Source: Lepidurus packardi (taxonomy: Eukaryota; Arthropoda; Branchiopoda; Notostraca; Triopsidae). From it: a stretch of 64,000 bases of DNA. The notes beneath the pieces were generated by a model. The model saw only the letters and a list, made by a program, of their open reading frames with translations, ran no database searches and had not been told where the DNA came from. Both the position numbers and the translations under genes were made by a program. Shown one piece after another: positions 1 to 64,000 of the stretch; positions within the stretch are counted from its first letter, which is position 1, and the number at the start of each line of letters is the position of its first letter. The stretch is taken from the NCBI GenBank assembly GCA_023053545.1, contig JAKZAN010000106.1:38434-102433 (forward strand), written 5' to 3'.

Positions 1-1194
1 GCTGATGGCGTTGCCCGCTAACGGTGAATACGGGTCAAAGCGGCCCATAAAGACAACAATGAGCAGGGTCGCGATACAGAGCAAGCCGGTGCAAATAATG
101 TCCGACACGACGAGCCAGCGATGGATGGGACTGGCCAAGGCGGTGCCGAAATCCGGCACCGCCATCACGGAACGCGGCACGGGCTGTGACTCCTCCATTA
201 ACTCGCCAGTGAAGCTGCCGCTTTTTTGCGTCAGCGGGGTTTGCGGTTGAACGCGGCTGTAACGCCTGTTGGGAATGCGTTCGGTCCATTGCTCTTGCAT
301 GAGCCTGTCGATTTCATCAATCAGTGCCGCTGGTGGGCCTTGCATGCTGACCCGCTCTAGCGCCGAGCTTGTGCGGGTTTGCGGTGGTGCATCGAGCTGA
401 GCCAAGGTGGCCAGCATGGCCAGTGCCACGATGGCCAGCGAACCGAGGAGCAATGCAAATACCTGGGTGTGCAGGCCGAAGGTTCCAAGCGGGGGCAATT
501 GGGCCCCCACCAAGGTGATGACCACAGGCGCCAGCACAGCGGCCAAGATCAGGAAAACGAGGTGCGATGTTCCCAGGCTGGCTTGGTCATGCTGGGTGAC
601 GGGCCTTAGAAGGACAAAGACGCCGAAAAGACCGTACAGCAGTCCAACCCAGGGGCGCGTCGTCTCGTCGCCAAAGGCCCCCCAGGCACAAAGAAAGCTC
701 ACCAGCGTCAGCCCAAGCGCCGCCAAGTTGAAGAAGTGCATGCGGGCCTGATGCTGGAGGGCGCGCGGGGCAGTGATGAGGTGCGGAACCCGGTGATACA
801 AAAGCCCTTCCAAGGCGCCCTTGGGTTCCGGGTAAGTCAGTGCCCCGTGGCGTATGGTTTCCTTCAGAGCCTCGGCCGCGCTTGAACCGCCATAGGTTCC
901 ATTGCTCAATTCCGGCGCCAGTGAATGGGGACGGCCGCGCCCAAAGAAGAAGCGCAAACGGCGCAAACCATGAGCCAGCAGCCAGAAACTGCCCACAAAA
1001 AGACCGATGCTGCACATCAGGGCAACCGTGAAATGCAAGCCGGCGGTGGCTTGCGCCAAGCTGCGAGTTTGCAACAGCCCGTAGCAGCCACCGACCATCA
1101 GCACGGCCGCAGCCAAAAACATCAACCGATTTTGGAGGTTGTAAGGGTTGGGAACATCAAATGTTTTTGAATCGGAACTGTAGTCGTAGCCCAT
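1..1194 (-). CDS. Multi-pass membrane protein of unknown function (3' end outside window)
   Basis: An open frame without a stop runs from the ATG at 1194 to the left edge (398 codons), so the C-terminus is missing. An AAGGAG box lies 6-7 nt before this ATG; the ATG 4 nt further upstream gives only a 13-codon peptide. Hydrophobic segments are visible at about residues 24-43, 53-76, after 145, and at three or four later places including one at the window edge, separated by polar loops, so it is an inner-membrane protein with roughly six to eight spans. I do not recognise the family and assign no function. It is divergent from the LysR gene at 1308 with about 110 bp between them, so it could be that regulator's target (inference). 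Confidence 0.7.
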   Translation of the reverse strand, partial: MGYDYSSDSKTFDVPNPYNLQNRLMFLAAAVLMVGGCYGLLQTRSLAQATAGLHFTVALMCSIGLFVGSFWLLAHGLRRLRFFFGRGRPHSLAPELSNGTYGGSSAAEALKETIRHGALTYPEPKGALEGLLYHRVPHLITAPRALQHQARMHFFNLAALGLTLVSFLCAWGAFGDETTRPWVGLLYGLFGVFVLLRPVTQHDQASLGTSHLVFLILAAVLAPVVITLVGAQLPPLGTFGLHTQVFALLLGSLAIVALAMLATLAQLDAPPQTRTSSALERVSMQGPPAALIDEIDRLMQEQWTERIPNRRYSRVQPQTPLTQKSGSFTGELMEESQPVPRSVMAVPDFGTALASPIHRWLVVSDIICTGLLCIATLLIVVFMGRFDPYSPLAGNAIS

Positions 1195-1295
1195 GCATAA
1201 CTCCTTCGTGATTCCGGCGAATTCTATAAGTGAAAGTAATACTTTTTGAGGAGTAGTTCGTGCGGCAGACGAACTCTGGGTGACTTGCCAGTCCG

Positions 1296-1301
1296 CATAA
1301 T
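1296..1301 (+). promoter_or_regulatory. Candidate -10 box (CATAAT) just before the LysR gene
   Basis: CATAAT ends 6 nt before the ATG at 1308 and there is no Shine-Dalgarno-like sequence between. The same spacing recurs before several other genes in this window. No convincing -35 box is visible, so this is inferred from the repeated pattern. Confidence 0.35.
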
Positions 1302-1307
1302 CCGTTC

Positions 1308-2291
1308 ATGGACACCAAATGGCTTGAAGACTTTGTCAGCTTGGCCGAGACCCGCAGCTTCAGCCGGTCTGCGCAGCTGCGGCACGTGACGCAGCCCGCG
1401 TTTTCGCGGCGCATCCAGGCGCTCGAAGCCTGGGCCGGCACCGACTTGGTGGACCGCAGCTCGTACCCCACGCGCCTGACGCCCGCCGGTCAGACCCTGT
1501 ACGACCAGTCGCTGGAGATGCTCCAAGGCCTGCAGTCCACCCGCGCCATGCTGCGCGGCCACACGACGGCGGGGCAAGACGTGGTGGAGTTTGCCGTGCC
1601 GCACACGCTGGCCCTGACGTTTTTCCCCGCCTGGGTGACGGCCTTGCGCACGCAGTTTGGCCCGCTCAAAAGCCGGCTGATTGCGCTGAACGTGCACGAC
1701 GCGGTGCTGCGCTTGGTTGAAGGCAGCTGTGACGTGTTGATCGCCTACCACCACCCGTCGCAGCCGATCGCGCTGGACCCCGCTCGCTACGAGATGATCA
1801 CGTTGGGCCACGAGGTGCTGTCGCCCTATGCCCAGCCCGGGCCTGACGGCGAGCCGCTCTTTGCGCTGCCTGGGCAGGCCAATGCGCCCTTGCCCTATTT
1901 GGGTTACGCGCCTGGCGCTTATTTGGGCCGGGTGGTGGACGCGCTGCTGCAGCAAGCCCGCCAGCCGGTGCACTTGGACCGCGTGTACGAAACCGACATG
2001 GCCGAAGGCCTGAAGGTCATGGCGCTGGAAGGCCACGGCCTGGCCTTCCTGCCCACCAGCGCGGTCAAAAAAGAAGTGCGCACCCAAAAGCTGGTGTTGG
2101 CCGGCAGCGGGCTGGACATTGCGCTGGACATCCGGGCTTACCGGGAAAAGCCGCACGGCAAAGCCCCAGCACGCAGCCCGGCGCAGACCCCTTTGGGCCT
2201 TCTTGCAAGAGGCCTCCAGCGCACCAGGCGCGGCACAGGCCTTGGCTGCTGCGGGAACTTGAGGCGGGCCAGCTTACGTGCAAGGTATTAG
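1308..2291 (+). CDS. LysR-family transcriptional regulator, HypT/YjiE-like
   Basis: The N-terminal winged helix-turn-helix (residues about 1-60: DTKWLEDFVSLAETRSFSRS, then a QPAFSRRIQALE recognition helix) is typical of LysR regulators and resembles the HypT/YjiE (QseD) branch. The remainder is a periplasmic-binding-protein-like effector domain. The start is an ATG with a CATAAT hexamer 6 nt before it and no clear Shine-Dalgarno. The C-terminus looks frame-shifted: after about residue 283 the reading becomes Arg/Gly-rich, whereas the +1 frame continues as a plausible helix (WAFLQEA...) and stops at 2262. One C too many in the CCCC run at 2164-2167 would explain this, so the native end is probably 2262. 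It is divergent from the membrane protein on its left. Confidence 0.85.
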   Translation: MDTKWLEDFVSLAETRSFSRSAQLRHVTQPAFSRRIQALEAWAGTDLVDRSSYPTRLTPAGQTLYDQSLEMLQGLQSTRAMLRGHTTAGQDVVEFAVPHTLALTFFPAWVTALRTQFGPLKSRLIALNVHDAVLRLVEGSCDVLIAYHHPSQPIALDPARYEMITLGHEVLSPYAQPGPDGEPLFALPGQANAPLPYLGYAPGAYLGRVVDALLQQARQPVHLDRVYETDMAEGLKVMALEGHGLAFLPTSAVKKEVRTQKLVLAGSGLDIALDIRAYREKPHGKAPARSPAQTPLGLLARGLQRTRRGTGLGCCGNLRRASLRARY

Positions 2292-2414
2292 GCGGCGCGG
2301 AGACCGGGCGGCCTGATGCATTACAGTGCCGTAGCCGTGAAAAAACGGGCATGAAGCCTGCAGTAGCTCCCGTGAAGGCGGCGGCGTGCACCGAGTTGGC
2401 GCCCCCCAGTGGGG

Positions 2415-2430
2415 TAAACCTAGGGGTTTA
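2415..2430. promoter_or_regulatory. Palindrome TAAACC-TAGG-GGTTTA upstream of gltI
   Basis: A perfect 6-bp inverted repeat with a 4-bp centre lies about 65 bp before the gltI start and just upstream of a TAAAAT hexamer (2448-2453) that could be a -10 box. Its size and position suit an operator for control of the amino-acid uptake operon. The cognate regulator is unknown. Confidence 0.35.
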
Positions 2431-2494
2431 AGCCTTGCCCAGTTGCCTAAAATCGCGCACGTTTTTCAATGCGTTAACCGAACCGGAGAATCTT

Positions 2495-3395
2495 GTGAAA
2501 TTTCAAATTGCTGCCTTGTCCTCTTGCCTTGTTCGCCGTGGGTGCTGCCCAAGCACAAGCCACCGACATCCTTACCAAAGTCAAAGCTTCGGGCTCCGTG
2601 ACCATGGGCGTGCGCGATTCGTCGGGCGCTTTGTCTTACACCCTGGGCGACGGCAAATACGCCGGCTACCACGTTGAAGTTTGCCAACGCATCTTGGCCA
2701 ACCTGGAAAAAGCCGCCGGCAAAAAGCTGGAAGTCAAATTCCAGCCCGTCACCTCACAAAACCGCATTCCCCTGGTGCAAAACGGCACGGTTGACATCGA
2801 GTGCGGCTCCACCACCAACAACGCCACGCGCCAAAAAGACGTGTCGTTTGCGCTGACCACTTACGTGGAAGAAGTGCGCATTGCCACCAAGGTCAACTCC
2901 GGCATCACCTCGCTGGCCCAGCTCAATGGCCGCAACGTGGCCACCACCACCGGCACCACCTCGGTGCAGTTGCTGCGCAAGCACGAGCGCGCCACGGGCG
3001 TGGACTTCAAAGAAGTCTTTGGCAAGGACCACGCCGAGAGCTTCTTGCTGCTCGAGTCGGGCCGCGCTGACGCCTTCGTGATGGACGGCCAAATCTTGGC
3101 CGGCAACATCGCCACCGCCAAGAACCCCGCCGACTTCCGCTTGGTGGGCGAGGTCATCAGCGTCGAGCCGATCGCCATCATGCTGCGCAAGGACGACACA
3201 GCCTTCAAGAAAATGGCTGACGACACCATCCGTGACCTGATCAAGACCGGCGAGCTGGCCAAGATGTACGACAAGTGGTTTGTGCAACCCATCCCACCGA
3301 AGAACACCAAGGTCGGCCTGCCTGCCAGCGACGCCACCAAAGCCGCTTGGGCCATGCCTAACGACAAGCCTGTCGAAGAGTACGCCAAGAAGTAA
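2495..3395 (+). CDS. gltI: Periplasmic amino-acid binding protein of an ABC transporter (glutamate/aspartate type)
   Basis: The protein is a type 3 extracellular solute-binding protein (about 300 aa) that delivers an acidic amino acid to the permease encoded downstream. The body starts with a hydrophobic segment ending AQAQA, a signal-peptide cleavage site, followed by TDILTKVKASG and the family core (IECGSTTNNATRQKDVSF; VMDGQILAGNIA). The GTG at 2495 is preceded by GGAG and encodes a Lys-containing signal-peptide start (VKFQIAALSS), but it is out of frame with the mature protein by one base. A single-base loss around 2515-2528 would join them. A TTG at 2508 is the only in-frame alternative and would give a poor leader. 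It is first in the operon with gltJ, gltK and gltL. Confidence 0.85.
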
Positions 3396-3406
3396 GTTCA
3401 ACACGG

Positions 3407-3425
3407 CAGCCTGAGGCTCAGGCTG
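3407..3425 (+). terminator. Hairpin just after gltI
   Basis: CAGCCTGA-GGC-TCAGGCTG is a perfect 8-bp stem with a 3-nt loop placed 11 nt after the gltI stop. It is not followed by a T-run, so it probably acts as an mRNA 3' stabiliser or attenuator that raises binding-protein level relative to the permease genes. Confidence 0.5.
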
Positions 3426-3449
3426 CACTTTGAACCGATCTGTCGGTGA

Positions 3450-3483
3450 CCCCGCTCGGGCTTGTCCAGCGGGGTTTTTATTT
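3450..3483 (+). terminator. Rho-independent terminator/attenuator between gltI and gltJ
   Basis: CCCCGCT and AGCGGGG form a 7-bp GC-rich stem around an 11-nt loop and are followed by TTTTTATTT. Placed inside the operon, it likely gives partial termination so that the binding protein is made in excess over the membrane components, as is usual for ABC importers. Confidence 0.7.
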
Positions 3484-3533
3484 GTGGCGCCCAAAAGGCG
3501 TATTTGTTAATTTTTTTGCAGCCTGGAGCACGC

Positions 3534-4253
3534 ATGACTTGGGATTGGCAGGTTTTCCTCAACGACGACGGCAGCGGCCGAACCTACCTCGAATGGATGT
3601 TCGACGCCTGGGGCTGGACGCTGGCCGTGGCCGGCTGCGCCTGGGTCGTGGCCATGGCCCTGGGCGGTGTGATCGGCACTTTGCGCACCTTGCCCAACAG
3701 CCCCGTGCTGGTGCGCTTGGGCAATGCCTGGGTCGAGCTGTTTCGCAACATTCCGCTCTTGGTGCAAATCTTCATTTGGTACTTTGTGGTGCCCAAGATG
3801 TTCCCGGCCATGCAGCAAGTGCCTGGCTTTGTGTTGGTGGTGTTTGCGCTGGGCTTTTTCACCTCGGCGCGGATTGCCGAGCAGGTGCGCGCCGGCGTGC
3901 AGGCCCTCCCGCGCGGCCAGCGCTACGCGGGCATGGCCTTGGGCCTGACCACCGCGCAGACCTACCGCTTTGTGATTTTGCCGATGGCGCTGCGCATGAT
4001 CTTGCCGCCGCTGACCAGCGAGTCCATGAACCTCTTGAAAAACTCCTCCGTCGCGTTTGCCGTGTCTATCGCTGAACTCACCATGTTCGCCATGCAGGCC
4101 CAAGAAGAAACCTCACGCGGCATCGAGGTGTACTTGGCCGTCACAGCGCTGTACGCGGTGTCGGCCTTTGCGGTCAACCGCATCATGGCCTGGGTCGAGC
4201 GGCGCATGCGCATTCCCGGCCATGTGGTGGCTGGCGTGAGTGGGGGGCACTGA
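3534..4253 (+). CDS. gltJ: ABC transporter permease, glutamate/aspartate type
   Basis: This is a 239-residue inner-membrane permease of the HisM/GltJ family. The start is the ATG at 3534, preceded by GGAG. About five hydrophobic spans are visible. The segment FVILPMALRMILPPLTSESMN is preceded by an EQVRAGVQALPRGQ stretch, which together form the cytoplasmic EAA loop that docks on the ATPase. It forms a heterodimer with the product of gltK. It ends 1 nt before the gltK start (TGACATG), so the two are likely translationally coupled. Confidence 0.9.
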   Translation: MTWDWQVFLNDDGSGRTYLEWMFDAWGWTLAVAGCAWVVAMALGGVIGTLRTLPNSPVLVRLGNAWVELFRNIPLLVQIFIWYFVVPKMFPAMQQVPGFVLVVFALGFFTSARIAEQVRAGVQALPRGQRYAGMALGLTTAQTYRFVILPMALRMILPPLTSESMNLLKNSSVAFAVSIAELTMFAMQAQEETSRGIEVYLAVTALYAVSAFAVNRIMAWVERRMRIPGHVVAGVSGGH

Positions 4254-4254
4254 C

Positions 4255-4941
4255 ATGTTTGGTCTTGACCTGAGTTTTGTGAGCTGGGACATCATGTCCA
4301 AGTTCGTCCTCAAAGGCTTTGCCTTCAGCGTGCAACTGACCATCGTCGCCACCCTTGGCGGCATCTTGCTGGGCACCGTGCTGGCGCTGATGCGTTTGTC
4401 TGGCATCAAGCTGCTGGCGCTGCCCGCTACCTTCTACGTCAACGGCATGCGTTCGGTGCCGCTGGTGATGGTGATCCTGTGGTTCTTCTTGCTCATGCCC
4501 AGCAGCTTTTTTGCGCTGATCCCAGGCGGCGCCAACAACCGCGCCGAGATCTCGGCCATCATCACCTTCATCGCGTTTGAAGCGGCCTACTTCAGCGAGA
4601 TCATGCGCGCCGGTATCCAGTCCATCTCCAACGGGCAGGTCAACGCGGGCCGCGCGCTGGGCATGACGTATGCGCAAAACATGCGCCTGATCGTCTTGCC
4701 GCAAGCCTTTCGCAACATGCTGCCGGTGCTGCTCACGCAGACCATCATCTTGTTCCAGGACACCTCGCTGGTTTACGCCATTGGCGCTTACGACCTGCTC
4801 AAGGGCCTGAGCACCGCCGGCAAGATTTACGGCCGCCCCGAAGAAGCCTACCTGCTGGCCGCCGTCATTTACTTTGCCGTCTGTTTTGGCTTGTCCTACT
4901 TGGTCAAGAAGCTGCAAAACAAGATCGCCATCATTCGCTAA
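4255..4941 (+). CDS. gltK: ABC transporter permease, glutamate/aspartate type
   Basis: This 228-residue integral membrane subunit is the second permease of the importer. It shows the amphipathic N-terminal segment, about five transmembrane spans, and an EAA-type loop ([20 protein letters not shown], then [13 protein letters not shown]). The chosen ATG at 4255 follows directly on the gltJ stop. An in-frame upstream ATG at 4240 would overlap gltJ and lacks support. The stop is 28 bp before gltL. Confidence 0.9.
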
Positions 4942-4969
4942 GCAACCGATTTCCCGTGAAAGAAAAACC

Positions 4970-5707
4970 ATGATTGAACTCAAGGACGTCTCCAAGTGGT
5001 ATGGCCCGGTGCAAGTGCTCAACGGCTGCACCACCAGCATCAAAAAAGGCGAAGTGGTGGTGGTCTGCGGCCCCTCGGGCTCGGGCAAGTCCACGCTCAT
5101 CAAGACCATCAACGCGCTCGAACCCTTCCAAAAAGGCGAGATCTACGTGGACGGCCAAGCCGTGCACGACCCCAAGACCGACCTGCCCAAGCTGCGCAGC
5201 CGCGTGGGCATGGTGTTCCAGAACTTTGAGCTGTTCCCGCACCTGAGCGTGACGGAAAACCTGACGCTGGCCCAGGTGCGCGTGCTGGGCCGCCCGCTGG
5301 ACGAAGCCCAAAAACACGGCCTCAAGTACCTGGACCGCGTGGGCCTGATGGCGCACAAAGACAAGTTCCCCGGCCAACTCTCCGGCGGCCAGCAGCAACG
5401 CGTGGCCATCGCCCGCGCCCTGAGCATGGACCCGATTGCCATGCTGTTTGACGAACCCACCTCCGCCCTCGACCCCGAAATGGTCGGCGAAGTGCTGGAC
5501 TGCATGATGGGCTTGGCCGTCGAGGGCATGACCATGATGGTCGTCACCCACGAAATGGGCTTTGCCCGCAAAGTCGGCAGCCGCGTGATCTTCATGGACG
5601 TGGGCGGCCGCATTCTGGAAGACTGCTCCAAAGACGAGTTCTTCAACCACCCCGAAAACCGCCAGCCGCGCACCAAAGACTTCTTGAACAAGATCTTGGC
5701 GCACTGA
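4970..5707 (+). CDS. gltL: ABC transporter ATP-binding protein, polar amino-acid type
   Basis: The 245-residue nucleotide-binding subunit drives the GltIJK importer. All ABC motifs are intact: Walker [10 protein letters not shown] (about residues 34-42), Q-loop in [10 protein letters not shown], signature LSGGQQQR, Walker [13 protein letters not shown], and the switch His in VVTHEMGFA. The start at 4970 ([12 protein letters not shown]) matches the usual family start; an upstream in-frame ATG inside gltK does not. It is the last gene of the operon and is followed by a strong terminator. Confidence 0.95.
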
Positions 5708-5730
5708 GCCAAGGGCGGCGCAAAACGGCA

Positions 5731-5763
5731 ACGGGCCATGCGGCAACGCATGGCCCGTTTTTT
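5731..5763 (+). terminator. Rho-independent terminator after gltIJKL
   Basis: A perfect 12-bp stem (ACGGGCCATGCG with CGCATGGCCCGT) closes a GCAA tetraloop and is followed by a run of T. It closes the transporter operon and separates it from the HIT/nuclease operon. Confidence 0.9.
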
Positions 5764-5816
5764 CGATCAGCCTAATCACATCAAAGCTGGCGCTAGCGCC
5801 ATAGAATTACTTCCCA

Positions 5817-6193
5817 ATGCCTTGTCCATTTTGCAATCTCCCATCTGAACGAATAGAGTCTTCAAACGATTCGGGAGTTGTGGTCAAGGACGCCTATCCA
5901 GTTTCGCCGGGGCACACCCTGGTCATTCCGCACAGGCACGTCGGTTCATTTTTTGATCTGACCGCTGGCGAGCGAACCGACTTGCTGAACCTGCTTGATC
6001 TGGCAAAAACGAATTTGTTGCGAGATTTAGGCCCGCAGGGTTTCAATGTCGGAATCAACGATGGACCTGTCGCAGGTCAAACCGTTCCACACCTTCACAT
6101 CCACTTGATCCCCCCGCTTTGAGGGTGATGTGGTTGATCCTCGTGGCGGTGTGCGTTGGGTGGATACCCGAGAATGCGAAGTACTGGTCATGA
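5817..6193 (+). CDS. HIT family protein (frameshifted as read)
   Basis: HIT proteins are small nucleotide hydrolases or transferases. The N-terminus has the CPFCN...ER zinc-ribbon-like start, then SPGHTLVIPHRH, and the catalytic triad H92-x-H94-x-H96 in HLHIHLIP. As read, a stop falls right after LIPPL because of the six-C run at 6110-6115. With one C fewer the frame continues as RFEGDVVDPRGGVRWV. One further base removed near 6160-6163 gives IPENAKYWS and a TGA at 6191-6193, the natural HIT ending. That TGA overlaps the ATG of the nuclease gene (ATGA). A TAGAAT box lies 9 nt before the start. This looks like the first gene of a three-gene operon. Confidence 0.8.
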
Positions 6194-7145
6194 CAGAGAT
6201 CGATTCGCAAAAAATCCGGACGTTTTTTGAAGGGATTCGGCGCGCCCCCGGACCAGATGCCGGTTATGCGCCCCACAAGCCGTTGCTATTGCTAATGGCA
6301 TTGGCGCGGGTACAGCGTGGCCTGCCTCGACTTTTTACTTTTACAGAGGTTGAGCCAGAGTTCAAGCAGTTGCTGACGGAGTTCGGTCCGTCGAACGCGC
6401 CGTCAACCAGGAACATGCCCTTTTTGGTTTTTGCGAATGACAGTCAGGGTCAACTGTGGACCTTGCAATTGCAGAGTCACTCGCTCATCATCCTCGGGGC
6501 GCGGCTCCCGGTGTTACAGCACTCCGTCAGCCCGGGGTAGAAGGTGGATTCAGTCCCGAGGTGGAGCGGGCTCTGACGGCAGACCCTGCCTTGGTGGTCG
6601 ATCTTGCTCGACAACTGCTTGATAGCTCTTTCCCTGAGTCCCTACATGAAGACATCACAGCCGCCGTTGGCTTGGACTTGACGGTTCGTGGTCATGGAGC
6701 CCGCGACTTAACGCCGGAATACTTGGTGGGGAATCGACCCCGGAGAGACAAGACTTTCCGGGATCGCGTGTTGCGGGCCTATGAATACCGCTGCTGCATT
6801 TGCGGTTTTGATCTGAGGCTTGGGCACTTGCCTGCCGGCCTGGAGGCTGCACACATTCAGTGGCACACCTTCGGTGGCCCGGACATAGAGCCCAATGGGT
6901 TGTCGCTTTGCGCCTTGCACCACAAACTGTTCGATCTCGGTGTACTGACAGTAGAGCCTGCTTCTTTAAAGGTTCTCTACAGCGAACATGCCCTTGGCGG
7001 GATCTCGTGGGATACTGGTGAACTTCGTTATCACGGCCAAGACTTGCTGATGCCGGTCATAAAGGAGGCCCAGCCTTCATCCCAATTTCTCTCTTGGAAC
7101 TGGCGTAACGTTTTTAAAAAGGAGGCTCGCCGGCTTTCTTCTTGA
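6190..7145 (+). CDS. Phosphorothioated-DNA-binding restriction endonuclease, SBD-HNH type (frameshifted as read)
   Basis: The N-terminal ~100 residues (APHKPLLLLMALARVQRG, then FTEVEPEFKQLLTEFGPSN) resemble the sulfur-binding domain of ScoMcrA/SprMcrA-type type IV restriction enzymes, which recognise phosphorothioate-modified DNA. The C-terminal part is an HNH nuclease: CCICGFDLRLG with its CxxC, EAAHIQWHTFGGPD, then NGLSLCALHHKLFDLG. Enzymes of this family cut near Dnd-modified sites in incoming DNA. The frame breaks between about 6420 and 6460; reading across with one T fewer and one A and one G more restores the family pattern PFWFLRND...LWDLAIAESLA. The start ATG overlaps the HIT stop and the stop overlaps the next start (TTGA). 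No dnd or ssp modification genes are in the window. Confidence 0.82.
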
Positions 7146-8004
7146 AGCTGTGCATTCCGACCTATGGCGACAAATTTGAACTGGACGCAGCTGAGGTGGA
7201 GGCCATCGTTGCTGACTATCTGAAGATGTTGAATCTTGAGTTGGCGGGCCAGGCTTTCAATAAAGCGAGTCATCGTCGCTGGCTTCACATGAAGATTCCA
7301 GACCGGTCACCATCCTCAATAGAGTTCAAGCACGGCAATATCAGTGCAGTGCTCATCGATCTGGGTTACCCCTACATTCGTGGTTACCAGCCAAGGTCTA
7401 ACTACCAGACGCTTTTGCGTGAGGTGGTCGCGTCTCAGCTGACGTGTGCTTCCGACCTTGATGTATTAGCCTTGGCAGCAGTGCAGCAACCAGCCGTCAG
7501 TCCCCTATTGAACGAAATTTCTCAAGTCGAAGTTGATGCCCCTGCGCGCAGGCATGTGGCTGCGGAGCAAGCGCCGAACAGAGGCTACTTGCCCGTCCAG
7601 AGGGACTACTTGGCGCGCGAGTCTGCCAATAGATCGCTTGGTTTGGCGGGCGAGGAGTTCGTGGTTCAGTACGAGCACTTGCGTCTCAGTCGGCTGGGGG
7701 CTCCCCATCTTGCGGATCGTGTTGAGCATGTTTCCCGCACCAAGGGGGACGGTTTGGGATACGACGTCCTATCCTTTGATGTCACTGTCGTGAGCGCTTC
7801 ATTGAGGTGAAGACGACCACCTTTGGCAAAGAGACCCCGTTCTTCGTGTCTCAAAATGAATTGAGCTACTCCCGGGATGCGGGGTGATCAGTACAGGCTT
7901 TGCCGGCTCTTTCAGTTCAGGCAGGTCCGCGAATGTTTTCTTTGCGCGGAGCGCTAGATGCACACTGCAGCCTCGACCCTGTGACCTTCAGGGCATCGTT
8001 TTGA
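7142..8004 (+). CDS. DUF3883 (NOV_C) domain protein, putative PD-(D/E)XK-like (frameshifted as read)
   Basis: The first ~100 residues (ELDAAEVEAIVADYLKML...SIEFKHGNISAVLIDLGYPYI...PRSNYQTLL) are a domain commonly found at the N-terminus of DUF3883 proteins. The C-terminal DUF3883 has GEEFVVQYEHLRL, HVSRTKGDGLGYDVLSFD and, after a break, RERFIEVKTTTFGKETPFF. The D and ExK spacing fits a PD-(D/E)XK nuclease-like fold (inference). Three breaks are needed to read the whole gene: a missing G at 7786-7787, an extra G at 7881-7884 and one near 7930-7933. The end reads MFSLRGALDAHC...FRASF with TGA at 8002-8004. The TTG start overlaps the nuclease stop. DUF3883 proteins are frequent in defence islands; the exact role is unknown. 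Confidence 0.75.
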
Positions 8005-8068
8005 GTGGCCGAGCAATGGTGTTTTTTATGCTGCTGATGCCGGAAGATTTTGAGCGACAATACCGCCC

Positions 8069-9152
8069 ATGACCTCAGCCACCGCCCCCAACCTCGCTGC
8101 AACTGCCGCTGCAACTGCCGCCGCCCAGACCCTGACCATCACCCGCCCCGACGACTGGCACTTGCATGTGCGGGACGGGGAGGCGTTGGCGACTGTGGTG
8201 CCGCACACGGCGGCGCAGTTTGGCCGCGCCATCATCATGCCCAACTTGCGCCCGCCGGTGACCACCGCCGCGCAGGCCGTGGCTTACCGGGAGCGCATTC
8301 AGGCGGCGGTGCCGGCGGGTGTGCAGTTCGAGCCTTTGATGACGCTGTACCTGACCGACAACTTGCCCCCGGCCGAGATCGCTCGTGCCAAGGCGGCCGG
8401 TGTGGTGGCGGCCAAGCTGTACCCGGCGGGTGCGACCACCAATTCCGACGCCGGCGTGACGGACCTGAAGAAAACCTACGCCACGCTCGAAGCCATGCAA
8501 AAGGAGGGCTTGCTGCTCTTGGTGCACGGTGAAGTGACCAGCCCGGACATTGACCTGTTTGACCGCGAAGCGGTGTTCATCGACCAGCAACTCATTCCCC
8601 TGCGCCGCGATTTCCCGGAACTCAAAATCGTGTTTGAGCACATCACCACCCGCGAAGCCGCGCAGTACGTGCAGTCGGCCGACCGCTTCACGGGCGCGAC
8701 CATCACGGCGCACCATTTGCTCTACAACCGCAACCGCGATTTTCACGGGCGGCATTCGCCCGCATTACTACTGCTTGCCCGTGCTCAAGCGTGAAACGCA
8801 CCGCCAGGCCTTGGTGCAGGCGGCGACCGGCGGCAACGCCCGCTTTTTCTTGGGCACCGACAGCGCGCCGCACCCCGCGCATTTGAAAGAGCACGCCAGT
8901 GGTTGCGCCGGTTGCTACACCGCGCACGCCGCCATGGAGCTGTATGCCGAAGCCTTTGACGCGGCCGGCGCGCTGGACCAACTCGAAGCCTTTGCCAGTT
9001 TCAATGGCGCCGATTTTTACGGCTTGCCGCGCAACACCGGCCACATCACGCTGGCCAAAACCACCTGGACGCCGCCGGAGAGCTACACCTTTGGCAACGC
9101 CGAACTCAAGCCTTTGCGCTCGGGCGAAAGCCTGCCCTGGCGCCTGCTGTGA
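8069..9152 (+). CDS. pyrC: Dihydroorotase (frameshifted as read)
   Basis: PyrC catalyses the third step of pyrimidine synthesis, cyclising carbamoyl-aspartate to dihydroorotate with a binuclear zinc centre. Visible ligands are HLHV in [10 protein letters not shown], the Lys in [13 protein letters not shown], the His in LLVHGEV and FEHITT, and the Asp in FLGTDSAPH. The length (~360 aa) includes an Ala/Thr-rich N-terminal extension of about 20 residues. The frame breaks at the TTTT run 8740-8743: with one T fewer, NRD runs into [17 protein letters not shown], the conserved segment. A GACAAT box lies 7 nt before the ATG. The stop overlaps the GTG of the DUF3025 gene, suggesting co-transcription. 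Confidence 0.9.
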
Positions 9153-9956
9153 GCGCCGCTGCCTCCGGGCAGCGACCGACCGCCGCCGCCCCCGACGTAG
9201 CGGCCTTGCTGCGCGCCATCAACTGGCAAGCGCCTTGGCTGGTCCATTTGCGCGTTGACGCGCCCTTGCTGCAAAGCCAGCTCGACGCGGGCGCCACGGT
9301 GGCCCAGGCGCTGCATGCCGTGGCGCAGGCGCGGGCCCATGCGGCCCCGGTTCGCTTTGTGGCCCAGACTGATTTGCCCCCGGGCCAAGCGTACGAAGAC
9401 TTCATCTTCAAGACCGGCATGCGTGCCCACCCGCGACAACCTGCACGACCTGTTCAACGGCCTGTGCTGGCTGCACTTTCCGGCCACCAAGGCGCGGCTG
9501 AACCAATTGCAGGCCGGGCAAATTGAAGCGGGCGGCGTGCTGCCCACGCGCGGGCCGGTGCGCGACGCGCTCACCGTGTTTGACGAAAACGCTGCCTTGT
9601 TGCGCGCCCCGGCGCCCTTGTGGGGGGCCTTGCAGGCGCGCGACTGGCAGCGCCTGTTTGTGGACCTGCGCCCGCTTTGGCAGCAGGCCGAGCTGCTGCT
9701 GTTCGGCCATGCCTTGCTCGAAAAGCTGGCCCAGCCGCGCAAGCCCATCACCGCCCATGTGTACCTGGCCAGCAGCGAGCCAGGCGATGCCGCACTGGAC
9801 GCCTGGATCGCCAGCGACCTGCAAGCCGAGCGCTTGGCGGGCAAACCCTTTGCGCCTTTGCCGGTGTTGGGCGTGCCCGGTTGGTGGCCGGCCAATGAAG
9901 ACGTTTTGTTTTACGTCGACGCCCAGGTGTTTCGCCCGCCTGCGCGTGCGCTGTAG
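9149..9956 (+). CDS. DUF3025 domain protein (frameshifted as read)
   Basis: The protein (~268 aa) matches the DUF3025 family, typified by YEDFIF...[21 protein letters not shown] and, at the C-terminus, [17 protein letters not shown]. Function is unknown; the family is common next to housekeeping genes in betaproteobacteria. The GTG start overlaps the pyrC stop. A one-base excess near 9418-9424 splits it: the N-terminal 90 codons end in FKTG and the other frame resumes with [12 protein letters not shown]. There is no signal peptide or membrane span. Confidence 0.75.
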
Positions 9957-9976
9957 CCTAGCTTCTTTTGTTGGGC

Positions 9977-10001
9977 GCCCGTTCAGAGCACGGGCTTGAT
10001 T
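9977..10001 (+). terminator. Weak terminator-like hairpin after the DUF3025 gene
   Basis: GCCCGT and ACGGGC form a 6-bp stem around a 7-nt loop followed by TTGATTT. It is the only termination-like structure in the 180 bp before htpX. Confidence 0.35.
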
Positions 10002-10135
10002 TGGGGGAACTCGGCCTCACTTAACGCTCAGACCAATGTAGTCAAAAGACCCCATGAATCCCTGGCCTTTGCGCCTGCCCTACGCTAAGCCCCGTTAAGC
10101 TCTCGTTAGTTAGTCACTTTGGAGTTGTACCTCTT

Positions 10136-11011
10136 ATGAAAAGAATTTTGCTGTTCGTCATGACCAACCTCGCCGTGGTTGTGGTGTTGGGCCTGGTGGC
10201 CAACTTGTTGGGCGTCAACCGCTTCTTGACGGCCAACGGGCTGAACCTGTCGGCCTTGCTGGGCTTTGCGCTCATCATGGGTTTTGGCGGCGCCATCATT
10301 TCGCTGCTCATCAGCAAGCCCGTGGCCAAGTGGAGCTCGGGCGTGCGCGTCATCGACCAGCCGCAAAACGCCGACGAAGCCTGGATCGTCGAGACCGTGC
10401 GCCGCCTGGCCGACCGCGCCCAGATCGGCATGCCTGAAGTGGGCATTTTTGAAGGCGCGCCCAACGCGTTTGCCACCGGCGCTTTTAAAAACTCGGCCTT
10501 GGTCGCCGTGTCCACCGGCCTCTTGCAAGGCATGACGCGTGAAGAAATCGAAGCCGTCATTGGCCACGAAGTAGCCCACATCGCCAACGGCGACATGGTC
10601 ACCATGACCTTGATCCAAGGCGTGATGAACACCTTTGTGGTGTTCATCAGCCGCGTGGTGGGCTACGCGGTCGACAGCTTTTTGCGCAAGGGCGATTCTG
10701 AAAACTCAGGCCCCGGCATTGGCTACTACGTCACCACCGTGGTGATGGACATCATCTTGGGCTTTGCAGCGGCCATGGTCGTGGCCTGGTTCTCGCGCCA
10801 CCGTGAGTTCCGCGCTGACGCTGGCGCCGCCCAACTGCTGGGCAAGAAGCAACCCATGATCAACGCGCTGGCCCGCTTGGGTGGCATGGTCCCTGGCGAG
10901 TTGCCCAAGTCGGTGCAGTCGCTGGGCATTGGCGGCGGTGTTGGCAAATGGTTCAGCACCCACCCACCGATTGAAGAGCGCATTGCCGCGCTGCAAAACG
11001 CGCAAGGCTGA
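10136..11011 (+). CDS. htpX: Membrane zinc protease HtpX
   Basis: HtpX is an M48-family metalloprotease of the inner membrane that takes part in quality control of misfolded membrane proteins. The 291-residue protein has two N-terminal membrane spans (about residues 4-24 and 36-60), the zinc motif H144-E-V-A-H148, two further hydrophobic segments after residue 155, and the third-ligand region [15 protein letters not shown]. The C-terminal [10 protein letters not shown] is also typical. It stands alone between the DUF3025 gene and a bidirectional terminator. I looked for a heat-shock (sigma-32) promoter and did not find a convincing one. Confidence 0.95.
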
Positions 11012-11030
11012 TACCGCTTAGCCCCCACGC

Positions 11031-11067
11031 AAAAGGCCGCCCTGGTTAACGCCAGGGCGGCCTTTTT
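11031..11067. terminator. Bidirectional rho-independent terminator between convergent htpX and the flavoprotein gene
   Basis: AAGGCCGCCCTGG pairs with CCAGGGCGGCCTT around a 6-nt loop, with an A-run on the left and TTTTT on the right, so it can terminate transcription from both sides. Confidence 0.9.
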
Positions 11068-11088
11068 ATTGGCGTCAGCCGATCGCTG

Positions 11089-12757
11089 TCAGTGCGCGCC
11101 GGCCAAGCTCATGGCCACGGCTTCAGCCACTTCAATGCCGTCCACACCCGCCGACAAAATGCCGCCCGCGTAGCTGGCGCCTTCGCCTGCGGGGTACAGG
11201 CCTTTGACGTTCAGGCTTTGAAAGTCGTCACCACGCGTGATGCGCAGCGGCGACGAGGTGCGCGTTTCCACACCGGTCAGCATGGCGTCGTGCATGTCAA
11301 AGCCTTTGATCTGCTTGCCAAAGGCGGGCAGGGCTTCGCGCATGGCGGTGATGGCGTATTCGGGCAGGGCCTGGGCCAGGTCGGTCAGGTGCACGCCGGG
11401 CTTGTATGACGGCTCCACACTGCCCAGCGCGGTAGAAGGCCGCGCCGCCAAAAAGTCGCCGACCAGCTGGCCGGGCGCTTCGTACGTGCTGCCGCCCAGC
11501 GTGAAGGCTTGCGACTCCAGCCGGCGCTGAAAAGCAATACCGGCCAGCGGGTGAACTTCTTGGCCGGGCTGCACGGACTCGCCCGGCGCGAGGTAGTCGG
11601 GCGGCGTGATGCCCACCACGATGCCCGCGTTGGCGTTGCGTTCGTTGCGCGAATACTGGCTCATGCCGTTGGTGACTACGCGGCCTGTTTCAGAGGTGGC
11701 GGCCACCACCGTGCCGCCGGGGCACATGCAAAAGCTGTAGACGCTGCGGCCATTGGCTGCGTGGTGCACCAGCTTGTAGTCGGCTGCGCCCAGCAGCGGG
11801 TGGCCGGCGTGCTGGCCCAGCCGTGCGCGGTCGATCAGGCCTTGCGGGTGTTCGATGCGAAAGCCAATCGAAAACGGCTTGGCCTGCATGTACACGCCGC
11901 GCTCATGCAGCATGGCAAAGGTGTCGCGCGCGCTGTGGCCCAGCGCCAGCACCACATGGTCGGCGCGCAGCGCGTAGCGGCTGCCGTCGGCCAGGTTTTC
12001 CACGGTCAGGCCGCGGATGTGCTTGCCGCCGGGGCCGTCTTCCATGTCGATGTCGCTCACTCGCTGCTCGAAGCGGATCTCGCCGCCCATGGCGATGATT
12101 TGCTCGCGCATGTGCTCGACCACTTTGACCAGTTTGAAGGTGCCGATGTGCGGCTTGCTGACCAGCAAAATTTCTTCAGGCGCGCCGGCCTTGACGAACT
12201 CCGTCATGACCTTGCGGCCCAGGTGGCGCGGGTCTTTGATCTGGCTCCAGAGCTTGCCGTCTGAAAACGTGCCGGCCCCGCCTTCGCCAAACTGCACGTT
12301 GGACTCGGGGTTGAGTTCGCGCTTGCGCCACAGGCCCCAGGTGTCTTTGGTGCGTTCGCGCACTTTTTTGCCGCGCTCCAACACAATGGGCTTGAACCCC
12401 ATTTGCGCCAGCAGCAGCGCCGCAAAAATGCCACAAGGCCCAAAGCCCACGACCACTGGCCGCAACTCGGGCGCTTGCTGGGCCTGCGTGGGCGGGTAGT
12501 AGGCCAGGTCGGGCGCTGTGCGGATGTGCGGGTGATTGGGAAAAGCCGCCAACACGCGAGCCTCTACAGCAGGGGCCAGCTCTACGTGGGCGATGTAGAC
12601 GAGCAGCAGTTTTTGCTTGCGGGCGTCGTAGCTGCGTTTGTGGATGTGGTGGGCCCAGCAGCTCGCCGGGGGCGAGTTGGAGCGTGGTGGCAATCAGGGC
12701 TGCCAGCGCTTCGGGCGCGTGGTCGAGCGGGAGCTTGAGCTCGGTGAGGCGAATCAT
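11089..12757 (-). CDS. FAD-dependent dehydrogenase, COG2509 type (frameshifted as read)
   Basis: The protein (~555 aa) resembles uncharacterised flavoproteins of COG2509. It has an N-terminal ~90-residue alpha/beta domain (IRLTELKLPLDH...; HHIHKRSYDARK), a dinucleotide-binding GFGPCGIFAALLLAQMG, and the typical VLALGHSARDTF, FCMCPGGTVVAATSE and GEGASYAGGILSAGVDG stretches. The substrate is unknown. The N-terminal 35 codons from the ATG at 12757 are one frame away from the rest. An extra G at 12651-12656 in a GGGCCC run explains the split (GEL-L joined to AHHIHKRS). It converges on htpX and is divergent from rnpB. Confidence 0.88.
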
Positions 12758-12842
12758 GTCGGTCTGCTTTCAGGGGATCTGTTTTTCGGATCAGCTGGGC
12801 ATTTTAGGCGGCGTCCGCCACGGGGCCACGAGGGGCGCCCGG

Positions 12843-12848
12843 CATAAT
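12843..12848 (+). promoter_or_regulatory. Candidate -10 box of rnpB
   Basis: CATAAT lies 8 bp before the predicted 5' end of the RNase P RNA (12856), the correct distance for a -10 element. No clear -35 element is seen. Confidence 0.45.
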
Positions 12849-12855
12849 ACGCAGC

Positions 12856-13183
12856 GTGAAGCACGCCAGACCGTCGCTGGTGCAATTTGGGAAACCAAGC
12901 ACTGGAGGAACGTCCGGACTGCACAGGACAGCGTAGGAGGTAATACCTCTCCACCGTGAGGTGAGGATCAGAGCAACAGAGACGAGCCGGTTCAGTCCGG
13001 GTGAAACGGGCAATCTCTACGCGCAGCAATACCAAGTAGGCCAACGTTGATGTGGTTCCGCAGAGTTGGCGGGTAGGTAGCATTGAGCCGGGTGGGTGAC
13101 CCCCGGCCCAGATTAATGACGGTCACGCCGTGTTTTCGCAAGAAGGCCCGGTGCACAAAATCCGGCTTATCGGCGGGCTTCAC
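12856..13183 (+). ncRNA. rnpB: RNase P RNA, bacterial type A
   Basis: This is the catalytic RNA that matures tRNA 5' ends. Universally conserved elements are present in order: GAGGAACGTCCGGACTGCAC (12906-12925), CAGAGACGAGCCGGTTCAGT in the middle, GGGTGAAACGG, AGATTAATGACGGTCACG, and near the 3' end the tRNA-CCA binding loop AAAATCCGGCTTATCGGC. The ends were set by helix P1: GTGAAGCACGCC at 12856-12867 pairs with GGCGGGCTTCAC at 13172-13183 with one mismatch. The length of ~328 nt is normal for betaproteobacteria. Confidence 0.96.
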
Positions 13184-13440
13184 ACTTATTCTTTGAGTTG
13201 GCGGGATGCGCTACATGCCGAGCTAGCGCACGACCTTTGGGAACTTCCCGCATGGCCTGCGAATCTCCCCGCCTTCCTCTTTCCCCACCGCCTTCTGCTT
13301 TCAATGAAAAGTCGTGTCAGCCCGGCAGGACTGAGCCGATTTCGGAGCGAAGCGACATGAGGCACAGGCCTGCCTGCTGACGCGGCTTTGTTTTCGTCTG
13401 CGCTTCTCTTTCTTCGCGACGAGCCGCGCCATATGCAAAG

Positions 13441-13536
13441 AGTCGGCCATGTGGCTCAGGCTGGGGCCTCATGTCGCTCCGCTTCGCTCCTCTCCGAAAT
13501 CGGCCCCAACCTGAGCCACATGGCCGACTTGTTTTT
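13441..13536 (+). repeat. Long inverted repeat (27-bp arms) with T-rich tail
   Basis: The arms 13441-13467 and 13503-13529 (AGTCGGCCATGTGGCTCAGG... and its complement) pair with one mismatch around a 35-nt loop, and a TGTTTTTGTT stretch follows. The loop itself is an inverted copy of sequence at 13336-13362. It could terminate rnpB-proximal transcription or be a small mobile palindrome (inference). Confidence 0.7.
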
Positions 13537-13657
13537 GTTGGGAGGTTGGCAATTCGGGTCGGATTCGGGATCGGATTCGGGATCGGGATCTGGTGCGCTT
13601 TGTTCCTGTTGTGTTCGGCGGTCTGGTTGACGGGGAATTGGCAGGGTCCTAAGATAA

Positions 13658-13692
13658 GCATCACGCATCATGCATCACGCATCACGCATCAA
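13658..13692 (+). repeat. Five tandem heptamers GCATCAC/T/A upstream of the antitoxin gene
   Basis: The units GCATCAC, GCATCAT, GCATCAC, GCATCAC and GCATCAA are contiguous and end 17 bp before the antitoxin ATG. The place is where a ribbon-helix-helix antitoxin usually binds its own promoter, so they may be operator half-sites or a slipped-strand repeat (inference). Confidence 0.8.
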
Positions 13693-13709
13693 ACACCGAG
13701 GTCAACCCC

Positions 13710-13979
13710 ATGCGCACCACCCTCAGCATTGAAGACGATGTGCTTTACGCCGTCAAAAGCCTGGCGCGCCGCGAAGGCCGCAGTGTGGGCGAGGTGCTGT
13801 CTGACTTGGCGCGCCGTGCCCTGCAAGCACCGCAGGCCAGTGCGGCCCAAGCGGGCTTGGCGGCCAGCGCCCTGGACGCGCAACTCGCCGCGCTCGGCCA
13901 CACGCCGTACCGCGCGCCGGGTGTGCAGGTCGTCACCCAGGCGCAGATTGAAGACTTGCGCGAAGCTGAGGGCGTGTGA
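13710..13979 (+). CDS. Ribbon-helix-helix antitoxin, VapB-like
   Basis: This 89-residue protein begins MRTTLSIEDDVLYAVKSLAR, the beta-strand and first helix of a ribbon-helix-helix DNA-binding domain; RRALQAP closes the second helix. The C-terminal ~45 residues (LGHTPYRAPGVQVVTQAQIE) would wrap around and block the toxin. Antitoxins of this type also repress their own operon. The stop overlaps the toxin start by 4 bp (GTGTGA), the usual coupled arrangement. Five heptamer repeats lie just upstream. Confidence 0.8.
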   Translation: MRTTLSIEDDVLYAVKSLARREGRSVGEVLSDLARRALQAPQASAAQAGLAASALDAQLAALGHTPYRAPGVQVVTQAQIEDLREAEGV

Positions 13980-14479
13980 GCCGGCGCGCTGCGCCCCAAG
14001 CACGGGAGGCGTCGGCCTCTTACGTTGTCGCTGCCGCCCAGACGGGCCTGCGCCTGCTGGACGTGAATGTGTTGATTGCGCTGTGCGACGGTCGCCACGA
14101 ACACCATGAGCAGGTGGCGCACTGGTTTGTGGCCCACGCCGCCGCCGGCTGGGCCAGCTGCCCGCTGACGCAAAACGGTGCGATTCGCATCATGAGCGCG
14201 CCTGCCTACCCCGGGGCTCGGCCGGTGGCGCAGGTGCTGGCGCAGGTGCAGACGCTGTGCGCCAGTGCCCACCACCACTTCTGGCCCGACGCCGTCAGCC
14301 TGGTGCAGCCCGGCACACTCAACCCCAAACACTTGCTGGGCCACCGGCAATTGACCGACGCTTATTTGCTGGCCTTGGCCGTGCATCACCGCGGCCAGTT
14401 CGTCACGCTAGACGGCGCCATTCCCGTCCAGGCGGTGCAAGGCGGCGAGCCGGGCCACTTTCTGCGCTTGACCCCCTGA
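13976..14479 (+). CDS. PIN-domain toxin, VapC-like ribonuclease
   Basis: The PIN domain has the first acidic residue in LRLLDVNVLIALCDGRHEHH, a middle CPLTQNGAIRI stretch, and the later acidic residues in TDAYLLALAV and FVTLDGAI. VapC enzymes are Mg-dependent RNases that stop translation unless held by the antitoxin. The GTG at 13976 is the only start that couples to the antitoxin; it adds about 24 residues before the point where VapC proteins usually begin. No better ATG, GTG or TTG exists before LRLLD. All acidic positions seem intact. It is convergent with the Nudix/MBL gene. Confidence 0.78.
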   Translation: MSRRAAPQAREASASYVVAAAQTGLRLLDVNVLIALCDGRHEHHEQVAHWFVAHAAAGWASCPLTQNGAIRIMSAPAYPGARPVAQVLAQVQTLCASAHHHFWPDAVSLVQPGTLNPKHLLGHRQLTDAYLLALAVHHRGQFVTLDGAIPVQAVQGGEPGHFLRLTP

Positions 14480-14512
14480 AGGCCCTGACGGGCCCTGAAG
14501 GCCTTGCTGGGC

Positions 14513-16156
14513 TCAGAGGTTGAAGCCCGCCAGACTCTGAATGCGCTCCACATGCGCCAGCAAGGAACGTTTGGCCACTGGCCAAATGCGCGCGTCCACA
14601 TCGTCATACGCCTGGGCCACCCAGTCGTCCATGCTGCCGTGGGGCAGGGCTTGCATGACCTTGATGATCTTGGCTTCTCGCTTGAGCCGGTGCGCCTTGA
14701 GCTGGGCGATTTGCTGCGGCGCTGCACCCAGCACGTAGCCGTGGGCCGGCAAGATGAAGTCGATGCGGTGTTCTGCGCAAGCGGCGCTCAGCAAGTCCAG
14801 CGAGGCCAGGTAGTCGTTCATGTCACCGTCTGGTGGGTCGATCACCGTGGTGCTGCCGTTGAGGATGTGGTCGCCGCTGAACAGCAAACCGTCTTCCACC
14901 AACACCAGGCACAAGTGGTTCGCCGCATGGCCGGGCGTGTGCAAGACCTGCAGCGTGTGCGTGATGCCGGCCGCGTTGCGCAGCGTCAGCAACTCGCCGT
15001 GGGCCAGCGGCCGGTCGGGCGTGAAAGCGCTGTTGGCGCGGGCGGTCGGCTGCGAGGGCAGGCCGAGGATGGGCGGCGGTGTGGCGCAGCGCGCTTGCAA
15101 GGGCTTGGCGCCGGGCGAGTGGTCCGAATGCGAGTGCGTGCAGACGATGAAGCGAATGTCGCCGCCTGCGGCCTGCCACAAGCGCTCCAAGTGGTCAGCG
15201 TCGGCCGGGCCGGGGTCGATGGCAATGAAGCCGGTGCTGGCGTCGCCCACCAAATAACTGTTGGTGCCGGGGCCGGTCATCACGCCGGGGTTGGGCGCGG
15301 TCAGGCGTTGCACGTTTTTCAGCAGGGGCACGGCGCGGCTGGTTTGCCAGTCCAGCGTGTGGACGATTTGCCCGTCGGGGCAGGTCAAAGCCAACTCGCC
15401 AAACGGGGCTTCGTGCTCCATGTAGCGTGCTTCGCGGCCTTGCAGCAGGCCGGCGCGGGGGCAGCTGGTGAAGAGCGGCTCGTCGGTCACGGCGCAGGCG
15501 TCGAGCACGGCTTGCACCGTGGCGTAGGCCTGCAAGCGTTGCAGCGTGCGGATGGTCGGGAAGATGATGAAGAACTGACCGGCTTCGTGCCGTGCCAGCG
15601 CGTCGGCCGGGCGCACCCAGACCGGCTCGAACTGCTCGGATTCGTCAGCCACCGGCTCTTGGCCGTCGGGCATGCGCGCCACCAAAAACGGCACGTCAAA
15701 GCGGCGCGGCAAGTCGCGGTCGGTGATCCAGTGGGCCAGCACAAACACCTCGGCGCCGGCCAGCGTGAGGCCGCGTGCCTGGCACTGCGCGGCAAAAGGC
15801 GCTTGGCGGTCGAGCGCGGCGATGTCTTGGGCGTCGGCGTGCGTGCCGTCGGCGCGGCGCGCCAGCAAGACGCCCAGTTCCTCGAAGCTCTCGCGGATGG
15901 CGGCGATGGCCTGCGTCAGCGCCAAGTCTGCTTGCGTGGGCCGCCGGCTGCTGGCGCCATGGGCCTGCGCGTCGGCCGCGTCAATGCCGCCGCCGGGAAA
16001 CACATAAGCGCCGGGCGCAAAGCTCGCCGTCATGGAGCGGCGCGTCATCAGCACTTCCAGGCCTTGGTCGCTGTCGCGCAGCAGCAGCACGGTGGCGGCA
16101 GGGCGCAGCGGGGCGGGTTCACGTTGCGGGTACAGGAGCTGGGTGGGGCGGGTCAT
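14513..16156 (-). CDS. Nudix hydrolase-metallo-beta-lactamase fusion protein
   Basis: The ~547-residue protein joins two hydrolase domains. Residues about 20-260 are Nudix-like, with FVFPGGG-type YVFPGGGIDAADAQ and AIRESFEELGVLL, the core of the Nudix box (REXXEEXG). Residues about 290-500 are a metallo-beta-lactamase fold with the metal sites THSHSDHSPG, HTPGHAANHL and FSGDHI, and an LACTB2-like C-terminal helix region. The natural substrates are unknown; an acyl-CoA or nucleotide derivative is possible (inference). The ATG at 16156 was preferred to an in-frame TTG at 16174. It is convergent with the toxin gene. Confidence 0.88.
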   Translation of the reverse strand: MTRPTQLLYPQREPAPLRPAATVLLLRDSDQGLEVLMTRRSMTASFAPGAYVFPGGGIDAADAQAHGASSRRPTQADLALTQAIAAIRESFEELGVLLARRADGTHADAQDIAALDRQAPFAAQCQARGLTLAGAEVFVLAHWITDRDLPRRFDVPFLVARMPDGQEPVADESEQFEPVWVRPADALARHEAGQFFIIFPTIRTLQRLQAYATVQAVLDACAVTDEPLFTSCPRAGLLQGREARYMEHEAPFGELALTCPDGQIVHTLDWQTSRAVPLLKNVQRLTAPNPGVMTGPGTNSYLVGDASTGFIAIDPGPADADHLERLWQAAGGDIRFIVCTHSHSDHSPGAKPLQARCATPPPILGLPSQPTARANSAFTPDRPLAHGELLTLRNAAGITHTLQVLHTPGHAANHLCLVLVEDGLLFSGDHILNGSTTVIDPPDGDMNDYLASLDLLSAACAEHRIDFILPAHGYVLGAAPQQIAQLKAHRLKREAKIIKVMQALPHGSMDDWVAQAYDDVDARIWPVAKRSLLAHVERIQSLAGFNL

Positions 16157-16374
16157 GGGCTGATTTTGAAGCAAAAGTGGCGGCGGTCCGGTTGAGCTGC
16201 ATCCCCCGCTGAATGACCTTGGCGGCCAGAGCTTGGGTGCAGGCGATGTGTCGGCGGCACGCCTTTCGAAAAGTGGCTAAGTGTTAACCGCAATGGCTGG
16301 CAGGCTGCGCGGTGCCCATACTCAGCGCCAACTTCGCCCGTCTTTTCTGATCGTTTATTTCAAGGGGTTCTGCC

Positions 16375-17358
16375 GTGAACGCACGCACTTTCCGTCTGGG
16401 CCTGGCCCTGTCTGCCGCCGCGCTGTGCTGGAGCAGCACCAGCGCGCTGGCCCAGGGCGCAGCAGCCTGGCCGAGCAAGCCCATCAAGCTGGTGGCGGTG
16501 TTTCCGCCGGGTGGCTCGGTGGACCAGGTGGCGCGCATCTTGGCCGTGCCCTTGTCGCAGCAGCTCGGCCAGAACGTGATTGTCGAAAACAAGGGCGGCG
16601 CATCGGGCTCCATCGGCACGGCCGCGGTGGCCAATGGCCCGGCCGACGGTTACACCTTCGCGGTGGTGTTTGACACCCACGGCGTCAACCCCAGCCTGAT
16701 CCCGAACATGCCGTTCGACACCCGCAAAGACTTGACCCCCATCACGCTGATCGGCACTTCGGCCATGGTGCTGGCCACGCACACCGGCTCTGAGTACAAA
16801 ACTTTTGCCGACGTGGTGGCCGCTGCCAAGGCCAAGAAAAACGTGAGCTACGGCAGCATTGGCTCGGGCAGCCTGGGCCACTTGGCCATGGCGCTCCTGA
16901 GCAAGAGCGGCAACATCGACTGGCAGCACGTCCCGTACAAAGGCGGTGGCCCGCTCATGACCGACGCGGTGGCCGGCCATGTGCCCTTGTCGATTGGCTC
17001 GGTGTTTGTGACCAAGCCGCACATCGACAGCGGCCGCATGCGCCCGCTGGCCGTGACGACCAGCAAGCGCTCCCCAGATTTGCCGCAAGTGCCGACGATG
17101 GCTGAAAGCGGCTTTGCTGGTTTTGAAGCACCCGCCTGGTGGGCCATCTTGGCACCCGCCAAAACCCCGCCCGAGGTGCTCAAGCGCATGAACGAAGAAG
17201 TCAACAAAGCCCTCAAGCGCCCTGAGATTGCCAGCAAGCTCGACGCCCAAGGCATCGACATCATGGGCGGCTCGTCAGAAGCAGCCCGCGTGTTCATCGA
17301 CCGTCAAATCGACACCTGGGCCAAGGTGGTCAAGGACAACGGCATCAAGGCCGACTGA
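16375..17358 (+). CDS. Bug-family (TctC) periplasmic solute-binding protein
   Basis: The protein (327 aa) starts with a Sec signal peptide ending SALAQG, then WPSKPIKLVAVFPPGGSVDQVAR, the hallmark of the Bug (Bordetella uptake gene) family, and later VENKGGASGSIGTAAVANGPADGYT. Bug proteins bind carboxylates such as tricarboxylates, nicotinate or aromatic acids and often work with TctAB-type permeases. No permease gene is next to it, which is usual for the many orphan Bug proteins in Comamonadaceae. It starts with GTG after a weak AGGGG. Confidence 0.9.
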   Translation: MNARTFRLGLALSAAALCWSSTSALAQGAAAWPSKPIKLVAVFPPGGSVDQVARILAVPLSQQLGQNVIVENKGGASGSIGTAAVANGPADGYTFAVVFDTHGVNPSLIPNMPFDTRKDLTPITLIGTSAMVLATHTGSEYKTFADVVAAAKAKKNVSYGSIGSGSLGHLAMALLSKSGNIDWQHVPYKGGGPLMTDAVAGHVPLSIGSVFVTKPHIDSGRMRPLAVTTSKRSPDLPQVPTMAESGFAGFEAPAWWAILAPAKTPPEVLKRMNEEVNKALKRPEIASKLDAQGIDIMGGSSEAARVFIDRQIDTWAKVVKDNGIKAD

Positions 17359-17412
17359 CGGCGGCGGCGCAGGGCTGCCTGGGTCGGGCTGCCCTGGTCG
17401 CGCTGGTTCGGC

Positions 17413-17958
17413 TCACACCTCCGGCGACACCCCCAGCGCCACCAAGAAGCGCGCCACCATGTTGTAGGTGGCAATCGCGCTGGTCAGCTCCACCAGCTCG
17501 GTGGTGTTGAAGTGCTGGCGCAGCGCGTCAAACACGGCGTCTTGCACTTTCACGTCCAGCGTCATTTGCGCGGCGTACTGCACCACCAGCTGCTCGACGG
17601 CGCCCAGCGCCGGGTGGCTGGCGCTTTGGCGGGCGTCGGCCAGCACCAGCGCGTTGAGCGCGTCGAGCTCGGCCTGCACGCCACCTGCAGCCAGGAAGTC
17701 GGGCGCGTGGTGGTGGTATTCGTAGCTGGCACCGGTGAGCAGCGCCACCGTGCAAATGCCCAACTCGCGCAGCTTGCGGCTGGTCGGCAGACCGGCGCGC
17801 ACCGTGCCGAGGTAGACGTTCCAGGCGCGCGCCAGCGGCTCGCTCCACAGCAGGGCCTTGTCCAGGTTGATCAAGGTGCCGCCGCGCCGTTTCAAGATGG
17901 CGTCCACCAAGTCTTGCGGTTGGGCGTGCAGGGTGGGTGTCCAGTCGGGAATGCGCAT
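17413..17958 (-). CDS. Carboxymuconolactone decarboxylase (CMD) family protein
   Basis: This 181-residue protein has the all-helical AhpD/CMD fold signature: [18 protein letters not shown], then [23 protein letters not shown] and a helix near the C-terminus ([21 protein letters not shown]). It lacks the CxxC pair of AhpD peroxidases, so it is closer to decarboxylase-like members of unknown substrate. The start is an ATG at 17958 (MRIPDW). It is divergent from dapF, about 80 bp away, and convergent with the Bug gene. Confidence 0.85.
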
Positions 17959-18039
17959 GGCGGGGCTTTCAGAAAGTGGGGGTGTGGCGGCATGGTAGGC
18001 CAGCGCGGCCTTCGGTGTGCGCGACGGGATAATGCGGCC

Positions 18040-18933
18040 ATGCGAATTCAATTCACCAAGATGCAGGGCGCCGGCAACGATTTTGTGGTGCTCGACGAAA
18101 CCCGTGGCCCGCTCAATTTGTCTCTGGCGCAGTACCGCCGCCTGGCCGACCGGCACTTTGGTGTGGGGGCCGACCAGATTCTGAGCGTGCGGCCCGCGCC
18201 GGTGGGCTCGGTGGGCATTGATTTTTCCTACGCCATCCACAACGCCGACGGCCAAGAAGTCGAGCATTGCGGCAATGGCGCGCGATGCTTTGTGCGCTTT
18301 GTGCGGGACCGCGGCTTGACCGGGCAAGACACCGTGCGCGTGCAAACCATGACCCGCGTGCTCGAACTGTCCCTGCGCGCTGACGGCCAAGTCAGCGTGG
18401 ACATGGGCGCGCCCGTGTTTGAGCTGCCGCAAGTGCCTTTTGACCCAGCCGGCGCCACTGCCGTAGTGCAGGCTGGCTGGGCCACCTGGCCGCTGGCGCT
18501 GGGCGCAGCCGAGGTGCAAGCGGCGGTGCTCTCGATGGGCAACCCCCACGCCGTGCTGCTGGTAGACAACGTGGACACCGCGCCCGTGCTGAGCCAAGGC
18601 CCTTTGGTTGAAAGCCATGCGCGTTTTCCGCGCCGGGTCAATGCCGGCTTCATGCAAGTGCTGTCGCGCACCGCCGTGCGTTTGCGCGTGTACGAACGCG
18701 GCGCCGGCGAAACCCTGGCCTGCGGCACCGGCGCCTGCGCGGCGGTGGTGGCCGGCATTCGCTTGGGCCTGCTCGACGCCGGCGTGGACGTGCACACCCG
18801 CGGCGGCCTGCTGCACATTGACTGGCCGGGCCAGACCGAAGGCTTAGGTGCCTCGGTGCGCATGAGCGGGCCAGCCGTCACCGTGTTTGAAGGCGAGATC
18901 GACCTGCCGGACGATGCGGCGTTGGCGGCCTGA
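18040..18933 (+). CDS. dapF: Diaminopimelate epimerase
   Basis: DapF converts LL-diaminopimelate to the meso form, needed for lysine and for the MurE step of the dcw cluster in this window. The 297-residue protein shows both catalytic cysteine sites, [10 protein letters not shown] (about residues 75-84) and [12 protein letters not shown] (about 225-236), plus the opening [12 protein letters not shown]. The start is the ATG at 18040, with GATAAT 6 nt before it and no Shine-Dalgarno. A longer frame upstream overlaps the CMD gene on the other strand and was rejected. It is followed by the DUF484 gene and xerC, the usual order. Confidence 0.96.
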
Positions 18934-18974
18934 CGCCTTTCACGCCCGACACGAAACTTAAGGACAATCACCGC

Positions 18975-19697
18975 ATGAAACTCACCGACCAAGCCATTCA
19001 GAACCCGATCACTGAGGACGACATTGCCAACTTTTTGGCCAACACGCCCGACTTCTTTGAGCGCCATGCGGAGTTGCTGGCCACGGTGCAGCTGTCCAGC
19101 GGCCACGGCGCGCGCGCGGTCAGCTTGCAAGAACGCCAAGCCGGCATGTTGCGCGAAAAAATCAAAGCGCTGGAATCGCGCATGGTGGACATGATCCGCC
19201 ACGGCCAGGAAAACGGCGTCATCGCCGACAAGATGCAGGCCTGGACCCGCGAGCTGCTGCTGACCGCACAAGCCGCAGACTTGCCGGGCGTCATTGCCAG
19301 CGAGTTGCAAAAGCAGTTTTTGATTCCGCAAGCGGCCATCAAGGTCTGGGGCGTGGACGCGGCGCTGGCTGGTCAGCCCTTTGCCACTGGCGCCAGCGAC
19401 GCGGCGCAAGCCTTCGCCTCGGCCTTGTCCGTTCCTTATTGCGGTTTGAAGTCCGAACTCAAGGCCGAGCTTGAAGCCGTGCGCTGGCTGGACGACGCGG
19501 CATCGGTGCAGTCGGTCGCGCTGATCGCTCTGCGCCCCGGCGCGGCGCCCAAGGCCTTTGGCCTCTTGGTGCTGGGTTCGGCGGACCGCGAACGCTTCCA
19601 GACCGGCATGGGCACCGACTTTTTGCAGCGCATTGGCGAGCTCGCCAGCGCCGCGCTGTCGCGCCTGCGCACGCAGCCCGCCCCCAGCGCCGACTGA
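18975..19697 (+). CDS. DUF484 family protein (GAF-like)
   Basis: The 240-residue protein opens with ITEDDIANFLANTPDFFERHAELL and VSLQERQAGMLREKIKALESRM, the signature of DUF484. A short coiled-coil follows and then a GAF-like domain to the C-terminus. Function is unknown, but the gene sits between dapF and xerC in many beta- and gammaproteobacteria. A GAAACTTAAGGAC stretch precedes the ATG and may serve as ribosome binding site. Confidence 0.88.
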   Translation: MKLTDQAIQNPITEDDIANFLANTPDFFERHAELLATVQLSSGHGARAVSLQERQAGMLREKIKALESRMVDMIRHGQENGVIADKMQAWTRELLLTAQAADLPGVIASELQKQFLIPQAAIKVWGVDAALAGQPFATGASDAAQAFASALSVPYCGLKSELKAELEAVRWLDDAASVQSVALIALRPGAAPKAFGLLVLGSADRERFQTGMGTDFLQRIGELASAALSRLRTQPAPSAD

Positions 19698-19717
19698 CTG
19701 CCACCCGACCCTCGCGC

Positions 19718-20782
19718 ATGACGCGCAGCGCCAACCCGTCCCCCGCTGACCACTGGTCCGACCCGGCGGCCGACGCCTTGGTCGAGCGCTACCTGGAACA
19801 CGTGCGGGTTGAAAAACGCCTGGCCAGCCGCACGGTGGAGCTGTATGCGCTGGACCTGACCAAACTGCGCGGCTACGCCGCCCAAGTGCCGGTGGCCTTG
19901 CTCGATGTGACGCATTTGCACCTGCGGCGCTGGGTGGCGCAGATGCACGGCGCGGGCCGCAGCGGGCGCGGCATTGCGCTGATCTTGTCGGGCTGGCGCG
20001 GCTTTTACACCTGGCTGGGGCGCGAAGGCCGGGTCAGCAGCAACCCGGTGCAAGACGTGCGGGCGCCCAAGGCCGCCAAGCCTCTGCCCAAGGCGCTGAG
20101 CGTGGACGAAGCGGTGCAACTGGCCGCCTTCCAAGCCGACCCGTCCGACCCCGCCGCTGCCAACCCCGTGCTGCAAGCGCGCGACCATTGCATCACCGAG
20201 CTGTTTTACGGCTGCGGCCTGCGCATGGCCGAACTCAACGGCCTGGACGTGCAAGCCAGCAGCCAGGCCCGTGGCTGGGTGGATCTGGACGCGGCAGAGG
20301 CCCATGTGCTGGGCAAGGGCAGCAAGCGCCGCAGCGTGCCGGTCGGCACCCAAGCCATGGCGGCGCTGCGGGTCTGGCTGGACCTGCGCCGTCAGTGGCT
20401 GGCCGGCGAGGCGGCGGCGTCGGTGGCGGTGTTCGTCAACCAACGCGGCCAGCGCCTGTCGCCGCAGCACATCCGCGTGCGGCTCAAAGCGCGGTCCTTG
20501 CAAGCGGGGCTGGCCACGCCGGTGCATCCGCACATGCTGCGCCATTCGTTCGCCAGCCATGTGCTGCAGTCCAGCGGCGACCTGCGGGCCGTGCAAGAAC
20601 TGCTGGGCCACGCCAGCATCACCACCACGCAGGTCTACACGCGGCTCGACTTTCAGCACCTGGCCAAGGTGTATGACGCGGCGCACCCGCGTGCGCTGCT
20701 GGCGGCCGAACCCGCGCCACCGGCTTGGCCTGGCAAGGAGCCTGGTCCCCAACCACCCGGCTCAACTAAGGCGGCCACCTGA
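19718..20782 (+). CDS. xerC: Tyrosine recombinase XerC
   Basis: XerC with XerD resolves chromosome dimers at dif during division. The 354-residue protein has the N-terminal SAM-like domain (VEKRLASRTVELYALDLTKL) and the catalytic residues: Arg in GCGLRMAELNGLDV, Lys in VLGKGSKRRSVPV, HMLRHSFASH (H-x-x-R), His in LLGHASITTTQVYTR and the nucleophilic Tyr in that same stretch. A proline-rich ~30-residue tail follows the catalytic domain. The dapF-DUF484-xerC context argues for the housekeeping recombinase, not a phage integrase. Confidence 0.95.
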   Translation: MTRSANPSPADHWSDPAADALVERYLEHVRVEKRLASRTVELYALDLTKLRGYAAQVPVALLDVTHLHLRRWVAQMHGAGRSGRGIALILSGWRGFYTWLGREGRVSSNPVQDVRAPKAAKPLPKALSVDEAVQLAAFQADPSDPAAANPVLQARDHCITELFYGCGLRMAELNGLDVQASSQARGWVDLDAAEAHVLGKGSKRRSVPVGTQAMAALRVWLDLRRQWLAGEAAASVAVFVNQRGQRLSPQHIRVRLKARSLQAGLATPVHPHMLRHSFASHVLQSSGDLRAVQELLGHASITTTQVYTRLDFQHLAKVYDAAHPRALLAAEPAPPAWPGKEPGPQPPGSTKAAT

Positions 20783-20831
20783 ACCTAAGCCGGCGTTCGA
20801 GGCCCCTGCGCGGGCCACGACAATAGCGGGC

Positions 20832-22035
20832 ATGAAATCAATACGACTCCGCGAAGGCAAGGAACGCTCCTTGCTGCGCCGCCACCCCTGGATCTTTGAC
20901 GGCGCCATTGCCAAGGGCGGCGGCGACCCGGGCGAAACCGTTCGCGTGGACAGCCACGACGGCCGCTTTTTAGCCTGGGCTGCCATCAGCCCCACGTCCA
21001 AAATCCGCGCCCGGGTGTGGAGCTTTGACGAAGCCCAGCGCATTGACGCGGCGTTTTTTGAAGGCCGCATTGCGCTGGCGCTGCAAGCCCGTCAGCTGTT
21101 CGACATCCAGAGCGACGGCGTGCGCCTGGTCCATGGCGAGTCCGACGGTCTGCCCGGCCTGGTGGTGGACCGCTACGGCGACACGCTGGTGGCGCAGTTT
21201 TCCAGCTGCGGCGTAGAACGCTGGAAAAGCGTCATCGTCACGGCGCTGCTGGCGCAGACCGGCTTGCAGCGCCTGTACGAACGCTCAGACGCCAGCGTGC
21301 GCGGCCTCGAAGGCCTGCCCGAGGCCACCGGCTGGCTCAGCGGCGCGCCCGCGCCGGGCGCTGAGCCGGGCACGGACATCGTGATCCGCGAGCATGACTG
21401 GCGTTTGGCGCTGAACATTGCCGAAGGCCACAAAACCGGCTTTTACCTGGACCAGCGCGACAGCCGCCAGAAGTTCGCCGCCTATGCGCGGCACCGGCAG
21501 TTCCAGCGCGTGCTCAACTGCTACTGCTACACAGGCGGCTTCACCGTGGCGGCGCTGGCCGGCGGCGCGGCGCATGTCACCTCCATCGACTCGTCGGGCC
21601 CGGCCATCGACAAAGCCCGCGCCAACGTGGCGCTCAACGGCTTTGACGCGGCCCGCACCGAGATGCATGACGCCGACGTCAACGCCAGCCTGCGCGCCTA
21701 CCAAAAAGAAGGCCGCAGCTTTGACGCCATCGTGCTGGACCCGCCCAAGTTCGCGCCCACCGTGGCCCATGCCGAGCGGGCTGCGCGCGCCTACAAAGAC
21801 ATCAACCGCTTGGCACTGTCCATCCTGGCGCCCGGCGGCGTGTTGTTCACCTATTCCTGCTCGGGCGGCATCAGCGCCGACTTGTTCCACAAGATCGTGG
21901 CGTCGGCCGGCACTGACGCCGGGGGTGGACGCCTTCATTTGCGAACGCCTGGGCGGCGCGCCCGACCACCCCATGACGGTGAGCTTTCCCGAAGGCGAAT
22001 ACCTCAAGGGCTTGGTGCTGGTGCGCAAACCCTGA
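20832..22035 (+). CDS. rlmI: 23S rRNA m5C methyltransferase, RlmI-like (frameshifted as read)
   Basis: The ~400-residue protein has an N-terminal PUA domain (REGKERSLLRRHPWIFDGAI), a linker domain, and a SAM-dependent Rossmann methyltransferase domain: TGFYLDQRDSR, VLNCYCYTGGFTVAAL, IVLDPPKFAP and FTYSCSGGIS. This order is that of RlmI, which methylates C1962 of 23S rRNA. The frame breaks at the GGGGG run 21921-21925; with one G fewer it continues GVDAFICERLGGAPDHP and stops at 22035. A GACAAT box ends 7 nt before the ATG. Confidence 0.9.
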
Positions 22036-22147
22036 GCTGCTGCCAGGGGCGGGGCGGCCCACAAGGTCATAGCCCCGCCGCTAAACTGACGTGTTGCCCG
22101 CGGCTTGCCGCGTTTTCTTTTTTGTTTTGTGGACCTTGAGGCGAACC

Positions 22148-23233
22148 ATGAGTTTGATTCCCGTCACCATTCTGACCGGCTTTTTGGGGTCCGGTAAAAC
22201 CACGCTGCTCAAGCGCGTGCTGACCGAGGCGCACGGCCAAAAAATCGCCGTCATTGAAAACGAGTTCGGCGAAGAAAACATCGACAACGAAATCCTCGTC
22301 AATGAAACCGACGAGAACATCGTGCAGATGAACAACGGCTGCATTTGCTGCTCCATCCGCGAAGACCTGCGCGTCACGCTGCAGCAACTGGCTGAAAAGC
22401 GCCGCAAGGGCGAACTCAGCTTTGACCGCGTAGTCATCGAAACCACCGGCCTGGCCGACCCCGGCCCGGTGGCGCAAACCTTCTTCATGGACGAAGAAAT
22501 CGCCGAGCAGTACCTGCTGGACTCCATCTTGACGCTGGTAGACGCCAAGCACGCCGCCGGCCAGCTCAACGACCGGCAAGAAGCGCGCCGCCAGGTGGGC
22601 TTTGCCGACCAGATCTTTTTGAGCAAGACCGACCTGGTGGCCGCCGATGAGGTGGACGCGCTGATGCACCGCCTCAAGCACATGAACCCACGCGCCCCGC
22701 AAAAAGCCGTGCACTTTGGCGAAGTGGCGATTGCCGACGTGTTTGACCTGCGCGGCTTCAACCTCAACACCAAGCTGGACATTGACCCGGACTTCCTGAA
22801 AGAAGCCGGTCACGACCACGACCATGACCACGCTGATGACCACGCTGATGAGCACGCGCATGAGCATGAACACGGCGAGCACTGCAACCACCCCTCACAC
22901 GGCCATGAAAGCCATGGCCACCACCATCACCACGATGACGATGTCAAAAGCTTTGTGTTTCGTGCCGACCGGGCGTTCAGCCCGGCCAAGCTCGAAGACT
23001 TTCTGGGCGCCATCGTCAACATCTACGGCCCGCGCATGCTGCGCTACAAAGGCGTGCTGAACATGCAGGGCACCGAGCGCAAGGTCATCTTCCAGGGCGT
23101 GCACCAGCTGATGGGCAGCGACTTGGGGCCGGCTTGGGCTGAAGGCGAGGTGCGGCTGAGCAAAATGGTCTTCATCGGCATTGACCTGCCCAAAGACATA
23201 TTTTTGCAAGGCTTGGAGCAGTGCCTGGTCTGA
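22148..23233 (+). CDS. CobW/COG0523-family GTPase, putative zinc metallochaperone
   Basis: The 361-residue G3E GTPase has Walker A GFLGSGKTT (residues 10-18), a metal-binding CxCC motif in NGCICCSIR, Walker-B-like ETTGLADP and the SKTD base motif. Between residues about 220 and 264 lies a His/Asp-rich loop with nearly thirty histidines, which should bind several zinc or nickel ions. A C-terminal CobW domain (AFSPAKLEDFLGAI) follows. COG0523 proteins hand metals to target enzymes. It precedes a dksA whose zinc finger is missing, a neighbourhood known from other betaproteobacteria. Confidence 0.9.
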   Translation: MSLIPVTILTGFLGSGKTTLLKRVLTEAHGQKIAVIENEFGEENIDNEILVNETDENIVQMNNGCICCSIREDLRVTLQQLAEKRRKGELSFDRVVIETTGLADPGPVAQTFFMDEEIAEQYLLDSILTLVDAKHAAGQLNDRQEARRQVGFADQIFLSKTDLVAADEVDALMHRLKHMNPRAPQKAVHFGEVAIADVFDLRGFNLNTKLDIDPDFLKEAGHDHDHDHADDHADEHAHEHEHGEHCNHPSHGHESHGHHHHHDDDVKSFVFRADRAFSPAKLEDFLGAIVNIYGPRMLRYKGVLNMQGTERKVIFQGVHQLMGSDLGPAWAEGEVRLSKMVFIGIDLPKDIFLQGLEQCLV

Positions 23234-23587
23234 GGCCTTGTGGGGGCCCACGTCGCCACCATATAGGGTGAGGAGGGGCTCAAGGCCTGTCAGCCCCGCG
23301 CCCGAGCGGCGGCTGAACATGTGAATATTTGTCGCTAATCTCCAACGCTTGTGGGTCAAACAGCCCCCTGACCGGGCAACTCAGCCGCTAAAATCGCGCG
23401 CCGATCCGATTCCCCGGGCCGGGCAAGCTGCACGCACACTACTACAAGGAGAGGCTGGCACCAGGCAAGCAAGTCGGTCATGAGCAGGTCCACAGGGCCG
23501 CGTACTGCGGCTCCGGGCGACCGTCGTGCACCGGCCGGGAACCAACCCATGCTTCATCCAGGGGCCAGTACCCAGAGGAGACCCGAG
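23234..23587. other. Intergenic region upstream of dksA
   Basis: No gene is seen in these 354 bp. A TAAAAT hexamer at 23389-23394, followed by CGCGCG, may be a -10 element, implying a leader of about 190 nt for dksA. Short starts in the leader lack a good ribosome site. Confidence 0.4.
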
Positions 23588-24985
23588 TTGAAAGCCCCCG
23601 CCCCCCAGAAAAAGCCGGCAGCCGCTTCGCGCGGCAGCCAGGTTGTCAAGCCCGCGGCCAAGAAGTCTGCCGCCAAGGCACTGAAGGCCCCCGCCAAAGT
23701 GGTCAGGTCGGCCCAGCCGGTGAAAGCCGCCAAGCCTTCGGCCCCAAAAGCCGCAGCACCCGCCAAGGGCAAGCCGCCGGCCAAGAAAGCCGTCAAGGCC
23801 ACTCAGCCCGTGGTCAACAAAACAGCCGCCAAAAAAGCGGCCGTCAAGCCTGCGGTCAAACAGCCCGCCGTCAAAAAGTCTGCGGTCAAGAAGCTCGCTA
23901 TCAAGGCGCCCGCTGGGAAGAAGCCCGCCGTGAAGAAACCAGCGCTGAAGTCAGCCGCAGCCAAGCCGGTGCAAGTCGCCCAACCTGGAAAGCCCAAGCC
24001 CGCCGCCAGCGCCAAGGCGGTATCGGCCAAGCCTGCGGTGAAGCCCCTTGCCCAGCCTGCCGGCAAACCTGCGCTCAAAGCCGCTGTGAAAGCGGTCAAG
24101 GCCAGCCAGCCGGCCGCCAAGCTGACCCACCCGTCGCCGAAGGCCCCGCTTTCAACCGCTTCCAAAACCACACCCAAGTCAGCCGCCCCAGCCAAGTCGG
24201 CCGGGAAAGCTGCTGTCGAGTTGTCCCCCAAGGCAGCCGCTGGTGCACAATCCAGCGCTGCGAAATCCTCCGCAACGTCGAAGACCGCCTCAGCCGTGCC
24301 CGCGAGCACTGTCGCGCCGGCCCCGGTGCCTACTCCATTACCAGTCCAGAACAAGATGCTCACGACGCCACCTCCCCCCCTCAAGCCCGGCCGCAGAAGC
24401 TCGGCGCGCACGGCCATGCAGTCGCCCCCGCCGGCGCCCATGGTGCCCACGCACGCGCCTGACGCCGCCAAGGCCAGCTACTCCACGATGCCCGAGCGCG
24501 CCATTGCGCCGCCCCCGCACGTGGCCGCCAAAAAGGACCCTAAATTGGCCAACAACTGGAAATCCAAGCCCGCCGACCAGCTCACCGACGACGAAGTCAA
24601 GGCCATGCCGGACTCCGAATACATGAACGACGTGCAGCTGGCCTTCTTTCGCCACCGCCTGGCCTTGCTCAAGCAGGAAATCCACGCCAGCGCCGGAGAA
24701 ACCACCGAGCACCTGCGTGAAGACACGGTGGTCGTGCCCGACCCGGCTGACCGCGCCACCATCGAAGAAGAGCATGCGCTGGAACTGCGCACGCGCGACC
24801 GCGAACGCAAGTTGCTCAAGAAGATCGAGCAGTCCATCGGCCGCATCGACGCCGGCGACTACGGCTACTGCGACGAAACAGGCGAGCCCATCGGCGTGGG
24901 CCGCTTGATAGCCCGCCCGACAGCCAACTTGTCGCTCGAAGCGCAGCAGCGCCGCGAGCTCAAGCAAAAAATGTTTGGCGACTAG
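23588..24985 (+). CDS. dksA: DksA-type transcription factor with a long basic Ala/Lys/Pro tail
   Basis: DksA binds the RNA polymerase secondary channel and works with ppGpp. The C-terminal ~150 residues carry the coiled-coil and DPADRATIEEEHALELRTRDRE, then GDYGYCDETGEPIGVGRL and RPTANLSLEAQ. Only one of the four zinc-finger cysteines of the E. coli protein remains (C then T, S, A), as in zinc-independent DksA forms. The N-terminal ~300 residues are Ala/Lys/Pro-rich with recurring KPAVKK-type units, like a histone H1 tail. The TTG at 23588 was chosen for its GAGGAG box 7 nt upstream; an in-frame ATG at 23549 is possible. Total is ~465 aa against ~150 in E. coli. Confidence 0.88.
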   Translation: MKAPAPQKKPAAASRGSQVVKPAAKKSAAKALKAPAKVVRSAQPVKAAKPSAPKAAAPAKGKPPAKKAVKATQPVVNKTAAKKAAVKPAVKQPAVKKSAVKKLAIKAPAGKKPAVKKPALKSAAAKPVQVAQPGKPKPAASAKAVSAKPAVKPLAQPAGKPALKAAVKAVKASQPAAKLTHPSPKAPLSTASKTTPKSAAPAKSAGKAAVELSPKAAAGAQSSAAKSSATSKTASAVPASTVAPAPVPTPLPVQNKMLTTPPPPLKPGRRSSARTAMQSPPPAPMVPTHAPDAAKASYSTMPERAIAPPPHVAAKKDPKLANNWKSKPADQLTDDEVKAMPDSEYMNDVQLAFFRHRLALLKQEIHASAGETTEHLREDTVVVPDPADRATIEEEHALELRTRDRERKLLKKIEQSIGRIDAGDYGYCDETGEPIGVGRLIARPTANLSLEAQQRRELKQKMFGD

Positions 24986-25031
24986 ACCCTCGCCAAACGG
25001 TCGGGTTGATCAACCCTTCCTTTTCCAAAAG

Positions 25032-25056
25032 AGCGGGCCTGATGCCCGCTTTTTTG
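25032..25056 (+). terminator. Rho-independent terminator after dksA
   Basis: AGCGGGC and GCCCGCT form a 7-bp stem with a 5-nt loop followed by TTTTTT. It lies about 50 nt after the dksA stop. Confidence 0.9.
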
Positions 25057-25187
25057 CTTTTCGGCAGGTCTTTTGAAGAGCCAGAGATCGCAAGATTGAA
25101 AGAGTGAAGAGGCCGGCCCCTGATGGCGGGGTCTGCGCTCATCGGACCGCTGCTTATTGCTGACCACCGCCTAGATTTGATGCCCCC

Positions 25188-25937
25188 ATGACCCCTCAGG
25201 CACCTGCTCACTTTGGCCCCGTTCTTTACGTGGGCGATCCCCACGGCCGGCTGGACCACATTGCCGAGTACGCGCAGGACCTGCGGGCCTGTGCCGTTGT
25301 GTTGCTGGGCGATATCCAGGCACGGCGAGCGCTGGATGTCGAACTCCACGCCATCGCTGATCGGGTGTGGTTCATTCACGGCAACCACGACACCGACTCG
25401 GCGCAAGACTTTGAGCATCTTTGGGACAGCCGGCTGGCTGACCGTAACGTGCATGGCCGGGTGGTGCAGCTGCCCAACGGAACCCGGCTGGCGGGGCTGG
25501 GCGGGGTCTTTCGCCAAGCCGTTTACTACCCGGGTGTGGCCCATGCAGTGCCCCGTTTTTCCAACCGGACGGCGCACGCCCAGCGCACGCCCAGGCAAGA
25601 CCGCTGGCGGGGAGGTACGGCGCTGCGTCACTGGTCCAGCATTTACCCCGACGAGATCCAGGCGCTGGCCTGTCAACAAGCCGATGTGCTCGTCACGCAC
25701 GAAGCGCCGGGTTACCACCCGCACGGCTTTGCCGCCCTTGACACCTTGGCCCAAGCCCTGGGCGTGAAGCTCACGGTGCATGGGCACCAGCACGACGCGC
25801 TGGATTCAAGCTGCCACTGGGCCCGTCAGGGCTTCAAGTCCTTTGGCGTAGGCCTGGCTGGCGTTTCGGCCATTGACTTGCAGGGACATGCCGAGGTTTT
25901 GGTGCCGGGGCTCCAAGACGCTGCGCCACACGGCTGA
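25188..25937 (+). CDS. Calcineurin-like metallophosphoesterase
   Basis: The 249-residue protein carries the metallophosphoesterase signature in order: GDPHGRLDH, LLGDIQA, FIHGNHDTDS, THEAPGYHPH and HGHQHDAL, which ligate two metals. It resembles small bacterial phosphodiesterases of unknown substrate. There is no signal peptide, so it is cytoplasmic. It stands alone between dksA and mraZ. Confidence 0.88.
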   Translation: MTPQAPAHFGPVLYVGDPHGRLDHIAEYAQDLRACAVVLLGDIQARRALDVELHAIADRVWFIHGNHDTDSAQDFEHLWDSRLADRNVHGRVVQLPNGTRLAGLGGVFRQAVYYPGVAHAVPRFSNRTAHAQRTPRQDRWRGGTALRHWSSIYPDEIQALACQQADVLVTHEAPGYHPHGFAALDTLAQALGVKLTVHGHQHDALDSSCHWARQGFKSFGVGLAGVSAIDLQGHAEVLVPGLQDAAPHG

Positions 25938-26118
25938 CCCCGCCAGCCACCGGGCAGTGCTTTTCACCTGCAGTGAGAAAGCACTTTCATAGCCCGCGCT
26001 AAGTGCTTAATTTTGAACGATTTTTTTCTGCATGAGCTTGCGAAAACACCGCTAAGTCCTTGATTTCATTGAAAAAATTTGTTGCCCAGGCCTCGCCATC
26101 TGCAACTTTCCTGATAAA

Positions 26119-26152
26119 GTGGGGAAAAGTGCAGTTTTGTGGTGAGAAGTGT
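26119..26152 (+). promoter_or_regulatory. MraZ operator: direct repeats with 10-bp period upstream of mraZ
   Basis: GTG-starting units begin at 26119, 26129, 26139 and 26149 (GTGGGG, GTGCAG, GTGGTG, GTGTTT), each separated by four A/T/G-rich bases, so they lie on one face of the helix. MraZ is known to bind tandem TGGG-type repeats in front of its own operon. These end 17 bp before the mraZ start, so the regulator could repress the whole dcw transcript. Confidence 0.7.
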
Positions 26153-26168
26153 TTCTTAAGGGCTGAGC

Positions 26169-26600
26169 GTGGTGTTTCAAGGTGCTTCTTCGATTGTTCT
26201 CGATGCCAAGGGGCGGCTGTCTGTGCCGACCCGGCACCGTGACGTCCTGAGCGCCACCGCCGCCAACCAACTCACCATCACCAAGCACCCGCACGGCTGC
26301 CTGATGATTTTCCCCCGCAACGAGTGGGAGAAGTTCCGCGACCGCATCGCCGCCCTGCCCATGCAAGCGCAGTGGTGGAAGCGGATTTTCCTGGGCAACG
26401 CCATGGACGTTGAACTCGACGCCACCGGCCGCGTGCTGGTCTCGCCTGAATTGCGCACCGCCGCCGGCATTTCCAAAGACACCGTGCTGCTCGGCATGGG
26501 CAGTTACTTTGAGCTGTGGGACGCGGCCACTTATGCGGCTCAGGAAGCCGAGCAGATGAAGGGCGAGATGCCCGACGTCTTCAAAGACTTTTCGTTCTGA
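26169..26600 (+). CDS. mraZ: Transcriptional regulator MraZ
   Basis: MraZ is a small DNA-binding protein with two SpoVT/AbrB-like halves; it autoregulates the dcw operon. The 143-residue protein has [20 protein letters not shown] (first half) and the repeat-like [20 protein letters not shown] (second half). The start is GTG-GTG at 26169/26172; the second may be used. No ATG is available. It is first in the dcw cluster and is preceded by 10-bp-spaced direct repeats. rsmH begins 3 bp after the stop. Confidence 0.95.
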
Positions 26601-26603
26601 GAG

Positions 26604-27527
26604 ATGACGGTGCAACCTGTATGGATTCACCGCACCGTCTTGTTGAACGAAGCAGTCCAAGCGCTTTCGATCAACCCGGACGGGCACTACGTCGACGCGA
26701 CCTTCGGGCGCGGTGGTCACTCACGGCTGATCTTGTCGCAACTGTCGGCGCAAGGGCGCTTGACGGTGTTCGACAAGGACCTGGACGCCGTGGCCGAAGC
26801 ACAAGCCATTGGCGACGCCCGGCTGGCGATCCGGCACGAAGGCTTTTGCCACCTGGACCAGTTGCCGGCTGCCAGCGCAGCCGGGATTTTGATGGATCTG
26901 GGCGTGAGTTCGCCCCAGATCGACAACGCGGCGCGCGGCTTTTCGTTTCGCAACGACGGCCCGCTGGATATGCGCATGGACACCACCCGCGGCCAGAGCG
27001 TGGCGCAGTGGTTGGCCGATGCGTCGGTGGAAAGCATGACGGAGGTCATTCGTGACTATGGCGAAGAACGGTTTGCTGGGCAGATTGCAAAGGCGATTGA
27101 TCGTCGGCGCCAGGAGCGGGGCCCTCTTGGAACAACCGCGGAGCTGGCCGAAGTCGTGGCTGGCGCGGTCAAAACCCGCGAACCGGGCAAGGACCCTGCA
27201 ACGCGGACATTTCAGGCTTTTCGGATTTTCATCAACGCCGAGCTTGAAGAACTGCAACAGGCGCTGAGCGCCGCGTTGACCGTGCTGCAACCCGGAGGAC
27301 GTTTGGTCGTGATCAGCTTTCACTCGTTGGAAGACCGCATCGTCAAGCAGTTCATCGCTGAGCATTCGCGCGAGGTGTTCGACCGCCGCGCGCCTTTTGC
27401 CGCACCCAAGGTCATGAAGCTCAAGGCGCTGGGCCGCGTCAAGCCCAGCGACGAAGAAATCACCGGCAACCCCCGTTCCCGCAGCGCCGTGATGCGCGTG
27501 GCTGAACGTACCGAGGCCAGCGCATGA
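26604..27527 (+). CDS. rsmH: 16S rRNA m4C1402 methyltransferase
   Basis: RsmH (MraW) methylates N4 of C1402 in the ribosomal P site. The 307-residue protein has [13 protein letters not shown] at the N-terminus, SAM-binding [11 protein letters not shown] (about residues 30-40), [14 protein letters not shown], and the C-terminal [17 protein letters not shown]. The ATG lies 3 nt after the mraZ stop; the stop overlaps the ftsL start (ATGA). Confidence 0.97.
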
Positions 27528-27811
27528 GCCGCCTGAACCTCGCCTTGCTGCTCGCCGTCCTGTTCAGCGCGCTGTACGTGGTGCATGTGCAGTACGAGTC
27601 GCGCCGCCTGTATGTCGAGCTCGAAAAAGCCAAGGCCCAGGCCCGCAAGCTGGAAGTCGACAACGAAGGCCAGCAGGCCGACAAACGGGCACAGGCCACG
27701 CCGCTGCGCGTGGAACAGCTGGCCAAAGACAAACTGCAGATGCGCCCGGCCACGCCCGCCATCACCGAATACGTGTCTTCGCGTCCAGCGGCAGGGGCGG
27801 CCAAGCCATGA
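27524..27811 (+). CDS. ftsL: Cell division protein FtsL
   Basis: FtsL is a bitopic septal protein that forms a complex with FtsB and FtsQ. The 95-residue protein has a short cytoplasmic tail, one membrane span (about residues 4-20) and a coiled-coil/leucine-zipper-like periplasmic part ([20 protein letters not shown]). Sequence identity is low in this family, so the call rests on size, topology and the place between rsmH and ftsI, with 4-bp overlaps on both sides. Confidence 0.93.
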
Positions 27812-29541
27812 GGAGAAGCGTGCGCTACAGCGCCAGTCCCTTGCTGGCCAGCAAAACGCCGGTTTGGCGCAGCAAGTTCATCGTCGCTGCGCTGGCGCTG
27901 GGCTTTGCCGGCCTGGCCGTTCGGGCCGCGCACATCCAGGTCTTTGGCAACGAGTTTTTTCAGCGCCAAGGCGAGGTGCGCTTTGCCCGCACGCTGGAGC
28001 TGCCGGCCAACCGCGGTCGCATCATGGACCGCCATGGGCTGATCCTGGCGTCGAACATTCCCTCGCCCAGCATCTGGGCCATTCCCGAAGACGTGAGCGC
28101 CACGCCTGCGCAGCTGGCCACCTTGGCCCAGCTGCTGGAAATGCCTTTGCCCGCGCTCAACAAAAAGCTGGCCGATGAAGACAAGAGCTTTGTGTGGCTC
28201 AAGCGCCAGGTGGACGAGTCGGTCGGCAAGCGCATTGCCGAGCTCAACCTCAAAGGCATTTACCAGCGCAAGGAATACAAGCGCCAATACCCCGACGGCG
28301 AGGCCACGGCGCACGTGGTGGGCTTTACCAACGTCGAGAACAACGGCCAAGAGGGCATGGAGCTGACCTTTGACAAGGAACTGGCCGGCCGTGCGGGATC
28401 GCGCCGCGTCATCAAGGACCGCTTGGGCCGTGTGGTCGAAGACGTGCGCGAAGAAGTGCCGCCAGTGGACGGCCGCGACTTGCAGTTGTCGATTGACAGC
28501 AAGGTCCAGTTCTTTGCCTATCAAAAGCTGCGCGACACCGTGACCACGCACAAAGCCAAGGCCGGCAGCGTGGTGGTGCTGGACGCCGTCACCGGCGAGG
28601 TGTTGGCGCTGGCCAACTACCCCAGCTACGTGCCCGACAAGCGGCGCAACCTGACCGGCGAGCAGCTGCGCAACCGTGCCCTGACCGACACCTTCGAGCC
28701 CGGCTCGACCATGAAGCCCATCACCGTGGCCATGGCGCTGGAGGCCGGCCGCATCACGCCGCACACCAGCATTGAAACCGGGCCGGGCCGCTACAGCATG
28801 GGCGGGTTCAACATCAGCGACACGCACAACTACGGCACCTTGACGGTCGAAGGCGTGATCCAGAAGTCCAGCAATGTGGGCGCTTTGAAGATCGCGCAAA
28901 AAATGAGCCCGCACGAAATGTGGGACACCTACACGGCGCTGGGCTACGGGCAAAAGCCGCAGATCCAATTTCCCGGTGCGGTCACCGGGCGGGTGCGGCC
29001 GTGGAAGACTTGGCGCCCGGTCGAGCAAGCCACCATGTCGTATGGCTACGGCTTGTCGGCTTCGTTGTTCCAGATGGCGCATTCCTACACCTCGTTTGCG
29101 CACGACGGCCAGATCATTCCGCTGACCATGCTCAAGAGCCCGGAGCCAGCGGTGGGCGTGCAGGTGTTCTCCGCCAAAAACGCGCTGGCTGTGCGCCGCA
29201 TGCTGCAAATGGCGGCGGCCCCCGGCGGCACCGCACCCCTGGCGCAAACCGTTGGCTATTCGGTGGGCGGCAAGTCCGGCACGGCGCACAAGCAAGTGGG
29301 CAAGGGTTACGCCAGCAACAAATACCGTGCTTGGTTCACGGGCATGGCACCGATTGACACGCCGCGCATCATCGTGGCGGTCATGATCGACGAGCCCAGC
29401 AACGGGCAGTACTTTGGTGGCTTGGTGGCTGCGCCCGTCTTCAGCGAAGTGGTGCAGCAGACCTTGCGCATGATGGGCGTGCAGCCCGACGTGTCGGTCA
29501 AGCCGCAAATCGTCACCCAAGCCGTCGAGGAATCGTTTTGA
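27808..29541 (+). CDS. ftsI: Peptidoglycan D,D-transpeptidase FtsI (PBP3)
   Basis: FtsI cross-links septal peptidoglycan in partnership with FtsW. The 577-residue class B penicillin-binding protein has an N-terminal membrane anchor (about residues 24-42), the non-catalytic domain beginning NRGRIMDRHG, and the transpeptidase domain with active-site S300-T-M-K303, S354-S-N356 and K489-S-G491. All three motifs are intact. Both ends overlap neighbours by 4 bp. Confidence 0.97.
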   Translation: MRRSVRYSASPLLASKTPVWRSKFIVAALALGFAGLAVRAAHIQVFGNEFFQRQGEVRFARTLELPANRGRIMDRHGLILASNIPSPSIWAIPEDVSATPAQLATLAQLLEMPLPALNKKLADEDKSFVWLKRQVDESVGKRIAELNLKGIYQRKEYKRQYPDGEATAHVVGFTNVENNGQEGMELTFDKELAGRAGSRRVIKDRLGRVVEDVREEVPPVDGRDLQLSIDSKVQFFAYQKLRDTVTTHKAKAGSVVVLDAVTGEVLALANYPSYVPDKRRNLTGEQLRNRALTDTFEPGSTMKPITVAMALEAGRITPHTSIETGPGRYSMGGFNISDTHNYGTLTVEGVIQKSSNVGALKIAQKMSPHEMWDTYTALGYGQKPQIQFPGAVTGRVRPWKTWRPVEQATMSYGYGLSASLFQMAHSYTSFAHDGQIIPLTMLKSPEPAVGVQVFSAKNALAVRRMLQMAAAPGGTAPLAQTVGYSVGGKSGTAHKQVGKGYASNKYRAWFTGMAPIDTPRIIVAVMIDEPSNGQYFGGLVAAPVFSEVVQQTLRMMGVQPDVSVKPQIVTQAVEESF

Positions 29542-31079
29542 ACGCCGTGCTGCGCACCCCCGAGCAAGCCGCGCAGTGGTTGCGCGGCCGCACGCCGGGC
29601 ACCTTGTCGGCCGACAGCCGGCAAGTGCGCGCGGGCGACGCCTTTCTGGCCTGGCCGGGAGCCGCCACCGACGCGCGCCGCTTTGTGGCGCCGGTGCTGG
29701 CCGCAGGCGCGGCCGCTTGCCTGGTGGAAGAAGCCGGCGCGGCCGAATTTGGCTGGGCAGACAGCGACGAGCGCATTGGCCTGTTCGCCGGTCTCAAAGC
29801 CGCCGCCGCACCGATTGCCGCCGCGTACTTTGAAGCACCCAGCACGCAGCTGCAGGTCCTGGCCGTGACCGGCACCAACGGCAAAACCTCCACCGCCTGG
29901 TGGCTGGCGCAGGCGCTCCAGGCCTGCAGCCAACGCTGCGCTGTGGTCGGCACGCTGGGCATTGGCGAGCCGGGCGCACTGGTTTTCAACGGGCTGACCA
30001 CGCCCGACCCCGTGCTCTTGCAGCAACAGCTGCGCCGCCTGGTGGGCGAAGGCTTTGCCGCCTGCGCGGTCGAAGCGTCTTCCATCGGCCTGGCCGAAGC
30101 CCGGCTGGACGCCACGCGGGTGCACACCGCCATCTTCACCAACTTCACGCAAGACCACCTGGACTACCACGGCAGCATGGAGGCTTATGGGCAAGCCAAG
30201 GCCCGGCTGTTTGACTGGCCCGGCCTGCAAGCGGCCGTGGTGAACATCGACGACGCTTTCGGTGCGGCCCTGGCCCAGCGCCTGGCTGCCCGCCCGCTGG
30301 ACGTGTGGACCGTGTCCTGCGCCGGCTCCGCTCGGTTGGCAGCGCGCCGACTGCGCCACACCGCCACCGGTCTGCAGTGGGAAGTGCATGAAACCAGCGC
30401 TGCGGGCGTAGACGTCTGCGCCGTCTCGGCCCCGGTGGTGGGCGACTACAACGCGCTCAACGTGATGGGCGTGATCGCCACACTGCGCAGCCTGGGCGTG
30501 TCGCTGGCCCAAGCCTGCGCCGCTTGTGCGCAACTCAGCCCGGTGCCCGGCCGCATGGACCTGCTGGCCCAGCCCGAGCAGCCGCTGGTGGTGATCGACT
30601 ACGCCCACACGCCCGACGCGCTGGCGCAGGTGCTGCAAGCGCTGCGGCCCACCGCCACCAGCCGCCAAGGCCAGCTGTGGTGCGTGTTCGGTTGCGGCGG
30701 TGACCGCGACGCCAGCAAACGCCCGCTGATGGCGGCGGTGGCCGAACGCTGCGCCGACCGCGTGGTGCTGACCAGCGACAACCCGCGCAGCGAAGACCCG
30801 GCTGCCATCTTGCAGGCGCTGGTTGGCGGTTTGCGCCAGCCCTCAGCCGCGCACCAAGAAGTCGACCGCAGCCGGGCCATTGCCCACGCGCTGGCCCAGG
30901 CCCAGCCCGGCGATGTGGTGCTGCTGGCCGGCAAAGGCCATGAGGATTACCAAGAAGTGGCCGGCGTCAAGCGGCCGTTTTCAGACCACCAGCAGGCGCT
31001 GGCGGCACTGGCCTTGCGCGCCCAAGCGTCGTCCACTGTGCCCGCTGCGTCCACTGCACCAGAAGGGCGGCGCGCATGA
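29538..31079 (+). CDS. murE: UDP-MurNAc-tripeptide ligase MurE (meso-DAP adding)
   Basis: MurE adds the third stem-peptide residue. The 513-residue ligase has the ATP site T111-G-T-N-G-K-T117 and D414-N-P-R417, the pocket motif that selects meso-diaminopimelate, in keeping with dapF in this window. Substrate-binding and C-terminal domains appear complete (VVIDYAHTPDAL; LLAGKGHEDYQ). The TTG start overlaps the ftsI stop (TTGA), a weak start that could lower its yield; no ATG is better placed. Confidence 0.97.
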   Translation: MNAVLRTPEQAAQWLRGRTPGTLSADSRQVRAGDAFLAWPGAATDARRFVAPVLAAGAAACLVEEAGAAEFGWADSDERIGLFAGLKAAAAPIAAAYFEAPSTQLQVLAVTGTNGKTSTAWWLAQALQACSQRCAVVGTLGIGEPGALVFNGLTTPDPVLLQQQLRRLVGEGFAACAVEASSIGLAEARLDATRVHTAIFTNFTQDHLDYHGSMEAYGQAKARLFDWPGLQAAVVNIDDAFGAALAQRLAARPLDVWTVSCAGSARLAARRLRHTATGLQWEVHETSAAGVDVCAVSAPVVGDYNALNVMGVIATLRSLGVSLAQACAACAQLSPVPGRMDLLAQPEQPLVVIDYAHTPDALAQVLQALRPTATSRQGQLWCVFGCGGDRDASKRPLMAAVAERCADRVVLTSDNPRSEDPAAILQALVGGLRQPSAAHQEVDRSRAIAHALAQAQPGDVVLLAGKGHEDYQEVAGVKRPFSDHQQALAALALRAQASSTVPAASTAPEGRRA

Positions 31080-32464
31080 TGACGCTGGCCCAGCTCCAGC
31101 AGTTCTTGCCCGGCGCGCGCCTGGTGGGCGACGCCAGCGTGCGCGTGGCGCGTGTGCACACCGACACGCGCAGCCTGCAAGCGGGCGACTTGTTTGTGGC
31201 GCTGCGCGGCGAGCGCTTTGATGCGCATGACTTTTTGAACCAAGCCGGCCAAACCGGCGCGGTCGCCGCCCTGGCCGAGCAAGGCCTGGCAGCGGCCGGC
31301 CTGCCCGGCGTGGAAGTGGCCGACTCGCGCGCCGCCCTGGGCCAGCTGGCCACCGGCTGGCGCGCCCAATACCCGCTGCCGCTGATAGCAGTGACCGGCA
31401 GCAACGGCAAAACCACCGTCACGCAAATGATCGCGGCCATCTTGTGGGCGCAGGTGGGCGAGCAGGCGCTGGCCACGCAAGGCAACTTCAACAACGACAT
31501 CGGCGTGCCGCTGACCCTGCTGCGTTTGCGCGAGCAGCACCGGCTGGCCGTGGTCGAGCTGGGCATGAACCACCCGGGCGAAATCGCCCAGCTGGCCGCC
31601 ATGGCGCAGCCCACCGTGGCGCTGGTCAACAACGCCCAGCGCGAGCACCTGGAGTTCATGGCCACGGTCGAGGCGGTGGCCGCCGAGAACGGCGCGGTCA
31701 TCAGCGCCTTGCCCGCTGACGGCGTGGCCGTCTTCCCGGCTGACGACGAGTTCACGCCGCTGTGGCGTGGCCTGGCCGGTGCGCGCCGCGTCATGACCTT
31801 TGCGCTGCAAGGCCAGGCTGACCTGACGGCCCAGGCCGATTGGGTCGGCACCGCCTGGCAAGTGCAGGCGAGCACGCCTGCCGGCGCGCTGACGTTCAGC
31901 CTGGCCGTGGCCGGCCTGCACAACGTGAAGAACGCCTTGGCTGCTGCCGCGTGCGCGCTGGCGGCGGGTCTGCCGCTAGCGGCCATTGCAGCCGGCTTGT
32001 CGGTGTTCGAGCCGGTCAAGGGCCGCTCGCGCGCCTTGCAACTGGCCCGGCCCCAAGGCGGCACGCTGACGGTTATTGACGACACCTACAACGCCAACCC
32101 TGACTCCGTGGGCGCCGCCATCGACGTGCTGGCCGCCTTGCCGGCGCCGCGCCTTTTGGTGCTGGGCGACATGGGCGAAGTCGGCGAACGCGGCCCCGAA
32201 TTTCACACCGAAGCCGGCGCGCTGGCCCAGCAAGCAGGCATCGAGTCGCTGCTGTGCAGCGGCGAGCTGAGCACCCACACCGCCCGCGCCTTTGGCAGCG
32301 CCACCCACCACGCCAGCGTGGAAGCCCTGAGCGCCGCCGTGCTGGCCGCGCTGCCGCAGCACGCCAGCGTGCTGGTCAAGGGCTCTCGCTTCATGCGCAT
32401 GGAACGCGTGGTCCAGGCCATCGAGGCGCAGGCCGCCCCCCACAAGGAATCTTCATGCTCTTGA
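31076..32464 (+). CDS. murF: UDP-MurNAc-pentapeptide synthetase MurF
   Basis: MurF adds D-Ala-D-Ala, made by Ddl (encoded further down), to the UDP-MurNAc-tripeptide. The 462-residue protein carries T107-G-S-N-G-K-T113 for [18 protein letters not shown], the EHLEFM motif and [11 protein letters not shown] near the C-terminal domain. It starts ATG-ATG; the first overlaps the murE stop. The end overlaps mraY by 10 bp. Confidence 0.97.
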
Positions 32465-33632
32465 GCCTGGCCCAATGGCTGCAAACCCTGTCGCCTGAAT
32501 TTGGCTTTTTTCGGGTCTTTCAGTACCTGACCTTTCGCGCCGTCATGGCTGCGCTGACCTCGCTCCTGATTGGCCTGGTGGCCGGGCCTTTTGTGATCCG
32601 CCGCCTGACCTCGCTGAAGATCGGCCAGCCGATACGCGACTACGCCATGCAAACCCACCTGGTCAAAAGCGGCACGCCCACCATGGGCGGTGTGTTGATC
32701 TTGCTGTCGATTGCGATCTCCACCTTGCTGTGGTTTGACCTGAGCAACCGCTTTGTCTGGATCGTGCTGATCGTCACCCTCGGCTTTGGCGCCATTGGCT
32801 GGGCCGACGACTGGCGCAAGGTGGTGCACAAAGACCCCGAAGGCATGCCCTCGCGCGAAAAGTATTTGTGGCAATCGCTGATCGGCCTGGTCGCTGCCGT
32901 CTACTTGGTGTTCAGCATTTCCGAAAGCTCGAACCTGCGCGTGATCGAGCTGTTCCTGAGCTGGGTCAAGTCCGGCTTTGACATCAACCTGCCCCCCAAG
33001 GCCGGCTTGATGGTGCCCTTCTTCAAAGAAGTGAACTACCCGCTGGGCGTGTTCGGCTTTGTGATCCTGACGTATCTGGTCATCGTTGGCTCCAGCAACG
33101 CGGTCAACCTGACGGACGGCCTGGACGGCCTGGCCATCATGCCGGTGGTGATGGTGGGTTCGGCACTGGGCGTGTTTGCCTATGTGACCGGTAGCTCGGT
33201 GTTTTCGCGCTATTTGCTCTTGCCGTACATCCCGGGTTCGGGTGAGCTCTTGATTTTTTGCGCGGCCATGGCCGGTGCGGGCCTGGCCTTTTTGTGGTTC
33301 AACACGCACCCGGCGCAGGTCTTCATGGGCGACGTGGGCGCGCTGGCCTTGGGCGGCGCGCTGGGCACCATCGCGGTGATCGTGCGCCAAGAAATCGTGC
33401 TGGCCATCATGGGCGGCATTTTTGTGGTCGAGGCCCTGTCCGTCATGCTGCAGGTCAGCTACTTCAAGTACACAAAAGGAAATTCGGCCAAGGCCGACGC
33501 CTGCTGAAAATGGCGCCGCTGCACCACCACTTTGAAAAGAGCGGCTGGAAGGAAACGCAGGTCGTCGTGCGCTTTTGGATCATCACCATGCTGCTGTGCC
33601 TGGTGGGCTTGTCCACCCTGAAACTGCGATGA
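32455..33632 (+). CDS. mraY: Phospho-MurNAc-pentapeptide translocase MraY (frameshifted as read)
   Basis: MraY transfers phospho-MurNAc-pentapeptide to undecaprenyl phosphate, forming lipid I. The native length is ~392 aa with ten membrane spans. Visible catalytic motifs are [18 protein letters not shown] (Asp-Asp), [13 protein letters not shown] and [11 protein letters not shown]. As read, the frame breaks after FKYTK at the AAAA run 33474-33477 and stops early; with one A more it continues [20 protein letters not shown], where the conserved HHHFE motif lies, and stops at 33632, overlapping murD (ATGA). The gene is essential, so the break is probably a sequence error. Confidence 0.95.
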
Positions 33633-35434
33633 AACAACTGGACCAGAAAAACGTGTTGGTGCTGGGGCTGGGCGCGTCGGGCCTGGCCCAGGCGCGCTGG
33701 TGCGCCCGCTGGGGCGCCCGCGTGACCGTGGCCGACACCCGCAGCCAGCCGCCGCAGCTCGCTGCGCTGCAAGCGGCCGTGCCCGAAGCGCGCTTTGTGG
33801 CTGGCCCGTTCAGTGCTGATCTGGTCCAAGGCCAAGACCTGGTGCTCAAAAGCCCCGGCCTGTCACCGGCCGATGTGGCCGAGGTGCAGCAAGCCGCACA
33901 AGCCGCAGGCTTGGCCTGGGGCAATGAGCTGAGCTTGTTCGCCGAGGCCTTGCAGGAACTGGCCAAGCCGACGGAAGTGGTGCAAGAAGCCGCCGAGCTG
34001 CCAGCCCCAACCGGCATCGACACCGAACCGGCCGACACGCTTGCCGCCGTGGACGCGTTGCCAGCCGATGGCGACGCTGCGCTGGACACGCCAGTGGCCG
34101 ATGAGGAGCCGACACCTGCGGCCGAGACAGCTGATGCCGCCAGCGTTGAAACCAAGGCCGAAACCAGCGCCGAAGGGGTAAGCACTCAGGCCGAAACAGC
34201 AGCGCCCGCCAGCGCCGACAAACCGGCTGAGCCACCGGCCGAGGCCGACGAGCCTGCGCTGCTGATCGAGCCGCCCCCTGCGCCCGAACCCGGCTATCAC
34301 CCGCGTGTGATCGGCATCACCGGCACCAACGGCAAAACCACCGTCACCTCGCTCACGGGTTTGTTGATCGAGCGCGCGGGCAAGCGCGTGGCCGTGGCCG
34401 GCAACATCGGCCCCACGTTGCTGGACACCTTGTCCGAGCGGCTGGACGCAGACGACTTGCCCGAGGTTTGGGTGCTGGAACTGTCGAGTTTTCAGCTGGA
34501 CCAAGTCACGGCCTTCGAGCCGTCGGTGGCCACCGTGCTCAACCTCAGCCAAGACCATTTAGATTGGCACGGTTCCATGGCGGCTTATGCCGCCGCCAAG
34601 GCGCAGGTCTACGGCCAGCGCGGCGTGATGCTGCTCAACCGCGACGACCCGCAGGTCATGGCGGCCTTGCCGCCGCTGGTCAAGGGCAAGCAGCTGCGCA
34701 GCTACCAAACCTTTGGCGCCAACGAGCCGCAGCGCCCGGGCGACTTCGGCATTGAAACCGTCAACGGCATGCGCTGGCTGGTGCGCGCGGCCGAGGCCGA
34801 CGAAACCATCAAGCGCCGCAAGAACGAAGAAATCCCGCTGTACGTGCAGCGCCTCATGCCCGTCGATGCGCTGCACATTCGCGGCCTGCACAACGCCACC
34901 AACGCCTTGGCGGCCTTGGGTTTGGCGGCAGCGGCCGGTTGCAGTCTGGCGCCGCTGCTGCACGGCCTGCGCGACTACCGCGGCGAGCCGCACCGTGTCG
35001 AGTCGGTCGCCGTGCTCAACGAGGTCGAGTTTTTTGACGACAGCAAAGGCACCAACGTGGGCGCCACGGTGGCCGCCATCAGCGGCTTGGGTGCCGAACG
35101 CCGGCTGGTGCTGATCCTGGGCGGCGAAGGCAAGGGCCAGGACTTTGCGCCGCTGGCCGAGCCGGTGGCCGCGCATGTGCGCTGCGTGCTGCTGATCGGG
35201 CGCGACGCGCAGCTGATCCGCCAAGCGCTGGCCGACACCGGCGTGACGCTGACCGACGCCGCCAGCATGGCCGAGGCCGTGCAGCTGGCCGCCCAAGCGG
35301 CGCAAGCCGGCGACGCCGTGCTGATGTCGCCAGCCTGCGCCAGCTTTGACATGTTCGACCACTACGAACACCGCGCCCAGGTGTTTGTGCAAGCCGTGCA
35401 CGCCCTGGCCGACGAAGCGGGGGTCTTGCTGTGA
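33629..35434 (+). CDS. murD: UDP-MurNAc-L-Ala:D-Glu ligase MurD with a long Ala/Glu/Pro-rich insert
   Basis: MurD adds D-glutamate to UDP-MurNAc-L-Ala. The N-terminal Rossmann part ([17 protein letters not shown]) and the ATP site T231-G-T-N-G-K236 are plain, with later [22 protein letters not shown] and [13 protein letters not shown]. Total length is 601 aa, about 160 more than E. coli MurD. Most of the excess is a low-complexity acidic stretch (about residues 110-225, rich in A, E, P, T and D) between the first and second domains. The frame is unbroken across it. The ATG overlaps the mraY stop; an upstream in-frame start inside mraY is not needed. Confidence 0.95.
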
Positions 35435-36691
35435 GCGCCTCAGCCCTGATGTCTCGCCTGTCAGGCTGGCTGAACCTTTCAGCCCGGCGCGACGACGACG
35501 CCTTGCCCGTGCGCACCGGCAGCGTGGCCCGCACGGCGGCGGCCTCGCCCGTGCGCCTGACCGGTTTTGACCAGCCCTTGGTGTGGGTCACGGTGGCGCT
35601 CTTGATGTGGGGCCTGGTGATGGTCTATTCGGCCTCAATCGCCATGCCGGACAACCCACGTTTTGCCCGTTACGCGCATCACCACTTTTTGCTGCGGCAT
35701 GTGATCTCGCTGGGGATCGCCTTTGTGGCGGCGGTGCTGGCGTTTCAGGTGCCGCTGTCCACCTGGGAAAAAGTGGCGCCCTGGCTGTTCATCACCTCGC
35801 TGGTGTTGCTGGTGTTGGTGTTGGTGCCTTTCATTGGGCGCGGCGTCAATGGTGCGCGCCGCTGGATCTCGCTGGGCGTCATGAACTTTCAGCCGTCTGA
35901 GCTGGCCAAGTTCGCGGTGTTGCTCTATGCGGCCGACTACATGGTGCGCAAGATGGAAGTCAAAGAGCGCTTTTTCCGCGCTGTGTTGCCCATGGGGGCG
36001 GCGGTCGGCATCGTCGGCCTGTTGCTGCTGGCCGAGCCGGACATGGGCGCTTTCATGGTGATCTCGGTGATCGCCATGGGCATTTTGTTTTTGGGCGGCG
36101 TGAACGCCCGCATGTTCTTCTTCATCGCCTTCATCGTGGTCATTGCGTTTGGCCTGATGGTCGCGGCCAGCCCGTGGCGGCGCGAGCGGATTTTTGCCTA
36201 CCTCGACCCTTGGGCCGAGCAGTACGCGCTGGGCAAGGGCTACCAGCTGTCGCATTCGCTGATTGCCTTCGGTCGGGGTGAACTCGCCGGTGTGGGCCTG
36301 GGCGGCAGCATCGAAAAACTGCACTGGTTGCCCGAGGCGCACACCGACTTTTTGCTGGCCGTGATTGGCGAAGAGTTCGGCTTGCTGGGGCGTGCTGTGC
36401 GTGATGGGTTTGTTCGTGTGGATGACACGCCGCATCATCCACATTGGCCGCCAGGCCATTGCCATGGACCGTCTGTTTGCCGGCCTGGTCGCGCAGGGCG
36501 TGGGCATCTGGATGGGTTTTCAGACCTTCATCAACATGGGCGTGAACCTGGGCGCGCTGCCCACCAAGGGCCTGACCTTGCCGCTCATGAGTTACGGCGG
36601 CTCGGCCATCATGATGAACCTCATCTCGCTGGCGGTGGTGCTGCGCATTGACTACGAAAACCGCGTGCTGATGCGGGGAGGCCGCGTATGA
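35431..36691 (+). CDS. ftsW: Septal peptidoglycan glycosyltransferase FtsW (frameshifted as read)
   Basis: FtsW is the SEDS-family polymerase of septal peptidoglycan. The native length is about 419 aa with ten spans. Typical stretches are [50 protein letters not shown] and, after a break, [23 protein letters not shown]. The frame breaks at GGGG 36387-36390: removing one G turns LLGRAVRD into [11 protein letters not shown]. It starts with GTG overlapping murD and its stop overlaps murG. An N-terminal ~40-residue cytoplasmic extension with basic and polar residues precedes the first span. Confidence 0.94.
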
Positions 36692-37785
36692 GCACGGGCC
36701 ACCTGAACGCTGGCAAAGTCGCCCTGGTCATGGCCGGCGGCACGGGCGGCCACATCTTCCCCGGCCTGGCCGTGGCCGAAGCTCTGCGTGAGCGCGGCTG
36801 GCGCGTGCACTGGCTGGGCGGCAGCGGCAGCGCCGAGCAGCCCAGCATGGAAAGCCAGCTGGTGCCGCCACGCGGTTTTGCCTTTGAAGCGGTGGCTTTT
36901 TCGGGTGTGCGCGGCAAGGGGCTGCGCACCTTGGCCTTGTTGCCGCTGCGTTTGCTGCAAGCGTTTTGGCAAAGCATCCAGGTGCTGCGCCGGGTGCAGC
37001 CGCAGGTGGTGGTGGGGCTGGGCGGTTACATCAGCTTCCCGGGCGGCATGATGAGCGTGTTGCTGGGCAAGGCGCTGGTGCTCCACGAACAAAATTCAGT
37101 GGCCGGCTTGGCCAACCGCGTGCTGGCCCGCGTGGCCGACCGCGTCTTCACGGCCTTTCCGGGCGTGCTGCAAAACGCCGAATGGGTGGGCAACCCGCTG
37201 CGCCCTGCGTTCACGCAGCAAGCCGCGCCCGCGCAGCGCTTTGCCGGCCGCAGCGGCCCGCTGCGCGTGCTGGTGGTGGGCGGCAGCTTGGGCGCCAAAG
37301 CCTTGAACGATTTGCTGCCGCAAGCGCTGGCGCTGCTGCCTGCCGAGCAGCGCCCGCAGGTGCTGCACCAAAGCGGCGCTCGCCAGATCGACGCGCTGCG
37401 CGCAGCCTACGCAGCGTCTGGCGTGCAGGCAGAGCTGACGCCTTTCATCGACGACACGGCCCAGGCGTATGCCGATGCCGACCTGGTCATTTGCCGCGCT
37501 GGCGCCAGCACCGTGACCGAGCTGGCCGCTGTGGGCGCAGCGGCGCTGTTCGTGCCCTTCCCGTCGGCGGTGGACGACCACCAAACCAGCAACGCCCGCT
37601 TTTTGGTGGACGCTGGTGGCGGCTGGCTGGTGCAGCAGTCGGCGCTGACGCCCGCCAGCCTGGCCGCCATGCTGCAAACGCTGGACCGCACCGAACTGCT
37701 GCGCCGCGCCGAGGCCGCCCAAACCCAACAAACCCTGCGCGCCACCGAGCGCGTGGTTCAAGCCTGCGAGGAACTGGTGCCATGA
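36688..37785 (+). CDS. murG: UDP-GlcNAc:lipid I transferase MurG
   Basis: MurG makes lipid II on the inner face of the membrane. The 365-residue GT-B enzyme begins [20 protein letters not shown], with the first G-loop, continues with [39 protein letters not shown] and the donor site [16 protein letters not shown] with [14 protein letters not shown]. All expected motifs are present. Both ends overlap neighbours by 4 bp. Confidence 0.97.
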
Positions 37786-39200
37786 AGCACGCCGTCAATC
37801 ACATTCACTTCATTGGCCTGGGCGGCTCGGGCATGTCCGGCATTGCCGAGGTGCTGCACAACCTGGGCTACGTGGTGTCCGGTTCAGACCTGGCCGACAG
37901 CGCGACCTTGCGCCGCTTGGCGGGCCTGGGCATCCAGACCTTTGTGGGGCCATGCAGCAGCCAACCTGGCGTCGGTGGACGCGGTCGTGACCTCCACCGC
38001 TGTGCGCGCCGACAACCCCGAGGTGCTGGCCGCGCGTGAGAGAAAAAAATCCCGGTCGTGCCACGCGCCTTGATGCTGGCCGAGTTGATGCGCCTCAAGC
38101 GCGGCATCGCCATTGCCGGCACGCACGGCAAGACCACGACCACCAGCTTGGTCGCCAGCGTGCTGGCCGAAGGCGGGCTGGACCCGACCTTTGTGATTGG
38201 CGGGCGGCTCAACAGCGCCGGCGCCAACGCCAAGCTCGGTTCGGGCGACTACATCGTGGTCGAGGCAGACGAGTCCGATGCGTCCTTCCTGAACCTGTTG
38301 CCGGTCATGGCGGTGGTCACCAACATCGACGCCGACCACATGGAAACCTACGGCCACGACTTCGAGCGCTTAAAGGGCGCTTTCGTGGAGTTCTTGCACC
38401 GCATGCCCTTTTACGGCACGGCGATTTTGTGCACCGACGACCCGGCAGTGCGTGCCATCGTCAGCCAGGTGTCTTGCCCGGTGACCAGCTACGGCCTGGG
38501 GCCTGACGCGCAAGTGCGCGCCGTGGACCTGCGCCATGTGGACGGGCAAATGCATTTCACGGTGCAGCGCCGCAACGGCATCACCTTGCCCGACATGCCG
38601 GTGGTGCTGAACTTGCCGGGCGAGCACAACGTGCTCAACGCGCTGTCGGCGATTGCGGTGGCGGTCGAGCTGGACATTCCCGACGCCGCAGTGCAAAAAG
38701 CCCTGGCCGAGTTCCGTGGCGTGGGTCGGCGCTTTCAGCATTACGGCAACGCGCCGGCTGCCGGCGGCGGCAGCTTCACGGTGATCGACGACTACGGCCA
38801 CCACCCGGTGGAAATGGCCGCCACGCTGGCCGCTGCCCGGGGCGCTTTTCCGGGGCGCCGGCTGGTGCTGGCGTTTCAGCCGCACCGCTACAGCCGCACC
38901 CGCGACTGCTTTGAAGACTTCGTCAAGGTCATTGGCCACGCCGACGCGGTGTTGCTGTCCGAGGTGTATGCCGCTGGCGAAGCGCCGGTGGTGGCCGCCG
39001 ACGGCCGCGCCCTGACCCGCGCCCTGCGCGTGGCGGGCAAGGTCGAGCCGGTGTTTGTGGACGCGATTGACGCCATGCCGCAAGCCATTGCCGACAACGC
39101 CCGCGCCGGCGACGTGGTGGTGTGCATGGGCGCAGGCTCCATTGGCTTGGTCGCCGGCAAGGTGATCGAGTTGCTCAAGTCAGAAGGGCGCACGGCATGA
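37782..39200 (+). CDS. murC: UDP-MurNAc:L-alanine ligase MurC (frameshifted as read)
   Basis: MurC adds the first amino acid to UDP-MurNAc. The native protein is ~472 aa: [17 protein letters not shown] and GSDLADS in the N-terminal domain, [16 protein letters not shown] for [26 protein letters not shown] and [15 protein letters not shown]. Two breaks are seen. At GGGG 37946-37949, one G too many turns [16 protein letters not shown] out of frame. At the seven-A run 38043-38049 a one-base excess hides [12 protein letters not shown]. Between the two breaks the frame is only ~95 bp long, so both look like sequence errors in an essential gene. Confidence 0.94.
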
Positions 39201-40174
39201 GCACGTTGACACCCGCTGAGTTGGGCAAGGTCGCCGTGCTGATGGGCGGCCAGTCGGCCGAGCGCGCTGTCTCGCTGATGTCTGGCGAGGGCGTGCTCAA
39301 AGCTCTGCGTTCACGCGGCGTCGATGCCCATGCCTTTGACCCGTCCGAGCGCCCGCTGAGTGACCTGAAGGCCGAGGGCTTTGCGCGCTGCTTCATCGCC
39401 TTGCATGGCCGCTTTGGCGAAGACGGCACGGTGCAAGGCGCGCTCGAACTGCTGGGCATTCCCTACACCGGCTCTGGCGTGATGGCGTCCAGCGTGGCCA
39501 TTGACAAGGTCATGACCAAGCGCCTGTGGCTGGCCGAAGGCCTGAGCACGCCGCGCTATGTGCTGCTGCGCCGCGGTGCCTACACCGCTGCCGACGTGGC
39601 CGCCGTGCCCGCGGCGTTGGGCTTGCCGCTGATCGTCAAGCCCGCGCGCGAAGGCTCGTCGATTGGCCTGGCCAAGGTGACCAGCGCCGACGGCATGGCC
39701 GCCGCCGTGGCCCAGGCCGCGCAGCTGGACGCTGACATTTTGTGCGAGCAATTCATCAGCGGCGACGAAGTGACCTGCCCCGTGCTGGGCACGGGCGCCG
39801 CCGCCCAAGCCCTGCCGGTGATCCGCATCGTCGCGCCTGAAGGCAACTACGACTACAACAACAAATACTTCACCGACACCACCCAGTACCTGGTGCCTTG
39901 CGGCTTGCCTGCCGGTGAAGAACAAGCCATTGGTCAGCTGGTGCTCGCCGCCTTTCGCAGCCTGAACTGCCGGGGCTGGGCGCGCGCCGACGTGATGATC
40001 GACGCCCGCACCCGCCAGCCGTATTTGCTGGAGATCAACACCTCGCCCGGCATGACTGGCCATTCGCTGGTGCCCATGTCGGCGCGCGCCGCCGGCCTGG
40101 CCTACGAAGACCTGTGCCTGACCGTGTTGGCCAGCGCCACGCTGGACCACCAGCCCGCGGGAGCCGCCCGGTGA
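39197..40174 (+). CDS. ddl: D-alanine:D-alanine ligase
   Basis: Ddl makes the D-Ala-D-Ala used by MurF. The 325-residue ATP-grasp enzyme has [17 protein letters not shown] at the N-terminus, [36 protein letters not shown] (ATP loop), YDYNNKYF and the metal site [18 protein letters not shown]. The ATG overlaps the murC stop. The stop overlaps the GTG of ftsQ. Confidence 0.97.
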
Positions 40175-40968
40175 GAATGAATTCGCCCGTCTACGCGCCG
40201 GTGGCTACGCCACTGGACGTGCGCCTGATGAATGGCCTGACGCTGCTGCTGGCAGCGGTGTTGGCCATGCTGGTGCTGGCGGGCCTGGCCAAGTGGTTGA
40301 TGGGCCACTCGGTGTTCACCTTGCAGGGCATCCGGGTCGAGAGCGAACTCAGCCACAACAACGCTATTACCTTGCGTGCCAACGTCGCGCCCAAGCTGGT
40401 GGGCAACTTTTTTACCGCCGACCTGGCGCGCACCCGCGCTGCGTTCGAGTCGGTGCCCTGGGTTCGCCAAGCCGTGGTGCGGCGCGAGTTCCCGGCTCGC
40501 CTGCGCGTGCAACTGCAAGAGCACGAAGCGGCCGCCTTTTGGGGCCCGGCCGAAAACGCGCGGCTGGTCAACACCTTTGGTGAGGTGTTTGAAGTCAACC
40601 AAGGCGACGTGGAAGCCGACGACCTGCCACTGCTGCAAGGCCCCAGCGGCCAAGCGGCGCTGATGCTGCGCGCCTTTCGCTTGCTCGAGCCGGCCTTGGA
40701 GCCGCTGGACAGCCTGGTGCAACTCGAACTGACCGGACGCGGCAGCTGGCGCGCCCGGCTCGACAACGGCGCGCTGATCGACATAGGCCCCGGCGCCCCC
40801 GAGGAAATTCGCGACCGAACGCAGCGCTTCGTCGCCACGGTGGCGCAGACCTCGTCGAAATTCGGGCGCAACCTCGAGTCGGCCGATCTGCGGTACCCCA
40901 ACGGTTATGCGCTGCGTTTGCGGGGCATCACGACCCTCAGCCCCGGCAGCAAACAGGACAAGAAATAA
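40171..40968 (+). CDS. ftsQ: Cell division protein FtsQ
   Basis: FtsQ is a bitopic membrane protein that links FtsL/FtsB to the division ring. The 265-residue protein has one membrane span (about residues 24-46), then a POTRA domain ([15 protein letters not shown]...[31 protein letters not shown]) and the C-terminal beta domain. The GTG at 40171 overlaps the ddl stop; an ATG at 40177 is an equal alternative. Confidence 0.95.
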
Positions 40969-40977
40969 GGTAAGACT

Positions 40978-42207
40978 ATGGCCAAGGAATACAAAGATCT
41001 GGTGGTGGGCTTGGACATCGGCACCAGCAAAGTGATGGTGGTGGTGGCCGAGGTCATGCCCGGCGGGGAGCTCAAGCTCGCCGGCCTGGGCATTGCCGCC
41101 AGCAACGGCCTCAAACGCGGCGTGGTGGTCAACATCGACGCCACGGTGCAGAGCATTCAGCAAGCGCTCAAGGAAGCCGAGCTGATGGCCGACTGCAAGA
41201 TCGGCAGGGTCTACACCGGGATCACCGGCAGCCACATTCGCGGCATCAACTCCAGCGGCATGGTGGCGGTCAAAGACAAGGAAGTCACACAAGCTGACGT
41301 GGCCCGCGTGATCGAAACCGCCAAGGCCATCAACATCTCGTCCGACCAGCGCCTGCTCTTGGTCGAGCCCCAGGAATTCGTGATCGACGGTCAAGAGGTG
41401 CGCGAACCCATCGGCATGAGCGGCATTCGCCTTGAAGCGAAGGTGCACATCGTCACCGGCGCGCAGAGCGCGGCTGAAAACATCATCAAGTGCGTGCGCC
41501 GCTGCGGCCTGGAAGTGGACCAGCTCATGCTCAATCCGCTGGCGTCCAGCCTGGCGGTGCTGACGCAGGACGAGCAAGACCTGGGCGTGGCGATGGTCGA
41601 CATTGGTGCCGGCACCACCGACGTGGCGATCTTCACTGGCGGCGCGATCCGGCACACGGCGGTGATCCCCATCGCGGGCGACCTGATCACCAGCGACATC
41701 GCCATGGCGCTGCGCACACCGACCAAGGACGCTGAAGACATCAAGGTGGAAAACGGTTGCGCCAAGCAGTTGCTGGCCGACCCGGAAACGCAGGTGGAAG
41801 TGCCTGGCCTGGGCGACCGGGGGCCGCGCATGCTCAGCCGTCAGGCACTGGCTGGCGTGATCGAGCCGCGTGTCGAAGAAATTTTCACCCTGGTGCAGCA
41901 AGTCATCCGTGAATCGGGCTACGAGGAAATGCTGTCTTCGGGCATCGTGCTGACCGGCGGCAGCGCGGTCATGCCCGGCATGTTCGAGCTGGCCGAAGAC
42001 ATCTTTTTGAAGCAGGTGCGCGTGGCGGTGCCGCGCCACTCCAGTGCCTTGTCCGACATGGTGGCCCAAGCGCGCGCCGCCACGGTGATGGGCTTGCTGG
42101 AAGAAGCCCGCCTGGGCCGCATGCGCGGCTTCAAGGTGTCGCAAAAGGCCGGCAGCGTGCACAACGCGTTCGGTCGCGTCAAAGACTGGCTGATCGGCAA
42201 CTTCTGA
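40978..42207 (+). CDS. ftsA: Cell division protein FtsA
   Basis: FtsA is the actin-like protein that tethers FtsZ filaments to the membrane. The 409-residue protein has the phosphate-1 motif LVVGLDIGTSKVMVVV, the 1C domain (GITGSHIRGINSSGMV), VDIGAGTTDVAIF (phosphate 2) and VLTGGSAVMPG. The last residues (FGRVKDWLIGNF) form the amphipathic membrane-targeting helix. An ATAAGGTAAG sequence precedes the ATG. Confidence 0.97.
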   Translation: MAKEYKDLVVGLDIGTSKVMVVVAEVMPGGELKLAGLGIAASNGLKRGVVVNIDATVQSIQQALKEAELMADCKIGRVYTGITGSHIRGINSSGMVAVKDKEVTQADVARVIETAKAINISSDQRLLLVEPQEFVIDGQEVREPIGMSGIRLEAKVHIVTGAQSAAENIIKCVRRCGLEVDQLMLNPLASSLAVLTQDEQDLGVAMVDIGAGTTDVAIFTGGAIRHTAVIPIAGDLITSDIAMALRTPTKDAEDIKVENGCAKQLLADPETQVEVPGLGDRGPRMLSRQALAGVIEPRVEEIFTLVQQVIRESGYEEMLSSGIVLTGGSAVMPGMFELAEDIFLKQVRVAVPRHSSALSDMVAQARAATVMGLLEEARLGRMRGFKVSQKAGSVHNAFGRVKDWLIGNF

Positions 42208-42368
42208 TGGCACCGCTGCACCCCACCCATTTCCCCCGACTCGGCGGCCCGACGCACGGCGGTGGCGCCGACCCCCCCGCATTGACCCTTTTCCCTTTCC
42301 CGCGCAATAAAAAAAACGAGCTCTTTTTCAATTTTTGGCAACTGCAACACAACACAACGGAGGCTCTC

Positions 42369-43604
42369 ATGAGCATCGAAATGATGGATATCGAAGAATT
42401 CAACCAAGGCACGCAGATCAAGGTGATCGGTGTTGGCGGTGGCGGCGGCAATGCCGTTGAGCACATGATTGGTTGCAGCGTGCAGGGCGTGGAGTTCATT
42501 TGCGCCAACACCGACGCGCAGGCCTTGGGCCGCGGCACCGCGCACAAGACCATCCAGCTCGGCGGCAGCGGCTTGGGCGCAGGCAGCAAGCCCGACAAGG
42601 GCCGTGAAGCCGCCGAGCTGGCGGTGGACGACATCCGCACGGCCATTGCCGGCGCGCACATGTTGTTCATCACCGCCGGCATGGGTGGCGGCACCGGCAC
42701 CGGTGCAGCCCCTGTGATCGCCCGCGTGGCCAAAGAAATGGGCATCCTCACGGTGGGCGTGGTGACCAAGCCGTTCGAGTTTGAAGGCGGCCGCCGCATG
42801 AGCAACGCCGACCTCGGCCTGGCCGAGCTGGAAGCGAACGTCGATTCGTTGATCGTGGTGCTCAACGAAAAGCTGCTGGAAGTGCTGGGCGACGACGTCA
42901 CGCAAGACCAGGCTTTTGCCCACGCGAACGACGTGCTGAAAAACGCCGTCGGCGGCATTGCCGAGATCATCAACGTGCCCGGCCATGTGAACGTCGACTT
43001 TGAAGACGTGCGCACCGTCATGGGCGAGCCAGGCAAGGCCATGATGGGCACAGCCAAGGCCAATGGACCGGACCGCGCCCGCATCGCCGCCGAGCAGGCC
43101 GTGGCCTGCCCGCTGCTCGAAGGCATCGACCTGTCTGGCGCCAAGGGCGTGCTGGTGCTGATCTCGGCCGCCAAGGGCTCGCTCAAACTGAGCGAATCCA
43201 AGCTGGCCATGAACACCATCCGCGCTTACGCCTCGCCTGACGCGCATGTCATCTACGGCACGGCCTACGACGACGAGTTGGGTGAAGACATCCGCGTGAC
43301 CGTGGTCGCCACTGGCCTGAGCCGCCAGGGCGTTCGCCGCGCTGCGCCGTTGCAGGTCATCCAGCAGCAGCGCACCGGCACCGACAACATGCCCACACAC
43401 AACATGATGGCTGGCAACATGGGCCACAGCGCCAGCGGTTCGATGTCGCCCGTCGGCATCGGCCGGCAGGATTACGGCAAGATGGACGTGCCCAGCGTGT
43501 GGCGCACCAACCGCACGCAGGCTGCGGCCAAGGTGGATGCCTTGGCCTTGGGTGGCATGGACGACCTGGAAATCCCCGCCTTCTTGCGCAGGCAAGCCGA
43601 CTGA
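42369..43604 (+). CDS. ftsZ: Cell division GTPase FtsZ
   Basis: FtsZ polymerises into the Z-ring. The 411-residue tubulin homologue has GVGGGGGNAVEHM, the tubulin signature G106-G-G-T-G-T-G112, the T7-loop NVDFEDVRTVM, and at the end a linker plus the conserved C-terminal peptide DDLEIPAFLRRQ that binds FtsA. The start ATG at 42369 has CGGAGG 6 nt upstream. A longer upstream frame into the ftsA stop was rejected. The 161-bp gap after ftsA is the largest in the cluster so far and could hold an extra promoter. Confidence 0.98.
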   Translation: MSIEMMDIEEFNQGTQIKVIGVGGGGGNAVEHMIGCSVQGVEFICANTDAQALGRGTAHKTIQLGGSGLGAGSKPDKGREAAELAVDDIRTAIAGAHMLFITAGMGGGTGTGAAPVIARVAKEMGILTVGVVTKPFEFEGGRRMSNADLGLAELEANVDSLIVVLNEKLLEVLGDDVTQDQAFAHANDVLKNAVGGIAEIINVPGHVNVDFEDVRTVMGEPGKAMMGTAKANGPDRARIAAEQAVACPLLEGIDLSGAKGVLVLISAAKGSLKLSESKLAMNTIRAYASPDAHVIYGTAYDDELGEDIRVTVVATGLSRQGVRRAAPLQVIQQQRTGTDNMPTHNMMAGNMGHSASGSMSPVGIGRQDYGKMDVPSVWRTNRTQAAAKVDALALGGMDDLEIPAFLRRQAD

Positions 43605-43622
43605 TTGACGCTGCGTCAGGTC

Positions 43623-43656
43623 AAGCCCTCTTCCTTCGGTGGAAGAGGGCTTTTTT
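43623..43656 (+). terminator. Rho-independent terminator after ftsZ
   Basis: AAGCCCTCTTCC pairs with GGAAGAGGGCTT around TTCGGT and is followed by TTTTTT. It ends the main dcw transcript, so lpxC needs its own promoter. Confidence 0.93.
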
Positions 43657-43739
43657 GTTCGCCGCTGCGCCTGATCGCCGGCTGCCCAGCCCGCCAAGCC
43701 GCTGATGACCTTTCGCCGCCCCACAACCCCCGGCCAATT

Positions 43740-43745
43740 TAAAAT
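43740..43745 (+). promoter_or_regulatory. Candidate -10 box of lpxC
   Basis: TAAAAT ends 6 nt before the lpxC ATG and comes after the ftsZ terminator, so a promoter is expected here. If used, the transcript would be nearly leaderless. Confidence 0.45.
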
Positions 43746-43751
43746 GCGCCC

Positions 43752-44675
43752 ATGCTCGCCCAAAGAACCCTCAAATCACTGACCAAAGCCGTGGGCGTTG
43801 GTTTGCACAGCGGACAACGTGTGGAGTTGACCTTGCGGCCCGCGCCGGTCAACACCGGCATCGTCTTTCGGCGGGTGGACTTGCCGCAGCCGGTGGACAT
43901 TCCCATCTCGGCCTTGGCCGTGACGGACACCCGCCTGGCCTCGACCATCTCGGTGGGCAGCGCCAAGGTGTTCACGGTGGAGCACCTCATGTCGGCCTGT
44001 GCCGGCCTGGGTATTGACAACTTGTTCGTCGACATCACCGCCGAAGAAGTGCCGATTCTGGATGGTTCGGCGGCGTCCTTTGTGTTTTTGCTGCAATCCG
44101 CCGGCATTGAACTGCAAAAAGCGGCCAAGCAGTTTGTGCGCGTGATCCGACCGGTGGAAGTGCGTGAAGGCGAGGGCGCTGCCACCAAGTGGGCCCGCTT
44201 GAGCCCGCACGAAGGCTACAAGCTCAGCTTTGAGATCGACTTTGACCACCCGGCCGTGGATTCAACCGGCCAATGCGTCGAGTTCGACATGAGCACCGGC
44301 TCCTACACCCGTGACATTGCCCGCGCCCGCACCTTTGGCTTTACCAAAGACGTGGAGATGATGCGCGCCAACGGCCTGGCGCTGGGCGGCGGTTTGGACA
44401 ACGCCATCGTCATGGACGACTACAAGGTGCTCAACGCCGACGGCCTGCGCTACAACGACGAATTCGTCAAACACAAAATCCTCGACGCCATGGGCGACCT
44501 GTATTTGCTGGGCAAGCCGCTGCTGGCGGCCTACAGCGCGTTTCGCTCCGGCCACGCCATGAACAACAAGCTGCTGCGCGAATTGCTGGCCCATGAAGAC
44601 GCGTACGAGCTGGTCTCGTTTGACGACGAGCGCCGCGCCCCCAAAGGCATGGCGCACATTGCTGCGGCCTGGTAA
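43752..44675 (+). CDS. lpxC: UDP-3-O-acyl-GlcNAc deacetylase LpxC
   Basis: LpxC is the zinc amidase for the committed step of lipid A synthesis. The 307-residue protein has [18 protein letters not shown] at the N-terminus, [15 protein letters not shown] with a zinc His, the [19 protein letters not shown] region, and [14 protein letters not shown] with the other zinc ligands and [15 protein letters not shown] with the catalytic His. It follows the ftsZ terminator, as usual in proteobacteria. Confidence 0.97.
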
Positions 44676-44690
44676 GGCGGGGAGGCTGCT

Positions 44691-44867
44691 GTGCTGCTGT
44701 TTCGCTGGCTCATTTTCTTTTTGCTGCTGGCCGCAGGCGTGTCGTTCGCCTTTTATGCGGGCACCGGTCAGGCCAAGTACCGGCGTGCCGGGCTGATCGT
44801 TTTGAAGTGGACCGTGCTCGCCGGTCTGGGCTTTTTTGGGGTGCTGGTGTTGGAGCGCGTGCTCTAA
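44691..44867 (+). CDS. Small membrane protein of 58 residues
   Basis: The GTG at 44691 is preceded by GGGGAGG at a good distance and opens a 58-codon frame ending TAA at 44867. It encodes two hydrophobic segments (about residues 3-22 and 36-56) separated by a short basic hinge (GQAKYRRAG), so it is a two-span inner-membrane protein. It follows lpxC by 15 bp and probably shares its transcript. Function is unknown. Confidence 0.7.
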   Translation: MLLFRWLIFFLLLAAGVSFAFYAGTGQAKYRRAGLIVLKWTVLAGLGFFGVLVLERVL

Positions 44868-44882
44868 CGCACGGCCGCCAAT

Positions 44883-45440
44883 TCAGCGCGTGCGGCTGCC
44901 CCGGTACTGACCGGCCAGCGCCGTCTGGCCCCCCGCGCTGACCGTGCCCGCTTGCAGGCGCGCCATGGCCGAACCCACATGCGCGTGTGTGATGGCCAGG
45001 CCCAGCGCGTCGGCAGCGTCTTTGCCGGGCAGGCCGGGCAGTTTTAAAAGCCGCATCACCATTTCTTGCACCTCTGGCTTGCCGGCCTTGCCGTAGCCGG
45101 CGACGGCTTTTTTCAGTTGCAAGGCGGTGTATTCATGCACGGCCAAGTCGCGGGCCACCAGCGCGGTGACGCAAGCGCCGCGTGCCTGGCCCAGGAGCAA
45201 GGTGGCTTGCGGGTTGGTGTTGACGAACACGATCTCGACCGAGGCCACGTCCGGCTCGTAGCGGGCCACCACTTCAGACACGCCGTCAAACAAGACCTTG
45301 AGCCGCGCCGGCAAGCCGCTGCTGATCAGGTGCGCCGTCTTGATGGTGCCGCTGGCCACATAGCTCAGGTGCTGGCCGTCGACGTCGATCACGCCAAAGC
45401 CGGCGACCTGCAAGCCAGGGTCAATCCCCAAAATGCGCAT
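44883..45440 (-). CDS. ruvC: Holliday junction resolvase RuvC
   Basis: RuvC cuts Holliday junctions as a dimer with RuvAB. The 185-residue RNase H-fold protein has the first catalytic Asp in [16 protein letters not shown], the Glu in [11 protein letters not shown] and the final Asp pair in [17 protein letters not shown] ~20-residue tail follows. It lies downstream of mtgA and aroE on the minus strand. ruvA and ruvB are not in the window. Confidence 0.97.
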
Positions 45441-45452
45441 GCGCCCTCCCGG

Positions 45453-46223
45453 TCATGGCAGGTCTACCGCGCGCATGCGGGCGGTGATGGTGTTGGCCCG
45501 TGCGGCCAGGTACTCGGAGTCGGGCCGCGTTTCAAAGTAGCGCGGGCGCGGCAGCATCACGGCCAGGCGGGCAGCCTCGTAAGCCGTGAGCCGGGCGGCG
45601 GGCTTGCGGTAGTAATGCTGGGCGGCGGCCTCGGCGCCAAAAATGCCTTGGCCCCACTCCACGCTGTTGAGGTAGATCTCCAGAATGCGCTCTTTGCTCA
45701 GCATGCTTTCGAGCATCAGCGTGAGCACCAGCTCCTGGCCCTTGCGCAGCAGCGTGCGCTCGCCTGACAAAAACAGGTTCTTGGCCAGTTGCTGGGTGAT
45801 GGTGGAGCCGCCGATGATTTTGGGCGGCTTGGCGGCGGCCACAGCGTTGGCTGCTGCTGGGCTTTTGCCGTTGCGCTTGGCTGCTTGCTCGGCCTGCTTG
45901 GCGGCGCGCTGGGCAGCTTGCTGGTTTTTGCCCCAGGCTTTTTCCAGCGCTTCAAGGTCCAGGCCGTCGTGCTCGGTGAAGCTGGCGTCTTCTGATGCAA
46001 TGACTGCTGCCTTGAGCTGGTCCGACAGTTGCTTGTAGGGCACCCAGTGTTGGCGCCATTTCAGCTGGCCGGTGCTCTGCGTGATGTGCCAAGCCTGCGA
46101 GCGTTCAAACGCGGTGGACTCGGGCGGCAGCACCGCCATCAGGCCAATGCGTGCGGCAAAGTACAGCTGCAAGGCGAGCACGGCCATGAGCAGCACCCCC
46201 AGCAACCGGGCCAGCACTTTCAT
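45453..46223 (-). CDS. mtgA: Monofunctional biosynthetic peptidoglycan transglycosylase
   Basis: MtgA polymerises lipid II into glycan strands. The 256-residue protein has one N-terminal membrane anchor (about residues 7-29) and the GT51 fold: catalytic Glu in VIASEDASFTEHDG (E78), GGSTITQQLAKNLFLSGERTL, then EIYLNSVEWGQGIFGAEAAA. A ~35-residue Ala/Lys-rich stretch (about 99-133), not present in E. coli MtgA, sits inside the active-site region between the two motifs. It is 12 bp from ruvC and 31 bp from aroE. Confidence 0.95.
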   Translation of the reverse strand: MKVLARLLGVLLMAVLALQLYFAARIGLMAVLPPESTAFERSQAWHITQSTGQLKWRQHWVPYKQLSDQLKAAVIASEDASFTEHDGLDLEALEKAWGKNQQAAQRAAKQAEQAAKRNGKSPAAANAVAAAKPPKIIGGSTITQQLAKNLFLSGERTLLRKGQELVLTLMLESMLSKERILEIYLNSVEWGQGIFGAEAAAQHYYRKPAARLTAYEAARLAVMLPRPRYFETRPDSEYLAARANTITARMRAVDLP

Positions 46224-46254
46224 GCGGCGGCGCCCGCCAGCGGGGGGCCTTGCG

Positions 46255-47091
46255 TCACAGAGCAGCCCGCATTTCTTGCAAGACCTGTGCGGCCGGTGGG
46301 CGCACGCCGCGCCACAAGAAAAACGATTCGGCCGCTTGCTCGACCAGCATGCCCAGGCCGTCGCGCGGACGTGCGCCGTGCTGGGCGGCCCAGTCTAAAA
46401 AGTGTTGTGCGGCCGGGCCGTACATCATGTCGTACACCAGAGCGCCGGGCTGGAGCACGCTGGCAGAAACCGGCACGGCTGCGCCCGCCAGGCTGCTGGC
46501 GGTGGCGTTGATGAGCACATCAAAGCGGCCCAGCGCATCGTCCAGGCCTTGCGCTGCCAATTCGGTGTGTTCAAGGGCGGCTTGCAAAGACGGGTGGGCG
46601 CGGTGCCGGGCCACCAACGCTTCGGCCTTGGCGCGTGTGCGGTTGACCACCAGCAAGCGCCGGGGGCGGGCCAGCAGCAGCGGGCCGATGACGCCCGCAG
46701 CCGCGCCGCCCGCGCCCAGCAACAGCACATCGCGCCCGGCCAGCGGCTGGCCGGCGTTGACTTCGATGTCGCGCACCAGGCCCACGCCGTCGGTGTTGTC
46801 GGCCAGCAGGCGACCGTTTTCAAAACTCAAGGTGTTGGCAGCCTGGGCCAATTCGGCGCGGGCGCTGGCCTGGTCGGCGGCCCGGAAGGCTTCCAACTTG
46901 AAAGGCACAGTCACGTTGCAGCCGCGCACGCCACGCGCCTGAAAGTCGCCCAAAGTGGCGGTCAGTTCGTCCAGCGCCACCAGCTGGCGTTCATATTGCA
47001 AGGGCTGACCGGTCAATTCAGCAAAGCGGGCGTGTATGTGTGGCGACTTGCTGTGGGCGATCGGGTTGCCGATGACGAAGTAATGGTCCAT
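46255..47091 (-). CDS. aroE: Shikimate dehydrogenase
   Basis: AroE reduces 3-dehydroshikimate to shikimate with NADPH. The 278-residue protein has FVIGNPIAHSKSPHIH (substrate serines), GCNVTVPFKLEAF with the catalytic Lys, NTLSFENGRLLADNTDGVG with the Asp, and the NADP site LLLGAGGAAAGVI followed by NRTRAKAEAL. It begins a minus-strand run aroE-mtgA-ruvC. Confidence 0.96.
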   Translation of the reverse strand: MDHYFVIGNPIAHSKSPHIHARFAELTGQPLQYERQLVALDELTATLGDFQARGVRGCNVTVPFKLEAFRAADQASARAELAQAANTLSFENGRLLADNTDGVGLVRDIEVNAGQPLAGRDVLLLGAGGAAAGVIGPLLLARPRRLLVVNRTRAKAEALVARHRAHPSLQAALEHTELAAQGLDDALGRFDVLINATASSLAGAAVPVSASVLQPGALVYDMMYGPAAQHFLDWAAQHGARPRDGLGMLVEQAAESFFLWRGVRPPAAQVLQEMRAAL

Positions 47092-47280
47092 GGATTCAAC
47101 AGGAAAAAGGCCGAGCCAGGACAGCTCAGCGGTGCAGCCGTCATTGTGGCTCAGCGCTTGGGCTTGTGCGCAGCCAACGGCCCGGCTCTGAGCGCCATGC
47201 TCAGGGCTTGGCGCTCTAAGCTCGGTCGCGCCGACGCTTGGGCCAGCCGCCCAGCGCCCATGTCAGCGCCAAGCTGCCGT
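47092..47280. other. Short gap between aroE and the RNB gene
   Basis: These 189 bp contain no gene I can support. In some related genomes a small gene lies in this position, but the frames here are interrupted. Two short stretches on the minus strand (about 47150-47250) look vaguely protein-like; I make no call. Confidence 0.35.
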
Positions 47281-49350
47281 TCAGCTGGCGGCGGGCAGGC
47301 TTTCAGCGGCAGGCGCGGCGTCGTCCATGTCCACCGCGATCGAGATCGGGCCGGCGGCCAGTTCGGATTCGCTGCCGTCGAGCTCGTCGTCTTCGGCCAA
47401 CTCGTCGCCGGCTTCGGGCACGTCCAGGCGTTCGATGACGGTGCTGTGCACGTCCAGCGTGATCTCGTCAATTTGGCCCAGGCGCACCCGTACGCGCGCC
47501 CCGCGCGGCAGGCCTTGTGCGCCGGCAGCGCCCAGCACCAGCGGCAGGTCGTCGGCGCGCACCAGGCTGTCCTTGAAAAAGGTGGCCGTGAGTTCGGTGA
47601 TGCCTTGTTGCTGGAGGTACTTGAGCGTCCAGTAGCGTTCAATGCCCGCTTGAAAGCCGTTGTAGGCGCTGTAGGCACCGTCAAAGCCCGAGATGATGGC
47701 GAACAAGTCGGTGTCACGCGGCTTGAAGGGCGCGGCCAGCGCGGCCGTGCGGCCGTGGCGCACGCAGGCAATGATTTGCCACTGGTTGACCAGGTCAACA
47801 TAGCGGCGCAGCGGCGAGGTGCTCCAGGCGTAGCTTTTGACGCCCAGGCCGGCGTGCGGCTGGGCCTTGGTGCCCATGCGCACTTTCACGCCGGGTGCCA
47901 TGCTGGCCTGGCTGCGGTAAATGCCGGGCACGCCGTGTTCGGCCAGCCATTCGCCCCAGGTGCTGTTGGCCAGGATCATGGCCTCGGCCACGATCAGGTC
48001 CAGCGGCGCGCCGCGCTGGCGCACCGTGATGCTGACCGGCTCGTGGCCCAGCGGCTCGCCGCCGCCGGGGTTGTCGAGCTTGAAGTTGTAGTCTGGGCGG
48101 TTGAAGTTTTCGGGCTTGCCGCGCACCACTTCGCGCTGCGCCTTGAGGTGCCGCGCCAGCTGGTGCAAAAAGCTCAGCTCCGCGCCCCAGGCCACGTCGG
48201 CCGGTGGTGGCGCGGTTTGCGCGGCTTCAAAGAAGGCTTCGGTGAACACGCCGTCCAGCAGGTCATGGCGCAAGTTGCTGGCAATCGGCACCTGCTCTAA
48301 GCGAGTGACGCTTTCCTTGATCTCGAAGCTGGCTTCGTCCAGCGTGACGTACAGCGACAGCGCCGGGCAGTTGCGCCCTTCTTGCAAGGTGTACTGCTGC
48401 ACCACAGAGTCGGGCAGCATGGTCAGCTTGTAGCCGGGCATGTAAACGGTGGACAAGCGGGCGCGGCCCAGCACGTCGACCGGGCTGCCGGGCTGCACGG
48501 CCAAGCCGGGCGCGGCGATGTGAATGCCCAGCACCACCGTGCCGCTGCCCAGGCCTTGCACTGACAAGGCGTCGTCGATTTCTGTGGTGCTGGAGTCGTC
48601 GATGGAAAAAGCCCGCACGGGCGCCAGCGGCAAGTCGTCTTGCCCCGCCGGCGCTTGCAAGGCCGGAAAGCCCGTGCCCTTGGGAAAGTTCTCGAACAAA
48701 AAGCGCTTCCAGTGGAACTGGTAGGCCGAATCAATCGCGCCGGCTTTTTGCAGCAGGTCCAGCGGGGCCAGGCGGGTGGCTTGAGCGGCCTCGACCACGG
48801 CTTTGTATTCCGGGCTGTTTTTGTCGGGCTTGAAGAGAATCTTGTAGAGCTGTTCGCGCACGGCGGCTGGGCATTGGCCGGCGGCCAGTTCTTGCGCCCA
48901 CAGGCTGATCTGCGCGGTGATCAGCTTTTTCTTTTCAATCGCGGCCAAGGCCTGCTGCAAGATCTCGGCGGGCGCCTTCTTGAAGCGGCCCTTGCCGGCG
49001 CGCCTGAAGTAATGCGGCGACTCGAACAACCTGAAAAGCGCGGCGGCTTGCTGCTGCACGCTGGCGGTCTGGGACGGGTCGGACAAAAAGTAGTCGCGCG
49101 CCAAGTCGGCAAAGCCAAACTCGTCTTCGCTGGCAAATTCCCAGGCCAGGTCCAGGTCGATCTCGGCCGCCAGGCTCTGGGCGGCGGCGATCAGCTCACT
49201 GGGTGCGGGTTTTTCAAACTTCAGCAGCGCATGGGCGGCCTTGACCTTGACCCGCTTGCCGGAGTCCAGCTCGACTTGCAAAGAAGCATCGGCTTCGGAC
49301 AAAACGCGCCCGGCCAAATACTTGCCAGCGTCTTCAAACAGTACAAACAA
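47281..49350 (-). CDS. RNB-domain exoribonuclease (RNase II family)
   Basis: The 689-residue protein belongs to the RNase II/R superfamily that degrades RNA 3'-5'. The RNB core carries the catalytic acidic cluster in AFSIDDSSTTEIDDALSV (about residues 245-262), GIHIAAPG, AEAMILANSTWGEWL, and YAWSTSPLRRYVDLVNQWQI near the C-terminal end. No typical cold-shock pair or basic RNase R tail is seen; the N-terminal half is divergent. The tail is acidic. This subgroup is usual in Comamonadaceae and its target is unknown. Confidence 0.9.
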   Translation of the reverse strand: MFVLFEDAGKYLAGRVLSEADASLQVELDSGKRVKVKAAHALLKFEKPAPSELIAAAQSLAAEIDLDLAWEFASEDEFGFADLARDYFLSDPSQTASVQQQAAALFRLFESPHYFRRAGKGRFKKAPAEILQQALAAIEKKKLITAQISLWAQELAAGQCPAAVREQLYKILFKPDKNSPEYKAVVEAAQATRLAPLDLLQKAGAIDSAYQFHWKRFLFENFPKGTGFPALQAPAGQDDLPLAPVRAFSIDDSSTTEIDDALSVQGLGSGTVVLGIHIAAPGLAVQPGSPVDVLGRARLSTVYMPGYKLTMLPDSVVQQYTLQEGRNCPALSLYVTLDEASFEIKESVTRLEQVPIASNLRHDLLDGVFTEAFFEAAQTAPPPADVAWGAELSFLHQLARHLKAQREVVRGKPENFNRPDYNFKLDNPGGGEPLGHEPVSITVRQRGAPLDLIVAEAMILANSTWGEWLAEHGVPGIYRSQASMAPGVKVRMGTKAQPHAGLGVKSYAWSTSPLRRYVDLVNQWQIIACVRHGRTAALAAPFKPRDTDLFAIISGFDGAYSAYNGFQAGIERYWTLKYLQQQGITELTATFFKDSLVRADDLPLVLGAAGAQGLPRGARVRVRLGQIDEITLDVHSTVIERLDVPEAGDELAEDDELDGSESELAAGPISIAVDMDDAAPAAESLPAAS

Positions 49351-49407
49351 ATCGCCATCCTTAGGGTTAGCGGGCTAGTGTAATCAGCGCCCTCGGCCCG
49401 TCGGGCT

Positions 49408-49992
49408 TCAGGCCAGCTGCAAAAAGTCCTGGATAGCGGGCAGGTGCTGGGCAAAGTCACTGAGCGCGTGGTCGCCGCCGGCTTGCACGCGCAACTGCGC
49501 GCCGGCATAACGCGCCGCCATTTCTTGCCAGTCCAGCAGTTCGTCGCCCTGGGCGATCACGGCCAAGTAGCGGCTGGGGTCACGCAGCGGGCCGGCCTCC
49601 AGGGCACGCAGCTCATCGACGAACTCGGGCGCGAAGTAAAAGCGCTGGGTGTGGTCGTGCCAGCTGCTGTGCTGGCCGATGTGCGCCGCCAAGTCGCGCG
49701 CGGGGTTGACCGCCGGGTTCAGCAGCACGGCGCGGCAGCCGGTGCGTTCGGCCAGGGCCGTGGCGTAAAAACCGCCCAGCGACGAACCCATCACCGCCAT
49801 GTGCGCCGGGGGCCAGCCGCGCACGCCTTCTTCCAGCATGGCCAGGGCCTGGGCCGGGGAGGGCGGCAGCTGCGGGCACCACCAATGCACCTGCGGATGG
49901 GCCGTGGCCACCAGCTCAGCCATCTGTCGGGCCTTGGTGGACTGCGGCGAGGAGCGAAAACCGTGGAGGTACAGCAAATGGGTGCAGGGCAT
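49408..49992 (-). CDS. YqiA-like esterase (alpha/beta hydrolase)
   Basis: The 194-residue alpha/beta hydrolase matches the YqiA/COG3150 group: LLYLHGFRSSPQSTKAR (oxyanion region), VMGSSLGGFYATALAE with the nucleophile Ser in GSSLGG, an Asp in AQGDELLDW and a His in GGDHALSDF. Substrate is unknown. The start was set to the ATG at 49992; the frame stays open far upstream but that part is antisense to rodA. It is divergent from rodA. Confidence 0.88.
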   Translation of the reverse strand: MPCTHLLYLHGFRSSPQSTKARQMAELVATAHPQVHWWCPQLPPSPAQALAMLEEGVRGWPPAHMAVMGSSLGGFYATALAERTGCRAVLLNPAVNPARDLAAHIGQHSSWHDHTQRFYFAPEFVDELRALEAGPLRDPSRYLAVIAQGDELLDWQEMAARYAGAQLRVQAGGDHALSDFAQHLPAIQDFLQLA

Positions 49993-50040
49993 GGGCGCAT
50001 CATAAAAGCGCTGCACCGGGGCGCGGGGATAATGCCGTGC

Positions 50041-51195
50041 ATGTCTGCTGTATTTGACAAACCCTCTTTGCTGCGCCGCATTTCGCCGCTGTTTGAGGGC
50101 CTGGATGGGCCATTGGCTTTTGCCGTGTTTTTGCTGGCTTGCGCGGGCATGCTCATCATGTATTCGTCGGGTTACGACCACGGGACGCGCTTTGTGGACC
50201 ATGGCCGCAACATGCTGATTGCCGGCTTCATCATGTTCGCTGTGGCGCAGGTGCCGCCACAGCGGCTCATGGTGTGTGCCGTGCCTTTGTATTTGATGGG
50301 CGTGGCCTTGCTGGTCGCTGTGGCCTTGTTTGGCCTGACCAAAAAAGGCGCGCGCCGCTGGATCAACCTGGGCGTGGTGATCCAGCCCAGCGAAATCCTC
50401 AAAATCGCCATGCCGCTGATGCTGGCCTGGTGGTTTCAAAAACGCGAAGGCCAGTTGCGCCCGCTGGACTTTGTGGTGGCCGGCTTGTTGTTGGTGGTGC
50501 CGGTAGGCCTCATCATGAAGCAGCCCGACCTGGGTACCTCGCTGTTGGTGATGGCTGCGGGGCTGGCCGTGATGTTTTTTGCCGGGCTGAGCTGGAAGCT
50601 CATCTTGCCGCCGGTGGCGCTGGGCCTGGTGGGGGTGTTCTTGTTGGTGTGGTTTGAGCCGCAGCTGTGCGCCGACGGCAACCGCTGGCCGGTGCTGCAC
50701 GACTACCAGCAGCAGCGCATTTGCACCTTGCTCGACCCGTCGCGCGACCCGCTGGGCAAGGGCTTTCACATCATCCAGGGCATGATCGCGATTGGTTCGG
50801 GCGGGGTGTTTGGCAAGGGCTTCATGGCGGGCACGCAAACGCACCTGGAGTTCATCCCCGAGCGCACCACCGACTTTATTTTTGCGGCCTATTCCGAAGA
50901 ATTCGGCCTCTTGGGCAACCTGGCGCTGATCGCCGGTTTCATTTTCCTGATCTTGCGCGGCCTGGCCATTGCGCTGGAAGCGCCTTCGCTGTTCTCGCGC
51001 CTCTTGGCCGGGGCGGTCACCATGATTTTCTTCACCTACGCTTTTGTGAACATGGGCATGGTCAGCGGCATCTTGCCCGTGGTCGGCGTGCCTTTGCCGT
51101 TCATCAGCTACGGCGGCACGGCGATGGTCACGCTGGGCCTGGCGGTGGGTATCTTGATGTCGATCGCCAAGGCCAAGCGGCTGGTGCAGACATGA
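50041..51195 (+). CDS. rodA: Rod shape-determining glycosyltransferase RodA
   Basis: RodA is the SEDS-family polymerase of the elongasome. The 384-residue membrane protein has GMLIMYSSGYD, KKGARRWINLGVVIQPSEILKIAMPL, KQPDLGTSLLV, the segment WPVLHDYQQQRICTLLDPSRDPLG, and GILPVVGVPLPFISYGGTAMV. Compared with FtsW in this window, the segment near GVVIQPSE and the ICTLLDP stretch fit RodA. Its start is ATG at 50041 with GATAAT 7 nt upstream. mreBCD and mrdA (PBP2) are not in view. The stop overlaps the next gene (ATGA). Confidence 0.95.
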   Translation: MSAVFDKPSLLRRISPLFEGLDGPLAFAVFLLACAGMLIMYSSGYDHGTRFVDHGRNMLIAGFIMFAVAQVPPQRLMVCAVPLYLMGVALLVAVALFGLTKKGARRWINLGVVIQPSEILKIAMPLMLAWWFQKREGQLRPLDFVVAGLLLVVPVGLIMKQPDLGTSLLVMAAGLAVMFFAGLSWKLILPPVALGLVGVFLLVWFEPQLCADGNRWPVLHDYQQQRICTLLDPSRDPLGKGFHIIQGMIAIGSGGVFGKGFMAGTQTHLEFIPERTTDFIFAAYSEEFGLLGNLALIAGFIFLILRGLAIALEAPSLFSRLLAGAVTMIFFTYAFVNMGMVSGILPVVGVPLPFISYGGTAMVTLGLAVGILMSIAKAKRLVQT

Positions 51196-52073
51196 GCGCC
51201 CAGCTCGGCCCCGTGGCCGTTATCGGCGTCGGCAACATGGGCGGCGGCATGGCCGCGCATTTGCTGGCGCAAGGCTGGGCAGTGCAGGTCTGCGACCTGG
51301 ACGCGGCCAAGACCGCGGCATTGGCCCGGCTCGGCGCGCAAGTGCTGGCCCGTCCGGCCGACGCCCACGGTTGCGCCGCCAGTTTGGTGGTGGTCGTGGA
51401 CGCGGCGCAAACCGAGGTCGTGCTGTTTGGCGAGCACGGCCTGGCCGCCACGCTGGCGCCGGGCCACACTGTTCTTTTGTGCCCGACCATGGCGCCCCAA
51501 GACGTGGAGTCCGTGGCGGCCAGGCTGGCCGCGCTGGGCCTGCACACGGTGGACGCGCCCATGTCCGGTGGTCCGGTACGCGCCCGCGACGGCTCCATGA
51601 GCCTGATGCTGGCCGCGCCCGCAGCAGTCTTGCAAGCGCAAGAGGCCTTGCTAGCGGCTTTGTCGAGCCAGCGCTTTGTCATCAGCGAGCGGCCGGGCGA
51701 CGCGGCCCGCACCAAGCTGGTCAACAACTTGCTCGCTGGCATCAACTTGGTAGGCGCGGCCGAGGTGCTGGCCCTGGCGCAACGCCTGGGGCTGGACGCT
51801 GGCCGCACGCTAGACGTGATTGAACGCTCCAGCGGGCAAAGCTGGATCGGCTCGGACCGCCTGCGCCGCGCCTTGGCCGGCGACTACGCGCCCCGTGCCC
51901 ATGTGACCCTGCTGGAAAAAGACACGCGGCTGGCCATGGCTGCCGCGCAGGCCGTGGGCTTTGCCGGCCCGCTGGGCGAGCGCGCCAGCCAGGTGTTTGC
52001 CCAAGCGCACCAAGCCGGCCTGGCTGATCTGGACGACGCGGCCATCTTTCAGCACCTGCAAAACCTGCCTTGA
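51192..52073 (+). CDS. NAD(P)-dependent oxidoreductase, 3-hydroxyisobutyrate dehydrogenase family
   Basis: The 293-residue protein has the Rossmann motif VAVIGVGNMGGGMAAHLLAQG, VVVVDAAQTEVVLFG, the substrate motif DAPMSGGPVRARDGSM and catalytic Lys in ARTKLVNNLLAGINLVGAAE. The family reduces beta-hydroxyacids; the precise substrate is unknown. Its ATG overlaps the rodA stop, so it is translated from the same message. Confidence 0.9.
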   Translation: MSAQLGPVAVIGVGNMGGGMAAHLLAQGWAVQVCDLDAAKTAALARLGAQVLARPADAHGCAASLVVVVDAAQTEVVLFGEHGLAATLAPGHTVLLCPTMAPQDVESVAARLAALGLHTVDAPMSGGPVRARDGSMSLMLAAPAAVLQAQEALLAALSSQRFVISERPGDAARTKLVNNLLAGINLVGAAEVLALAQRLGLDAGRTLDVIERSSGQSWIGSDRLRRALAGDYAPRAHVTLLEKDTRLAMAAAQAVGFAGPLGERASQVFAQAHQAGLADLDDAAIFQHLQNLP

Positions 52074-52147
52074 ACGTCGGCGCGCACCCAGTCGCGCCAG
52101 ATCAACCTTGGCCCGCGCTGGACAGGCAGACTGCCTACAATGATCCG

Positions 52148-53683
52148 ATGACCTTTCTCCATGCCGCGACCGGCGCCAAGCCCGTCAGTTCTGCGTTCCG
52201 CGCCTCTGCCCGTCCCACCACCGCTTCCACCACCGACCGGCTGGCCATTGCCGAGCAGTTGCTGTTGGCGCCGTTTGGTCTGACGCGCAGTCACCTGAGC
52301 CGCGCGCTCGGCGAGATCGCATCGTTTGGCGCCGACGACGCCGACCTGTATTTCCAGTACACCCGCAGCGAAGGCTGGAGCCTGGAAGAAGGCATCGTCA
52401 AGACCGGCTCCTTCAGCATCGACCAAGGCGTGGGCGTGCGTGCCGTCAGCGGCGAGAAAACCGCGTTTGCCTACTCCGACGACATTTCCGAAGCCTCGCT
52501 GCTCGACGCTGCGCGCACCGTGCGCACGATTGCCGCTGGCAACGGCCAGGCCCGGGTCAAGACCAGCAAACCCAAGGTGGCGGGCAGCCGGTCGCTCTAC
52601 CGTGACATCGACCCGATCGCCACCCTGGACAGCACGGCCAAGGTCAAGCTGCTGGAAAAAGTGGAAAAGCTGGCCAAGGCCAAAGACCCGCGCATTGTCC
52701 AGGTCATGGCCGGGCTGGCCAGCGAATACGACGTGGTGATGGTGGCGCGCGCCGACGGCACACTGGCCGCCGACGTTCGGCCGCTGGTGCGCCTGTCCGT
52801 GACGGTGATTGCCGAGCAAAAAATCGCCGGCGTGAGCCGCCGCGAAGTCGGTTCTGGCGGCGGCGGTGGCCGCTTTGGCCTGGCTTACTTTGACGACGAA
52901 CAAATTTCGCAGTACGTGGACGAGGCCGTGAAAGCGGCGCTCACCAATTTGCAGGCCCGCCCCGCGCCCGCCGGGCAAATGACGGTCGTCTTAGGCCCCG
53001 GCTGGCCCGGCATCTTGCTGCACGAAGCCATCGGCCACGGCCTGGAAGGCGACTTCAACCGCAAAGGCTCTAGCGCTTTCGCCGGCCGCATTGGCGAGCG
53101 CGTCGCGGCCAAGGGCGTCACCGTGCTGGACGACGGCACGCTGGCCGACCGCCGGGGTTCGCTCAACGTCGACGACGAAGGCCATGCCAGCCAGCGCAAC
53201 GTGCTGATCGAAGACGGCATCTTGAAGGGCTACATCCAGGACTCGCTCAACGCGCGCCTGATGAAGGTCAAACCCACCGGCAACGGCCGCCGCGAAAGCT
53301 ACGCTCACGTGCCCATGCCGCGCATGACCAACACCTACATGCTCGGCGGCGACAAAGCCCCCGAAGAAATCGTCGCCAGCATCAAGAAGGGCCTGTACGC
53401 CACCAACTTCGGCGGCGGCCAGGTGGACATCACTTCGGGCAAGTTCGTCTTCTCGGCCAGCGAAGCCTTCTGGGTTGAGAACGGCAAGATCCAATACCCC
53501 GTCAAAGGCGCCACCATCGTTGGCAACGGCCCGGACGCGCTGACCCGCGTGACCATGATGGGCAACGACATGCAGCTCGACAGCGGCGTCGGCACCTGCG
53601 GCAAAGAAGGCCAAAGCGTGCCGGTCGGTGTGGGCCAACCGACATTGCGCATCGATGGGTTGACGGTGGGCGGCACGGCATGA
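52148..53683 (+). CDS. tldD: Metalloprotease TldD
   Basis: TldD with TldE (PmbA) forms a heterodimeric metalloprotease that degrades unfolded peptides and acts in microcin maturation and CcdA turnover. The 511-residue protein has the zinc motif H292-E-A-I-G-H297 in HEAIGHGLEGDF, TNTYMLGG, ATNFGGGQVD and a C-terminal MGNDMQLDSGVGTCGKEGQS. About 20 residues are added at the N-terminus compared with E. coli. TACAAT lies 6 nt before the ATG. pmbA is not in the window. Confidence 0.96.
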   Translation: MTFLHAATGAKPVSSAFRASARPTTASTTDRLAIAEQLLLAPFGLTRSHLSRALGEIASFGADDADLYFQYTRSEGWSLEEGIVKTGSFSIDQGVGVRAVSGEKTAFAYSDDISEASLLDAARTVRTIAAGNGQARVKTSKPKVAGSRSLYRDIDPIATLDSTAKVKLLEKVEKLAKAKDPRIVQVMAGLASEYDVVMVARADGTLAADVRPLVRLSVTVIAEQKIAGVSRREVGSGGGGGRFGLAYFDDEQISQYVDEAVKAALTNLQARPAPAGQMTVVLGPGWPGILLHEAIGHGLEGDFNRKGSSAFAGRIGERVAAKGVTVLDDGTLADRRGSLNVDDEGHASQRNVLIEDGILKGYIQDSLNARLMKVKPTGNGRRESYAHVPMPRMTNTYMLGGDKAPEEIVASIKKGLYATNFGGGQVDITSGKFVFSASEAFWVENGKIQYPVKGATIVGNGPDALTRVTMMGNDMQLDSGVGTCGKEGQSVPVGVGQPTLRIDGLTVGGTA

Positions 53684-54102
53684 GCGGTGGCCAGCGGCAA
53701 CGCTGCTCAGGTTCGATTCCACCTCGACACCATCGCCTCGGTCGCCGTTTGCCTTAGCCAGTCCGGGGCCTGACGCAGCTCACGCACCCGCGTGTACCAG
53801 TTGCGAGCTGGCACTTGACCTTCGCCTGTTGCGGGTTTGCATTGGCTGCGAAAGCGCAACGCTACTTCAGTCGGGTGGTCCATCCATAGCTCCCGCGTCG
53901 CCGGTACGGGTGGGGCGCACCCGCTTTGCCACCCCCGACACCAAGCCTCTGCAAATAGATGGCCTGCTTTCGACGCCTGTCCTTTGTTGGCTGTTCGATG
54001 TCGCAATCTTGCCATTGCACATCAACCAATTGACCAACATCGAGTGAGCCGGCACCAGTCAAGCCGTGGATTCCCTCAGACCTACAACAGGAGACCCATC
54101 CC
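53684..54102. other. Intergenic region between tldD and fdhA
   Basis: The 419-bp stretch contains a possible short minus-strand gene (53707-53883) and otherwise nothing recognisable. ACAGGAG, 6 nt before the fdhA ATG, is a good ribosome site. Confidence 0.5.
53707..53883 (-). CDS. Possible small hypothetical protein (58 residues)
   Basis: From the ATG at 53883 the minus-strand frame gives a Trp- and Arg-rich 58-residue peptide (opening MDHPTEVALRFRSQC, with WYTRVRELRQAPDWL further on). It can be extended upstream to 54015 without a stop. The balanced composition and several Trp codons make chance less likely, but there is no clear ribosome site and I do not recognise a family. It may be the remnant of a longer gene. 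Confidence 0.35.
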   Translation of the reverse strand: MDHPTEVALRFRSQCKPATGEGQVPARNWYTRVRELRQAPDWLRQTATEAMVSRWNRT

Positions 54103-55305
54103 ATGTCGACCAACAGAGGCGTCGTGTACCTTGGCCAAGGCCAAGTCGAGGTGCAGACCATTCCATTCCCAAAACTGATCAATCCCCTTGGGCAGGCTGC
54201 CGAGCATGGCGTGATCCTCAAAGTCCTTTCCACCAATATCTGTGGTTCTGACCAGCACATGGTACGGGGCCGAACCACGGCAATGGCGGGGTTGGTCCTG
54301 GGTCACGAAATCACTGGCGAGGTGCTTGAAGTGGGTCGTGACGTCGAGACGCTGAAGAAGGGGGATCTGGTGTCAGTGCCCTTCAATGTGGCCTGTGGTC
54401 GCTGCCGCACCTGCAAGGAGCAGCACACAGGTGTTTGCCTGAGCGTGAATCCTTCGCGCGCTGGTGGTGCTTATGGCTACGTGGACATGGGCGGCTGGAT
54501 CGGCGGGCAGGCCGAGTACGTCATGGTTCCTTATGCCGACTTCAACTTGCTGAAGTTTCCTGACCGTGACCGCGCCATGGAAAAGATCCGGGACTTGACC
54601 TGTCTGTCCGATATTTTGCCAACGGGCTACCACGGTGCCATAACCGCCGGCGTCGGACCCGGCAGTACGGTGTACGTGGCTGGTGCGGGGCCTGTCGGTC
54701 TTGCCGCTGCAGCTTCTGCAAGACTATTAGGGGCTGCGGTCGTGATCGTGGGCGACGTCAACCCTGCCCGCCTCGTTCACGCTAAAAAAGTGGGGTTCGA
54801 AGTTGTGGACCTTTCTCAGGACGTCTCGCTGGCCGATCAGATTGCCACCATCCTAGGAACGCCTGAAGTCGATTGCGCAGTCGACGCCGTAGGCTTCGAA
54901 GCGCGCGGCCATGGCCAAAGCGGCTCCCAAGCGGAAGCCCCCGCGACGGTTCTGAACTCACTGATGGAGATCACGCGTGCAGCAGGAAAAATCGGGATTC
55001 CGGGTTTGTATGTTACAGATGATCCGGGTGGTGTGGACCAAGCCGCCAGGAGCGGTGCATTGAGTCTGAGGTTCGGCCTGGGATGGGCTAAGTCGCACAG
55101 CTTTCACACAGGTCAAACCCCCGTCATGAAATACAACCGGGCGCTCATGCAGGCCATCTTATGGGACCGCCTTCACATCGCAGATATCGTTGGTGTGGAG
55201 GTGATTTCTCTGAATGATGCCCCCGCCGGTTACACCCAGTTCGATGCTGGTGCGCCCAAGAAGTTCGTCATTGACCCACACGCTCAACTTGCCCGTAGCC
55301 CCTGA
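54103..55305 (+). CDS. fdhA: Glutathione-independent formaldehyde dehydrogenase
   Basis: FdhA oxidises formaldehyde with NAD+ without glutathione. The 400-residue zinc alcohol dehydrogenase-like protein matches the Pseudomonas putida enzyme: GVVYLGQGQVEVQ at the N-terminus, catalytic zinc ligands in NICGSDQHM and LVLGHEITGE, structural zinc cysteines in CGRCRTCKEQHTGVC, the NAD site VAGAGPVGLAAAASA and the long VDAVGFEARGHG stretch. It lies before the sarcosine oxidase genes, whose product formaldehyde it removes. Confidence 0.95.
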   Translation: MSTNRGVVYLGQGQVEVQTIPFPKLINPLGQAAEHGVILKVLSTNICGSDQHMVRGRTTAMAGLVLGHEITGEVLEVGRDVETLKKGDLVSVPFNVACGRCRTCKEQHTGVCLSVNPSRAGGAYGYVDMGGWIGGQAEYVMVPYADFNLLKFPDRDRAMEKIRDLTCLSDILPTGYHGAITAGVGPGSTVYVAGAGPVGLAAAASARLLGAAVVIVGDVNPARLVHAKKVGFEVVDLSQDVSLADQIATILGTPEVDCAVDAVGFEARGHGQSGSQAEAPATVLNSLMEITRAAGKIGIPGLYVTDDPGGVDQAARSGALSLRFGLGWAKSHSFHTGQTPVMKYNRALMQAILWDRLHIADIVGVEVISLNDAPAGYTQFDAGAPKKFVIDPHAQLARSP

Positions 55306-55346
55306 AGGGGGGGCGGGGCAATATGCAACCGAAAGGCTGACGAGCT

Positions 55347-55383
55347 GGGGAGTTGGCTGCAGCCACCGTGCAGCCAACTCCCC
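55347..55383 (+). terminator. Strong hairpin after fdhA
   Basis: GGGGAGTTGGCTGCA pairs perfectly over 15 bp with TGCAGCCAACTCCCC around a 7-nt loop. No T-run follows, so it may protect the fdhA mRNA 3' end or act with Rho. Confidence 0.6.
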
Positions 55384-55630
55384 GTCAGCTGGTCTCTCTT
55401 GTCGTGCCGAGCGCGCGTTTTCTTCAATTCATACCATCCGCCTTGTCAACACTGGCAGTTTCTGCGGCGGCGAAGTCACGCTTTGGTGACTGACTGACGG
55501 CTGCCCGCTGCACGGTAAGGCCCCAACCGAACTTTCAACTGGCATTTGCCAATCTACGGCAGGAGTTTGGGAGAGCCACGGCGTCGGTCACGTATGACGG
55601 TCGTGGGTCCAACGGCTTGCGTCAGAAACA

Positions 55631-55666
55631 AAAAAGCGGTTGCGATGAACGCCATCGCAACCGCTT
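55631..55666 (-). terminator. Rho-independent terminator of the porin gene
   Basis: On the minus strand AAGCGGTTGCGATG pairs with CATCGCAACCGCTT around a 5-nt loop and is followed by TTTTTTGTTT. It lies just after the stop of the porin gene. Confidence 0.92.
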
Positions 55667-55685
55667 CGAAGGTAACAGGCTTAGA

Positions 55686-56528
55686 TCAGAAGGTGCGGCT
55701 CAATGACACGAGCAAAGTGCCAATCAACGGGTTGGAAACTGCTGCCTCGCCGTTGGAGCCCGTGGCACCCGTGGTGGATTTGTCGTAATAGCCGTTCTTG
55801 CCCCAGCCCCGGGTGTAAGCACCTGTAACCGTCCATTTGTCATCGGTGACCTTGGAGACGGCGATACGCGCATCCCGGAAGCTGGCAGCTGAGAAGTTTT
55901 TGACACGTTCGTGACCGCCGTGCACCAGAACGGACACACCGTTGCCCAGGTCAAAAGTCCCGTTGATATCAAGATAGCCTGACCCACGGCTGTGAAGCCC
56001 CTCGCCGATGCCGAGAGTTTTGCTGTTGTATCCAAAATAGTCTGGGGTATATGTGAGCCAGTATTTGACGTTGATCCATTTGTAGGTCGCTGATGCAACT
56101 GCCTCGCCGTAGTTATAGGAGGCATTTGCTGAATTTAGTTTGGCGCCAGGGTATGCGTAGTAATTTAACTGTCCGCTATAGGCGATGTCGCCGACCGTTC
56201 CGGCATATCCCGCATAGAGGTCCCATTCCACCGTGGCACCCTCAATAAATTTACTGCTGACGGAAGACATCCAGGTCCCGGCAAAAGCGCCGCTCGGGTG
56301 CGCGTAATCGACGCCGCCTTGAACCGCAGGTTGCCCCCAGGTTTGCCGAAAGCCTCGGGACACGTATTGCGACGTCAAGGTCACATTGGCGCTGAAGGGT
56401 GAGGCAACGGCAGGTTCAGCTGCCGCGGCAGCTGGCTCGGCCGTGGTCTGAGCCATCACCGCAGGTGCGTAGGTCATGGCGACTGCCATCACGCCCGTGA
56501 AACTAATTGATGAAATTTTTTTAAGCAC
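55686..56528 (-). CDS. TorF-type (Gcw_chp) outer membrane porin
   Basis: The 280-residue protein starts with a signal peptide ending AVMAQ and an Ala/Glu/Pro-rich linker, then FSANVTLTSQYVSRGFRQTW, the Gcw_chp signature (TIGR02001), with alternating aromatic beta-strands and a C-terminal Phe (LVSLSRTF) that marks outer-membrane beta-barrels. It probably passes small polar solutes. It lies alone on the minus strand between fdhA and soxB and is divergent from soxB, so it may serve uptake of methylated amines used by the cluster (inference). Confidence 0.88.
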   Translation of the reverse strand: MLKKISSISFTGVMAVAMTYAPAVMAQTTAEPAAAAAEPAVASPFSANVTLTSQYVSRGFRQTWGQPAVQGGVDYAHPSGAFAGTWMSSVSSKFIEGATVEWDLYAGYAGTVGDIAYSGQLNYYAYPGAKLNSANASYNYGEAVASATYKWINVKYWLTYTPDYFGYNSKTLGIGEGLHSRGSGYLDINGTFDLGNGVSVLVHGGHERVKNFSAASFRDARIAVSKVTDDKWTVTGAYTRGWGKNGYYDKSTTGATGSNGEAAVSNPLIGTLLVSLSRTF

Positions 56529-56897
56529 AGTTGTCTCCAGTAATAAAGATAATTAACTCCTGCCGGGAACTGATTATTGGGTGTTACCGCTCAAGATAAC
56601 GATGATGGATGCGACGCGAAATGGCGAATTTGCGACGGATGAGCTTGTGGGTGAACTGGGACTAAAACTATTCCGGGCCGAAGCTGAGCCTGTCGATCCT
56701 GGGCGGCTAAGCCCTTCTCCTGCGCGAGCTTAAGTGTCGGGCGCGGCGGCGCAGAGTCCGGTCGTTCATCTGGCACAGGGAAAACCCTGCGCCCTCATGA
56801 GATGTCGAATTTGGACAACTCGACGTCCTTCGAAGGCAAGGAGGTGCCAAGTCGCCCGTAAGAATAAGCCTACAAGAAACCAACCAACATATGCGAC
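56529..56897. other. Divergent promoter region between the porin gene and soxB
   Basis: No gene is found in these 369 bp. The base composition is more AT-rich next to the porin gene. A TTGGACA-like stretch at about 56814-56820 could be part of a promoter toward soxB, and GGAGG at 56840-56844 is too far from the soxB start to serve it. Confidence 0.4.
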
Positions 56898-58154
56898 ATG
56901 CCGGGCCAAAAATATTCGTTGCTGAGCCTTTTCAGACATGGTTTGAGTCACCACAAGACTTGGGAGCCCGCTTGGAAGCGGGTGCCTTTGCAGCCCGCCT
57001 ATGACGTCGTGATTGTCGGTGGCGGCGGGCATGGATTGGCAACAGCCTATTATTTGGCCAAAAATCACAAGGTAGGCCGTATTGCGGTTCTCGAAAAAGG
57101 TTATTTGGGTGGCGGTAATACTGCTCGAAATACCACGATCGTGCGTTCGAATTACTTGTGGGATGAAGCGGCCCTGCTTTATGAGCATGGTCTCAAGCTC
57201 TGGGAGGGCCTCACCGAAGACTTGAACTTCAACGTTATGTTCAGTCAGCGCGGTGTTTTTAATTTGGGGCACACCCTGCAGGACATGCGCGACATTGAGC
57301 GCCGCGTGAATGCCAACAACCTCCAAGGTATTGATGCCCATGTGCTCAGTGCTGCGGAAGTCAAGGACAAAATCCCGCAGCTCAACACCAGCCAGAGCAG
57401 CCGCTACCCGGTGCTGGGCGCCAGTTGGCAACCGCGCGCTGGCGTGGCGCACCACGATGCCGTGGCTCGGGGTTTTGCCCGCGCGGCCAGCCGGCTCGGC
57501 GTGGACCTGATTGAAAACTGCGAAGTCACCGGTATAGACGTCGACGGTGGGCGAGTGCGGGGTGTGCAGACCACCCTTGGTGCGATCAAGACCGAGCGCC
57601 TGGGCTGTGTGGCTTCGGGCCACTCCTCCATGCTGGCGAGGATGGCTGGCTTGCGTTTGCCGCTGGAAAGCCATCCTTTGCAGGCTTTTGTATCCGAGTC
57701 CATGCAGCGCGTGATCGACACCGTGATCATGTCCAACGCCGTGCATGGCTACCTGAGCCAGTCCGACAAGGGTGAGCTGGTGATTGGTGCTGGCATAGAC
57801 AGCTACCTGGGTTATGGGCAGCGGGGCAGCCCGCATGTGATCGACCACACGGCTGCCGCCATCATTGAGTTGTTCCCGCAGTTTTCGCGCGTCCGCATGA
57901 ACCGGCAGTGGGGCGGCATTGTGGATGTCTCCCCCGATGCTTGTCCCATCATCAGCAAAACCCCCGTACAGGGGCTGTACTTCAACTGCGGTTGGGGCAC
58001 CGGCGGCTTCAAAGCTACACCGGGATCCGGTCATGTCTTCGCCCACACCATCGCGAACGACCAGCCGCACCCTCGAAATGAGGCGTTTTCACTCGACCGC
58101 TTCCACAGCGGCCACCTGATTGACGAGCACGGTGCAGCCGCCGTTGCCCACTGA
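56898..58154 (+). CDS. soxB: Sarcosine oxidase subunit beta
   Basis: SoxB carries covalent FMN and a FAD and oxidises sarcosine. The 418-residue protein starts with a ~30-residue segment, then the dinucleotide site [38 protein letters not shown] with flavin-contact residues, a HxH near SSM and the C-terminal [20 protein letters not shown] and [14 protein letters not shown]. It opens the soxBDAG run and is divergent from the porin gene. Confidence 0.96.
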
Positions 58155-58174
58155 TTTCCCCCGGAGTTTTACGC

Positions 58175-58480
58175 ATGTTCCATATCCATTGCCCGTACTG
58201 CGCCGAGCGCAGGGACGAAGAAGAGTTCAGCTATGCGGGCGAGGCCTACATTGCGCGGCCAGAAGCCCCGGAGGCTGTTGACGATGCTGCCTGGGGCGAC
58301 TATCTCTTCATGCGCAAAAACACCAAAGGTTGGTTTTGGGAGCAGTGGATGCACACCGCCGGCTGCCGCAAGGTCTTTGCGGTCAAGCGCCACACCGCCA
58401 GTTACCACATCGCGGGCAGCTGGACGCTGGCCGAGGGCAAGATCCTGTATGTGGCCGATCAGCAGAGAGGCCTGGCATGA
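58175..58480 (+). CDS. soxD: Sarcosine oxidase subunit delta
   Basis: SoxD is the small zinc-binding subunit of heterotetrameric sarcosine oxidase. The 101-residue protein has CPYCAERRDEEEF (two Cys), YLFMRKNTKGWFWEQW and HTAGCRKVF, the third Cys and His of the zinc site, and RHTASYHIAGSW. It begins 20 bp after soxB with a CCCCGGAG box, and its stop overlaps soxA. Confidence 0.95.
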   Translation: MFHIHCPYCAERRDEEEFSYAGEAYIARPEAPEAVDDAAWGDYLFMRKNTKGWFWEQWMHTAGCRKVFAVKRHTASYHIAGSWTLAEGKILYVADQQRGLA

Positions 58481-61400
58481 CCGCCCAACGCGTTAGTGTG
58501 CCCAGCGCACGCATTGACACCACGCGTCGCATTGACTTCTGGTTTGACGGTCAGAGCTACGCCGGTCATCCAGGTGACACGGTCGCATCGGCACTGCTGG
58601 CCAATCAGGTACGGCTGATCGCGCGCAGCTTCAAGTACGGGCGTCCACGCGGCATCGTCGGCGCTGGCTCGGAAGAGCCCAATGCCTTGCTGCAACTGGG
58701 TCAGGGGGCTCGCACCGTCCCTAACGTCAAGGCCACCCAGGCCGAACTTCACGAGGGTCTGGTCGCCGCCTCCACCTCGGGCTGGCCGTCGCTCGGGATG
58801 GACCTGAAATCGTTGCTGGGTCAGGGTTCGCGTTTCATGCCAGCGGGCTTTTACAGCAAGACTTTCAAATGGCCACGCCGCCTGTGGCCCGCCTACGAGG
58901 CCGTGATCCGGAAATTCGCTGGCTTTGGGCACGCCCCGACCGAGCCCGATCCTGACATCTACGACCACCTGCATCACCATGTCGACGTGGTCGTGGTCGG
59001 TGGTGGGGCGGCTGGCCTGTTGGCTGCTTTGCAGGCCGGTCGAGCAGGCCTGCGCACGGTCTTGCTGGATGAGCAAAGCGAGTTCGGCGGCTGGCTGTTG
59101 TCCAGCCCGGGTGAGCAAATTGACGGCTTCCGCAGCCGTGCGTTCATTGATGCGTCAGTTCAGGCCCTGAAAGCTTTGCCCAACGTGACCTGCCTGTCCC
59201 GTTGCACGGCCTTCGGTCTGTATGACCAGAACCTGGTGCAGGCGGTGGAACTGTTGACCGACCACCTGCCGGAGGCTCAGCGCGAGCCAGATCAACCGCG
59301 ACAGCGGCTACACAAGATCCACGCCCGCCAAGTGGTCCTGGCCGCTGGAGCCATTGAGCGCCCGCTGGTCTTTGGCAACAACGACCGGCCCGGCGTCATG
59401 ACGGTTTCCGCAGGGCAGACCTTTTTGAACCGCTACGGCGTGCGTGTGGGCCAGCGCATCGTGATCTGCGGCACCAGCGACCTGATCTACGAGGCGGCCC
59501 GCTGCTTGTCTCAAGCTGGTGCCGAGGTGACGGTGGCGGATGTACGGGCGCCGTCTGGCAGGGCTGATGCGAAGGGCGTTGCTCAAGACCTTCCGTACAA
59601 AATATGGCAAGGCTATGGCATTGCCGAGGTCACGGGCCGGCAGCAGGTCACAGGGGTTCACCTGGTCCAACTGCATCCCACAGAAGACAAAGTCATCGGT
59701 AAAGGACCTTTCATCGCAGCCGATGCGGTGCTGAGTTCGGGCGGTCTGTCGCCCACAGTTCACCTCTTTTGCCATGACGGCAGCCGGCCTCAGTGGGATG
59801 CTGCGGCCTGCGCTTTCGTCGTGCCACGCCAGGGGCGCCCCGGCGTGGCGTGTGTGGGAGCCATTACCGGCGCCTTCGAACTGGACGAGGCGCTGCGCCA
59901 GACCACCGAGGCCATGCAGACGGTCCTGAACGAATGGGCTCCGACATCGGCTGACACGTTGCGCGCGCCGGACTGCAAGCGGGCGGATCGCCAAGCCGAG
60001 CGGCCCATGTTCCGCCTGCCCGATGGCAAGCCGGAGGGTGAAGGCGCCAAAGCGTTTGTGGACTACCAAAACGACGTGACAGCCGCCGATATCGAGCTGG
60101 CGGTTCGCGAAAACTACCATTCCATCGAACATGTCAAGCGCTACACCGCGCTGGGTTTTTGGTACTGATCAGGGCAAGCTGTCGAACGTCAACGGTTTTG
60201 TCATCACCGCACGGGCTCTGAAAAAACCTGTGCAGGACGTGGGCACCACCACTTACCGCCCGGCCTACACACCGGTGACACTGGGTGTGCTGGCAGGCAG
60301 CATGGAGGGCGACACCTTCGACCCGCGTCGCTACACCGCCATCCAGCCTTCGCACGTGGCGCGCGGCGCCGAGTTTGAACCGGTCGGTCAGTGGCTTCGC
60401 CCTTGGTATTTCCCGAAGCCGGGTGAGGACCTGCATGCCGCCGTCAACCGCGAATGCTTGGCTGCGCGCCAAGGTGTGGCGGTGATGGATGCGTCCACGC
60501 TGGGCAAGATCCAGATCGACGGCCCCGACGCCCGTGAATTTCTGAATCGGGTGTACTCCAACGCTTGGAGTCAACTGGCGGTTGGTAAGTGCCGCTACGG
60601 CCTGATGCTCGACGAAAACGGCATGGTGATGGACGACGGCGTGACCGCCTGCATCCACGACACCCAGTTTTACATGACCACCACCACCGGCGGAGCGGCA
60701 CGGGTTCTGAGTTGGTTGGAGCGCTGGCACCAGACCGAATGGCCAGACCTCAAAGTTTGGATGACGTCGGTAACCGACCACTGGTCGACGGTGGCCTTGG
60801 TGGGGCCTAAGGCGCGCGCCGTGCTGGCCAAGCTGTGCAGCGACATCGATCTGTCGCCTGAGGCGTTCAAGTTCATGGACTGGCGCAGCGGCACCGTGGC
60901 CGGTATGCCAGCGCGTGTCTACCGCGTCAGCTTTTCTGGGGAAGTTTCCTACGAGCTGAACGTGGAGTCGGGCCTGGGCCACGCCCTTTGGGAGGCCGTG
61001 ATGAAAGCTGGTGCCGAATTCGACATCACGCCTTACGGCACTGAAACCATGCACGTGCTGCGTGCAGAAAAGGGTTTCATCATCGTTGGGCAGGACACCG
61101 ATGGCTCGGTGACTCCGGTCGATCTGGGCATGAGTTGGGCGCTGTCAATGAAAAAGCCATTCAGCTTTTTGGGCAAGCGTTCCCTGTCGCGCAGCGACAC
61201 CGCCCGAACTGACCGCAAGCAGCTGGTTGGCCTGCTCCCGCTGGACCCTCAGGTCGTGCTCGCCGAAGGTGCCCAGATTCTGGAGAGTGCCGACGCCAGT
61301 CCCCCCGCCCCGATGTTGGGCCATGTGACTTCCAGCTACCACAGCGCGTTTCTGGGCCGGTCCATCGCGATGGCGGTGGTCAAGGGTGGCGCACAACGGG

Positions 61401-61504
61401 ACGGCCAGACCTTATATGCCTGGGCCAGGGGCCGGGTCACACCGGTCAAAGTCAGCGCGAGCGCCGTGTTTGTAGACCCCAAGGGAGAACGTCAAAATGC
61501 TTGA
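58477..61504 (+). CDS. soxA: Sarcosine oxidase subunit alpha (split by a T-run frameshift as read)
   Basis: SoxA binds NAD and tetrahydrofolate and makes 5,10-methylene-THF. The native protein is ~1008 aa. The N-terminal half has the 2Fe-2S-like ferredoxin fold (PGDTVASALLANQV), the NAD/FAD motif VDVVVVGGGAAGLLAAL (about residue 169), and VICGTSDLIYEAARC. The C-terminal half is a GcvT-like aminomethyltransferase (AARQGVAVMDASTLGKIQIDG; NRVYSNAW; EVSYELNVESG). The frame breaks at TTTTT 60156-60160: with one T fewer, ALGF joins GTDQGKLSNVNGFV. As read there would be two polypeptides of ~563 and ~445 aa. Confidence 0.94.
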
Positions 61505-62180
61505 TTCTGTGCAACGTCCGTTGGGGGATCTGCTTGAGTCGCCGCTGCATAGCTTTGACTTGCACCGCACCGTATCACCCCAGGGGCATGAAGGCGTCAT
61601 CGCAACTGAGTTGCTGCACCTTGGCTATATCGTGGTGCGTGGCAAACAGGACGATGCCTTGTTCATGGCGGCCGTTGAGGCCGTGCTGGGCGTGGCCCTG
61701 CCAACGGTCCCGATGGCGGTTTTGAAGTGCCAGGCAGGGGGTCTGCTGTGGGTCTCGCCCGACGAGTGGCTGCTGATTTGCCCGCGTGCCGGACGAGACG
61801 CTGTGCTGGCCGAGCTGACCGCCGCACTGTCGGGCGTCTTCGCACAGGTCGTCGATAACAGTGGCGGGCTGACCACGCTGCGTCTGTCCGGCAGCCAGCA
61901 CCAGCGCGTGCTGTACCACTTGGGCCCTTACGACTTCGGTCGGCTGGCGCTGAACCAGTGTGTCGGCACGGTGATGGCCAAAACCAGTGTGACCGTGATC
62001 CGGCCGGACGCGCAGTGTGTGCTGCTGGTGTTCCGCCGCAGCTTCGCCGACTACACATGGCGCCTGATCGAGCGGGCGGCCCGACCTTACGGACTGTGCG
62101 CGACAGCCACCCCACCACATACCGACCAGCTGCTGGGTCCGTTAACCGGACTCACGAAGGCCTCCCATACATCCGCTTGA
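61497..62180 (+). CDS. soxG: Sarcosine oxidase subunit gamma
   Basis: SoxG is the GcvT-like small subunit of heterotetrameric sarcosine oxidase. The 227-residue protein shows GVIATELLHLGYIVVRG, LWVSPDEWLLICP and LRLSGSQHQRVLYHLGPYD. It overlaps soxA by 8 bp and the start ATG follows GGGAGAACG. Confidence 0.93.
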   Translation: MLDSVQRPLGDLLESPLHSFDLHRTVSPQGHEGVIATELLHLGYIVVRGKQDDALFMAAVEAVLGVALPTVPMAVLKCQAGGLLWVSPDEWLLICPRAGRDAVLAELTAALSGVFAQVVDNSGGLTTLRLSGSQHQRVLYHLGPYDFGRLALNQCVGTVMAKTSVTVIRPDAQCVLLVFRRSFADYTWRLIERAARPYGLCATATPPHTDQLLGPLTGLTKASHTSA

Positions 62181-62194
62181 ATTGAAAGACCACT

Positions 62195-63470
62195 ATGCAG
62201 ACTGAAGGCATCACATTGGACGCGTTGCGCCAACTGGACCCGGCCATTGCACAGGCCATGGACCATGAGCTGGAACGCCAGCGCGACGAGATAGAACTGA
62301 TCGCGTCTGAAAACATTGTTTCGCGGGCTGTGTTGCAGGCCCAGGGTTCGGTGCTCACCAACAAGTACGCCGAAGGCTACCCGGGCAAGCGTTACTACGG
62401 CGGCTGCAAGCACGTGGACGTGGTCGAGACAGCTCGCGATCGACCGAGTTTGCAAGCTGTTTGATGCACGCTTTGCCAACGTGCAGCCGCACTCGGGTGC
62501 GCAAGCCAACACAGCCGTCATGCTGGCCTTGCTCAAGCCCGGCGATACGGTGCTCGGCATGGCGCTGTCCGCAGGCGGTCACCTCACGCACGGTGCCAAG
62601 CCTGCACTCTCGGGTAAGTGGTTCAACGCCGTCCAGTACGGCGTGCGCCGCGAAGACCTGCGCATTGACTACGACGAAGTCGAGCGGCTGGCGGTCGAGC
62701 ATCAGCCTCGGCTGATCATTGCCGGCTTTTCGGCTTATCCACGCACCATCGACTGGGCGCGCTTTCGAGCCATTGCGGACAAAGTAGGTTCCCTGCTGAT
62801 GGTGGATATGGCGCACGTTGCCGGACTGGTGGCTACGGGTGTGTATCCCAGTCCGGTGCCGCATGCCCATGTCACCACGTCGACGACGCACAAAACCTTG
62901 CGTGGTCCGCGGGGAGGCATCATCCTGACCAACGACGAGGCCCTTGCCAAGCAAATCAACTCGGCTGTGTTCCCCGGTGCGCAGGGCGGGCCTTTGATGC
63001 ATGTGATTGCAGCCAAAGCGGTAGCCTTCGGTGAAGCACTGCATCCCGACTTCAAGGTGTACACCGAGCAAGTGGTGCGCAACGCCCAGGCGCTCGGTGC
63101 TGTCCTCAAGGCCGGCGGGTTAGACCTGGTGACCGGCGGTACCGACAACCACTTGCTGCTGGTAGATCTGCGGCCCTTGGGCCTCAAAGGCAATACCACT
63201 GAAGTGGCGCTGGAACGCGCCGGTATCACCTGCAACAAGAACGGCATCCCGTTTGACGAAGAAAAGCCAGCTATCACCTCCGGCATTCGCGTCGGCACGG
63301 CGGCGAGCACCACCCGGGGATTTGGCGTAGCCGAATTTGAGGAAGTGGGCCGGCTGATGCTGGAGGTCTTCAAAGGCCTGAAGTCACATCCGGATGGTGA
63401 CCCCGTTGTCGAGTCCTCTGTGCTCGCCCGGGTCAAGGCCCTGACCGCGCGCTTTCCTCTCTACGCTTGA
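62195..63470 (+). CDS. glyA: Serine hydroxymethyltransferase (frameshifted as read)
   Basis: GlyA interconverts glycine and serine with methylene-THF, the carbon carrier filled by sarcosine oxidase. The native protein is ~424 aa: [69 protein letters not shown], and the PLP-lysine motif [14 protein letters not shown]. The frame breaks near 62429 with one base too many in GAGACAGC; without it VVE continues [15 protein letters not shown]. It is the fifth gene of the sarcosine run. A second, primary glyA may exist elsewhere. Confidence 0.94.
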
Positions 63471-63481
63471 AAGGCAACCCC

Positions 63482-64000
63482 ATGAGCACACCTGCACGAA
63501 AAATCCCTGATCATCGACGGCCTCATCATCTCGAAATGGGATCGCTCCGTTTTCGAAGACATGAAAAAAGGCGGCATCTCCGCGGCCAACTGCACCGTAT
63601 CGGTATGGGAGGACTTCAAGGGCACGGTGGCCAATATCGCGCGTATGAAAACGCTGATCCGCGACAACGGCGACCTGCTCAGCCTGGTCCGCAGCACGGC
63701 CGACATCGAACAGGCCAAGCGCGATGGGAAAACCGGCATCGTGCTGGGCTTCCAGAACGCGCATGCGTTTGAAGACCAGCTGGGCTACATCGAAGCCTTC
63801 CACGACATGGGTGTGCGTGTGGTTCAGCTTTGCTACAACACACAAAACCTGATCGGCACCGGCTGCTACGAGCGCGACGGCGGTCTGTCCGGTTACGGCC
63901 ACGAGGTGGTGGCCGAGATGAACCGAGTCGGCATCATGGTGGACCTTTCGCACGTGGGTGCCAAAACTTCCGAAGAGGCCATCCTCGCATCCAAAAAGCC
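63482..64000 (+). CDS. Membrane dipeptidase (peptidase M19) family protein, partial (frameshifted near start)
   Basis: The gene runs off the right edge. From the second frame the peptide reads HEKSLIIDGLIISKWDRSVF, then KKGGISAANCTVSVWEDFKG, GKTGIVLGFQNAHAFED and MVDLSHVGAKT, which is a renal dipeptidase (M19) fold. The usual N-terminal H-x-D metal pair is not seen at IDGLIISKWD, as in the atypical M19 subgroup near betaine catabolism genes in Pseudomonas. The ATG at 63482 is one base out of frame; one excess C around 63488-63492 explains it. The C-terminal part is not available. Confidence 0.82.

Follow-up and report, generated by a model that had tools for sequence, protein, structure and literature searches.

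A HIT-family gene directly before an SBD-HNH restriction nuclease gene in a damaged bacterial island

Genes, borders and state of the island

The window analyzed here, a stretch of 64,000 nucleotides, contains an island of three genes on the plus strand, encoding a HIT-family protein, an SBD-HNH nuclease and a DUF3883 protein, lying between gltL and pyrC. The two flanking genes lie outside the system. The left one is an unbroken gltL-type ABC transporter ATPase gene (4970–5707, plus strand) with about 95–96% identity to its counterpart in genome G497, and the right one is pyrC (8069–9146, plus strand), which was matched in two frames owing to one frame break and is 85–88% identical to its five best relatives. 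The strong terminator that the original prediction had placed upstream of the island is real: an intrinsic terminator with a 13-pair stem and a T tail lies 3′ of gltL at 5730–5759 on the plus strand and forms the upstream border, and an exact inverted repeat within it (5731–5758) was found in 0 of 100 shuffled sequences. No sigma-70-like promoter passed a simple scan. The GC content dips to 54–56% across the island vs 64% for the whole window.

The nearest relatives found for the window are Burkholderiales genomes. We compared 30 relatives, chosen by pyrC and viewed with a 1.5-kb flank: gltL adjoins pyrC in 12 of them and was not seen within this flank in the other 18. The gap between the two genes measures 28 to 192 nt in nine of the 12 relatives; the other three have gaps of 477, 818 and 1053 nt. 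The 818-nt gap is that of G497, the closest relative in gltL, and holds an unrelated short reading frame at the gltL–pyrC junction (locus L199), which suggests that the site accepts inserts and that the junction may be an insertion spot. The bacterial contig that carries the window (C95) sits inside an assembly of 108.6 Mb and 344 contigs, and hence derives from a symbiont or a contaminant; besides pyrC, the window also carries RNase P (12858–13185) and glutamate-transport-type genes.

The first gene of the island (5817–6193, plus strand) is a broken gene for a HIT-family nucleotide hydrolase or transferase, which matched Pfam PF01230 with an E-value of 6.7e-20 and retains an intact HIT triad, HLHIH, in its first piece (5817–6119). 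Intact relatives matched it by tblastn at 5820–6113 and 6112–6162, with a further loose match at 6164–6190. Its stop codon overlaps the start of the nuclease gene in an ATGA on the plus strand (6190–6193). The nuclease gene (6190–7145, plus strand), whose open reading frame is interrupted near 6445–6470, encodes a sulfur-binding domain within 6190–6465 and an HNH domain at about 6444–7142, and its stop codon falls inside the putative TTG start of the third gene, in a TTGA on the plus strand (7142–7145). The third gene (7142–8004, plus strand), also broken, encodes a DUF3883/NOV_C protein of the PADLOC family PDC-S36, with an E-value of 1.1e-70 on its first piece; NOV_C itself matched one piece above the cut-off (E 7.3e-8) and another below it (E 0.0095). 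All three genes and both overlaps are thus as originally described.

The window nuclease is, by its sequence, a member of the SBD-HNH family of phosphorothioate-dependent restriction enzymes. Both of its pieces matched NCBIfam NF045808, the model of phosphorothioated DNA-binding restriction endonucleases, with E-values of 2e-16 and 1.3e-59. A profile built from its relatives matched the SBD structures 5zmm, 5zmo, 7ccd, 7cc9 and 8h0l (E 8.7e-20 to 7.2e-7), and the proteins recovered were the ScoMcrA SBD (E 8.7e-20), SprMcrA, SBDHga1 and the HNH enzyme TagI. In an alignment, the window row keeps the H, K and P of the sulfur pocket (H116, R117, here K, and P165 of ScoMcrA) and has M at the position of Y164 and V at that of A168; the roles of the pocket residues are taken from the consulted passages of the ScoMcrA study (PMC6224610), according to which a change of the tyrosine to methionine strengthened binding. 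The second piece matched the HNH domain PF13391 (E 2.2e-8), with the motif AAHIQW...NG...HHK visible.

All three genes are interrupted. By eye and with loose tblastn, two breaks were located in the HIT gene (about 6110–6120 and 6160), one in the nuclease gene (about 6445–6470) and three in the DUF3883 gene (about 7780–7790, 7880 and 7935), so that the obvious single-base breaks of the original prediction exist but are more than the few it had read through. Searches by tblastn with intact relatives gave one clear frame change in each gene of the trio, plus further small ones. A single strict method detected 3 frame switches in the 2.2 kb of the trio, where 6 breaks were seen by eye, vs 7 in 40.25 kb of flanking DNA (36 reading frames aligned to G497, some of them antisense to the true gene), corresponding to a rate in the trio about eight times that of the flanks. 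Since the island is more broken than its flanks, the window copy may be dead or misassembled, and both decay of the island as unneeded DNA and a local assembly problem fit the frame breaks. The reading that the window copy is a pseudogene remnant that does nothing now has, in our estimate, an even chance. The excess of frame switches argues for it, and it is compatible with a HIT plus SBD-HNH cassette as what the copy once was. On the other side, a cluster of draft-assembly errors is possible, as some flanking genes including pyrC are also broken and one break falls at a run of six C. A DNA search of the assembly matched the locus once and found no second copy, and intact relatives of the nuclease exist among the sampled loci.

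Pairing of HIT and SBD-HNH genes across genomes

We surveyed 80 SBD-HNH loci for the families of the island. HIT is present in 25 of them, all ranking within the top 36 by E-value. When three loci on contigs lacking upstream room (L002, L014 and L053) are set aside, 33 closest loci remain, 25 with HIT and 8 without; L016, binned as a deltaproteobacterium, is counted among the latter. The distance from the HIT stop to the nuclease start, taken to the nearest in-frame start codon rather than a mapped start, ranges from −4 to +7 nt in 24 loci; in the 25th, a NERD gene lies in between. The −4 overlap of the window recurs in 7 of the 25. The distances among HIT proteins and among nucleases are correlated (Mantel r 0.59, p 0.0002; 17 pairs, thinned at 8% distance from 24, with L020 and L064 left out for interrupted nuclease frames). 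The spacing of the two genes suits translational coupling, and their sequences have diverged in parallel.

HIT was not found in the 44 more distant SBD-HNH loci, some with little flank; two of these loci, L052 and L067, are from Burkholderiales. A draw of 399 Burkholderiales genomes yielded 13 with a match to NF045808 at an E-value of 1e-20; HIT adjoins the match in 5 of these and is not beside it in the other 8. Three genes of the draw exceed the NCBIfam cut-off, and HIT adjoins all three. This draw and the 80 loci are not fully independent samples, since G001, which holds one of the three, was its center and was chosen for L003, and G237 holds L033. The distant loci, together with the 8 of 33 closest loci and the 8 of 13 genomes without HIT, indicate that SBD-HNH enzymes do not need HIT in general. 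In the consulted passages of PMC7461809, published SBD-HNH enzymes were studied by themselves. No description of a HIT–SBD-HNH or HIT–HNH pair was recognized in the open-license literature, which was represented mostly by titles and the starts of abstracts.

Several other genes were observed near these nucleases. In L021, L027 and L029, a small methyltransferase gene (assigned by a scan in L027 and by clustering in the others) stands directly before the SBD-HNH gene, where other loci have HIT. NERD-type genes recur beside HIT or SBD-HNH (L013:4765-5697, L161:7372-8415, L022:4772-5734 and L029:4155-5126), assigned by a Pfam scan for L013 and by similarity to L013 for the others. L068:3910-6582, in a gammaproteobacterial bin, holds three SBD-HNH-like nuclease genes in tandem.

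By analogy with its family, the nuclease would cut incoming phosphorothioated DNA. DndC was over the cut-off in 0 of 19 SBD-HNH genomes, with one weak match below it, and DndE was found in 0 of 14. A nuclease that targets the modification would be expected to occur without dndC, but the absence lends this reading little weight because no control genome passed the cut-off either; the DndE control was silent too.

Possible nuclease exchange and possible roles of the HIT protein

HIT proteins of this kind occur in 65 of the 399 Burkholderiales genomes, at 69 places; the neighborhoods examined cover 44 regions (45 HIT ORFs) as well as G001 and G007. All of the 75 HIT ORFs checked carry the H-x-H-x-H triad, which a pattern match recovered in 69 and inspection of the sequences in 6. 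Among the 76 HIT rows of a tree, the window HIT falls within a supported group of 51 rows (99/97), which contains every HIT in the tree that is partnered with SBD-HNH, with a downstream HNH gene or with DUF3427; L155 and L156 were counted there as SBD-HNH partners and lie below the NF045808 cut-off. Of the 23 rows that the 399-genome sample contributes to this group, 12 have no recognized nuclease partner, which suggests that HIT also has other roles.

The same group of HIT proteins is associated with further nucleases. A second HNH family supplies the nuclease directly after HIT in seven loci: L160, L161, L162, L170, L172, and a Polaromonas and an Aromatoleum plasmid, the Aromatoleum member matching Pfam HNH_4. 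The N-terminus of this second family is suggested to be homologous to the SBD fold by structure comparison and not by profile comparison, and Foldseek returned no match under an E-value of 0.001 for either predicted structure model. Two sister pairs of HIT proteins (100/99), one of which includes L155, each join a HIT that precedes SBD-HNH to one that precedes the second HNH family, suggesting that the nuclease has been exchanged. In three further loci, HIT is fused to, or precedes, a DEAD-DUF3427 protein. In L190:4020-7646 and L196:6986-10591, a DEAD/DUF3427-type protein of about 1200 residues begins with a HIT domain; the Pfam plan in L190 is HIT, PLD, helicase and DUF3427, where PLD follows HIT and precedes the DEAD/DUF3427 part (L196 was identified by similarity only). 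In L163, the gene overlapping HIT matches PADLOC mREase_IV.

A reversed arrangement, with the HNH gene directly upstream of HIT, was found in three loci (a Hymenobacter plasmid, a Persicobacter plasmid and L195), and the HITs of this order fall outside the 51-row group. HNH_4 was over the cut-off in two of these loci and below it in Hymenobacter; across both arrangements the label rests on Pfam scans of L230, L234 and L195 (over the cut-off) and L233 (below), the other members having been assigned with a profile built in this analysis. Of 247 Bacteroidota genomes, 32 contained a match to the Hymenobacter HIT and 3 a match to the HNH query from the same plasmid. Each of these 3 has HIT immediately after the nuclease and in the same orientation, and their HITs rank as the three best matches. 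Separately, in the Streptomyces phage phiSASD1 (L241:4051-5378), a HIT gene directly follows a gene annotated as PAPS reductase (AANH superfamily).

HIT enzymes cleave bonds to AMP, which is attached to the 5′ end of the DNA in ligase intermediates. We can therefore picture a mechanism in which the SBD-HNH enzyme would recognize and cut incoming phosphorothioated DNA, the HIT protein would remove AMP from adenylated DNA ends, and ligase could then not reseal the cuts at the stripped ends. Such a role would be analogous to that of aprataxin, a HIT enzyme that takes AMP off adenylated DNA ends (PMC4530458); we advance it tentatively, at well under even odds. The occurrence of HIT with several kinds of nuclease, even in one polypeptide with a PLD nuclease, makes a messenger a less probable target of HIT than some feature that all DNA cutting shares.

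A nucleotide-signal reading is nearly as likely, given that the nearest solved HIT structures are Ap4A phosphorylases and FHIT-type proteins (with the L032 HIT as query, no structure among 43 matches was named as aprataxin). According to it, HIT would not act on DNA ends but would destroy a nucleotide signal or cofactor, such as Ap4A or cyclic or linear adenylates, and thereby gate the nuclease or switch it off. With an E-value of 6.3e-11, the window HIT matches the PADLOC model of ThsC, a HIT protein added to Thoeris for which, in the consulted part of PMC8565338, the PADLOC authors proposed such a role. Weighing against this reading, which we hold to be possible at roughly one chance in four, no recurring signal-making enzyme was seen beside the pair in the listed neighborhoods, where family scans covered a minority of the neighbors, and no messenger requirement is known for the SBD-HNH family.

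It is improbable that HIT is a chance neighbor traveling in the same islands with no restriction function. HIT proteins are common, and many are not beside nucleases; set against this are the tight spacing, both gene orders, several nuclease types, the DEAD-DUF3427 fusion, the co-divergence and the repeat in a second phylum. A broader proposal is that HIT may be a portable subunit of modification-dependent restriction in Betaproteobacteria, in which the HIT clade is constant and the nuclease is exchanged (SBD-HNH, the second HNH family or a SauUSI-like fusion), with a parallel pair of reversed order in Bacteroidota, and in which HIT would act on adenylated DNA ends or on an infection-made nucleotide so that cuts stay unsealed. 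This too is a speculative proposal, to which we give about as much credence as to the end-processing step. Type IV restriction enzymes have mostly been regarded as proteins whose task is to recognize a modification and cleave the DNA. A dedicated hydrolase coupled to several unrelated enzymes would, if the proposal holds, contribute a further reaction, after the cut or around it, for example by blocking repair by a phage ligase, and would give a role to HIT proteins otherwise annotated only as 'HIT family protein'. HIT plus the nuclease makes a simple two-gene test case.

The DUF3883 gene and comparison with known systems

The C-terminal domain of the DUF3883 protein is suggested to be nuclease-like by the predicted fold of an intact relative, and DUF3883 has been assigned as an REase domain in print (PMC3710099, consulted in part). 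A search for the name PDC-S36 gave no paper, and DUF3883 is named in seven open-license papers. Of 72,556 plasmid records, 1197 carry related genes, and 881 of those plasmids are typed as conjugative; among the rows listed, the plasmid relatives are about 45% identical, and they are common on enterobacterial and Acinetobacter plasmids. In one plasmid place that was examined (L235:5713-6849), the relative lies among insertion sequences and resistance genes, with no HIT or HNH annotation beside it.

The original prediction took the three genes as one functional unit, and the sampled loci were compared for co-occurrence of the three families in the same order. DUF3883 is near the HNH gene in 4 of the 80 HNH loci, on the opposite strand and facing the nuclease in three of the four, and was not found in the other 76, some of which are short. 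All three families are together only in L013 (1 of 80), on one strand but in an order that differs from that of the window, with the NERD gene between HIT and HNH. Conversely, no HIT or SBD-HNH gene was found near 13 DUF3883 loci from the 399 Burkholderiales genomes, with flanks of up to 7 kb (L147 and L150 are shortened by contig ends, and L153, a relative, has an HNH-like segment in place of NOV_C at its end). The three-gene unit is thus rejected as a conserved arrangement, and the link that had been drawn from the overlaps holds for HIT and SBD-HNH, where it is broader than claimed, but is not supported for DUF3883. That HIT, SBD-HNH and DUF3883 form one composite defense system with DUF3883 as an obligate second nuclease is accordingly very unlikely, despite the start/stop overlaps in the window, the single-strand trio of L013 and a frequency of DUF3883 near SBD-HNH (4 loci) above chance given 13 in 399 genomes, which shared defense islands would also explain. 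By sequence, the conserved unit is the pair, with HIT directly before SBD-HNH, and DUF3883 is an occasional neighbor. The island was probably acquired laterally and is now damaged: in our reading, a two-gene type IV restriction cassette of HIT and SBD-HNH with an adjoining DUF3883 nuclease-like defense gene, in which HIT would be a dedicated enzymatic accessory.

We compared the genes of the island with known systems. Thoeris was considered and rejected for the window, as neither a TIR ThsB nor a ThsA lies beside HIT, whose neighbors are gltL, SBD-HNH, DUF3883 and pyrC; the likeness to ThsC is that of a HIT protein added to a defense system, whereas the partner of the window HIT is a restriction nuclease. 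PDC-S36, which the third gene of the window matches strongly, is a single-gene candidate that is not tied to HIT or HNH. Aprataxin belongs to the same HIT superfamily, and its adenylate chemistry (PMC4530458, consulted in part) would suit a nuclease partner, but the likeness is one of analogy, the closest solved relatives of HIT being of other kinds. With SauUSI-type enzymes, whose domain plan is PLD, helicase and DUF3427 in the consulted passages of PMC3874153, the window shares HITs of one clade that are fused to such proteins (L190 and L196) or overlap them (L163); their nuclease is unrelated to SBD-HNH, and the island of the window has no such gene. Among the closest known groups are the SBD-HNH type IV enzymes (ScoMcrA, SprMcrA and the EcoWI group; NF045808), which the window nuclease resembles in its family match, in its match to the SBD structures and in the H-K and P of the pocket. 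The consulted published passages on this family make no mention of a HIT protein, and it is in the coupling to a HIT gene that many betaproteobacterial members differ from the enzymes described.
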